From Candidatus Zipacnadia bacterium (GTDB lineage Bacteria > Armatimonadota > Zipacnadia > Zipacnadales > UBA5352), in contig JALGTR010000010.1 in assembly GCA_029821265.1 (NCBI GenBank), positions 1 through 35,077 on the forward strand: a stretch of DNA of 35,077 nucleotides, written 5' to 3'. The position numbers and the translations under genes are program-made. This document shows, piece after piece, positions 1-35,077 of the stretch. The stretch's first letter is position 1; every line of letters begins with the position of its first letter. Below the pieces are notes generated by a model, which was not told the origin of the DNA, ran no database searches, and was given only the letters and a program-made list of their open reading frames with translations.

Positions 1-82
1 GGCCGGCCTTGGTCTTCATCCGAGCGCGGAAGCCGTGCTTGCGCTTCGCCCGCCTCTTCTTGGGCTGGTATGTCCTCTTCAT
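1..82 (-). CDS. rpmH: Ribosomal protein bL34, N-terminal part (cut by window edge)
   Basis: The reverse strand from 82 encodes 27 residues beginning MKRTYQPKKRRAKRKHGF and continuing RARMKTKAG, the highly conserved N-terminus of the very basic 44-50 residue L34 protein of the large ribosomal subunit. The reading frame runs off the left edge, so about 17-20 C-terminal residues are missing. The start is the ATG at 82-80. A GGAGG lies about 13 bases upstream, rather far away. The gene is read in the same direction as the phage-like module to its right but has its own candidate promoter (171-200). In many bacteria rpmH is followed by rnpA and yidC and lies next to dnaA and the origin; here the upstream neighbour is an endolysin gene. 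Identification is near certain from the sequence signature. Confidence 0.96.
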   Translation of the reverse strand, partial: MKRTYQPKKRRAKRKHGFRARMKTKAG

Positions 83-112
83 ATCCAGTCAACGCCCTCC
101 AGCAACAGCGGC

Positions 113-136
113 CCTCGGCCGATCGCACGGCCGAGG
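113..136 (-). other. Leader hairpin upstream of rpmH
   Basis: CCTCGGCCG (113-121) and CGGCCGAGG (128-136) form a perfect 9-bp stem with a 6-base loop in the predicted rpmH leader. There is no T-run after it on the minus strand, so it is not a clear terminator. It could be an attenuator or a leader structure. A smaller CCCGCA/TGCGGG hairpin at 194-208 lies just downstream of the endolysin stop and overlaps the promoter -35. Confidence 0.4.
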
Positions 137-170
137 CACCATGGGAATCGGGTCGAGTTGAACGTAGTGT

Positions 171-200
171 AGTATATCACAAGCAGGCCCCGACCCGCAA
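171..200 (-). promoter_or_regulatory. Candidate promoter of rpmH
   Basis: Reading the minus strand, TTGCGG (200-195) and TATACT (176-171) are separated by 18 bases. The -10 matches the sigma-70 consensus at five of six positions; the -35 keeps the TTG. Transcription would start near 164 and leave an 80-base leader for rpmH. It would separate rpmH expression from the upstream endolysin gene. Seen in sequence; activity is inferred. Confidence 0.5.
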
Positions 201-252
201 GGTGCGGGAGGCCGAGAATCCCGTTTCGTGGCCGCAGAGGGGAGCATCTCCG

Positions 253-927
253 TCACCGGCTCAGATAGACTTTCCCCTGGTCGTCAATGTGATCATGCAC
301 GCTCCAGCCCAGCGCTTCGGCCAGCGCGCGCAGATCCACCCGCGTTACGCCCTCCTCCACCCGCGCGTTGCAGTCCACCGTCTCGCTTCCCGGCAGCAGC
401 ACGATCTTCGGCCTCCCGCCGTCCACGGACGCGACTGCGTCCGCCACGTCGTCGCGGAACTCCGGCAGCCGCAGCTTCAGCCCCGGGCAGGTCTTGGGCG
501 CGAACTCCCGATGGAAGCGAATCGCCCGCGGCCGCAGATCGAAGCGCTTCAGGAGCGCCGCCACCACCTGATGCGCCGCCGGCAGCCCCCCGTACGTCTC
601 GGGATCGTCGCAATCGAAGTTCGCGATCAGCGCCAGACCGATCGTGTGCGCGTTCCGACCCGCGGTATGCGCTCCCGCGCGGTGGAGCGGCCGGCACAGA
701 AAGACCCGTCCATCCGGCCCGATCATGATATGATAGCCGTTGTCGGACCACCCGCGGACACCCATGTGATAGCGCCGCACCCCGCGCACCGTCTCGATGC
801 CGCGATACTCGCTCGCACTCGGCCGCCAGGTGTGATGGACCACCACCTCGTCGATCCTCCGGCCAACCTTCGCCTCCCACAACTGCTCCCGGAACTGCTC
901 GATCGTCACTTCGCGTTCAGTGGCCAT
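253..927 (-). CDS. N-acetylmuramoyl-L-alanine amidase endolysin with C-terminal copper-amine-oxidase-N-like domain
   Basis: The 224-residue protein has an Amidase_2/PGRP fold at about residues 20-165. His31/His32 in VVVHHTW, His138 in RFHREF and Cys146 in KTCPG match the zinc ligands of T7-lysozyme-type amidases, which cut the amide bond between MurNAc and L-Ala in peptidoglycan. Residues about 170-224 look like a copper amine oxidase N-terminal (stalk) domain, a module often attached to wall-acting proteins, perhaps for binding. I chose ATG 927 because AGGGAG lies just upstream of it; a GTG at 939 overlaps that ribosome site. There is no signal peptide, so it needs the holin encoded just upstream. 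It is the last gene of the late module, the usual lysis position. Confidence 0.9.
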   Translation of the reverse strand: MATEREVTIEQFREQLWEAKVGRRIDEVVVHHTWRPSASEYRGIETVRGVRRYHMGVRGWSDNGYHIMIGPDGRVFLCRPLHRAGAHTAGRNAHTIGLALIANFDCDDPETYGGLPAAHQVVAALLKRFDLRPRAIRFHREFAPKTCPGLKLRLPEFRDDVADAVASVDGGRPKIVLLPGSETVDCNARVEEGVTRVDLRALAEALGWSVHDHIDDQGKVYLSR

Positions 928-956
928 GCTCTCCCTCACTCTCAGCCGTCACGTGC

Positions 957-989
957 ATGACGGGCCCGGCACTCTACCGGACCCGTCAT
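957..989 (-). terminator. Intercistronic hairpin after the holin
   Basis: A 13-bp inverted repeat (957-969 with 977-989, 7-base loop) has a single A/C mismatch at 981 that becomes a G-U pair in the minus-strand transcript. It starts 18 bases after the holin stop. No U-run follows, so it may act as a processing or stability element rather than a full terminator. Confidence 0.45.
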
Positions 990-1006
990 CGCCGCACTCC
1001 CGCCGC

Positions 1007-1294
1007 TTACCCGGCCTGCATCCTGAAGACCGCGGCCTCGATCCTCTCTCGATCCACTACCGGGACGCCCTGCTCACGCAGCTTCTGCATGACGTATCGC
1101 CGCTTCTCTGCGCCCTGACCGGGACCGTAGATCTGCTCCGCGGCCTCCACGAGCTCGAGCAGCAGCTCCCGCAACCGCTCGTCCTCGAGCTTCGCGATGT
1201 AGCGCCGCACGAGCGCGAAGATCGCGCCCATCAGCACGGTCCCGAAGCCCGGCAGCAGGATCTCCTGCAGCCATCCGCCGATGACATCCATCAT
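1007..1294 (-). CDS. Phage holin, LLH-like family
   Basis: This 95-residue protein has one N-terminal hydrophobic segment (about residues 5-28), then a charged amphipathic region with the signature LVEAAEQIYGPGQG followed by EKRRYVMQKL. That layout is typical of the phage LL-H family of small holins, which form inner-membrane pores that release the endolysin at lysis. Two ATG codons stand in tandem at 1294 and 1291. A GGGAGG (1307-1302) lies 7 bases ahead of the first, which decides the start. The next gene downstream is the amidase, as expected for a lysis cassette. The family is recognised from the motif rather than by a search. Confidence 0.8.
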   Translation of the reverse strand: MMDVIGGWLQEILLPGFGTVLMGAIFALVRRYIAKLEDERLRELLLELVEAAEQIYGPGQGAEKRRYVMQKLREQGVPVVDRERIEAAVFRMQAG

Positions 1295-1318
1295 CCGATC
1301 GCCTCCCTGCAATGTTGA

Positions 1319-1341
1319 GCGCCCGCCTCGTCGGCGGGCGC
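1319..1341 (-). terminator. Intercistronic hairpin before the holin
   Basis: GCGCCCGCC (1319-1327) pairs perfectly with GGCGGGCGC (1333-1341) around a 5-base loop, about 26 bases after the stop of the small membrane protein gene and just upstream of the holin ribosome site. No U-run follows on the transcript strand, so it is a terminator-like or RNA-processing hairpin. Confidence 0.4.
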
Positions 1342-1366
1342 CTCGTGCACGGCTTCCGTGGCGCGC

Positions 1367-1663
1367 TCACCTCCGACAGGCGGCGATGAGCATGCCCATG
1401 TGATAGAGCGTGTAAAGAAACACGAAGCTAAAGAGCGCTTCAGTCAGCCACGTCCATGACAGTGCCCCGGTGCATGAATCCGTTGCGGCCGGCAGTGAAG
1501 CCGTGCTCAGCCGGACCATCACCAGCAGCGCCAGCCCAAGCTGACACGGGCCGTTCACGTGCAGTCGCGCCAGCGAGCGCCACACCAGCGCCACGCCAAC
1601 GAGAAACGCGATCTCCAACCCCGCAACAAGCAGCCATGCACACACCGACTCAGCCGGCGTCAT
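1367..1663 (-). CDS. Small membrane protein of the lysis region, function unknown
   Basis: About 98 residues with three hydrophobic stretches (roughly residues 8-28, 38-58 and 68-92), so probably three membrane spans and little soluble sequence. I do not recognise the family. Its place between another small membrane-type protein and the holin suggests a role in lysis, for example as a second holin, antiholin or spanin-like accessory, but nothing in the sequence proves this. The start is uncertain. ATG 1663 has GTGAGG close upstream; a GTG at 1672 is also in frame, with GGAGG only three bases before it. Either way it overlaps the end of the previous gene, which implies translational coupling. 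Confidence 0.6.
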   Translation of the reverse strand: MTPAESVCAWLLVAGLEIAFLVGVALVWRSLARLHVNGPCQLGLALLVMVRLSTASLPAATDSCTGALSWTWLTEALFSFVFLYTLYHMGMLIAACRR

Positions 1664-1994
1664 CGTCCTCACCGACCTCCTTTCGTTCGTACTCGAAAGC
1701 GCTCTCTATACGTGACTTGAACGTCCGCAGCGTGGTGGTCCCGCAGACCGCCGCGAAGAACGAGGTCGCGAAGTCCTGGTCCGCCACATGCGCCATCGTC
1801 ACCGAGACGATCATGTTGCCCAGAAAGCCCAGGTGCAGCCGCCGCCCGTGCATCCTCGGCAGCACCACCACTTCGTCCTCCAGCACTACGTTCGCCAGCG
1901 CGCCGAGCACGCCCGCGGCGGTGCACCTCAGCAGCGGCCACGCCTGACCGCTCAGAGCCGCGATGATCGCCGTCAGCTTCTGCGCGTCATCCAC
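1650..1994 (-). CDS. Hypothetical membrane-associated protein of the phage module
   Basis: A protein of about 114 residues starting at GTG 1994, preceded by AAAGGGGGC with 9 bases spacing; longer frames upstream would overlap the previous gene. Two or three moderately hydrophobic segments (around LLRCTAAGVLGALANVVL, LGFLGNMIVSVTMAHV and FFAAVCGTTTL) alternate with charged stretches. The C-terminus is acidic (GEDDDAG). I do not recognise the family. Similar short membrane proteins often sit between tail and lysis genes in phages. The gene overlaps the next one downstream by about 14 bases, so the two are probably translated together. Confidence 0.6.
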   Translation of the reverse strand: MDDAQKLTAIIAALSGQAWPLLRCTAAGVLGALANVVLEDEVVVLPRMHGRRLHLGFLGNMIVSVTMAHVADQDFATSFFAAVCGTTTLRTFKSRIESAFEYERKEVGEDDDAG

Positions 1995-2022
1995 GGGGCC
2001 CAGCCCCCTTTGATCCGTCGGC

Positions 2023-2721
2023 TTACGGTGCGATCCCCTCGCGCTCCCAGGTGTACTCGAAGTCCGCGGCCGATCCACCGTTGTTCGTGCAGGTCACGGC
2101 AAAGCCATCTGCCGCGTGAGCGCCCGTGATCTCCCAGGTGAAATCCGGCGAGCTGCTCTCGAGGGTGATCGCCCCCGGAATCCGCAGCGGGTCGTGGCTG
2201 ACCGTGAACGTCGCATCCCCGCCGGCGGGCACTGACGGCTCCGTGCCCGAGCCGCGCAGCGTTACCCACGCCAGCGCGTAGCACTGCCGATCGACGCCAG
2301 CCGCCGCGTTGTCGATCGCCACCACGGTGCCGTCTGACGCGAGCTCGATCGTGCCGAGGTAGATCGCGTCGTCCGGTCCGCTGGCCGAGAGCTGGCCGAA
2401 GACCGACACGCTCCCGTCGCGCGGTGCCGTGGCGCTCGCCTCGAGGAATACATAGTTGACCGCTCCGTCGGTCAGGCCCGCGATCGGCGTCGCCTCCACC
2501 GTCCGGCACCAGCACGCGCCGACCAGCCCCTGCCCCGCCCCCACGCTCCGGTCCGCGAGGATGCTCCATCCCTCATGCACGCCCGGCGTCAGAAGCCGCC
2601 GCAGCACCGACCCCAGCACGTGATCGACGGTGTCCGCGATCCGGTTGTTGTGCTCCGGCTCGATGAAATCATCAGCCGATACCGCCGTCGTCAGGCCGTA
2701 GTTCTCGGTCGTCTCCGCCAT
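2023..2721 (-). CDS. Putative tail or baseplate-associated virion protein
   Basis: A 232-residue protein rich in short beta-prone segments, Ser, Thr and Gly. The N-terminus (MAETTENYGLTTAVSADDF, then IEPEHNN) has the style of phage tail-fibre or appendage proteins, where a short Asn/Tyr/Gly start is followed by a beta-rich body. The last ~60 residues (from about RIPGAITL) read like a small beta-sandwich. No enzymatic motif is visible and I cannot name the family. Its position after the hub-like gene and before the lysis genes supports a distal-tail role. The start ATG 2721 lies in a leader that is almost identical to the one in front of the head-closure gene (2714-2740 against 12576-12602). 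Confidence 0.65.
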   Translation of the reverse strand: MAETTENYGLTTAVSADDFIEPEHNNRIADTVDHVLGSVLRRLLTPGVHEGWSILADRSVGAGQGLVGACWCRTVEATPIAGLTDGAVNYVFLEASATAPRDGSVSVFGQLSASGPDDAIYLGTIELASDGTVVAIDNAAAGVDRQCYALAWVTLRGSGTEPSVPAGGDATFTVSHDPLRIPGAITLESSSPDFTWEITGAHAADGFAVTCTNNGGSAADFEYTWEREGIAP

Positions 2722-2740
2722 CTGTCATCGCTCCTCTCAG
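2714..2740 (-). repeat. Repeated gene-junction and ribosome-binding leader, copy 1
   Basis: These 27 bases match 12576-12602 with a single difference. Each copy contains the TGA stop of the upstream gene, a GAGGAG ribosome site, the spacer CGATGAC(A/C)G and the first bases of a gene starting ATGGCGGA. Two unrelated genes therefore share the same junction. Confidence 0.75.
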
Positions 2741-2964
2741 TACACCCGCGCGATCGCACGGTACCGCGCCACGCCGTAGCGTCCGCGCCCGTACACTCCG
2801 TACGCCCAATTGCTCTGCGTGGCCCAGTCCCAGCGGTTCGTGCCGAGGTGGCCCGTCGGCGCCAGCGCTCGCGGCGCCGGGCTTCGGTGCACCACCACGC
2901 TCGCTCCCGGCTGACCGGGACGCACCCGGCTGTCGATCAGCTCCCGTAGGTCGTTCGCGTCCAT
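2737..2964 (-). CDS. Small Tyr/Gly/Arg-rich structural protein
   Basis: A 75-residue protein whose start ATG 2964 is set by GGAGGT at 2976-2971 with 6 bases spacing. It begins MDANDLRELIDSRVRPGQPG and ends in a Trp/Tyr/Gly/Arg-rich stretch with the repeated pattern YGVYGRGRYGVARY. I do not recognise the family. Its position directly after the hub-like gene and before the fibre-like gene suggests a small tail-tip or connector component. The stop TGA forms part of the duplicated leader of the next gene. Confidence 0.6.
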   Translation of the reverse strand: MDANDLRELIDSRVRPGQPGASVVVHRSPAPRALAPTGHLGTNRWDWATQSNWAYGVYGRGRYGVARYRAIARVY

Positions 2965-2986
2965 ATCATCACCTCCGCCGCCCGAC

Positions 2987-5293
2987 TCACACACCATCCG
3001 CGATCCAGCGCGCCTTGATCTCCGTCACGGCCGCCTCAGCGTCATCCCGTGTACGATCCAGCCGGTGCCGCAGCGCCGTGACGCGATACGCGCTGTCTGT
3101 CGCCCCAACATCCTCGCCGCCACGGACCGCTATCACCTGCCCGATGCGCATCTGCGGCAGAAGCGGTGTCACGATCTCGATGTGCTCGGGTCGCCGCGAC
3201 AACTGACCGAACAGCTCCAGCGCCAGGCGGTTCACCGCCGCCTGCGACCGGCATGCCTCCAGGGCCTCGACATGCATCTTCCGCCAGCCCACGTAGCGGT
3301 CGCTCGCCGGATCGTACATCGACTCGGGGTCGTAGACCACCGCCGCCACCGGCACTCCTCCGTCGTCCACGCCCGAGACCATCACGTAGTTCGCGTAGTC
3401 CTCCAGCGCCGACAGGCTCAACCGTGGTCGCTCGAGGCGCAGGATCTCGCCTGCGCCGGCAGCATCGCCGGCCTCCGACACCCGCGTGTAAAGCTCCCAG
3501 TCGATCGTGCTCGAGCACGCGCCATCGGCACCGCCGTCGTGCCGCGTCACGTCCTCCGCCGTCCGCAGCGCGCGGCAATGCGGGCAGGCCTTCGTGAACA
3601 CCCCGCTTGCGTCGAAGAAGATCCCCGCTCCGTGGTCGAAGCGCGCCACCTCCGTCAGCAACTCCAGCCACGGTCGCCCCGGCTCCACGCGCCACAGCGG
3701 CCGCTCCGGCTGTCCGGCGCTCAGCTCCGTCCCCGTGTCCTCCAGGTTCTGCTCATCGCGCGAGAGCCCGCAGCGGTCGAGCACCCAGCGGAAGACATCG
3801 ATCACTGGCCAGCCATCGAAGATCGGCGCGCGCCCGTCGCACTTCTCGTCACGCAGCCGGATCATCGGGTCGAGCAGCGTGAGCCTCAGTGACGTCCGGC
3901 CACCCTCCTCGGTCATCGGCGGCGGCTCCACCACGTATCCGGACATGGTGTCGGCCACGCTCGTCGTCGCGTCCGACATCCGCCAGCCCAATCGCACGTT
4001 CACACGGCGGTGCTCCTCGATGCCGCTGTGCTGGCCCAGCTGGTTGTCCACAGCAAGCTCGCACAGCACCGCGCGCTGATCGTCAGGATGATCGCTCTCC
4101 AGCGCCATCACATCCGCGCTCAGCTCCGTCACCGCCCGCTCCCCATTGTCGATGACCTCCGCGTACTGCCCCGACTGCACGGTGTAAAGCTCCGGCGAGA
4201 CCTGGGTGCGAAACTCCAGCTCCTCCCCGGTCTCCGGGTCCGTCCCGAAGCCCTCCTGCACGTATGTGTACGGCTCGATCGTCGCCCGCCATGCGCGCTG
4301 TGTCGCCGTCAGGTCGCTGCGCTGCGCCGTCGTGTCCTCCGCCACCGCCTCGGCCAGCACGTTCCCGTCCCCATCCTTGACCGGCCGACGTTGCAGCTGC
4401 AGCAGCACCTGCCCCGCGCTGTCTGTCGTGTCGTAGCCGGCGTCGATTCCGCAGCTGTCGATCGTCGCGGTCGGCATCTTCACCGCGAACATCGAGAACA
4501 TCCACTGCCCCCCGATGTGCGTCAGCCGCAGTCGCCCCTGCGGGATGCTCAGGCTCCGCCCCGGCCGCTCGTACACCCACAGGTCCTCCGCGAAGCCGTC
4601 CGTTGACATCACAATCCGCTCGCGCAGGCACGCCACCCACAGAAACAGCCGCTGCCCACTGCCGAAGCCCTCGAGCGTCGGCACGCGCACGCTGCGCTCG
4701 GTCTCCGTCACGCGCTCCCAGCCCCCCTCGCCGTTGTGCATCAGAAACACCGGCCCCGCGTAGGGCAGCACCAGGGCCCAGTGCTCGCGTCCGGCGATCC
4801 CGAAGTTGATCTGCGTCCTCGGCGCCGCCGCGGCCCAGTCGTGGTCCGGCGCCGCCTCCGCGCGGTACAGCGAGATGCAGAAGACCGGATTCCTCGGCAG
4901 CTCAAAGCGACTCTCGACGCCCGTGAGCTGGTTCGCACGACCGTCCGACTGATACAGCCGCACCTCGTTGGGCAGCCCGATGCCCTTCAGCGCCTGCCAC
5001 GTGCCTGCAATGGGCTGAAAGTGCCCCAGCCCGATCGACTGTGACAGGTCGAGCAGCGGCCGCGCGATCACCGCGTTCAGCTCCCCGCGTCCCACCACCA
5101 TCGCCGCGCTGTGCCGCGCCGCGGATCCAACCGCGGGCTCCCCCCGCCAGTCAACGAAGTTCGTGCTCGCCTGCCCGGTCGCCAGCAGGTCCGCCACGAG
5201 GTCGGCTCTCGCGAATCCGTCGTACTTCACCTGGTAGCGCTGGCCGGGCTCCAGCAGGTCGACCTCCGCTACGGGCGCAACTCTGCTCGCCAT
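2987..5293 (-). CDS. Baseplate hub-like / tail-tip protein
   Basis: A 768-residue protein; ATG 5293 has GAGGAGG 7 bases upstream. Residues about 1-330 form a beta-rich N-terminal region that I do not recognise. The C-terminal ~330 residues resemble the hub (gpD/gp27-type) proteins at the tip of contractile and long non-contractile tails. They show a VIDVFRWVLDRCGL helix, a segment PGRPWLELLTEVARF, and near the end a conserved-looking block in which AAVNRLALELFGQL precedes LPQMRIGQVIAVRGG and YRVTALRHRLD, the usual pattern of hub lumen domains. An unusual CPHC followed about 25 residues later by another Cys (around residues 605-630) may bind metal. The hub would close the tail tube and carry the adhesins encoded around it. 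Family assignment is by pattern only. Confidence 0.65.
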   Translation of the reverse strand: MASRVAPVAEVDLLEPGQRYQVKYDGFARADLVADLLATGQASTNFVDWRGEPAVGSAARHSAAMVVGRGELNAVIARPLLDLSQSIGLGHFQPIAGTWQALKGIGLPNEVRLYQSDGRANQLTGVESRFELPRNPVFCISLYRAEAAPDHDWAAAAPRTQINFGIAGREHWALVLPYAGPVFLMHNGEGGWERVTETERSVRVPTLEGFGSGQRLFLWVACLRERIVMSTDGFAEDLWVYERPGRSLSIPQGRLRLTHIGGQWMFSMFAVKMPTATIDSCGIDAGYDTTDSAGQVLLQLQRRPVKDGDGNVLAEAVAEDTTAQRSDLTATQRAWRATIEPYTYVQEGFGTDPETGEELEFRTQVSPELYTVQSGQYAEVIDNGERAVTELSADVMALESDHPDDQRAVLCELAVDNQLGQHSGIEEHRRVNVRLGWRMSDATTSVADTMSGYVVEPPPMTEEGGRTSLRLTLLDPMIRLRDEKCDGRAPIFDGWPVIDVFRWVLDRCGLSRDEQNLEDTGTELSAGQPERPLWRVEPGRPWLELLTEVARFDHGAGIFFDASGVFTKACPHCRALRTAEDVTRHDGGADGACSSTIDWELYTRVSEAGDAAGAGEILRLERPRLSLSALEDYANYVMVSGVDDGGVPVAAVVYDPESMYDPASDRYVGWRKMHVEALEACRSQAAVNRLALELFGQLSRRPEHIEIVTPLLPQMRIGQVIAVRGGEDVGATDSAYRVTALRHRLDRTRDDAEAAVTEIKARWIADGV

Positions 5294-5314
5294 CGTCAGC
5301 CTCCTCACAATGCA

Positions 5315-5348
5315 GCGGGCCGGGCGCACTCCGTCGCGCCCGGCCCGC
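5315..5348 (-). terminator. Strong intercistronic hairpin before the hub gene
   Basis: GCGGGCCGGGCGC (5315-5327) and GCGCCCGGCCCGC (5336-5348) form a perfect 13-bp stem with an 8-base loop, 26 bases after the stop of the BNR protein gene. It lacks a following U-run in the minus-strand transcript. It may reduce read-through, block exonucleases or mark a processing site. Confidence 0.5.
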
Positions 5349-5374
5349 CTCGTCCTCTCGGTTCGCGCTCGCGC

Positions 5375-5689
5375 TCAGACCTCGACCGGCGCCTCTACCT
5401 CCCACGTCTCTCCATCATCGCGCGAGATATAGATCGCGATCTCGGGCCAGCGCGGCACGCCCACGATCAGCGCCCGCCCCTGTGTGGACATCTTCACGAA
5501 CGCCACGCGCTGATCGTCCGACTCCGCCGCCACCTCCGCCTCCTCGCTCCCGTCCGAGAACCTCAGCCACGTCTGCCCACCGTCCGCGCTGCGCCGCAGG
5601 TACTGCCCGCCCGCCCGGTAGCCGATCAGGTAGAGCAGCCCGTTGTGCTCGAACGCCATCGGGTGCGCAAGTCCGCTGATGGCCGCCAT
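5375..5689 (-). CDS. BNR/Asp-box (sialidase-like) repeat protein, short
   Basis: A 104-residue protein with two Asp-box motifs, RRSADGGQTW and YISRDDGETW, that mark hairpins in sialidase-type beta-propellers. It has only about two blades' worth of sequence, too few for a closed propeller. The upstream gene ends with the same kind of repeat (RSRDDGRTWEE), and the two genes overlap at TGATG (stop 5691-5689, start 5689-5687). The protein may therefore complete a propeller begun in the larger one, or be a separate adhesin tip. A GGAGGAG 8 bases ahead of ATG 5689 supports independent initiation; a GTG at 5692 is in frame too. No catalytic Arg triad or Tyr/Glu pair of a true sialidase can be recognised. 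Confidence 0.75.
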   Translation of the reverse strand: MAAISGLAHPMAFEHNGLLYLIGYRAGGQYLRRSADGGQTWLRFSDGSEEAEVAAESDDQRVAFVKMSTQGRALIVGVPRWPEIAIYISRDDGETWEVEAPVEV

Positions 5690-8600
5690 CACTCAATCTC
5701 CTCCCACGTTCTGCCGTCATCGCGAGAGCGTAGCAGCCGCGCCCCGCCGCCGTCCCTGCCGCACGCCACGATCAGCCGCCCGCTCCCGTCCTTGCATGCC
5801 GACGGCTCCGACGCGTCGCCACCGTCGGTGATCCGCCGCGCCTCAGCCCACTCGCCCGGCAGTCCGCTGCGCCGGCGCATCCACAGATTCCCCTCGCGCA
5901 CGTAGAACAGGAAGAGCTGCCCCACCGCGTCGTCCAGCAGATGTGGCTGGCCCTGGCGCGCCCCGATCTGCACCGCCCACGGCGTCGCCTCCCCGCGAAC
6001 TACCGGCACACCCGCGTCGTCGGCCAGCCAGGGCACGTCGTTGACGATCGTGAACTCGCAGCCCGGCGCGCTCTGAGGATCAACCAGCCGCACCTCCACC
6101 ACCGCCACATACAGGCCCACGTCCCGGTAGGGGCTGCCCGTGTCCTCCGCCGCCAGCAGGTCGCCCTCCACTATCGGGATCGCGTCACCGAACTCATCGT
6201 CGCCATCGGGGCCGCGCGTCCCGGCGGGAATCGTCACCGTCCGCGTCTCAATCTGCCCGTCCACCCGCACGCAATCGATCTCCACCGTGTACGTCAGCGG
6301 CGCCACATGCCCCGGCGGGAAGATCAGCTTCATCGCAGCCAGCCCAAGCGGGCGGTCGACCTCAGGCAGCGCCTCGAACCACGCAACGTCGTGCCCCGGC
6401 ACCCACGGCTCAGCCAGGTCGCCGTCGAAGCGCCCGAAGCCCAGCCCGTCACCGAATTCGCTCACGTGTCGCGCAACCCACCGCGGCGCGTTCGTCGGCT
6501 GCCCCGATCCGCTCTGCGTGATGAACGCGTCGCTCTCGTCGTACAGGTCCGGCCGCCAGTGGCAGCCCAGCCTTCGGGACCAGCAGCCGTCGCGCTCGGA
6601 GATCCGCACGATCCGCATGTCGTAGCCCGGCTCTGTCCGCTTGGGCAGCGTCGGCGTCTCGAAGTAGCCCCTCGCGTCCATCGCATCGCCGCGCCCGAAC
6701 GCCCCTGCGCATTGCGTGCAGTACCCGCGCAAGAATTGCCCGCTCGGCCCGCGATGCACCGGCCCACCGCAGTAGGGACAGATCGATCCGCTGAGGGCCG
6801 AACGCACCTGCTCGCCACCGACCGCCCGGGCCTCGACGAACCAGCGATGTTCGCCGAACTCCAGGCCCACACGCGCCGCCTCCGGCAGGTTCGCATTGAC
6901 GCGCTCCTGCCGCCCGGACAGCACGTGCCCGCGCACCTTGCCGCCCAGCAGCATCTTGAATTCCGGCGAGTATCCCGCGGCCCGGTACTCGCCCGCGCCG
7001 CTCCCGGTGTCGTCAAACGGCTGCCCGCGCAGCTCGAAGCTCGGGTCGACAACCTCTCCATCCACCACGATGTCATACTGCCGCGCCTGCGCACCCCACT
7101 CGACCAGCTCCTCGAGATCCGCGACATACTTGAACTTCGGCAGCGTCTGTGCGGTCACCCAGCCACCGTACGCCGTCTCCTCCGTCGCATACGCCTCGCC
7201 TGTCTCCGCGTCACGCACTTCCACGCTCCCGGGGCAGAACTGAAAGTTCTTGTGCCCGCGCAGCGGTCGCCGCCATGCCTCGGGCTTGTAGTCCTCCGCC
7301 GACGACGAGTATGCCCGTGCGCCCAGCACCACGTCCGAGTACGGCCAGCCCAGCACCGGCAGCGATCCCCACACCGGGTCGTGGATCGCCGGCTGTCCGC
7401 CGAGGCCCTCCGGCGGCACAACTGCCTCCCAGTAGCCGTCGCCGTCCGTCGTCGCGATCGTGCCCACGAGCTCGTAGGTCATCGTGTCGATCGCCACGAT
7501 CTCGATCCCGCTCGCGGGCACTCCCGGCCGCTCGTATACCCGCCCCGCAACGAGGTTCGGGTCCGTGTAGTGCTCCATCGACCCCAGGTCTACGCTCGTG
7601 CTCTCTCCGCGCCGAACCTGGGCTATCTGCCGTGCGCAGCCGTAGCTTTGATCCCATGTCCCCCACGACGTCAGCCTGCACGCGACCACGCTATGCCCGG
7701 CCTCCGGAAGCCCCGTGAGCGTCACCGCCCCGCCCGCCGGGATCGTGTACGCACTGCCGGGATCATCCAGCATCCCCACAAGTACCGTCGTGCCCGGCTC
7801 GCCGCGCACTTCCAGCGTCCCGCTGAGCACATCCAGCACCGCCTCCTCCCCCTCGCTCAGCGCGACCTTCCGTCCCTGCCAGGCGCAGCGCACCTCGTCA
7901 ACGTGGCGCGCCAGCCGCCTTGCCGCCGTCTGCGGCGTATCATCCCGGCGGTCGCCTGCCCGCTGGTATATCGCACCATCGCCCTTCGGCACGATCGTCT
8001 CCCAGCGGCCGTCGAGGTCCGTCCGGATCGGCGCCAGCACCTGCGCGCCCTCCACCCACGTTTCCAGCTCGCTGTCCCAGACAAGCTCGTTGTACTCCAC
8101 GCTGTCCCAGCAGATGACAGGGCCATCCTCGACCGTCTGCAGCTCCAGCTCCAGGCTCACGTTCGCGCCCTCAACCGGCGTGCCGTCCTCGAGGATCCGC
8201 CCTTTCAGCCGGTAGCCCATCGTGAACTCCTCGCTCAGCGGCCCCTCGACGAATGCTGCCGGCTGGATCCGACGTCCCCACCACGGGTCATCAACCATGA
8301 GCGCGTATCGCCCCGTCGGCGCTTCGGCGCCCTCCTCGGCCATCGCTTCCAGCAGGTACACCGGCGCTCCGTTCAGCACCACATCCGGGCTCCGCGCCTC
8401 GTAGAGGTCTGCGGTCAGCGTCCCCTCGGGCGTCTCGAAGCTCACGCTGCCGGCGACCGTCTGTGCTCGCTCAACGGTGATCGCCTCCTCGTCGCCGAGC
8501 CGCACGATCTCCCGCCGCCACGTGAGGTCCTCTGTTGAGTGCAGGTCATCAAGCAGTCCCGCCAGCGTATCGACCTCCGGCCATGTGCGCACCGGCTCAG

Positions 8601-8871
8601 CCTGCAGCCGCTGCAGCAGCGTCGCCATCATCCCCACGCAGTTGCGCTTGTGATAGCTCTCCTCAGCGCTCCGGTCGACATCCTCGTAGTCCAGCGCGTT
8701 CGTGCCATCGTCCCGCGCCAGCGCGCTCGCGATGACGATGACATTCGCGGACAGCATCGCTTTCGCGGTTGCTCCGTCAATGCTGTCGTCCTCCGCCTCG
8801 GCCTCCATCGCCCGTATCTGCGTCACACATTCGATGATCTGCTCTCCGAGCCCCGGGTTCACAAGCGCCAT
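5689..8871 (-). CDS. Giant tail-associated adhesin-like protein with carboxypeptidase-regulatory-like, zinc-ribbon and BNR segments
   Basis: A 1060-residue protein with no signal peptide, start ATG 8871 behind GGTGGGAG. In order it shows a helical N-terminus (~1-110), at least two beta-sandwich segments like carboxypeptidase regulatory domains (MGYRLKGRILEDGTPVEGAN and VAGRVYERPGVPASGIEIVA), a zinc-ribbon-like CPYCGGPVHRG...YCTQC (~710-740), a further beta-rich region, and BNR-type repeats at the C-terminus ending in RSRDDGRTWEEIE. These are binding modules typical of adhesins, so it probably decorates the tail tip. It occupies the place where siphophages carry the tape measure and distal tail genes, but has no long coiled coil or membrane segments. 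Function is inferred from architecture and position. Confidence 0.65.
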   Translation of the reverse strand: MALVNPGLGEQIIECVTQIRAMEAEAEDDSIDGATAKAMLSANVIVIASALARDDGTNALDYEDVDRSAEESYHKRNCVGMMATLLQRLQAEPVRTWPEVDTLAGLLDDLHSTEDLTWRREIVRLGDEEAITVERAQTVAGSVSFETPEGTLTADLYEARSPDVVLNGAPVYLLEAMAEEGAEAPTGRYALMVDDPWWGRRIQPAAFVEGPLSEEFTMGYRLKGRILEDGTPVEGANVSLELELQTVEDGPVICWDSVEYNELVWDSELETWVEGAQVLAPIRTDLDGRWETIVPKGDGAIYQRAGDRRDDTPQTAARRLARHVDEVRCAWQGRKVALSEGEEAVLDVLSGTLEVRGEPGTTVLVGMLDDPGSAYTIPAGGAVTLTGLPEAGHSVVACRLTSWGTWDQSYGCARQIAQVRRGESTSVDLGSMEHYTDPNLVAGRVYERPGVPASGIEIVAIDTMTYELVGTIATTDGDGYWEAVVPPEGLGGQPAIHDPVWGSLPVLGWPYSDVVLGARAYSSSAEDYKPEAWRRPLRGHKNFQFCPGSVEVRDAETGEAYATEETAYGGWVTAQTLPKFKYVADLEELVEWGAQARQYDIVVDGEVVDPSFELRGQPFDDTGSGAGEYRAAGYSPEFKMLLGGKVRGHVLSGRQERVNANLPEAARVGLEFGEHRWFVEARAVGGEQVRSALSGSICPYCGGPVHRGPSGQFLRGYCTQCAGAFGRGDAMDARGYFETPTLPKRTEPGYDMRIVRISERDGCWSRRLGCHWRPDLYDESDAFITQSGSGQPTNAPRWVARHVSEFGDGLGFGRFDGDLAEPWVPGHDVAWFEALPEVDRPLGLAAMKLIFPPGHVAPLTYTVEIDCVRVDGQIETRTVTIPAGTRGPDGDDEFGDAIPIVEGDLLAAEDTGSPYRDVGLYVAVVEVRLVDPQSAPGCEFTIVNDVPWLADDAGVPVVRGEATPWAVQIGARQGQPHLLDDAVGQLFLFYVREGNLWMRRRSGLPGEWAEARRITDGGDASEPSACKDGSGRLIVACGRDGGGARLLRSRDDGRTWEEIE

Positions 8872-8917
8872 CGGCTCCCACCTTCCATCGCCTCAGTCTC
8901 TCTCGCCCGCACTGCCG

Positions 8918-9997
8918 CTACCTGTGCAGCTCCAGCCGCGCTCTGTGTCGCCTGGAGGCCTCCACGCGCCGGTTTCGCGCCTCATCCCGACCGTATCTCG
9001 TGCACCCCTGCGCCGCCGCAACGTGAGCGCCCGGCCATCGGCAGCTGCTCTCGCTCTCCTCCGCGATCGGCGCCATTCGCGCATTGCCGGCCGGCGTCAG
9101 TCCCGCTCCAGTGCGCGCCCCACGCGGCATGGCCGCACGCGGCCATGACACGACCGCGGCCGACGCCCCCGGACCACCATCCCGGCCTGCGTGACCCATC
9201 CGCCGCCCCTCACTCACGGGCGCCGCCCTGGCCTCGCACACGACCCGCGGCGGCGTGCCATCCGCCCCCTCGCGAGGCATCGACTCCTCGCGCGCGTCGG
9301 GCAGCGACAGCCCCTCCCGGGCCTGCTCGCTCTCACCCAGCCAGTGCTCCCACAGCGCTGCGCGCCACGCCGGCTGCTCGTCCCAGGGCACACCTCCGGG
9401 AAGCACACCCGACCACTCAAACCACGCCATCTCCCGCAGGACCGTCCGTGCCAGCCGTCCGCTCAGCGTTGGCTTCACGCGCCTCGCGGCTGCCTCATTG
9501 CGTGCATGAAGCTCCTCCGTGGTCGCGAAATCGTGCCCCTCCCGCAGTGTCTCCGTGGCGTCATCGTCCGGCAGGTCCAGCCCGGCGACCTCCAGCCCCA
9601 GCGCCGTCGCCCGCGCAGCGGCGGTTAGAAGCTCTCGGGTCTCGCCGAGCAGCGCCATATCCTCAGTCCGTCGCATGTTCACCGCGTCGAGACGTTCCCG
9701 GAGCCACGCGCCTCTCGCCGCCGGCCCACGCTCAATCACGCAGCACTCCAGCTCGTACGCCAGCGCGGCCCTGACGTCCCATGTGCGCTCCACCAACTGC
9801 GGCACACCAAACATGCCCAACTCGTACTCCTCAGCCAGCGCCAGCGCCTCAACCTGCATGGCCTCGCGTACGGTGAGCGGCCGCAGGACCACCCACGGCC
9901 GCTCACCGTTCCTCGCCGCGCCCTCGAAGCGCCGCGTGGTCATCCGCCCCGCAGCACCAAGCACCCAGGCCTGCTCATGTCGGTCACGCTCCCGCAT
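8918..9997 (-). CDS. Unknown protein in the tail-assembly-chaperone / tape-measure slot
   Basis: A 359-residue protein starting at ATG 9997, overlapping the previous gene by 14 bases, with GGAGG about 9 bases upstream. Residues ~15-230 are helical and Ala/Glu/Leu/Arg-rich (for example PLTVREAMQVEALALAEEYE), as in many tail assembly chaperones. The last ~130 residues are low complexity and Arg/Ala/Gly-rich with no clear fold, which may mean a disordered tail or sequence left after a deletion. In long-tailed phages the chaperones precede a tape-measure gene; here the next gene is an adhesin-like protein. I do not recognise a family. Confidence 0.5.
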   Translation of the reverse strand: MRERDRHEQAWVLGAAGRMTTRRFEGAARNGERPWVVLRPLTVREAMQVEALALAEEYELGMFGVPQLVERTWDVRAALAYELECCVIERGPAARGAWLRERLDAVNMRRTEDMALLGETRELLTAAARATALGLEVAGLDLPDDDATETLREGHDFATTEELHARNEAAARRVKPTLSGRLARTVLREMAWFEWSGVLPGGVPWDEQPAWRAALWEHWLGESEQAREGLSLPDAREESMPREGADGTPPRVVCEARAAPVSEGRRMGHAGRDGGPGASAAVVSWPRAAMPRGARTGAGLTPAGNARMAPIAEESESSCRWPGAHVAAAQGCTRYGRDEARNRRVEASRRHRARLELHR

Positions 9998-10271
9998 CAC
10001 CCGACGCCTCCTCGGCCAGCGCCCGGCGCATTTTCGCCGCGGTCTCGTTCCGTCGCCGCGCGAACTCGCCTGCCTCTACCAGCAGCTCTCCTCGCGCGTA
10101 GGCCTCCGTCAGCTTCGCGAACTCCTCCGGCTCCAGGGTATGCCCGATCACGAAGGTCGCCCAGCCGCCCTGCACCTCAATTGCGTGCAGCGGATGCCCC
10201 AGTGACCACAACGCAGCCGCCTCCGTCAGGTCCGTGGTCCGATACAGCCGCACCGTCATCTCCTCGTTCAT
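9984..10271 (-). CDS. Small phage protein resembling DUF5659, tail-chaperone slot
   Basis: A 95-residue protein starting at ATG 10271, with GGGGGAGG five bases upstream. The pattern is close to the small phage family DUF5659, in which a short strand with TxDL is followed by an Ala-rich helix (YRTTDLTEAAALWSLGHPL), then an aromatic strand (WATFVIG) and a basic C-terminal helix. Members of that family are uncharacterised. The position just after the tail tube gene is where tail assembly chaperones are normally encoded. A slippery-sequence frameshift fusing it to the next gene cannot be excluded, since the two overlap, but no obvious slippery heptamer was seen. Confidence 0.6.
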   Translation of the reverse strand: MNEEMTVRLYRTTDLTEAAALWSLGHPLHAIEVQGGWATFVIGHTLEPEEFAKLTEAYARGELLVEAGEFARRRNETAAKMRRALAEEASGDAGA

Positions 10272-10313
10272 CGATGCCTCCCCCGCGCGCGCTCGCGCGT
10301 CATCCGCCTCCTG

Positions 10314-11219
10314 TCACGTCAGCGCGACCGGCGCGGTCACTCCATCGAAGCTCCCAAGTGCCACAAACTCCACGCGCTCCACGATCCGCTGGTCGTGGCT
10401 GCCCGGCAGGCCCATGTCACTGCCGGTGTATACCAGCCGCGGCAGCGAGATCACCGCGCTCGCCGCACCGCGCGCCAGTGTCACCGCTAGTGCCGCCTCC
10501 TGCCCGCTCGCGAAGTCCGCGTACACCGCCTCGTCCACAAAGTCCCGGCTGAAACTGCCCCAGCAGCGCACGCCCGCGAGGTTGTACATCTGCTGCGGCG
10601 CGGTGTCCTCCGTCACCCGCATCCCCTCGGCCATCGCCTCCACCGAGTTGTCGATCACGATGTCGATCCGCTCGCAGTTGATGTCCTCCGCCAGCGCACC
10701 ACCGCCCGTCGCGATCTCCACGGTCGCCTCCCGGAAGATGTACGGCACGGCCGTCGGCAGCGTCGGCGCAGGCGACGTCCCGGACTCCATCTTCAGCGCA
10801 CCAACGTCCAGGGTGCAGATCACCGGCTGGCCCTTCACCAGGCTCACTGTCGCCCGCCGCACCTTCGCGTCGGTCAGCTTCTTGACGCTGTTGACGCAGT
10901 CGACCACCACCGACGCCCACCGGCCCTGGGCCTCGCTGTCGCGATCCTGGATCCACGACAGCAGCGCACTCAGCGAGCCCGGGATCATCGGCACCGCAAC
11001 CTCGCCCTCGGCCCACTCGCCCGCCGAGTAGTACAGGCTCTGAAACGCGTTCCTGTCGGCCATATCAAGCAGCGTGATGTTCCGCTGCAGCACGATCTCC
11101 TCGCCGCGACCGCCGCTGCGCTTTACCAGCGGCAGCCACGTAGACGGCGCCTCATATACGCCCTTCTGCGCCTGAATCGAGAAGCCGAAGCTCCCCTCCT
11201 GTGCCAGTGCAACGCCCAT
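10314..11219 (-). CDS. Phage tail tube (major tail) protein
   Basis: A 301-residue protein starting at ATG 11219 behind GGTGAGG. It begins with GSFGFSIQAQKGVYEAPSTW, a typical tail-tube opening in which a strand leads into the conserved early loop. It continues with segments such as ALLSWIQDRDSEAQGRWASV and KGQPVICTLDVGALKMES, which fit the two-sheet beta barrel that polymerises into the tail tube. The size and position after the tail terminator and before the chaperone slot also fit. It indicates that the particle had, or has, a real tail and is not a tailless or podovirus-type head. The family subtype cannot be fixed without a search. Confidence 0.8.
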   Translation of the reverse strand: MGVALAQEGSFGFSIQAQKGVYEAPSTWLPLVKRSGGRGEEIVLQRNITLLDMADRNAFQSLYYSAGEWAEGEVAVPMIPGSLSALLSWIQDRDSEAQGRWASVVVDCVNSVKKLTDAKVRRATVSLVKGQPVICTLDVGALKMESGTSPAPTLPTAVPYIFREATVEIATGGGALAEDINCERIDIVIDNSVEAMAEGMRVTEDTAPQQMYNLAGVRCWGSFSRDFVDEAVYADFASGQEAALAVTLARGAASAVISLPRLVYTGSDMGLPGSHDQRIVERVEFVALGSFDGVTAPVALT

Positions 11220-11271
11220 CGTCGCCTCACCCTCTATCCGTCAGCGCCTCGTTGTCCTCGCGGTCCGCCCG

Positions 11272-11952
11272 TCACTGCCATACTGCCGCCCGCCGCGCCA
11301 GCATCGTCATCCTCACCACCCGAAGCGGCCACTCACGCTCCCGCATCCGCTCCTGCACATCCGGCCGGGCGTTCACCTCGACCACCTGGCTGTGCCAGCA
11401 GGTCCCACCCAGATACGGGTCGCTCATCAGCAGGTTGAACAGCTTCCCCGCCTCATCCACCACCTCGACGTTCGCAGCCTCCCCCTCGCCGTGCTCCCGG
11501 ACGTAATAAACCTCGAAACGGTAGTCCTGCTGGAAGGTCCGGTTGCTCCCACGGTTTAGCGGCTGCTCCATCGTCGTCGGCAGCACCAGCGCGCACGGGA
11601 AGCTCTCCGGCGCAATGCCGGGCAGCAGCTCCGGGGAGCCCTGCCCCACCCAGCGCAGTTCCGGCAACGACCCGTCCACCACCTCAAGCCGCGCGCCGCG
11701 CGAGGTCAGGTATTCCCCCGACACCGCCCCCGTCAGCCGCACCGTCGTCAGGCCCACCAGCTCCGCCACCGTCAACTCCTCGCTGCCCGCCGTGTCCACC
11801 AGCCTGACCTGCTGCCCGACCTCGAACAGCTCGTTCGAGCCCACCGTCAGCTCATCGCCGCCATCCACATCAGCAGTCAGCGCTGTCGCTCCCTGACACA
11901 GCAGCCGAATCGCCCGCGCAATCTTGTTCTGATGGAACATATCCGCGACCAT
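11272..11952 (-). CDS. Tail terminator / head-tail joining protein with inserted beta domain
   Basis: A 226-residue protein starting at ATG 11952 (GAGGAGAGAGCG leader). It contains an N-terminal helix, then a ~70-residue beta module (about residues 22-95, with VGQQVRLVD followed by SEELTVAEL), and a C-terminal part with the strands QQDYRFEVYYV and EWPLRVVRMTML seen in tail-completion proteins that cap the tail tube. The same kind of beta module is present in the head closure protein encoded just upstream, suggesting a shared inserted domain. The gene lies between head closure and tail tube, exactly the tail terminator position. The function is inferred from context and pattern. Confidence 0.6.
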   Translation of the reverse strand: MVADMFHQNKIARAIRLLCQGATALTADVDGGDELTVGSNELFEVGQQVRLVDTAGSEELTVAELVGLTTVRLTGAVSGEYLTSRGARLEVVDGSLPELRWVGQGSPELLPGIAPESFPCALVLPTTMEQPLNRGSNRTFQQDYRFEVYYVREHGEGEAANVEVVDEAGKLFNLLMSDPYLGGTCWHSQVVEVNARPDVQERMREREWPLRVVRMTMLARRAAVWQ

Positions 11953-11993
11953 CGCTCTCTCCTCTCATCACTCGAGGAGCGCCGCAAATGCGA

Positions 11994-12019
11994 AGCGGGC
12001 GGCATCGCTGCCGCCCGCT
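11994..12019 (-). terminator. Intercistronic hairpin after the head closure gene
   Basis: AGCGGGCGGC (11994-12003) and GCCGCCCGCT (12010-12019) form a perfect 10-bp stem with a 6-base loop, 24 bases after the stop of the upstream gene. It has no U-run. It sits at the boundary between head-joining and tail genes and could separate their expression. Confidence 0.45.
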
Positions 12020-12043
12020 CTCCAGCACCACGACCCGACGCCC

Positions 12044-12583
12044 CTACAGCTCGCGCGCCAGCAGCCGCAGGTGATGACCCGCGCCCGCCACGTCCTCAAC
12101 CTCGATCACCTCGTAGCGATCAACCGCCACCACCGGATCGCCCTCGAGATGATCGCAGGTCAGCGCAGGCGTCACGTACACTGTCCCGTCCTCCACCTCG
12201 CGCACCGTCACGGTCTCCATCGTGTCGCCGCTGCCAACCTCCAGGCACTGCCCCTCGACCGGAGCCTCCAGCGCCCCGAATGACAGCAGGTCACTGCCGG
12301 CAGGCGCATCTGCGGCCAGCGTCCACGTCTCCGGTCGCAGCACCAGTCGGTCCGACGCCCGCACGTCCGCCGGCTCGGCGTACACCACGTGCGTCACGCT
12401 CTCCCGACGCCCAAGCAGCCCGTCATCGCTCAGCGTTCCCGCCGGCGCCATCCGCACCCGCAGGCCCGTCATCGCGCGCTCATACGTCGGCGTCATCGGC
12501 GCACCATCACTGCTCAGCGCCACCTCCGGCCGCAGCACCTCCGCGCTCCCGGTCAGCAGCGCCAGGAAGGTGTCATCCGCCAT
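12044..12583 (-). CDS. Phage head closure (stopper) protein with inserted beta domain
   Basis: A 179-residue protein. The pattern VTHVVYAEPADVRASDRLVL near residues 63-82 and the C-terminal YEVIEVEDVAGAGHHLRLLA are diagnostic for head-closure/head-tail joining proteins of the SPP1 gp16 type, where a small beta barrel seals the portal after packaging. Between these two blocks is an extra ~70-residue beta module (about residues 85-155), similar in pattern to that in the next protein, so the barrel is interrupted by an insertion. The start ATG 12583 sits in the duplicated leader (12576-12602). It lies between the head-tail adaptor and the tail terminator candidate, as expected. Confidence 0.8.
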   Translation of the reverse strand: MADDTFLALLTGSAEVLRPEVALSSDGAPMTPTYERAMTGLRVRMAPAGTLSDDGLLGRRESVTHVVYAEPADVRASDRLVLRPETWTLAADAPAGSDLLSFGALEAPVEGQCLEVGSGDTMETVTVREVEDGTVYVTPALTCDHLEGDPVVAVDRYEVIEVEDVAGAGHHLRLLAREL

Positions 12584-12602
12584 CGGTCATCGCTCCTCTC
12601 AG
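12576..12602 (-). repeat. Repeated gene-junction and ribosome-binding leader, copy 2
   Basis: This is the second copy of the 27-base junction found at 2714-2740, with one mismatch. It carries the TGA stop of the adaptor gene, the GAGGAG ribosome site and the start of the head closure gene. A looser relative (TGAGAGGAGAGAGCGATGG) precedes the tail terminator candidate at about 11950-11968. Confidence 0.75.
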
Positions 12603-13252
12603 ATCACGCATAGCTCCGGCCGCCGATGGCGCCCCAAAAGCTCCTCGGCCTCGGCCACCAGCCGCCTGATCGTGTACCCGTGGCGCCCTTCCTCGTAACG
12701 CACGCTGTAGTCGCCGATCCGTACCGCCTCCACACCGCCCTGCTCGCCGCTGTTGCGCGCCAGCAGCTCCGCCGCCGTTAGCTTCGCCTGCGCCAGCCGC
12801 ACATCCGCTGGAGGCGTCTCATAGCCCCAGTCAAGCGTTACCTCCACGTTCTGATTCCCCTCCGGAAAGCGCACGCCGAACGTGCTTGACGCCGCCAGCA
12901 CCAGCGCGCCCTCCTCGGCGTAAAACAGCCAGTCGCTCTCCTCAAGCGCCCGGCCCTCAACCACCACGCTCTCGATCTGTGTCACCGGATGCAGGCCGTG
13001 CGGGCTCAGCAGCAGCACGCGCGTGCCGCTACCGTCCAGCCGCACCGTCTCGCCGGGGTGCAGCATGAAGTCGCGGCCCGCAACCCCGTCCACCGCCTCC
13101 CGCGTCTGCGCGAGCAGCCCCGTGATCGCGGTCTCCAGCTCCTCGGCGCTGCCCCACCCGCTCGTATCGTAGCCCTGCAGTTGTGCCAGGACGTCCGCCG
13201 CGCTGCAGTAACTGACGAGGCTCACCGTCGTGAACACTCCGCTGGCTACCAT
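12599..13252 (-). CDS. Head-tail adaptor (gp6/gp15-like connector)
   Basis: A 217-residue protein with the standard adaptor plan: an N-terminal helix pair (EELETAITGLLAQTREAVD, then GVAGRDF), a beta insertion with VRLDGSGTRVLLL and VTQIESVVVEGRAL, a conserved VTLDWGYETPPADVRLAQAK helix start, and a C-terminal tail (VRIGDYSVRYEEG) that would reach into the portal. This matches HK97 gp6/SPP1 gp15-type rings that sit under the portal. The start is either ATG 13252, overlapping the previous stop, or GTG 13264 next to AAGGAG. The overlap with the preceding giant gene suggests coupled translation. Confidence 0.85.
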   Translation of the reverse strand: MVASGVFTTVSLVSYCSAADVLAQLQGYDTSGWGSAEELETAITGLLAQTREAVDGVAGRDFMLHPGETVRLDGSGTRVLLLSPHGLHPVTQIESVVVEGRALEESDWLFYAEEGALVLAASSTFGVRFPEGNQNVEVTLDWGYETPPADVRLAQAKLTAAELLARNSGEQGGVEAVRIGDYSVRYEEGRHGYTIRRLVAEAEELLGRHRRPELCVI

Positions 13253-16200
13253 TCCTCGGACCACACTCCTTCATCATTGCGCACACGCACCTTCCAAAAG
13301 TGCGTCTGCTCCGAGCCAAGCTGCGCACCGGCGTACTCTACCGTCTGCGCGTCCGAAACCACCACGCCGCTGTCCCACAGGTCACCCTCGCCCGCATCCA
13401 GCTTCTCCTGGCTCGAGCTTACCAGCACCTGAAAGGCCGTCTGCGTGCGCCCCTCACGATCCTGGAACTCCCACGACAGCTCCGGCTTCGGGTCCGCCAC
13501 CCGCGTCGGATTCACCGCGCCCTCCACGCGTAGACCGCTTACGCTCGGACGATTCTCGCTCCGCCAACGCGCGATCCGCCATGCATAAAGCTCCGGCGAC
13601 GGATCCTCGGCGGTCGCCCGCGTCAGTCGGAAGCGCAGCCGAATACTATCGAGGCCGACCTCCGTCAGGCCCGCGCCGTTCCACGTGGCACGCGCGTCCA
13701 CCTCATCGCCCACACCATCGAAGTCCCCGTGGTCAAACCCCGCCAGCGGCTCATCGGTCTCCGCGTCCACCACGCAGACACTCACCTCGCCGCCCTTCGG
13801 GTCCACGTTCAGACGCAGGTTGTCCCACGTCTCTCGCTCGCGCACCAGCTCGCTCGTCTCCAGCTCGCCGGTCGTCTCACCGTCACTCAGTCGATACAGC
13901 GCCTCGCCGTCGAGCCGAATCGTCGCCATGTTCCCCTCGAGCCCCGTCTTGCCGGAGATATACCAGTACAGCCGCCTGCGCCCCAGACGCACAGGGTTCG
14001 AGCGCGGCATGATATAGCCCGCGTTGAAGGGCGGGGAGTACCGCGGAATCAGCGGCTGCCCCAGCGGGTTCTGGACATGTGCGCCGTCCTCCGAGGCGTA
14101 CAGCGTCACATCCGACAGCGTCACGCCCCCATCGTCCACCACCAGCCCCGGCGTGTTCGGCCCAAACCACTCTGGATGTGGCCAGTGGAACCAGCCGTAG
14201 CACGGCACGATCATCGCGTTCCGCCACGGCCGCCGGCGCAGGTTCCGCATGTCCTCGCTCATCAGGCAGGCCAGCGGCCGCGAGAGCTCCTGGTTCAGGT
14301 TGTTGGCGTTGTTCACAATCGTCTTCGCCCGCGCGTAACCCAAAAAGCGGTTCCCTCTGGCGCAACGCCACGGGTTCTGCACGAATCGCGGCTCATGATC
14401 CCAGTTCCCGTACAACGTCGCGCCGCCGCCCTCCGGCACCACCTTGTCGATTCCTTCGTCCGCCGGCGTCAGCGGATTGAGCTGCGGATCGAAATGCTTC
14501 TCGGGGTCGAATGAATAGCGGTCCGGTGCCCCGGTCAGCGCGCAGCCGGCGATGTGGTCGCTGCTGCTTCCGGCGGTAAAGAACAAAACCCAGTCACCCT
14601 CCGCCACCTCGAACACCGCGTTCAGCGCCGGCAGCTCGGTGTAGTGCGCCCCAAAGCGCTCCAGAACACGCTTCAGTTGCTCGATCTCGAGGAACGGATT
14701 GCGCGGGTCGGGGTCATCCTCCCAGACCACGTGTCCGAGCGTCTCATCCCACGTCCCGAGAATGTATCCCGCCCGCTGAACACCGGACTCATCCTCACCG
14801 ACCGCCAGCGCCCGGATACGCTCATACTCCGGCTCATACTCCATCCACGTCGGCCAGTAGGCCAGCGAGTGCCGCCACGTGCCAGGCTCCATGATCGCGT
14901 CCTGAATCGCCTGCGGGTCGGAGTACTGCTCCGGAATCCGAACCTCCCGCTCAACGCCCTCAGTCCGCCACAGCTTGATGCTTTCACCCGTGTGCGGATC
15001 GGTCACCAGGAAGGTATCGTCCGGCGCCGTCGTCTTCGCGTACACGCCCGGCCCGTCCACCTCGATGCGCTCCAGCAGAATCCGGCACTGCCAGCTCGCA
15101 AACGTCCCCTCGCCGCGCTTGCCGAAACGCACCTGGTTTGCGCTCATCTCCACCGGATAGCGCTGCAGCCGTCCGTAGTTGATGCACGTGTAGCCGCCCT
15201 GCGAGTTCATCGCGGCCGTCTCCACCGACTGGAACCGGTAGTTGCCCTCACACAGGTCGCACTCCAGACGATACAGGTGGCCGTCGTAGGTCGGCGGCTC
15301 CAGCCGCCCGGGCCTCGTCACGATCGCCACATCTCCGGCCGCCGGCGCCTCCGAGAGCTGACCGTCCAGTGTCAGCGATTGGCCCGCCTGGCTGCTGTCG
15401 GCCACTCGCAGCTTCTGGTTCCGCGCGTTGCCGGTGAGCATGTGCAGCTCAGCCCCGGCCCAGAAACCGTCAGCCTCGTCAATGCCGCTGGCCACGATCG
15501 TGTTCGTCGTGCAACCCTCGCCGCAGACGAGGCGCGCCTCGTCCCCCTTGTAGTAGTTGACCGCCCCGATGGCCACCGGCAGATCACCAGGCGTGTGCGC
15601 GTTCGGCACATACAGCGTCACCCGCAGCGTCATCGGCGCCATCGGCTCCGGCAGCCACGGCGCGAGCTGGTAGTTCACACCCACATACACGCCCGACGCA
15701 TCGACGTCGATCTGCGCGTGGTCGTCCATATTTGTGATCGACGTGCCTGCCGCCTCGCTGACCAGCACGGCATCGCCCGGCACGCGCTCGTTGTAAGGAT
15801 CGTCGTGGTCGGGCAGCCCCAGCAGGTAGCTGAAACGGTTGCCCTGCCGACGCGATCCCACGTCCAGCCGGCAGTACTGGTCCGCCGCGCCGATGAGCGT
15901 CGCGACGCCCGAGCCTTCGGCCACGTCGGCATCGAAGCTCCCGTCCCACGTCGCCCGCATCGTCAGCGTCCCCGCGCCATCCTCCTCGCGCGGCACGTAG
16001 TGCCGCCCGCGCTCGTAGAGCGCCTCCACGGCTGCGGCGCTGATCGCATCATTCCACACGCACAGCGTGTCCGTGACGTGGCCGCGCGATGCCGGCAGAT
16101 CTGCGGTGCCGGGCCCGACGATGATCTCCGCAGGCGGGCCCACCAGCGCCCACGCGCCCGTCACTGACGCCACCTCGATACCGTCGAGGTACAGCTTCAG

Positions 16201-16521
16201 CACGCCATCCTCCGGGCCGGCGCTGAAATCCCACGTCGCGACCACATGCCGCCATTGCACCGGGGTGCCGGTGAACAGTGCCTGCTTCACCACCCCACTC
16301 ACACGCGTCTCGAATACCCACCGCTCCTGGTCGATTCGAATCCGCATCTGATTGTCGTCATCCACGATCACCTTGACGATCTCGTTGCGCTGCCCCCAGA
16401 CGGCATGGTGAAACCACAGCGCAATGGTGCCCTTGTCGCCACTCCCGACCTCGACATTCCCGATCGCCTCGTAACTCACCGCGCCCTCCGGCCCGGTGTA
16501 GAGCATCTGCGGTCGAGCCAA
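13246..16521 (-). CDS. Large capsid-cluster protein with LamG, glycosidase-like and rhamnosidase-type Fn3-like regions
   Basis: A 1091-residue protein encoded between the major capsid and head-tail adaptor genes. I chose TTG 16521 because GGAGGT (16535-16530) lies 8 bases upstream; the frame stays open further upstream. Residues ~10-190 form a LamG/concanavalin-like domain (for example DKGTIALWFHHAVWG, then WRHVVATWDF). The middle contains a propeller-like region (about 580-860). Next is a ~120-residue module of the kind found at the C-terminus of secreted planctomycete-type glycosidases (NLRLNVDPKGGEVSVCVVDA ... IRLRFRL). The end resembles the N-terminal Fn3-like domain of alpha-L-rhamnosidases (LWDSGVVVSDAQ, FWKVRVRN). 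There is no signal peptide. It is likely a head fibre or decoration that binds or cuts host glycans, but activity is unproven. Confidence 0.65.
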   Translation of the reverse strand: MARPQMLYTGPEGAVSYEAIGNVEVGSGDKGTIALWFHHAVWGQRNEIVKVIVDDDNQMRIRIDQERWVFETRVSGVVKQALFTGTPVQWRHVVATWDFSAGPEDGVLKLYLDGIEVASVTGAWALVGPPAEIIVGPGTADLPASRGHVTDTLCVWNDAISAAAVEALYERGRHYVPREEDGAGTLTMRATWDGSFDADVAEGSGVATLIGAADQYCRLDVGSRRQGNRFSYLLGLPDHDDPYNERVPGDAVLVSEAAGTSITNMDDHAQIDVDASGVYVGVNYQLAPWLPEPMAPMTLRVTLYVPNAHTPGDLPVAIGAVNYYKGDEARLVCGEGCTTNTIVASGIDEADGFWAGAELHMLTGNARNQKLRVADSSQAGQSLTLDGQLSEAPAAGDVAIVTRPGRLEPPTYDGHLYRLECDLCEGNYRFQSVETAAMNSQGGYTCINYGRLQRYPVEMSANQVRFGKRGEGTFASWQCRILLERIEVDGPGVYAKTTAPDDTFLVTDPHTGESIKLWRTEGVEREVRIPEQYSDPQAIQDAIMEPGTWRHSLAYWPTWMEYEPEYERIRALAVGEDESGVQRAGYILGTWDETLGHVVWEDDPDPRNPFLEIEQLKRVLERFGAHYTELPALNAVFEVAEGDWVLFFTAGSSSDHIAGCALTGAPDRYSFDPEKHFDPQLNPLTPADEGIDKVVPEGGGATLYGNWDHEPRFVQNPWRCARGNRFLGYARAKTIVNNANNLNQELSRPLACLMSEDMRNLRRRPWRNAMIVPCYGWFHWPHPEWFGPNTPGLVVDDGGVTLSDVTLYASEDGAHVQNPLGQPLIPRYSPPFNAGYIMPRSNPVRLGRRRLYWYISGKTGLEGNMATIRLDGEALYRLSDGETTGELETSELVRERETWDNLRLNVDPKGGEVSVCVVDAETDEPLAGFDHGDFDGVGDEVDARATWNGAGLTEVGLDSIRLRFRLTRATAEDPSPELYAWRIARWRSENRPSVSGLRVEGAVNPTRVADPKPELSWEFQDREGRTQTAFQVLVSSSQEKLDAGEGDLWDSGVVVSDAQTVEYAGAQLGSEQTHFWKVRVRNDEGVWSEEW

Positions 16522-16600
16522 CTTCCCGCACCTCCGTTCTCGTCTCCATCGAACCGCCGGCCTGCCCGCTGCCGCCTGCCTCTCCCTAAAGACACGACGT

Positions 16601-16644
16601 GCGGGCGAGGGCGCCCCGCTCCATGGGTTGCCGCCCTCGCCCGC
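16601..16644 (-). terminator. Strong hairpin after the major capsid gene
   Basis: GCGGGCGAGGGCG (16601-16613) pairs perfectly with CGCCCTCGCCCGC (16632-16644) with an 18-base loop, 41 bases after the capsid stop. On the transcript strand it is followed some bases later by TGTCTTT. Such an element would favour high capsid expression over the downstream giant gene. Confidence 0.5.
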
Positions 16645-16685
16645 CATCGTCGCCAGCCGCTACTGCCGGCACGCCCGTCCCGCCG

Positions 16686-17627
16686 CTACGCGCTCAGGCC
16701 CAGGTTCACCGCCAGTACAACCGCGTCATTGTCCTCGAACGCTACCGCAACGCGTGTGGTGATCGTGTAGATGTTCACCCCGCGCAGGATGTCGCGGTCC
16801 TTGTCGATGCGGATCTCCCGGTGGATGCCGAAGACCAGGTTCTCGCGCGGCGTCAGGAAGCCGTAGCTCAGGTTCGAGCCCGAATAACCGTCCACGCCAT
16901 CCTGGTCGGTCGGAATGCTCGGCACCGCGGTCAGCGGCACACCCATGTACGGAGGCGCCGTCGCGCTGGTCATCGCCTCATCGCCGAGCGCGCTGGCGCG
17001 ATCGCTGAACGTGTCGTGCCAGTCCTGCACGGCGCCGGGCGCGAAGTAGTAGCGCAGGTCGCCGTGGTTGCGCTTGTAGCGATTCGGCAGCGCCTTGTAC
17101 ATCGCTGAGAGCGCGCTCTTGTCGAGCGTCGCGCCCTCAAGGTTAACCTTGTTCGCGCTCTCGGCGAGCTTCCGCCAGCCGTCGAGGCCCTGCAGGAAGC
17201 TGTCGCCGGAGGACGTGTCGCCCTGTATCGCGAGCTCCTCGAGGTCGGTCGCGGTCTGCCGCGCCATCACACGCACAACGGTGTTCTCGAGGTCCCCGCG
17301 CTCGATGCTGTCCTCGAGCGCCTGCATCGTCAGCTCGAAGGGTGTGATGATGTCCACCGCCGTGAGCGTCACCTTCGAGAAGCCGGGCTCAGACAGCGTT
17401 GCCGGCGCCACGCCCTCGGTGCGAAGCTGACTGACGCGCCCGCTGGTCGCAATCTTGTCGAGCTCCATGACCGCACTGTGCATCCGCACCACGCGCGCGT
17501 CCTTGAGCATCACCGACTGGTCCACAGACATCTCTACAAACCGGTCGTACTGCCCGGTGTTGAGCAGCCCACCACCGAGCAGATCCGTGGTATCGACGGC
17601 CTTCTGCAGCATCTCTTCCTGGCTCAA
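16686..17627 (-). CDS. Major capsid protein, HK97 fold
   Basis: A 313-residue protein. TTG 17627 is chosen because AGGGAG (17641-17636) lies 8 bases upstream; GTG 17636 overlaps that site. The order of elements fits HK97-fold capsid proteins of the family without a long N-terminal delta domain: an N-arm, a beta E-loop region (VSQLRTEGVAPATLSEPGF, then KVTLTAVD), a long spine helix (QALEDSIERGDLENTVVRVM), P-domain strands (RYYFAPGAVQDWHDTF), and C-terminal strands with PPYMGVPLTAVPSIP and LVFGIHREIRIDKDRDI. The scaffold and protease functions are supplied by the upstream gene. Capsid identity is supported by position between the protease and adaptor genes. Confidence 0.88.
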   Translation of the reverse strand: MSQEEMLQKAVDTTDLLGGGLLNTGQYDRFVEMSVDQSVMLKDARVVRMHSAVMELDKIATSGRVSQLRTEGVAPATLSEPGFSKVTLTAVDIITPFELTMQALEDSIERGDLENTVVRVMARQTATDLEELAIQGDTSSGDSFLQGLDGWRKLAESANKVNLEGATLDKSALSAMYKALPNRYKRNHGDLRYYFAPGAVQDWHDTFSDRASALGDEAMTSATAPPYMGVPLTAVPSIPTDQDGVDGYSGSNLSYGFLTPRENLVFGIHREIRIDKDRDILRGVNIYTITTRVAVAFEDNDAVVLAVNLGLSA

Positions 17628-17705
17628 AACGAACACTCCCTGTGGTACGCCATCTGCACTTCGCGCTCTCCTGCCTCAGTCTCCCTTGTCACCCGCAGCG
17701 CCCCC

Positions 17706-18575
17706 TCACACGACCCCGCTCCACATGTCGCCCCCCGCGCTTCGCTCCTGGCCGGCGATGGCGCGAGATACCCCCGGCGTCGGCTCCTCCGATTCATCGG
17801 CCTCCGCCTCCGCCAATTCGCCATCCTCTGCGCCCTCCGCCATCTTCTCCAGCGCATCATTCAGTCGCGCCAGCGCATCCTCCACGCTCTTGCGCAGCGC
17901 CCGCATCGCCGCCAGCTCCTCGGCCAACTCCTCACCGCCGTCGTCCATCTGCTTCACCTCGCTCTTCGCGAACGGCCACAGACTCCGCGCCGCCTGCACC
18001 GCCGCCCGTCCGACGCGCGCAAGCATCGCGGCCTCGTCCTCACCATCCGGGGCCGGCTCGGTCATGCCCTCCGCGGCCTTCGCCAGCGTCGAAAGATAGG
18101 TGTCCGGGTTCGCGGCCGCGGCGGGTCGGCACACCGCCACGTGATCCAGCTCCACGTCATCGATGAACCGAATCTGACGCCCGGCCTCATCGTCGTGGCG
18201 CCAGAACGCCTTCGTCACGCGCCCCCCAACGCTCAGACCGTATCTCCGCCCCTGTGACACCTTCTCGAACAGCCGCACCGCCTCGGGATTGCTCTCATCG
18301 AGCCGCCCCGCGATCCGAAACTGATCGTTGTCCACCCACGCCTCCTCCACTACGCCCAGCTCCTCCAGCGCTCCCGCGTCGTGCGAAGGCAGCAGGTCCA
18401 GGCCGGTCTGCGTGGCCATCTTCCGGATCGCGTTTGGGGTCATCCGCTCCTTCTGCCTGTCAAGCCGCGTCGATGACGCCACCCCCTCAAATCGCAGCGT
18501 GCCGTCCGCGCCGCGCCAGACCTTCGTCATCGGCAGCGACACGGCGAACTCGCCCATCTGTGCCTCTGCTCCCAT
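17706..18575 (-). CDS. Prohead protease with C-terminal scaffold-like coiled coil
   Basis: A 289-residue protein. Residues ~15-160 match the XkdF/HK97-type prohead protease pattern: GVASSTRLDRQKERMTP, the catalytic His in LLPSHD, the nucleophile Ser in YGLSVGG, and the C-terminal block FIDDVELDHVAVCRPAAA that often closes the domain. After a linker, residues ~205-265 form an Ala/Glu/Lys/Arg-rich helix with heptad character, a likely scaffold region that shapes the prohead and is then digested. Fusion of protease and scaffold in one chain is known in several phages. The gene begins at a TGATG overlap with the portal stop, with GGAGGTGAG ahead of ATG 18575. Confidence 0.85.
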   Translation of the reverse strand: MGAEAQMGEFAVSLPMTKVWRGADGTLRFEGVASSTRLDRQKERMTPNAIRKMATQTGLDLLPSHDAGALEELGVVEEAWVDNDQFRIAGRLDESNPEAVRLFEKVSQGRRYGLSVGGRVTKAFWRHDDEAGRQIRFIDDVELDHVAVCRPAAAANPDTYLSTLAKAAEGMTEPAPDGEDEAAMLARVGRAAVQAARSLWPFAKSEVKQMDDGGEELAEELAAMRALRKSVEDALARLNDALEKMAEGAEDGELAEAEADESEEPTPGVSRAIAGQERSAGGDMWSGVV

Positions 18576-19798
18576 CAGCTCACCTCCGTGCTCGTCGCCC
18601 GCTCGCCGAGCGGCTCGAGGCCCTGCTTCGCCCGAATCTCATCCGGCGTCCAGACGCCGATCTTCGAGTATATCTCGGCGATCTGGGCCTGCTGATGCTC
18701 CTCGCTCAGATCCATCTCCCGGAAGCGGAACTCCCAGCCGTCGATGCCCATCTGCTCCCGTATCATCCGGTTGATCTGATACTCCACGCGCCTCTGTTCA
18801 GGCCGCACCACCTGCTCGCGGAAGGTCTTGTCCTGGTCGCGGCTATTCGCAAGGTTCGCGTTCTCCACGATCGTGATCTTGCTCGGCGGCACCCGATGGA
18901 CCATCAGAATCTCGTCGCGATTGGCCTTCCGGTACTTCAGGAAGCTCGCGTCATCGCCGCCGGTCTCCCCCAGCGGCTCCAGTCGCACCGTTGAAGAGCC
19001 TGGCATCTCAAGCACCAGCGTCCGGTGCGCCTTCGCCTTGACCTCCGTCTCCATGAAACGCCGGATCTGATGCAGGACATCCTTCGGAGGCGGGCCGCCC
19101 TCGAAGATCACCGCCATCCGCGGCATCGCATGGTGTTCGAAGAAGCTCACGTTGTACTCAGCCGCCGCGCGATCGCCGCCCACCGCAGTGATCGCGGGCA
19201 TGATGTCGGGCATCCCGTAGTAGCTCGACTGAGGCGTGTACTTCCGAAAGTGCACGATCTCATTGAGCGTTTCACCATCATCCGCGGACACCCCACCGAG
19301 GTTCCGGAACTCCTGCCTTCTGCCGTCCCGCATCTGCACGAAGCCGCTGCGGTCGCTCTTGACCCTCATCGTCGTCGCGGGCACGTGGTAGAAGCCGTCG
19401 ATCTCCCCCGCGCTGCTGCGCGTGACCTCCAGGTATCCGTTCCCGACGGTCTCCACGTCGGTCCAGATCGCACGCATAATCTCCGTGAAGGTCATCTCCG
19501 GATTGCAGTGGTTGAACAGGTCCTCCAACCTCTGCCTCTCCTCCGGCTGCGCGTCGTCGCGTACGCGCACGAACCGGTATCCCAGCCCGCAGATGTTCAC
19601 GGTCTTCGCATCAACACACGCGCGGTGCGTCGAGTTGATTTCGTAAAGCTGCGCGAGCGCTTCGAGCGAATACGGGGGCTCCTTCACCTCCCCGGCGTCG
19701 TAGGCGTCCTGCCAGCGACTGTCGGGCAGCTGTCGCGTCTGCCCCTTTCCCTCCTCTCCGCCGATGATGTGCGCCTTCATCAGTCTGTCCTCGTCCAT
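18575..19798 (-). CDS. Phage portal protein, PBSX-like family
   Basis: A 407-residue protein starting at ATG 19798 behind GGAGGTGG. It follows the PBSX-type portal pattern: PYSLEALAQLYEINSTHRAC near the start, TDVETVGNGYLEVTRSSAG in the clip/wing region, NEIVHFRKYTPQSSYYGMPD, and the helical stem with ANRDEILMVHRVPPSKI. The dodecameric portal forms the DNA channel at one capsid vertex and binds the terminase, which is encoded immediately upstream. The stop overlaps the protease start. Length is normal for the family and no interruption is seen. Confidence 0.92.
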   Translation of the reverse strand: MDEDRLMKAHIIGGEEGKGQTRQLPDSRWQDAYDAGEVKEPPYSLEALAQLYEINSTHRACVDAKTVNICGLGYRFVRVRDDAQPEERQRLEDLFNHCNPEMTFTEIMRAIWTDVETVGNGYLEVTRSSAGEIDGFYHVPATTMRVKSDRSGFVQMRDGRRQEFRNLGGVSADDGETLNEIVHFRKYTPQSSYYGMPDIMPAITAVGGDRAAAEYNVSFFEHHAMPRMAVIFEGGPPPKDVLHQIRRFMETEVKAKAHRTLVLEMPGSSTVRLEPLGETGGDDASFLKYRKANRDEILMVHRVPPSKITIVENANLANSRDQDKTFREQVVRPEQRRVEYQINRMIREQMGIDGWEFRFREMDLSEEHQQAQIAEIYSKIGVWTPDEIRAKQGLEPLGERATSTEVS

Positions 19799-19821
19799 GG
19801 TGCCACCTCCGGTACACCAAC

Positions 19822-19848
19822 CCGGGACGCCGTCTGCTGGCGCCCCGG
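19822..19848 (-). terminator. Intercistronic hairpin between terminase and portal
   Basis: A 10-bp inverted repeat (19822-19831 with 19839-19848, 7-base loop) has one mismatch at 19827 that becomes a G-U pair in the minus-strand RNA. It stands about 62 bases after the terminase stop and has no U-run. It is similar in style to the other gap hairpins in this module. Confidence 0.4.
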
Positions 19849-19910
19849 ATGATCGCTCTTCCCGTCACCGCCCCCACCTGCGGCCGTCTCGCCGTTCGCC
19901 GCTGCCGCCG

Positions 19911-21398
19911 TCACACCACGTGCGCCCTCATCACACCCCCGCGCCAGCGCTCCACCGCCGAGTTGACTGCCCCCGCTACCGCGTCGGCGACATCCTTCGA
20001 GCCGCCGTGGCGGTGATCCACCTTGTCTCCGCGAATCATCTCCAGCCCCTTACACTCGCGTAGCAGCGGTTCGTACCGATACCACCGCAGGCGGCCGTCG
20101 TAGAGCAGCTCCTTCATCGTCTCGTAGGCCGAGGCCGTTCGATCCACCGACGCGATCTCCACATTCAGGCCCTTACGCCGCAGAATCTGCCTGCTGTCGG
20201 CGCTCTGGAAGCCGTCGAAGGTCACCAGACCGATCGCGAAGCCGCGCGCGGAGATCTGCTCGATCAGCCCGCGGATCTGCGCCAGCTCCAGCTCGCCGTC
20301 GCTCGGGGGCACGATACGCAGCATCAGGTCCACGATCACGGTCGGCCGATCGCCCCCATCCTCGGCCTCGCAGTGCGCCATGGCGATCCCGCAGGCGTCG
20401 CGCTTCAGGCCGAGATCGACATGCACGTAGTACTCTCTCCCCGGCTGCGGCCGGATCTCGTCCGTCAGGTGCCCATGCGCGTCAAAGGCGATCGGCAGCT
20501 CAGCATCGACCGCCCGCTCGAGCACGTCGGTGTCGCGGAAGAATGGCTCGAATGCCTCGGCCGGTCGCGCTGCGAGGTCGCGCAGGGCGCGCGTTGCATT
20601 ACGCTCGAACTCGTCACGATACTCGACCGGCACCTCCAGGCCCTCACACTCGAAGGTCTCCCCGCAGTACGTACCGGCGGGCTTCACCTCCCACGTCGCC
20701 CGCCGTGAGGCGTAGATCTTCGGGTTACTCTCAGCCTCCTGCAGCTTGCGCTCGAGGAAGTCGCCCCGGTGCCGCGGCGATGAGATCATGATCAGCAGGC
20801 CCTGATCGAGGAACCGGCTGCGGATCCGTCGCTGCAGCGCGTTATAGATCTCCTCCGCCGAGTCCCGCCTGCCCCCATCGCTTTCGAGCAGCCAGCTCGC
20901 CTCATCGATCACCGCCCCGAGCACGTTGTAGCCCAGCGGGTAGGTCTCCGCGGAGTTGCCGCAGATCACCGCGATGTCCTTGGGAAAGCGCAGCTCACGG
21001 CTCATCGTCTTCGGCTTGTGCCGCGCGAACCAGGGAGATCGCTCAATCCGCTGCAGGATCTCGCCAAAAACCACCCGGCGCGCCTGCTCGCCATTGGTGG
21101 ACATGTTCATGAAGCAGATCGTGCTGCCTTCGGCGATCCCCAGCGTCCTCTGTGGTGACCTCAGGCACAGCGTCCGGTGAATCTGGTATGTGATCGCGAG
21201 ACTCGCGGTGTATGACTTGCCTGCGCCGATACCCCAGCACAGGGCGGCCTCGTTATAGTCTCCCTCGAAGATCTCTTCGAGCACGTCAATGATCTTCGGA
21301 TATACGTCTCCTCTGAGCCCCAGATACTCCTCGTCCAGCACGAAATCACGCAATCGCGCCGGATCTTCCTCCCATGTTTCGGCGTCCTCGCTCGGCAT
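19911..21398 (-). CDS. Phage terminase large subunit
   Basis: A 495-residue packaging motor. The ATPase part has Walker A WGIGAGKSYT (about residues 55-64) and Walker B LGAVIDEASW (around 165), with a coupling SSPRHRGDF segment. The C-terminal RNase-H-like nuclease has acidic residues in YVHVDLGLKRDACG, VTFDGFQSADS and GGSKDVADAVAGA that fit the metal-binding triad. ATG 21398 is chosen with AAGGTG six bases upstream; GTG 21407 is an alternative. No small terminase gene is recognisable upstream, unlike in most phages. It is the first gene of the module, so the module promoter should lie in the 360-base gap to its right. Confidence 0.93.
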   Translation of the reverse strand: MPSEDAETWEEDPARLRDFVLDEEYLGLRGDVYPKIIDVLEEIFEGDYNEAALCWGIGAGKSYTASLAITYQIHRTLCLRSPQRTLGIAEGSTICFMNMSTNGEQARRVVFGEILQRIERSPWFARHKPKTMSRELRFPKDIAVICGNSAETYPLGYNVLGAVIDEASWLLESDGGRRDSAEEIYNALQRRIRSRFLDQGLLIMISSPRHRGDFLERKLQEAESNPKIYASRRATWEVKPAGTYCGETFECEGLEVPVEYRDEFERNATRALRDLAARPAEAFEPFFRDTDVLERAVDAELPIAFDAHGHLTDEIRPQPGREYYVHVDLGLKRDACGIAMAHCEAEDGGDRPTVIVDLMLRIVPPSDGELELAQIRGLIEQISARGFAIGLVTFDGFQSADSRQILRRKGLNVEIASVDRTASAYETMKELLYDGRLRWYRYEPLLRECKGLEMIRGDKVDHRHGGSKDVADAVAGAVNSAVERWRGGVMRAHVV

Positions 21399-21530
21399 CG
21401 ACCGCACCTTCTCTCTCGGCGTTCACGTCTCGACGTTCCTCGCGGTCGATCTGCTTTCGCTCGATGGCATCTGCCCTCAGTTCATCGGCCCCCGTCGTCG
21501 CTCTCGTTGCCGCCGTCGCTGCCCTTCCCC

Positions 21531-21565
21531 ATTAACATAGGTACCGGAGCCCCCGAATCTGACAA
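21531..21565 (-). promoter_or_regulatory. Weak candidate promoter of the phage-like module
   Basis: On the minus strand TTGTCA (21565-21560, five of six consensus -35 bases) is followed by the AT-rich TATGTTAAT (21539-21531). The spacing of 20 bases is too long for a standard sigma-70 promoter, so an activator or a different sigma factor would be needed. This is the only promoter-like sequence I see ahead of the terminase. Confidence 0.25.
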
Positions 21566-21689
21566 CGATTCTGCTCGCAGGCCGGGGTTTTCTCGTCCTC
21601 AACACTCTCGGAGTGGCATCCGCCGCTGCGTGGAGTGGAATGTGAGCAACTCATGAGGAAGATACGAGGCATCGTTCGCATTCCCTTAG

Positions 21690-21695
21690 TATACT
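21690..21695 (+). promoter_or_regulatory. Possible -10 element for the GT-C-like gene
   Basis: TATACT at 21690-21695 matches the -10 consensus at five positions and lies 65 bases ahead of the start codon. No good -35 exists at 17 bases upstream (AGGCAT), so support is weak. The core AGTATACT is palindromic and could also serve the other strand. Confidence 0.3.
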
Positions 21696-21759
21696 TCTTT
21701 CAGGTTCCAGGGACCCGCCGTCGGGCTTATGTCCTGTCCTCAGTTCGCGGGGAAGTGGG

Positions 21760-23172
21760 ATGACCAGGAGCGATCGCCGCGCCGAACCTGCCGTTCTAAT
21801 CCTTATCGTGGCACTGCTGGTCGCCACGGCCTTGCGGCTTCCCGCCCTCCTCAGCCCACTTCCCGTGGAGGATCCCGCCAGTCTCGAGACCATCGCCGCC
21901 GCCATCGGCCTGAGCAATTCGCTCCCCGAGGGCGGTGCGCTCGCCACATGGATCTTCGCGCTGGCCTACACCGCCAGCCTTCACGTCCAGGCCGCACTCT
22001 CCCCCGATCTCACCGTCATCGAGTTCTGTGCGGGCTTCCTGAACGATCCCGCGGGCTTTGCGCTCATTGCCCGCGTCGCCGTGGCCCTTGCTGGCGTGGC
22101 AACGGTGTTCGCCGCATGGCTTCTCGGGGCGCAGCTTGTTGACCGACACTTTGCGCTCATCGCCGCACTCGTGACGGCCTGTCACCCCGTGATCGTCGAT
22201 CTGTCGGACAACCTCGATTCATCAGCCTTCGCGCTGCTGTTTCTGCTTGTCGGGCTGCTCTGCGCACTCACACCCGACCAAGGTCCCCGCGGGGCCTTGT
22301 TGTCGGCCATCGTAGGCGGGGCGCTGATCGGCCTGTCCGCGGAGGCGATGCCCGAGCTGGCGCTGTCTGCGCTCATTGTAGTCGCCGCGACCTCCGCCGC
22401 TCGGTCGGCCAGCGCCGCCTCCGGATGGTATCTGCCGGTCGCCGCAATCGGTGGCTTCGTGATCACCGTCGCCACCGCCGGCCTCAGCCCATCGCTTCTG
22501 GCCGCCGCGGTCCAGCCGTTGGAGTTCGCGAGCGCGCTTGTCGCGGCGCTTCTGGTCGCGAGCATGATGTCGCCAGCCGGGCGGATCGAGCTTCAGCCGC
22601 GACGTCGCGCGCTCTCAGAGGCCACTCTCGCCGTCGCGCTCATCCCGGCAGTGACGTGGGTCGCCGTCGATGCCCGGCACGCGCCGGCATGCGCCACGCG
22701 ACCGGCTGATGCCGCCTCTGCCTGGATCCGAAGCTCTTTGCCCGCTGGCAGTGTCATCGTGGTGCATCCTGACCTGCATGCCGCAGTCAATCTCCCTCGC
22801 TCGGCGCGCAGTTGGAAGCGGGAGGCGTCGACCCCCGCGCATCTGCGGCATCACCCCACCGTCTGGAGCCACGTCGCCGCCCACGCTGCCGCGACCTCGG
22901 ATGGCGACGCATACGATGTCATCTTCGCGGAGGGCGATCCGTGGGACGCTATTGACGCCCTGACGAGCCCTGCCGATGAGCGCCCCGTCTATGTGGTGAC
23001 TCCCGAGGGGCTCCGACCACACGCTGGCGGTGGGCCCTGGCTGCTCGCCCGCTTTCACGGGGTTGGCGGCCGGGGACTGGAGGTTTGGGCAACGAGCGCC
23101 CACGAGAGGATTGAGCAGGACCCCGTATTCTGGATCCGCTGGGGCGGCGACATCGAAACCAGACTTGCATAG
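21760..23172 (+). CDS. Polytopic membrane protein, GT-C (PMT/ArnT-like, GT39-like) glycosyltransferase candidate
   Basis: A 470-residue protein. About nine or ten hydrophobic helices cover residues 10-305, then ~165 soluble residues. The first helix (LILIVALLVATALRLPALL) is followed by an acidic motif LPVEDP in the first outer loop, the place where GT-C enzymes hold a catalytic Asp/Glu. The next part (ARVAVALAGVATVFAAWLL, then a helix leading to ACHPVIVDLSDN) matches the PMT/ArnT pattern. Such enzymes transfer sugars from a polyprenyl-phosphate carrier to lipids or proteins at the outer face of the inner membrane. The C-terminal domain has no clear family. It stands alone and is convergent with the isomerase gene. 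Class is fairly likely, substrate unknown. Confidence 0.65.
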   Translation: MTRSDRRAEPAVLILIVALLVATALRLPALLSPLPVEDPASLETIAAAIGLSNSLPEGGALATWIFALAYTASLHVQAALSPDLTVIEFCAGFLNDPAGFALIARVAVALAGVATVFAAWLLGAQLVDRHFALIAALVTACHPVIVDLSDNLDSSAFALLFLLVGLLCALTPDQGPRGALLSAIVGGALIGLSAEAMPELALSALIVVAATSAARSASAASGWYLPVAAIGGFVITVATAGLSPSLLAAAVQPLEFASALVAALLVASMMSPAGRIELQPRRRALSEATLAVALIPAVTWVAVDARHAPACATRPADAASAWIRSSLPAGSVIVVHPDLHAAVNLPRSARSWKREASTPAHLRHHPTVWSHVAAHAAATSDGDAYDVIFAEGDPWDAIDALTSPADERPVYVVTPEGLRPHAGGGPWLLARFHGVGGRGLEVWATSAHERIEQDPVFWIRWGGDIETRLA

Positions 23173-23204
23173 CGCGCAGGGACCATTCGCACCTGTACGT
23201 GAAG

Positions 23205-23230
23205 ACGGCCGCGCAGATACGCGCGGCCGT
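23205..23230. terminator. Bidirectional hairpin between convergent genes
   Basis: ACGGCCGCGC (23205-23214) and GCGCGGCCGT (23221-23230) form a perfect 10-bp stem with a 6-base loop, placed 33 bases after the stop of the left gene and 30 bases from the stop of the right one. No long T-run follows in either direction, so termination efficiency is uncertain. Confidence 0.55.
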
Positions 23231-23259
23231 GATCAGTTCCGCCTCCGACGGTCGGGCCT

Positions 23260-24051
23260 CTACGCGCCGGCGAGCTTCGTGTACGCGTCCCAAAGCGCCA
23301 CATAGAAGCGCAGCACCCGCTCGCGATCCGGGCTGTCCTGCAACTCCGCGCTGCACCAGCCGTCGAAGCCGTCCTCCGCCAGCATCGTAAGCAGCTCGAG
23401 ATATGGGAACTCGGGATCCGCCAGGTCGTGCATGTGCACGTGGCAGACCCGCTCGGCGACGGCCCGGTACGATCCCGCGACCGACCCGCTCTCATCGACG
23501 TCCTGCGGGTTGCAGTTGTAGATCAGGCAGATCCCGTCGCTCTCGTCCGCGCCCGCCAGGTCCATGATCGTGTTGCAGTCCTCGGCTGAGGTGAAGTCAC
23601 CGTGCATCTCGAACCGCACCTGCACACCCAGCCCCTCCGCGTACTCACCGAGGTCGGAGAGCGCCTGCCCGATCTGCTCGATCGTCTGCTCGGCGGGTAC
23701 ACCCTCATCTACGTGCAGGTTATTGCCAAAGACTTTGACACCGCCGGCATCGAGGGCCGCACAGAGGTCCAGCAGAGCCCGCGTGTGGTGAACGCTCGCC
23801 TCCAGCGCATCGAGGTCCACGTGGTCGAAAGCCTGACCGCTGCTCAGTCCGGCGATCGCGACTCCGGCGTCCTCGCACTTGCTCTTTATCGTATCGATCT
23901 GGGCCTCGCTGATCCCGACCTCCACGCCGTGGGCGTGATCGCGGTCCGTCCTGAACTCGACGCCCTCAAAGCCAAGCTCGACGCATTTGTCGAGAAGCGT
24001 GTCGAGGTCCCATTCCGCGGCCATATTGTAGGTCAAAAGCGCAAGCTTCAT
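23260..24051 (-). CDS. Sugar phosphate isomerase/epimerase (xylose isomerase-like TIM barrel)
   Basis: A 263-residue AP-endonuclease-2/xylose-isomerase-like barrel. Residues expected to hold the divalent metal are visible: Glu in VRFEMHGDF, Asp in YNCNPQDVD, His in CHVHMHDL, and Glu in WCSAELQ near the C-terminus. The N-terminus MKLALLTYNMAAEWDLDTLL is a typical first strand and helix, with GFEGVEFRTD on the second strand. Such enzymes interconvert ketoses and aldoses or epimers, but substrates vary widely (inositol, hydroxypyruvate, tagatose and others), so none is assigned. ATG 24051 is preceded by AGGGAGGACGACG. It has no signal peptide, so it is cytoplasmic. It is downstream of the GT9 gene on the same strand but separated by 170 bases and a hairpin. 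Confidence 0.85.
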   Translation of the reverse strand: MKLALLTYNMAAEWDLDTLLDKCVELGFEGVEFRTDRDHAHGVEVGISEAQIDTIKSKCEDAGVAIAGLSSGQAFDHVDLDALEASVHHTRALLDLCAALDAGGVKVFGNNLHVDEGVPAEQTIEQIGQALSDLGEYAEGLGVQVRFEMHGDFTSAEDCNTIMDLAGADESDGICLIYNCNPQDVDESGSVAGSYRAVAERVCHVHMHDLADPEFPYLELLTMLAEDGFDGWCSAELQDSPDRERVLRFYVALWDAYTKLAGA

Positions 24052-24112
24052 CGTCGTCCTCCCTCACATCCTGTCGTCGGCGACATTCGTCGCTTCGACT
24101 CTTCGTCTCGCG

Positions 24113-24138
24113 CGCCGGTGAACCTGCCTTCACCGGCG
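24113..24138 (-). terminator. Hairpin after the left GT9 gene
   Basis: CGCCGGTGAA (24113-24122) pairs perfectly with TTCACCGGCG (24129-24138) around a 6-base loop, about 84 bases after the GT9 stop and before the isomerase gene. Flanking GCGC bases could extend the stem with a bulge. No U-run follows, so it is a terminator-like element of moderate support. Confidence 0.45.
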
Positions 24139-24221
24139 GGCGCCCCTCGCACGCACTATCGCATTCGCCATGAAGGCGGGCCCAAGGGCCACATCCACCG
24201 TGGCGGGCTCCCCGCTCGCCA

Positions 24222-25367
24222 TCAGCTAACCCGCGGACCATCACTCTGCCTCAGGATCTCGACGACCGCTTCGGCGACCTCCTCGGCGGAGATCCCCGGC
24301 ATACACGCTCCGTCGTGCTCACAGGCCTCGCGCGTCCGAATGTAGCATGGACCGCACGTCATCCTGGTGACGATCTTCCGCCCGCGGCCGAAGACTGGTA
24401 CCTCCGCCGGCGGCGTCGGCCCGAACAGGCCCACCACCGGCGTTCTCATCCCCACCGCCGCGTGCAGCGGGAACGCGTCGGCGCTCACGACCACGTCGCA
24501 CGCGCCCAGCAGCGCGCAGAACTCGCGTATCTCGTGCTCGCAGCCCGTGTTCGCTGCGATCTCCCCCAACTCCTCAGCGAGGCGAGTATTCAGGTCGCGT
24601 TCCGCCGGCCCCCCGACCAGCAGCAGCCGCGCGTCGGTACGCTCGTGCAGAATGCGCGCAAGCTCCAGAAACCGCTCCGCCGGCCAATCCTTCGTCTCAA
24701 AGCGCGCGGTATTGCCCCCAGTCGCCAGCGCCACTGTCCTCTGCCCCGGTCGCACCCCCGCCGCCTCCAGAACCTCTCGCGCGTGGGCCCTGTCCGCCCC
24801 GGTCGTCTCCAGCACGTACTCCTCGCCCTCGTAATCCACGCCGACGAGGTCGAACAGCAGCTCGGCCATGCTTCGCGTGTTCTCCTCGAAGCGCGCGCGG
24901 TCGGACACGCTCAGCGCGAAATAGTCCTCACTCGCCGGACCCGCAGGACACAACGCCCCGGTCTCATCCAGCCCATACCCCAGCAGCTCATCCGCCTCAA
25001 TCTGCTGCGCCAGCGCCGCCTCCGCCACGTTCGCCTCCAGGCTCAGCACCAGGTCGAAGCGCCGCTGCTTCACCGCCTCGGCAGCCTCCCACGACCATTC
25101 GATCACCTCATCGACGAAGGGATTCGTCTCCAGAAGCGGAATAGCCGCTGGTCCGGCCATCCACGCGATCCACGGATCCGGATAGCGCTTCCGGATCGCG
25201 TGCACGATCGGCGTCGACTTGACGATGTTGCCCAGTTGGTGCACTCTTACGATCAGCACGCGCGGGCCCATCGGCGCGTAGTGCTCACACCGGGCACACT
25301 CGCAGTCATACGGGCATGGCCGGTAGCCGGAGAATAGCCTGCAATCATATCGATATCGGTCGGGCAT
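24222..25367 (-). CDS. GT9 (ADP-heptose transferase-like) glycosyltransferase with Cys-rich N-terminus and altered catalytic Asp
   Basis: A 381-residue GT-B protein of the heptosyltransferase family (GT9). ATG 25367 is chosen because GGAG lies 8 bases upstream; ATG 25373 is closer to it. Before the fold comes a Cys cluster (Cys9, 18, 22, 24, 27) that may bind zinc. The first strand reads VLIVRVHQLGNIVKSTP, so the usual GD(V/I) aspartate, the proposed base in E. coli WaaC, is Asn47. The C-terminal domain has TGGNTARFETKDWP, VVSADAFPLHAAVG and GLFGPTPPAEV, with the phosphate-binding Ser/Thr-Gly changed to Ala-Phe. A second Cys-rich block (CGPCYIRTREACEHDGACM) follows. It is divergent from a more canonical GT9. 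It may be a regulatory or non-canonical partner in sugar transfer to LPS-like glycan. Confidence 0.8.
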   Translation of the reverse strand: MPDRYRYDCRLFSGYRPCPYDCECARCEHYAPMGPRVLIVRVHQLGNIVKSTPIVHAIRKRYPDPWIAWMAGPAAIPLLETNPFVDEVIEWSWEAAEAVKQRRFDLVLSLEANVAEAALAQQIEADELLGYGLDETGALCPAGPASEDYFALSVSDRARFEENTRSMAELLFDLVGVDYEGEEYVLETTGADRAHAREVLEAAGVRPGQRTVALATGGNTARFETKDWPAERFLELARILHERTDARLLLVGGPAERDLNTRLAEELGEIAANTGCEHEIREFCALLGACDVVVSADAFPLHAAVGMRTPVVGLFGPTPPAEVPVFGRGRKIVTRMTCGPCYIRTREACEHDGACMPGISAEEVAEAVVEILRQSDGPRVS

Positions 25368-25410
25368 TCGCATCGCTCCGTCGTTGCTGATGTCGTTCGG
25401 AGGGACCAGG

Positions 25411-26436
25411 TTGTCGGAGAGATTTCTGATCGTCCGCATGTCCGCAATGGGCGACGTGGTGCAGAGCACGCCGGTCGCGCGCGGCCTCAAGGCCGCACGT
25501 CCCGACTGCCACATCACCTGGCTGATCAACACACCGTTCGCTCCACTGCTTTACCACAATCCGCACGTCGACGAAATTCTGACCGTCCCGCGCCGGCCGA
25601 ACCTGGCCGAGTTCGTTGAGGTCTGGTGGCAGCTCAAGCAGCGCGAGTTCACCACCACCATCGACCTGCAATGCCTGCTTAAAAGCGCTGTCGCCACCCT
25701 CGCCTCAGGCGCCCCTCGCCGAATCGGCCGCGAGGACGCCCGCGAGTTCGCGTCATTCGCCTACAACGAGATGACATCCGACCCCGGGAACCACGACTAT
25801 GTCTCACAGCTCTACCTCGAGCAATGCCACGCGTTCGGCGTCTCCACCGACGAGTACATCCCCGACATCTTCCTCGTGGACGAGGACTACGGACCGGTCA
25901 ATCGCCTCTGGGCCGAAGAGCGGCTCGACGAAGCCCCCGGCCCCGTCATCGCCATGGTAACATTCTCCGCCCAGCCCCGCCGGGAATGGCCTGAGGACTA
26001 CTTCGTCGCCCTCGCCGACCGCCTCACCCAATCCCTCGGCGCCCGCATCATCATCCCTGGCACCGCCGCCGAGCTCGAGCGCGCCGAGGCACTCGCCGCC
26101 CGCATGGCCGTCCCACCGATCGTCTTCGCCGGACAGACGGCCCTCCGCGAGGCTGCCGCACTGCTCGAGCGCGCAGACATGGTCATCGGCGCCGACAGCG
26201 GATTGACCCACCTCGCCTACGCCGTCCGCTCCCCGGTCGTCTCCATCATCGGCCCCAGCCCCGTCCGCAACGCCCCCACGGGCCCGCTCACACGCGCGGC
26301 ATACATCGAGGACATCCCCTGCCGCCCGTGCCGCCCGCATCAGCGGTGCGATCACCGCCGCTGCATGCGCGAACTCACGCCCGAGATCGTCGCCGGGGCG
26401 GCAGAAGACCTCGCGGCATCACAGGGGCTCGTCTGA
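25411..26436 (+). CDS. GT9 (ADP-heptose transferase-like) glycosyltransferase
   Basis: A 341-residue GT-B glycosyltransferase. TTG 25411 is chosen because GGAGGG (25399-25404) lies six bases upstream; ATG 25390 is an alternative that would put the ribosome site inside the gene. The first strand has ERFLIVRMSAMGDVVQSTPV, with the catalytic Asp of GT9 present (Asp15). In the second domain TFSAQPRREWPEDY and VIGADSGLTHLAYAVRSPVV are the usual sugar-nucleotide signature. The C-terminus carries Cys-rich CRPCRPHQRCDHRRCM. These enzymes add heptose-type sugars to LPS core or similar glycans from ADP-sugar at the inner membrane. Its start is only 43 bases from the divergent GT9. The stop is 5 bases from the convergent carboxypeptidase gene. 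Confidence 0.85.
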   Translation: MSERFLIVRMSAMGDVVQSTPVARGLKAARPDCHITWLINTPFAPLLYHNPHVDEILTVPRRPNLAEFVEVWWQLKQREFTTTIDLQCLLKSAVATLASGAPRRIGREDAREFASFAYNEMTSDPGNHDYVSQLYLEQCHAFGVSTDEYIPDIFLVDEDYGPVNRLWAEERLDEAPGPVIAMVTFSAQPRREWPEDYFVALADRLTQSLGARIIIPGTAAELERAEALAARMAVPPIVFAGQTALREAAALLERADMVIGADSGLTHLAYAVRSPVVSIIGPSPVRNAPTGPLTRAAYIEDIPCRPCRPHQRCDHRRCMRELTPEIVAGAAEDLAASQGLV

Positions 26437-26441
26437 ACGCC

Positions 26442-28067
26442 CTAAAGCTCCACTCGTACCTCCGCGCCTGTCGCCTTCTGCGCGTCCGCGCGGATCGTCA
26501 ACTCCCCGCCGCCATCGGTTCGCACAAACCACTCCAGCTCCCGCGACTGCTGATGTGGCCCGAGCTGCCCGATCTCCACGAACCGTGGGCGAGAGAGAAG
26601 CTCCACCCCCTCGCCCGGCTCCACCTCCACGCTCACCGGTCGCAGCGAGCGCAGTTTCAGGCCCTGCTCAGAGATATTCGTCGCCAGCGCCCCGTTGTTG
26701 ATCACCCGCGCACGCACCCGATGCACACCCTGCGCGACTTTCTCGACATCCAGCTCCGAGATGTCAAGCGCCGGATGTTCCGCGGCGTACTCGGCGATGA
26801 ACTGCGATGAGCCCGGCGCGATCCGGTCCCGCAGCTCCTCGAACGAGGGATTAATCATCCAAAACTTGCGAAAGCCCCCGACCTCTACAGGCCCAAGCTG
26901 GGGGTGGTCCACCTCGTGCCAGTCCACGAACACCCCGTAGGCCGGATGCTCGTCGTGATACCGTATCGCGTCCGCAAGAAACTCGTGTTGCCGGTCCGAT
27001 GGCGCAGCGAAGAAATCCTCAGTCGTCACCCCCGCCGCGTTGTAGATATTCCCCTGCTCGATCTCGAAGTGATACAGCCCCATCTGCTCGTAGCCCCAGT
27101 CCGCCGAATGTCCCTTGAGCGCAATAGGTGGACGATCCTCTGAACGGTAGTCAATGGTCGGCAAGAGCTGTAGGCCGGTCAGTTCCGCCGCACGCTCTCC
27201 CAGCCTCCTGAAGTTCCGCAGGTCAGCCTCCGGAATACCCTCAAGCGACCCGCCACTCGGTGGCATCAGCACCGCGCTCGAGCCGCAGTGGAAGCCCAGC
27301 ACGCCGAACAGGTTCTCCCGCCCATAAACAAACTCCGCGAGCGCGCGCATCTCCGGCTCCGAGAACGGGTAGTCCCCGGCGCCGTACTGCTCATGCTCCT
27401 GGTGCCAGTTCGCGGGCCAGTTGCGGTTGAAGTCATGTCCCCGCGCGCACCAGCGGAACTCGCCCCCATCCCAGTCCGCAATGAGGCCTTCGGGATAGAC
27501 GTGGTAAAACGGTCCGTCCCTGTCGCCTGGCTCCCGCGGAATCAGCAGCCGTGGATCACTCTCCATCGGCTTCATCGGGCCGTCGGGGGCCTCGATCCGC
27601 ATGTCAACAATGGCCCCGTCGCCATCCACATCGTGCTGGTAGAGGCAGTTCGGCTCCCGCCGCTCCTCGATCCGGCTGCGAATCTCCCCGCCGGTCTGCA
27701 GCGCGAACTCCGCACCGTCAGGATTCAACCGCGGGATCACGTAGAAGACCACTTCGCGCAGCAACTTCGCGTCATCAATCCCCTCGTGCGCGCCCGCCAG
27801 CAGATCGTGCACAAGCTGCAGCGAGGACGTCACGCCCGCAAGCTCCTTGGCGTGGATATTACCGTGCACGAGGAAGCCCGGCCGCCCGTCATCCGAACCC
27901 GGCGGCTCGGCGACCTCTAACATCCAGATGTCCCGGCCCTCGGGCGTCTTCCCCAGCGAGATCAGCTGGCAGCGATCCGCGCAGGCCCGTTCGATCTCGA
28001 GCAGATACTCCGTCAGCTCGTCGTAGCTGTACCAGTGCGCGTACTGAGGCGGTGTGATCTCAGGCAT
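26442..28067 (-). CDS. M14-family zinc carboxypeptidase
   Basis: A 541-residue protein starting at ATG 28067 behind GGGAGGGTCCGCCG. The M14 catalytic domain (~10-380) has the zinc motif HGNIHAKE (His72, Glu75), the carboxylate-binding pair in HDFNRNW (Asn214, Arg215), the third zinc ligand His260 in GVLGFHCGS, and the catalytic Glu335 in HFEIEQGN. It removes C-terminal residues or acts on peptidoglycan-type peptides; the substrate cannot be told. The C-terminal ~140 residues form beta strands typical of an attached sandwich domain. No signal peptide is visible, which is unusual for secreted M14 enzymes, so it may work in the cytoplasm. It lies after the CODH-like gene on the same strand, separated by a terminator. 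Confidence 0.88.
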   Translation of the reverse strand: MPEITPPQYAHWYSYDELTEYLLEIERACADRCQLISLGKTPEGRDIWMLEVAEPPGSDDGRPGFLVHGNIHAKELAGVTSSLQLVHDLLAGAHEGIDDAKLLREVVFYVIPRLNPDGAEFALQTGGEIRSRIEERREPNCLYQHDVDGDGAIVDMRIEAPDGPMKPMESDPRLLIPREPGDRDGPFYHVYPEGLIADWDGGEFRWCARGHDFNRNWPANWHQEHEQYGAGDYPFSEPEMRALAEFVYGRENLFGVLGFHCGSSAVLMPPSGGSLEGIPEADLRNFRRLGERAAELTGLQLLPTIDYRSEDRPPIALKGHSADWGYEQMGLYHFEIEQGNIYNAAGVTTEDFFAAPSDRQHEFLADAIRYHDEHPAYGVFVDWHEVDHPQLGPVEVGGFRKFWMINPSFEELRDRIAPGSSQFIAEYAAEHPALDISELDVEKVAQGVHRVRARVINNGALATNISEQGLKLRSLRPVSVEVEPGEGVELLSRPRFVEIGQLGPHQQSRELEWFVRTDGGGELTIRADAQKATGAEVRVEL

Positions 28068-28154
28068 CGGCGGACCCTCCCGATGGTGTTCGTGGTGGCT
28101 GGCATCTTCGCCCAACACCCCGCCGGGCCCTTCTCGTTGCTGCCCCGGGCATAC

Positions 28155-28187
28155 AAAGGAAGCGGGGCGCCCGGTGAGGGCGCCCCG
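28155..28187 (-). terminator. Terminator of the CODH-like operon
   Basis: CGGGGCGCCC (28163-28172) and GGGCGCCCCG (28178-28187) form a perfect 10-bp stem with a GGTGA loop, 55 bases after the CODH-like stop. On the transcript strand the following bases are CTTCCTTTG, a partial U-rich tract, so it is a reasonable intrinsic terminator. Confidence 0.7.
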
Positions 28188-28242
28188 TCCGACCGTCGCG
28201 GGGGGAGACGACGGCCAGAAAACTGCGCGTGTCGAGTCGTCT

Positions 28243-30114
28243 TCAGATGCCCAACTCGTTACGCTTCTTCTCTATGTGCGTCGCGATATCTTCCGCGACC
28301 TGCACGGGATCCTCCCCGATCGCAACCTTTCCGCCGGTGATCTCCTCGAGGTCCTCGGTCAGAAGCTTCACGGCCTCAGGAGACCCTGTGATCGGCGGCG
28401 TCGGCGACACGTGCGTGTAAAGCCCCAGCGCCAGCGCGCCGAGAGCGTCGATCGTCGCTTTCTGCTCCATGTACTCCGGAGCCGTCACCGCGACCGGAAG
28501 CTGGCTCGGATCCACGCCCAGTGCGCTGGCCACGGCGCCCACCAGCAACGCCAGCCGACCGCAGTCGGTGCAGGTCCCGAAGCTTAGCACCGGCGGCACA
28601 CCGAGGCTCTCGCAGACCGTCCGCAGGCCATCGCCGGCCAGCTTCTGCGCCTCCAGGGAGTTCAGGCCCGCGACCTGCGTCGCAGCGTTCCCGCAGCCTG
28701 CCGAGAGCACGAGGATATCGCGCTTGATCAGCTCCTCGACCACCCTCACGGTCAGGCTGTCCTGTGGGCCGTTCGTGAGCGTGGTGCAGCTGACCATCGC
28801 CACAATGCCCTTGATGTGCCCCGCCTTGATGGCCTCCAGCAGCGGATCGAGCGTCCCGCCGAGCGCGCCGATAACGGCCTCGTTCGAGAACCCGGTGAGG
28901 ATCTCCCGCGTGTGCTCAACCGGGTGCGACTCTTTGTCCCTGCGCTCCTTGAAGTTCTCGATCGCGATGTCGATGATCTGCTGGACCTGCTCCTCGACCC
29001 TCTCCGGATCATATTCGATCCGCTCGTGGGTCCCGGGTACGCCAATCAGCTCGGAGACGGCCACCAGCTTCGTACCGTACCTGTCCGCGATCTCGCCCAG
29101 CGACGGCACCGCGCAGTTCATGTCCATCGCGAACACGTCCACCGCCCCGGTCGCGATTGCATACTCCTCGCACAGCCAGTTCCCGGTCAACCCCACGAAC
29201 ACATCGCTCTCCTCGAGCCGTTGCATCATCTCCTGCCCCGTCTCAATCGAGCCGACGATCCGCAGGCCCTTCGCTCCGGCGTCCTTCGCCGCCTGCTGGA
29301 CCTCCTCCGACTCGGCGGCCTTCACCAGCGCAAAGCCTACGAACGGCTCGTGGCCGTTCGGCAGGATGTTCACATACTCCGGATCCAGAACCCCGAGGTC
29401 AACGTGTGAGGTGTGCGGCTCGGGCGTGCCGAACAACGCGTCCTGGCCCATCTCCAGCGGAACCTGAACGCCGTAGAAGGTCGCGATGCCCATCCGCAGC
29501 GAGGCCTTGGCCAGCGACACGTAATCGCCGTCGATGTTCGTCATCCCGCGCGTCGTCGCGTCCTGCAGTTCATACAGTGCACCGCCCGGGTAGATGCCAA
29601 GCTCGCGCCACAGTTCCTGCCGACTCTCCGGAGCCAGCGCCTGCACCCAGATCGACTCCTCCTCGAAGGGCTGCGCCATCGAATCGAGGATGCCCTGGCC
29701 AACCGCAACCGCGCGCCGGTTGACATCCTCCTCCTCGACACCCAGCACCTCTGCGAGCATGTCCAGCTTCGACTCGTCGGCGATCCCGAACGGCGTCTTC
29801 CCCTCACCCGTCGCGATCAGCGTCTTCGCGACCTCTTTCGCGTGGTGGCTGTACGCCGCCAGGCCCATCTGATTCAGATGCATCAGGTTCCGCATGACCA
29901 TGCCCGCCGCGTCGATCCCGCACACCCCTCGCGGCGCCTTCGGCGTGATCCGACACGGGCCCTGGCTGCACAGCGAGCATCGAAGCCCCTGCTCACAAAA
30001 CGGGCAGCGCTTCCCCTGCGCCTCAAAGCGATCGGCGACATTCGTCGCCTCGTCCTGTACCATGACACGATACTGCTCGTTGACTGACGCGTGTTGGCTG
30101 ACTTTCTTCGGCAT
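28243..30114 (-). CDS. Ni-CODH (CooS)-family protein with altered C- and D-cluster ligands
   Basis: A 623-residue protein of CODH length and order. B-cluster cysteines Cys46, 49, 54 and 65 are present. The D-cluster motif is CPFC (Cys37, Cys40) instead of Cys-x7-Cys, the pattern linked to a [2Fe-2S] D-cluster in Desulfovibrio vulgaris CODH. For the C-cluster, His255, Cys334, Cys443, Cys474, Cys515 and Lys552 match CODH-II His261, Cys333, Cys446, Cys476, Cys526 and Lys563. But the usual ICCTGNE block reads SIETGQE, so the Cys295 position is Glu291, as in hybrid-cluster proteins (Hcp). Cys518 replaces the Asn of CVDN. Upstream are a ferredoxin and an Rrf2 regulator. No cooC or hydrogenase gene is nearby. 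CO oxidation is uncertain; an Hcp-like redox role is possible. The gene is intact. Confidence 0.88.
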   Translation of the reverse strand: MPKKVSQHASVNEQYRVMVQDEATNVADRFEAQGKRCPFCEQGLRCSLCSQGPCRITPKAPRGVCGIDAAGMVMRNLMHLNQMGLAAYSHHAKEVAKTLIATGEGKTPFGIADESKLDMLAEVLGVEEEDVNRRAVAVGQGILDSMAQPFEEESIWVQALAPESRQELWRELGIYPGGALYELQDATTRGMTNIDGDYVSLAKASLRMGIATFYGVQVPLEMGQDALFGTPEPHTSHVDLGVLDPEYVNILPNGHEPFVGFALVKAAESEEVQQAAKDAGAKGLRIVGSIETGQEMMQRLEESDVFVGLTGNWLCEEYAIATGAVDVFAMDMNCAVPSLGEIADRYGTKLVAVSELIGVPGTHERIEYDPERVEEQVQQIIDIAIENFKERRDKESHPVEHTREILTGFSNEAVIGALGGTLDPLLEAIKAGHIKGIVAMVSCTTLTNGPQDSLTVRVVEELIKRDILVLSAGCGNAATQVAGLNSLEAQKLAGDGLRTVCESLGVPPVLSFGTCTDCGRLALLVGAVASALGVDPSQLPVAVTAPEYMEQKATIDALGALALGLYTHVSPTPPITGSPEAVKLLTEDLEEITGGKVAIGEDPVQVAEDIATHIEKKRNELGI

Positions 30115-30166
30115 TGACGGTCCGCTCCTCCGCTCGTGTGATGGTCTACCCCGCTATGGTTGTCCG

Positions 30167-30898
30167 TCAAACAGCCACCGGCGCCTCTTGCTGGCCCTGT
30201 ATCGTGATCACCAGCTCCTCGAACGGGATATCAGCTCCCGATTCGCTCAATGCGCGCCTGACCAGCGCCACCAGTCCGGCGCAGCACGGCACTTCCATCC
30301 GAGCCACTGTCACCCGCCTGATCTCCCGCATTCGGAAGATCTCGACCAGCTTCTCGAAATACGGCGTGACATCGTCGAGCTTCGGGCAGGCGGTGATCAC
30401 CTTCTTGCCGGCCAGCAGCTCGCCATGAAAGCCGCCCAGCGCATACGGCACGCAGTCGGCCGAGATCAGCAGGTCGGCGTCCTCAAGCCACGGCGCATGG
30501 ACCGGCACCAGCGTCAGCTGCACCGGCCAGTTACTTAGCTGCGACGGCTGCGGCCCCGTCGCCGGAGGCTGCCTGGTCGCCTCGCCCGACTCCATCAAGC
30601 GACTGCCCGGACAGCCACCACCACACGCGGTCGCCTGCTGCAGCGTCTCCTGCACCTCAACGTGCGCGGCTACGGCCTCCTCGTCGAACTCCTCGGCCTC
30701 CCGCTCCTCGATGGTGATCGCGCCCCTGGGGCACTCCCCGAGGCAGTTGCCGAGGCCGTCGCACAGCCGATCCTCGATCAGCTTCGCCTTTCCGTCGATG
30801 ATCTGGATGGCGCCCTCTTCGCACGCGGGCACGCACAGCCCGCAGCCGTCGCACTTCTCCTCATCGATCGTCACAATCTTTCTTATTCGTTTTGCCAT
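30167..30898 (-). CDS. Ferredoxin-domain electron carrier for the CODH-like enzyme
   Basis: A 243-residue protein starting at ATG 30898. The N-terminal bacterial-type ferredoxin has a full Cys-x2-Cys-x2-Cys-x3-Cys motif (KCDGCGLCVPAC, Cys16-26). The second motif reads CDGLGNCLGEC, so the second Cys is replaced by Leu and only three cysteines remain. That may give a [3Fe-4S] cluster or need another ligand, such as the CGGGC motif that follows at about residues 93-97. The C-terminal ~130 residues (from NWPVQLTLVPVHAPWLEDAD) have cysteines in SADCVPY, ITACP and VPCCAG; I recognise this layout from anaerobe ferredoxin-like proteins but not a function. It probably carries electrons to or from the enzyme encoded 52 bases downstream, and it follows the Rrf2 gene in one operon. 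Confidence 0.82.
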   Translation of the reverse strand: MAKRIRKIVTIDEEKCDGCGLCVPACEEGAIQIIDGKAKLIEDRLCDGLGNCLGECPRGAITIEEREAEEFDEEAVAAHVEVQETLQQATACGGGCPGSRLMESGEATRQPPATGPQPSQLSNWPVQLTLVPVHAPWLEDADLLISADCVPYALGGFHGELLAGKKVITACPKLDDVTPYFEKLVEIFRMREIRRVTVARMEVPCCAGLVALVRRALSESGADIPFEELVITIQGQQEAPVAV

Positions 30899-30939
30899 TG
30901 GTCCAGCACCCACCTACCCCGCGTCTGTGTCTTTTCCGC

Positions 30940-31377
30940 TCACACCTCGGAACCATCGGCCGGCGCACACCCCGTCGCGCCAACGATGTCCGCCAGCGTC
31001 GTGCTCTTCAGCCCCTGCTCCAGCACGTTCTGCATCCCCAGCCATGTCGGGCGCAATGGGCACGATACCGCCCGATCGCATGCCTCCAGCCCTATCACGC
31101 AGCGGTTCACGTTAATGGGGCCCTGAACCGCTGTAACGACCTCCAGCAGATTGATCTCTCCCGGATCCCGCGCCAGCCTGAATCCGCCGCTCGGGCCGCG
31201 CTTGCTCTCCACGATCCCCCGATCGCGCAGCGACTGCATGATCTTGTGCATAAAGTCCACCGTCGTATCCGCCGCGTCCGCGAGCTCCTCCGCGGTCATT
31301 GCGCTCTCGTCCTCATGCAGCGCCAGCGCTATCAGCGCCCGCAGCCCGTACCCGGTGTTCCGCTTCATGACCTCCAT
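30940..31377 (-). CDS. Rrf2-family transcriptional regulator, probable Fe-S sensor
   Basis: About 145 residues with a winged-helix N-terminus (RNTGYGLRALIALALHE, the recognition helix around TTVDFMHKIMQSLRD and the wing at KRGPSGGFRLA). Three cysteines, in NRCVIGLEACDRAVSC, match the Cys-x(5-7)-Cys-x5-Cys ligand pattern by which NsrR, IscR and relatives hold a [2Fe-2S] or [4Fe-4S] cluster and sense NO, redox state or Fe-S supply. ATG 31377 is very close to the predicted transcription start; ATG 31368 is an alternative with GGAGG only two bases before it. A palindromic operator overlaps its promoter (31386-31402), suggesting self-control of the operon with the ferredoxin and CODH-like genes downstream. 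The signal sensed is not shown. Confidence 0.88.
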   Translation of the reverse strand: MEVMKRNTGYGLRALIALALHEDESAMTAEELADAADTTVDFMHKIMQSLRDRGIVESKRGPSGGFRLARDPGEINLLEVVTAVQGPINVNRCVIGLEACDRAVSCPLRPTWLGMQNVLEQGLKSTTLADIVGATGCAPADGSEV

Positions 31378-31385
31378 GATTATTC

Positions 31386-31402
31386 TGGAGTACAATAGTC
31401 CA
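31386..31402. promoter_or_regulatory. Probable Rrf2 operator overlapping the -10
   Basis: TGGACTATTGTACTCCA, read on the minus strand, is an imperfect 17-base palindrome (TGGA...TCCA with inner TA...TA). It covers the -10 and start region, and resembles sites bound by IscR/NsrR-type Rrf2 proteins. Repression by steric block is expected. The binding protein is inferred to be the adjacent regulator. Confidence 0.6.
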
Positions 31403-31420
31403 ATTTATTGCCCCTGTCAA
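31392..31420 (-). promoter_or_regulatory. Promoter of the rrf2 - ferredoxin - CODH-like operon
   Basis: On the minus strand a perfect -35 TTGACA (31420-31415) is separated by 17 bases from TATTGT (31397-31392). Transcription should begin near 31385, only a few bases ahead of the first in-frame ATG, giving a very short leader. This is the best sigma-70 match in the window. Confidence 0.75.
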
Positions 31421-31508
31421 CCCCCAGTGTGAGGTTTTTCAGATCCCCCTGTGCTCCCCCCGCCCTGCGAGCGGCGATCACCGCATCACCGTCTGCGCTT
31501 TGCCACCG

Positions 31509-31537
31509 TTGCCGCCGTCGCCGCCGTGTGGTATAAG
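31509..31537 (+). promoter_or_regulatory. Candidate promoter of the GT4-like gene
   Basis: TTGCCG (31509-31514) and TATAAG (31532-31537) are spaced by 17 bases and would start transcription near 31544, leaving a leader of about 38 bases before ATG 31582. The -10 matches five of six consensus bases, the -35 four. Confidence 0.5.
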
Positions 31538-31581
31538 GTACTCCCGACGACATCATCGATTCCCCGACACAGGACGCCACG

Positions 31582-32832
31582 ATGAGCGACACGGACCGAC
31601 ACGAGATCATCCAGGTCATCGGCAATCCCTCACCTCCGGCCGAGGAGGAGATCGCCGCGCTCGCGATGGTCTTTCGCCAGTGGGCGTGGGACGTCCGGGT
31701 GCTCGCTCCGATGACCCGCCCGTTGCGCCGCCAGCTTGCCGCCGCCCGCGTGCACGCCCAGGAGGCCCCCGAGCAGTCCGGGGAGTCGATCATCGCCCGC
31801 TGGCACAACGCCCGCTCTCTTGCCGATTCCCTCGCCGCCGCCCGGCCGGTCCTGATCCACGCCCACGACTTCAGGGCAGGTCTCGGCGCACTTGTGAACC
31901 GCTCGGCCGTCGGTGAGGAGGTCCCGGTCGTCCTCTCGCCGCATTTCCGTCCTGGGCGTATCATCGAGGACCCCCGCGCCGGCCTGCGCAGACGCGGCTA
32001 CCGCTGGGTGCTGTCCCGCGCCGACGCGATCGTTGTCGAGACCGAGACCCAGCGCGCCCAGCTCGCGCAGATCGACCCCCGCGCCGCCGAGAGGGCCGAG
32101 ATCGTGCCCTACGGCATCTCTGCCGGCCGCCCGGAGGAGACCCTCGACCTCGGCCGCCGCAGGCAGATCCTCGGCATCACGCCGTCAGCGGCCGTCGTCG
32201 GCTGTGTCGTGGATTCGATGCACGTCGATGAGGTCCGGCTCTTCCTCGATGCCGCCGCTGAGGTCTGTATGCAGTACCCCAGCCTCGAGTTCGCGCTCCT
32301 CGGCTCTGATGTCGATCGCGCTCGCTACCACAATCTCGCCCACGAACGCGGCTTGATGGGCGCCACCGTCTTCGTCGATCCCGGCGAGCGCTTCATCCGC
32401 GCGTTATCGTCGCTCAACGTCCTCGTCACGCCCCAGCGCGGCTGGCCGACGGGGATGCTCGCGCTCCAGGCGCTCAAGGAAAACGTCGGCGTCGTCGGCT
32501 TCGAGGGCAGCGAGCTTCAGGAGATCCTGGCCGATGCCCCTCGCGTTGCCCTCGCCGAGCCAGGGAGCGTCTCCTCCCTCGCCTCCGCGATCATCCGACG
32601 CCTGCACGAGGCGGCCGAGCAGATGGCCCCGGATGTTCAGGAGCCCGAGGCGGCCGCCGTCTCACCATTCCTCGTATCCCGCGAATCCTACGATCTCGGC
32701 GAAGCCTGGGACAGGCCCGGCCGCACCTCAGAGAAGAGACGCAAGCCCCATGATCCCACACGCGAGTTCAGCGCGACGCGCGCGGCTCGCGCCCTTATCT
32801 CGGTATACGATCGCCTGCTCGGGAACGGCTGA
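31582..32832 (+). CDS. GT4-like (GT-B) glycosyltransferase with degenerate catalytic motif
   Basis: A 416-residue GT-B protein. The N-terminal Rossmann domain has IIQVIGNPSPPAEEEIAALA, VLIHAHDFRAGLGALV and ADAIVVETETQRAQL; the nucleotide-binding domain starts after VPYGISAGRP and has LEFALLGSDVDRARY and TVFVDPGERF. The usual E-x7-E motif that binds the donor sugar phosphate reads GMLALQALKENVGVVGF, so the Glu normally found in the helix is Gln/Ala here. Activity may be altered or the donor unusual. The C-terminal ~80 residues are charged and probably disordered. It has its own promoter and is divergent from the Rrf2 operon, and is followed by a minus-strand terminator. The substrate cannot be told; it could serve exopolysaccharide or protein glycosylation. 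Confidence 0.7.
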   Translation: MSDTDRHEIIQVIGNPSPPAEEEIAALAMVFRQWAWDVRVLAPMTRPLRRQLAAARVHAQEAPEQSGESIIARWHNARSLADSLAAARPVLIHAHDFRAGLGALVNRSAVGEEVPVVLSPHFRPGRIIEDPRAGLRRRGYRWVLSRADAIVVETETQRAQLAQIDPRAAERAEIVPYGISAGRPEETLDLGRRRQILGITPSAAVVGCVVDSMHVDEVRLFLDAAAEVCMQYPSLEFALLGSDVDRARYHNLAHERGLMGATVFVDPGERFIRALSSLNVLVTPQRGWPTGMLALQALKENVGVVGFEGSELQEILADAPRVALAEPGSVSSLASAIIRRLHEAAEQMAPDVQEPEAAAVSPFLVSRESYDLGEAWDRPGRTSEKRRKPHDPTREFSATRAARALISVYDRLLGNG

Positions 32833-32862
32833 TCCGTCGCCAGGTCAGGGGGAATGGTCCTC

Positions 32863-32898
32863 ACAAAAAGAAAGAGGCGCCCCTCAGAGGGGCGCCTC
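32863..32898 (-). terminator. Intrinsic terminator of the secreted-protein gene
   Basis: GAGGCGCCCC (32874-32883) and GGGGCGCCTC (32889-32898) form a perfect 10-bp stem with a TCAGA loop. On the minus strand it is followed at once by TTTCTTTTTGTG, a classical U-rich tract, 23 bases after the stop codon. It lies 30 bases after the stop of the plus-strand GT4-like gene as well, but lacks a T-run on that strand. Confidence 0.9.
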
Positions 32899-32921
32899 AG
32901 TGTCACTCGCTTCAGTTCAGC

Positions 32922-33413
32922 TTACTCCGCGTCCGCGACCTTCGGCCACGGTGCAACGCGCTCCAGGCAGCACGAAACGCCGGCCGCCCACTCACGCGCC
33001 AGCTCCTCCATCGATGCGGCGCCGGCCGCAGCAACGTCATTCGGATACACCGTGATCAGCCGGACGTTGCCCACGTAGATGGTCGGCTTGCCCCGAATGT
33101 GGTCGATATGCACAGAGGCCGGATCCACCCGGCCATACGAGATGATGTGGATGATCCGCGCGTATACGATACGTGCCCGCTCGGCGGCGCTGAAGCCCGC
33201 TGCGGATGCGCGAATCTTGAAGAACGTCTCACCGTTGATGCCGATGTCGAAGTAGCTCGGGTGCGCCTCCGCATTCGTCACAGGCTTCTCTTCCTCGCCT
33301 GCGAGGATCTTCACCTCGTCTTCCGGCTGCGCCATCGCCGCCGGTGCGATCACCATCGAGCACACCGCCAGCGCCCCGAGCGCCAGCAGCATCAAACTTA
33401 CGCGTCGACTCAT
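32922..33413 (-). CDS. Small secreted protein resembling the N-terminal extracytoplasmic domain of some MscS channels
   Basis: A 163-residue protein starting at ATG 33413 behind GGGAGGCG. Residues 1-28 form a Sec signal peptide (basic MSRR, hydrophobic LMLLALGALAVCSMVIAP, cleavage near AMA-QP). The mature part reads FDIGINGETFFKIRASAAGF, then SAAERARIVYARI, and TIYVGNVRLITVYPNDVAAA. This 'strand - Arg helix - strand' pattern is like the domain in front of certain cyanobacterial and planctomycete-type mechanosensitive channels, but here no channel follows. A vicinal CysCys near the C-terminus might form a disulfide. The likely place is periplasm or cell surface. No operon partner is visible; the next gene upstream is uppS with a 47-base gap. 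Function unknown. Confidence 0.7.
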   Translation of the reverse strand: MSRRVSLMLLALGALAVCSMVIAPAAMAQPEDEVKILAGEEEKPVTNAEAHPSYFDIGINGETFFKIRASAAGFSAAERARIVYARIIHIISYGRVDPASVHIDHIRGKPTIYVGNVRLITVYPNDVAAAGAASMEELAREWAAGVSCCLERVAPWPKVADAE

Positions 33414-33460
33414 CCTCTTCGCCTCCCGCCTTCTCTTTGCAGCATGGCCTTCACGGTCTG

Positions 33461-34186
33461 TTATTCCTCAAGCGCCAGCCCTCCGAAACGTCGCTGACGC
33501 CTGCGGTAGTCCTCGATCGCCGCGTCCAGATGCTCCGGCTGGAAGTCCGGCCAGTAATCCTCCATCACGTAAAACTCCGCATACGCAATCTGCCAGAGCA
33601 GGAAGTTGCTCACACGCAGATCGCCGCCGGGCCGGATCAGCAGGTCCACCGGAGGCAGCTCCGGCACATAAAGATGCCTGCCAAACTCCTGCTCATCGAT
33701 GTCATCAACCGACAGCTCTCCGGCCTGCACCTTCTTCGCAATGCTCTTCGCCGCGTCAACGATCTCCACCTGCCCGCCGTAGTTCACGCACAGGTTCAGA
33801 TACATCCCGTCGTTCTCCGCGGTGGCCTCCTCGGCCGTCCTCAGCGCCCGCTGCAGCGGCTCGGGAAGCTCCGTTCGGCGCCCCGACACGCGCAACTGCA
33901 CATTCCCTGACGTCAGCTCAGCCAGCTCAGCCACCAACGCCGTCTCGATCAGCTCCATCAGCGCCGAGACCTCCGAATCCGGCCGCGCCCAATTCTCGGT
34001 GCTGAAGGCGTACAGTGACACCGCCTCGATCCCGCGATCATCGGCCGCCCGCATGAACCGACGCGCCGCGTAGCGTCCCTGTCGGTGACCCTCCGTCCGA
34101 TCCAGCCCGCGCTCTACCGCCCAGCGGCCGTTCCCGTCCATGATCACCGCGACGTGCCGCGGCATGATTTCGTTTTCGCCAGTCAT
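33461..34186 (-). CDS. uppS: Undecaprenyl diphosphate synthase (cis-prenyltransferase)
   Basis: A protein of about 241 residues that condenses farnesyl diphosphate with eight isopentenyl diphosphates to give the C55 lipid carrier of peptidoglycan and other wall glycans, at the cytoplasmic membrane face. Signature blocks are all present: HVAVIMDGNGRWA with catalytic Asp17, EGHRQGRYAARR, LYAFSTENWARP and LLIRPGGDLRVSNFLLWQ. Two starts are possible, ATG 34192 and ATG 34186; the second has GGAG at 8 bases and is preferred. In many bacteria frr - uppS - cdsA form one operon. Here a PASTA protein lies between frr and uppS and no cdsA follows. Identification is certain. Confidence 0.97.
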   Translation of the reverse strand: MTGENEIMPRHVAVIMDGNGRWAVERGLDRTEGHRQGRYAARRFMRAADDRGIEAVSLYAFSTENWARPDSEVSALMELIETALVAELAELTSGNVQLRVSGRRTELPEPLQRALRTAEEATAENDGMYLNLCVNYGGQVEIVDAAKSIAKKVQAGELSVDDIDEQEFGRHLYVPELPPVDLLIRPGGDLRVSNFLLWQIAYAEFYVMEDYWPDFQPEHLDAAIEDYRRRQRRFGGLALEE

Positions 34187-34214
34187 CTCCATCGCTCCAT
34201 CGCCACAATCACAA

Positions 34215-34243
34215 ACGGCCTGGGACCGTCAGCCCCAGGCCGT
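34215..34243 (-). terminator. Hairpin between PASTA gene and uppS
   Basis: ACGGCCTGGG (34215-34224) pairs perfectly with CCCAGGCCGT (34234-34243) with a 9-base loop, and is followed on the transcript strand by TTTGTGATTG. It lies 34 bases after the PASTA-protein stop and about 30 before uppS. It may attenuate uppS or end the frr transcript, but the U-tract is short. Confidence 0.55.
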
Positions 34244-34276
34244 CATTGCCGTTGCGGGCCTCCGATCGTCCGGTGC

Positions 34277-34516
34277 TTACCGCTGCTCGCAGGCCACTTC
34301 TCTCTCCGTCGGCGCCTTCCATTCCCCGGCCACAACCAGCGCCGCAGTTCCATCCTCGTTCGTCCGCTGCCGAACCACGAAGACGCGCTGGCCCTCACAT
34401 CCCTCCGCCACCGGGCCAATGCGCTTCGTCTCGCCCACCTCGATCCCGGCCTCCGCCAGAAGCTGGCGGGCACGCTCGAGCGGGTACCCCGTAACATCCA
34501 CCCCGTTGGCGCTCAT
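34277..34516 (-). CDS. Single-PASTA-domain small protein
   Basis: A 79-residue protein consisting of one PASTA-like domain (strand-helix-strand: VTGYPLERARQLLAEAGIEV, then VFVVRQRTNEDGTAALVVAG). PASTA domains normally sit in repeats outside the membrane on Ser/Thr kinases or penicillin-binding proteins, where they bind peptidoglycan fragments. Here the domain stands alone, without signal peptide or membrane anchor, so it is probably cytoplasmic and may bind a different partner. The ATG overlaps the frr stop (ATGA) with GGAGGT just upstream, so it is translationally coupled to ribosome recycling factor. I see no conserved catalytic residues. The role is unknown. Confidence 0.75.
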   Translation of the reverse strand: MSANGVDVTGYPLERARQLLAEAGIEVGETKRIGPVAEGCEGQRVFVVRQRTNEDGTAALVVAGEWKAPTEREVACEQR

Positions 34517-35067
34517 ACCTCCATGATCTCTTCGATCTTCTGCTCGCCGATCTCGTCGATCGCCGCGATATACGTGTCCGTCAGCTCCTGGACCTCTTCC
34601 TTGCCGACGCGGACCTCGTCCTCGGACAGCCCTTCGGCCTTCTCCATCTTGTCGATCCCATCGTTCGCCGCGCGGCGGATATTCCGAATCGCCACCCGAC
34701 CCTCCTCGAGCCGCTTGCGCACCTGCCTCGACAGCTCCTCGCGTCGCTCCTCCGTCAGCGACGGGATCTCCAGCCGAATGACCTTCCCATCGTTGGTCGG
34801 CATCAGACCGATCTCCGAGGTCATAATCGCCTTCTCGATCGCCGAGAGCGCGTTCTGATCATACGGCGTGATCGCCAGCAGCCGCGTATCAACCACCTGA
34901 ATCGACGCGATCTGCTTCAGCGGCACTCTCGTCCCGTAGTACTCGACCTCCAGGTCCTCCACCATTGCCGGCGCGGCCCGCCCCGTCCGAAACGCAGCGA
35001 TCTCCTTCTTAACGATCGCAACCGTTTTCTCCCTCTCTGCCTTCGCGTTCGCAATCAACCGGTCCAT
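34513..35067 (-). CDS. frr: Ribosome recycling factor
   Basis: A 184-residue protein of normal length that, with EF-G, splits the post-termination ribosome. Signature stretches include FRTGRAAPAMVEDLEVEYYG near the N-terminus, VPLKQIASIQVVD, ITPYDQNALSAIEKAI, PSLTEERREELSRQV and RNIRRAANDGIDKMEK. The coiled-coil and beta-sandwich halves are both complete. ATG 35067 has AGGGA about 5 bases upstream, just inside the window edge. It overlaps the next gene by four bases. In most bacteria pyrH and tsf precede it; that part lies outside the window. Identification is certain. Confidence 0.98.
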   Translation of the reverse strand: MDRLIANAKAEREKTVAIVKKEIAAFRTGRAAPAMVEDLEVEYYGTRVPLKQIASIQVVDTRLLAITPYDQNALSAIEKAIMTSEIGLMPTNDGKVIRLEIPSLTEERREELSRQVRKRLEEGRVAIRNIRRAANDGIDKMEKAEGLSEDEVRVGKEEVQELTDTYIAAIDEIGEQKIEEIMEV

Positions 35068-35077
35068 GGCTATCCCT

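Follow-up and report, generated by a model that had tools for sequence, protein, structure and literature searches.

In the window, the whole stretch of 35,077 nt analysed here (Candidatus Zipacnadia bacterium, GCA_029821265.1, contig JALGTR010000010.1), a CO dehydrogenase (CODH)-family gene follows those for an Rrf2-family regulator and a ferredoxin on the minus strand, and the balance of the evidence tilts slightly towards a three-gene operon for a ferredoxin-fed hybrid-cluster reductase, which would stand in for Hcp and be switched by the Rrf2 protein. By its sequence the enzyme is of the CooS-V type, structural group D-1 of the clade D Ni-CODHs. The kind of enzyme, its fold and its cluster type are already known, and the new part is the operon and genome context; no published account was found of the mutual exclusion of D-1 and Hcp in the order of the window genome, of the grouping of the operon ferredoxin with those preceding Hcp in sister families, or of the dedicated three-Cys Rrf2 protein with its dyad.

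The CODH-family reading frame runs from 30114 to 28243 on the minus strand and encodes 623 aa without an internal stop; the named records nearest to its product are from Zipacnadia, Armatimonadetes and candidate division WS1 MAGs. The replacement of the C-cluster ligand Cys295 by Glu, reported in the first-pass annotation, was confirmed. No gap is needed to align the block VGSIETGQE with GSIESGQE of CooS-V or with the CCTGNE-bearing block of the CODHs, and the ungapped alignment to 7b7q puts Glu291 (codon 29242..29244, minus strand) at the Cys295 position, which is Glu295 in CooS-V. The other C-cluster ligands (His255, Cys334, Cys443, Cys474 and Cys515, plus Lys552) are in register, as had been stated. 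Glu291 is invariant in an alignment of 37 sequences and present in 81 of 83 proteins in a larger one, made of the window protein and homologues from 80 genome loci, which excludes a sequencing slip; the remaining two proteins have Cys there, and both are second copies, from a single Methanoperedens-type lineage, that bear C-cluster clade-D marks.

Three further marks, Glu550, Tyr88 and Cys40, had not been recorded in the first-pass annotation. Glu550 (codon 28465..28467, minus strand), two residues before the catalytic Lys552, is Glu in 83/83 proteins and corresponds to Glu556 of CooS-V and Glu494 of Hcp, the second carboxylate ligand of the hybrid cluster (PMC9311411, PMC6344411). Tyr88 stands at the position of the acid-base residue His93, and Cys37 and Cys40 make up a type III D-cluster (Gly41 to Cys), of the [2Fe-2S] kind. 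Structural group D-1 of clade D is distinguished by a Glu in place of the first C-cluster Cys, a Tyr where the acid-base His would stand, a type III D-cluster and Glu two residues before Lys (PMC6344411), and every one of these marks is found in the window protein; of the published groups with altered clusters, which the first-pass annotation had mentioned without being able to place the protein among them, the matching one is D-1. In the Methanoperedens-type loci L024 and L025 (2458-4413, minus strand) a clade-D relative near the D-1 gene keeps Cys295 and Gly41 and carries the hybrid-cluster-type Glu before Lys (GYHCCCCCEK), and may be an intermediate between the C-cluster and hybrid-cluster types.

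The closest solved structure is CooS-V of Carboxydothermus hydrogenoformans (7b7q; 730 bits, E 1.6e-218), the second-best solved match being a true CODH (426 bits). The AlphaFold model built from the 37-sequence alignment (mean pLDDT 93, pTM 0.93) superposes on the CooS-V entries with TM 0.98, an rmsd of 1.3 A and 54% identity, and on C-cluster CODHs with TM about 0.95 and 31-38% identity. A tree that also includes C-cluster CODHs and Hcps puts the window protein and CooS-V in one D-1 clade (support 100), which joins the clade-D C-cluster copies (support 90) far from Hcp; grouping with Hcp was not found in this tree, where Hcp forms a separate clade (support 100). Both comparisons, which had been proposed as checks, agree with the earlier suggestion of a CODH scaffold adapted toward hybrid-cluster-like chemistry, a reading which was right, yet already published for CooS-V (PMC9311411). 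Among the NCBIfam models, TIGR01702 (anaerobic CODH; cut-off 478) gives the protein 798 bits, and the Hcp models TIGR01703 and NF003658 give 51 and 54 bits, below their cut-offs of 361 and 367. Since this CODH equivalog scores the D-1 protein far above its cut-off, such genes are named CO dehydrogenase, in contrast to the lack of CO activity of CooS-V.

The crystal structures of CooS-V (PDB 7B7Q, 7B7T, 7B95, 7B97 and 7B9A) contain a [4Fe-3S-nO] hybrid cluster in which both Glu residues take part (PMC9311411). The protein has no Ni and neither oxidises CO nor reduces CO2; its NO reduction is not above background, its hydroxylamine reduction is slow, its redox potentials lie about 300 mV below those of E. 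coli Hcp, and its authors infer a physiological role different from that of Hcp (PMC9311411). By analogy, the window protein (28243..30114, minus strand) very likely holds a predicted [4Fe-3S-nO] hybrid cluster in place of a Ni C-cluster, and very likely has no CO activity. Whether its substrate would be Hcp-like is about evenly balanced, the main doubt being the weak hydroxylamine activity of CooS-V, which was assayed with methyl viologen as donor rather than a cognate ferredoxin.

The order of the genes on the minus strand is Rrf2 (ATG 31368), ferredoxin (ATG 30898), D-1 CooS (ATG 30114) and a terminator-like hairpin of ten G-C-type pairs (28163..28187; three such hairpins found against 1.3 expected). 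The M14 carboxypeptidase gene downstream was considered as a further member of the operon and judged separate because of this hairpin. The regulator gene (30940..31368, minus strand) encodes a protein with three Cys (CX6CX5C) and was given the start ATG 31368, behind GGAGG, because the upstream TTG falls within the operator. A promoter TTGACA-17-TATTGT lies at 31392..31420 on the minus strand (the region has two promoter-like sites, where 0.4 would be expected), and its -10 box is covered by an operator-like dyad, TTGGACTA-TTG-TACTCCA (31386..31403, minus strand), which is conserved before D-1-linked Rrf2 genes.

The consensus of the dyad before these genes is TGGANTA-N3-TANTCCA, and almost all copies have TTGACA upstream. 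It occurs with 0-1 mismatches in the family of the window genome, is present also in another family of the phylum (L160 and L174), and was found with one mismatch and a weaker -35 box in a Slackia record and as AGGACTAAAATAGTCCT and near variants, with 2-3 mismatches, in three Bacillota loci. The promoters of Hcp-linked Rrf2 genes gave background matches only (3 to 5 mismatches), and a search of the window genome allowing up to 2 mismatches finds the dyad at a single site, the D-1 operon promoter. The D-1-linked Rrf2 proteins, including that of the window, form a clade (support 95) with members from Armatimonadota, Bacillota and Actinomycetota, and the Hcp-linked ones a separate clade (support 99), in a search whose query was the Rrf2 protein of the window itself and which can miss more distant Rrf2 genes. 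The notion that D-1 simply replaced Hcp inside an otherwise unchanged Rrf2-ferredoxin operon was rejected, because the D-1- and Hcp-linked regulators are of different clades and the Hcp-linked promoters are devoid of the dyad.

None of the named Rrf2 models tested (NsrR, IscR and CymR) reached its cut-off, the best score being that of the SUF regulator (81 against 110.65 bits), and the sole model passed was that of the Rrf2 superfamily. The regulator is likely an Fe-S-binding repressor of the D-1 operon; from IscR and NsrR it is inferred that its Cys residues would bind an Fe-S cluster, the loss of which would relieve repression. An Rrf2 gene upstream of cooS is already on record for a different group, clade C of a termite study (PMC3082573).

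The ferredoxin (30167..30898, minus strand; 243 aa) consists of an N-terminal two-[4Fe-4S] domain (Pfam Fer4 domains) and a conserved C-terminal domain, and is likely the electron donor of the D-1 enzyme. Within the family of the window genome, eight genomes (that one included) have both genes, and in all of them the homologue of this ferredoxin stands directly 5' of D-1 CooS; homologues also precede Hcp in the families f4, f5, f6, f9, f10 and f42 of the phylum, one of these Hcps scoring 777 bits on TIGR01703. In the ferredoxin tree an 18-member clade (support 88) unites the seven D-1-linked copies from the family of the window genome and eight Hcp-linked copies from the same order and class; across the tree as a whole, the starred branches require the D-1 label to have changed at least five times, so that the pairing of ferredoxin with D-1 was gained or lost several times. 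Loci from Bacillota, Nitrospirota, Thermoplasmata and Methanoperedens-type genomes also have a ferredoxin of this family next to D-1. Gene pairs of hcp and frdX, the latter encoding a ferredoxin-like protein, have been published (PMC1274295).

The family is not exclusive to hybrid-cluster enzymes, an idea which was rejected since 74 of the 105 copies have neither D-1 nor Hcp beside them; neither enzyme was found within 1.5 kb in the best 30 ferredoxin loci of a Firmicutes-centred sample. In a deltaproteobacterial phylum a ferredoxin of this family lies near Hcp in 7 of the best 30 loci. Between the two genes, in six of these (L275, L279, L285, L286, L289 and L293), there is a reading frame with a zinc ribbon and an HD motif (MKCPGQDxRYW...), which has no NCBIfam match and is possibly part of an Hcp module.

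The D-1 gene is the sole PF03063 gene of the window genome (92.6% complete), which holds no second gene of the CODH/Hcp family and in which acetyl-CoA synthase (ACS), NrfA, haem-copper oxidase and NOR were not found. The absence of cooC and hydrogenase noted in the first-pass annotation holds for the genes adjacent to the operon. Among 41 genomes of the order, D-1 is present in 14, Hcp in 21 and both in none, the D-1 carriers being the families f1 and f2 and the genus g20 of f6. Fisher's test gives p 1e-6, a value which overstates the exclusion because the genomes are related and D-1 is confined to these three lineages, themselves related and represented by incomplete genomes. The exclusion fits a functional replacement, and it is the opposite of the general trend, in which clade D and HCP co-occur most often (PMC13056359). 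Hcp has been reported in 21/64 Zipacnadia MAGs, its function there being called unknown (PMC10290634). In 11 of 27 other genomes, MAGs that are incomplete, no PF03063 gene besides D-1 was found; the view that it is always accessory to another CODH is not borne out by these and the window genome, and the 11 run against the statement that CooS-V-like genes occur only beside other CODHs (PMC9311411).

On these data the following mechanism may be proposed. His255, Glu291, Cys334, Cys443, Cys474, Cys515 and Glu550 are placed, by the sequence, as in the crystallised [4Fe-3S-nO] site, and, as in CooS-V, the enzyme would lack a Ni C-cluster and would not interconvert CO and CO2. The reduced cluster would reduce a small oxidised substrate while rearranging, with electrons passing, as the context suggests, from the operon ferredoxin to the [2Fe-2S] D-cluster and the [4Fe-4S] B-cluster. 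The enzyme may thereby replace Hcp in the order in defence against NO, hydroxylamine or another oxidant, and the Rrf2 repressor, probably with an Fe-S cluster, would bind the dyad that covers the -10 box and be released on cluster loss or nitrosylation.

The homologous ferredoxins before D-1 and Hcp, the exclusion of the two enzymes and the dedicated Rrf2 clade with its operator were counted in favour of this mechanism, together with the CooS-V-like fold and chemistry, the D-1 marks, the clade and the standing of the gene as the only PF03063 member in its genome. It is an even call whether, in the order of the window genome, D-1 took over the physiological place of Hcp, with an orthologous ferredoxin as donor, Hcp excluded, and a repressor and operator of its own. 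The main alternative, to which we give a substantial but lesser probability, is that this CooS-V-type hybrid-cluster enzyme has a role other than that of Hcp, as a low-potential reductase or a redox sensor such as has been suggested for CooS-V and for clade D, the sharing of the donor reflecting a common need and the exclusion being an accident of lineage. The much lower potentials of CooS-V and its slow hydroxylamine reduction (PMC9311411), the separate Rrf2 clades beside D-1 and beside Hcp and the promiscuity of the ferredoxin family speak for such a role and were counted against substitution for Hcp, as was an NO reduction by CooS-V no higher than background; a redox-sensing or auxiliary role has been proposed for clade D (PMC13056359). 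The limited number of lineages and the incomplete genomes behind the exclusion, together with the general co-occurrence of clade D and HCP, also weigh against the substitution. A role apart from Hcp is itself opposed by the orthology of the ferredoxins within the order and by the finding that none of the 35 genomes of the order with either gene holds both, across three separate D-1 lineages.

It is very improbable that the protein is a working Ni-CODH with Glu291 on the unique iron and its CO chemistry retained, as the score on the anaerobic CODH model and the genetic hints of D-1 involvement with CO in Methanosarcina acetivorans (PMC6344411) might suggest: CooS-V, with the same ligands, has neither Ni nor CO activity, the C295E exchange in CODH-II leaves that enzyme inactive and Ni-deficient (PMC9311411), the acid-base His93 is Tyr88, and there is no cooC adjoining the gene and no ACS or second CODH in the genome. 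More improbable still is that Cys315, named in the first-pass annotation as a possible occupant of the Cys295 site, or Cys518 takes the part of Cys295 in a C-cluster, for these extra Cys near the cluster ligands, which co-occur in the window protein and four of its closest relatives, are rare elsewhere in D-1 (Cys in 6/83 and 7/83 proteins, respectively; the former column is Ser, Asn or Thr in most members and Thr in the crystallised CooS-V), whereas Glu291 and Glu550 are near-invariant and the gap-free alignment sets Glu291 on the CooS-V ligand Glu295.

The same contig carries, at 256-21422 of the window, a run of minus-strand phage genes for head, tail and lysis functions, which probably belong to a prophage or to a block of phage origin: terminase-like (19914-21422), portal (18578-19864), head maturation protease (17709-18638), virion structural protein (16689-17675), tail protein (2990-5374) and endolysin/amidase (256-948).

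For proteins of the CooS-V type, whose structure is solved, neither function nor donor is known, and everywhere their annotation reads CO dehydrogenase. The context described here supplies D-1 with a candidate donor, regulator and role, and with a testable prediction; if D-1 does stand in the place of Hcp, the group gains a role that can be tested, together with its cognate donor and regulator. D-1 genes are poor evidence of CO metabolism in genomes of the Armatimonadota type.

Compared with known systems, the window protein shares with CooS-V all cluster ligands, including the equivalents of Glu295 and Glu556, the Tyr at the acid-base His, the Cys of the [2Fe-2S] D-cluster, the fold and the clade, and differs from it in its sequence (54% identity), in its Rrf2-ferredoxin operon and in the extra Cys315 and Cys518; C. 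hydrogenoformans has HCP and several CODHs, whereas the window genome has one PF03063 gene. With Hcp (TIGR01703) it likely has in common the type of Fe/S/O cluster and the ligand set, and a homologous ferredoxin precedes Hcp in sister families, but it belongs to a different clade, is built on a CODH-type scaffold with a D-cluster, and scores far under the Hcp model cut-off. The C-cluster Ni-CODHs (CODH-II, CODH-IV and the D. vulgaris and Thermococcus enzymes) have the same fold (TM about 0.95) and five of their six C-cluster ligands in common with it, and are set apart by the changes Cys295 to Glu and His93 to Tyr, by the Glu two residues before Lys and by an identity of 31-38%. The hcp-frdX pairs (PMC1274295) resemble the operon in gene linkage, a ferredoxin-like gene being joined to a hybrid-cluster enzyme, which here is a D-1 CooS with a regulator of the Rrf2 family and not HcpR.
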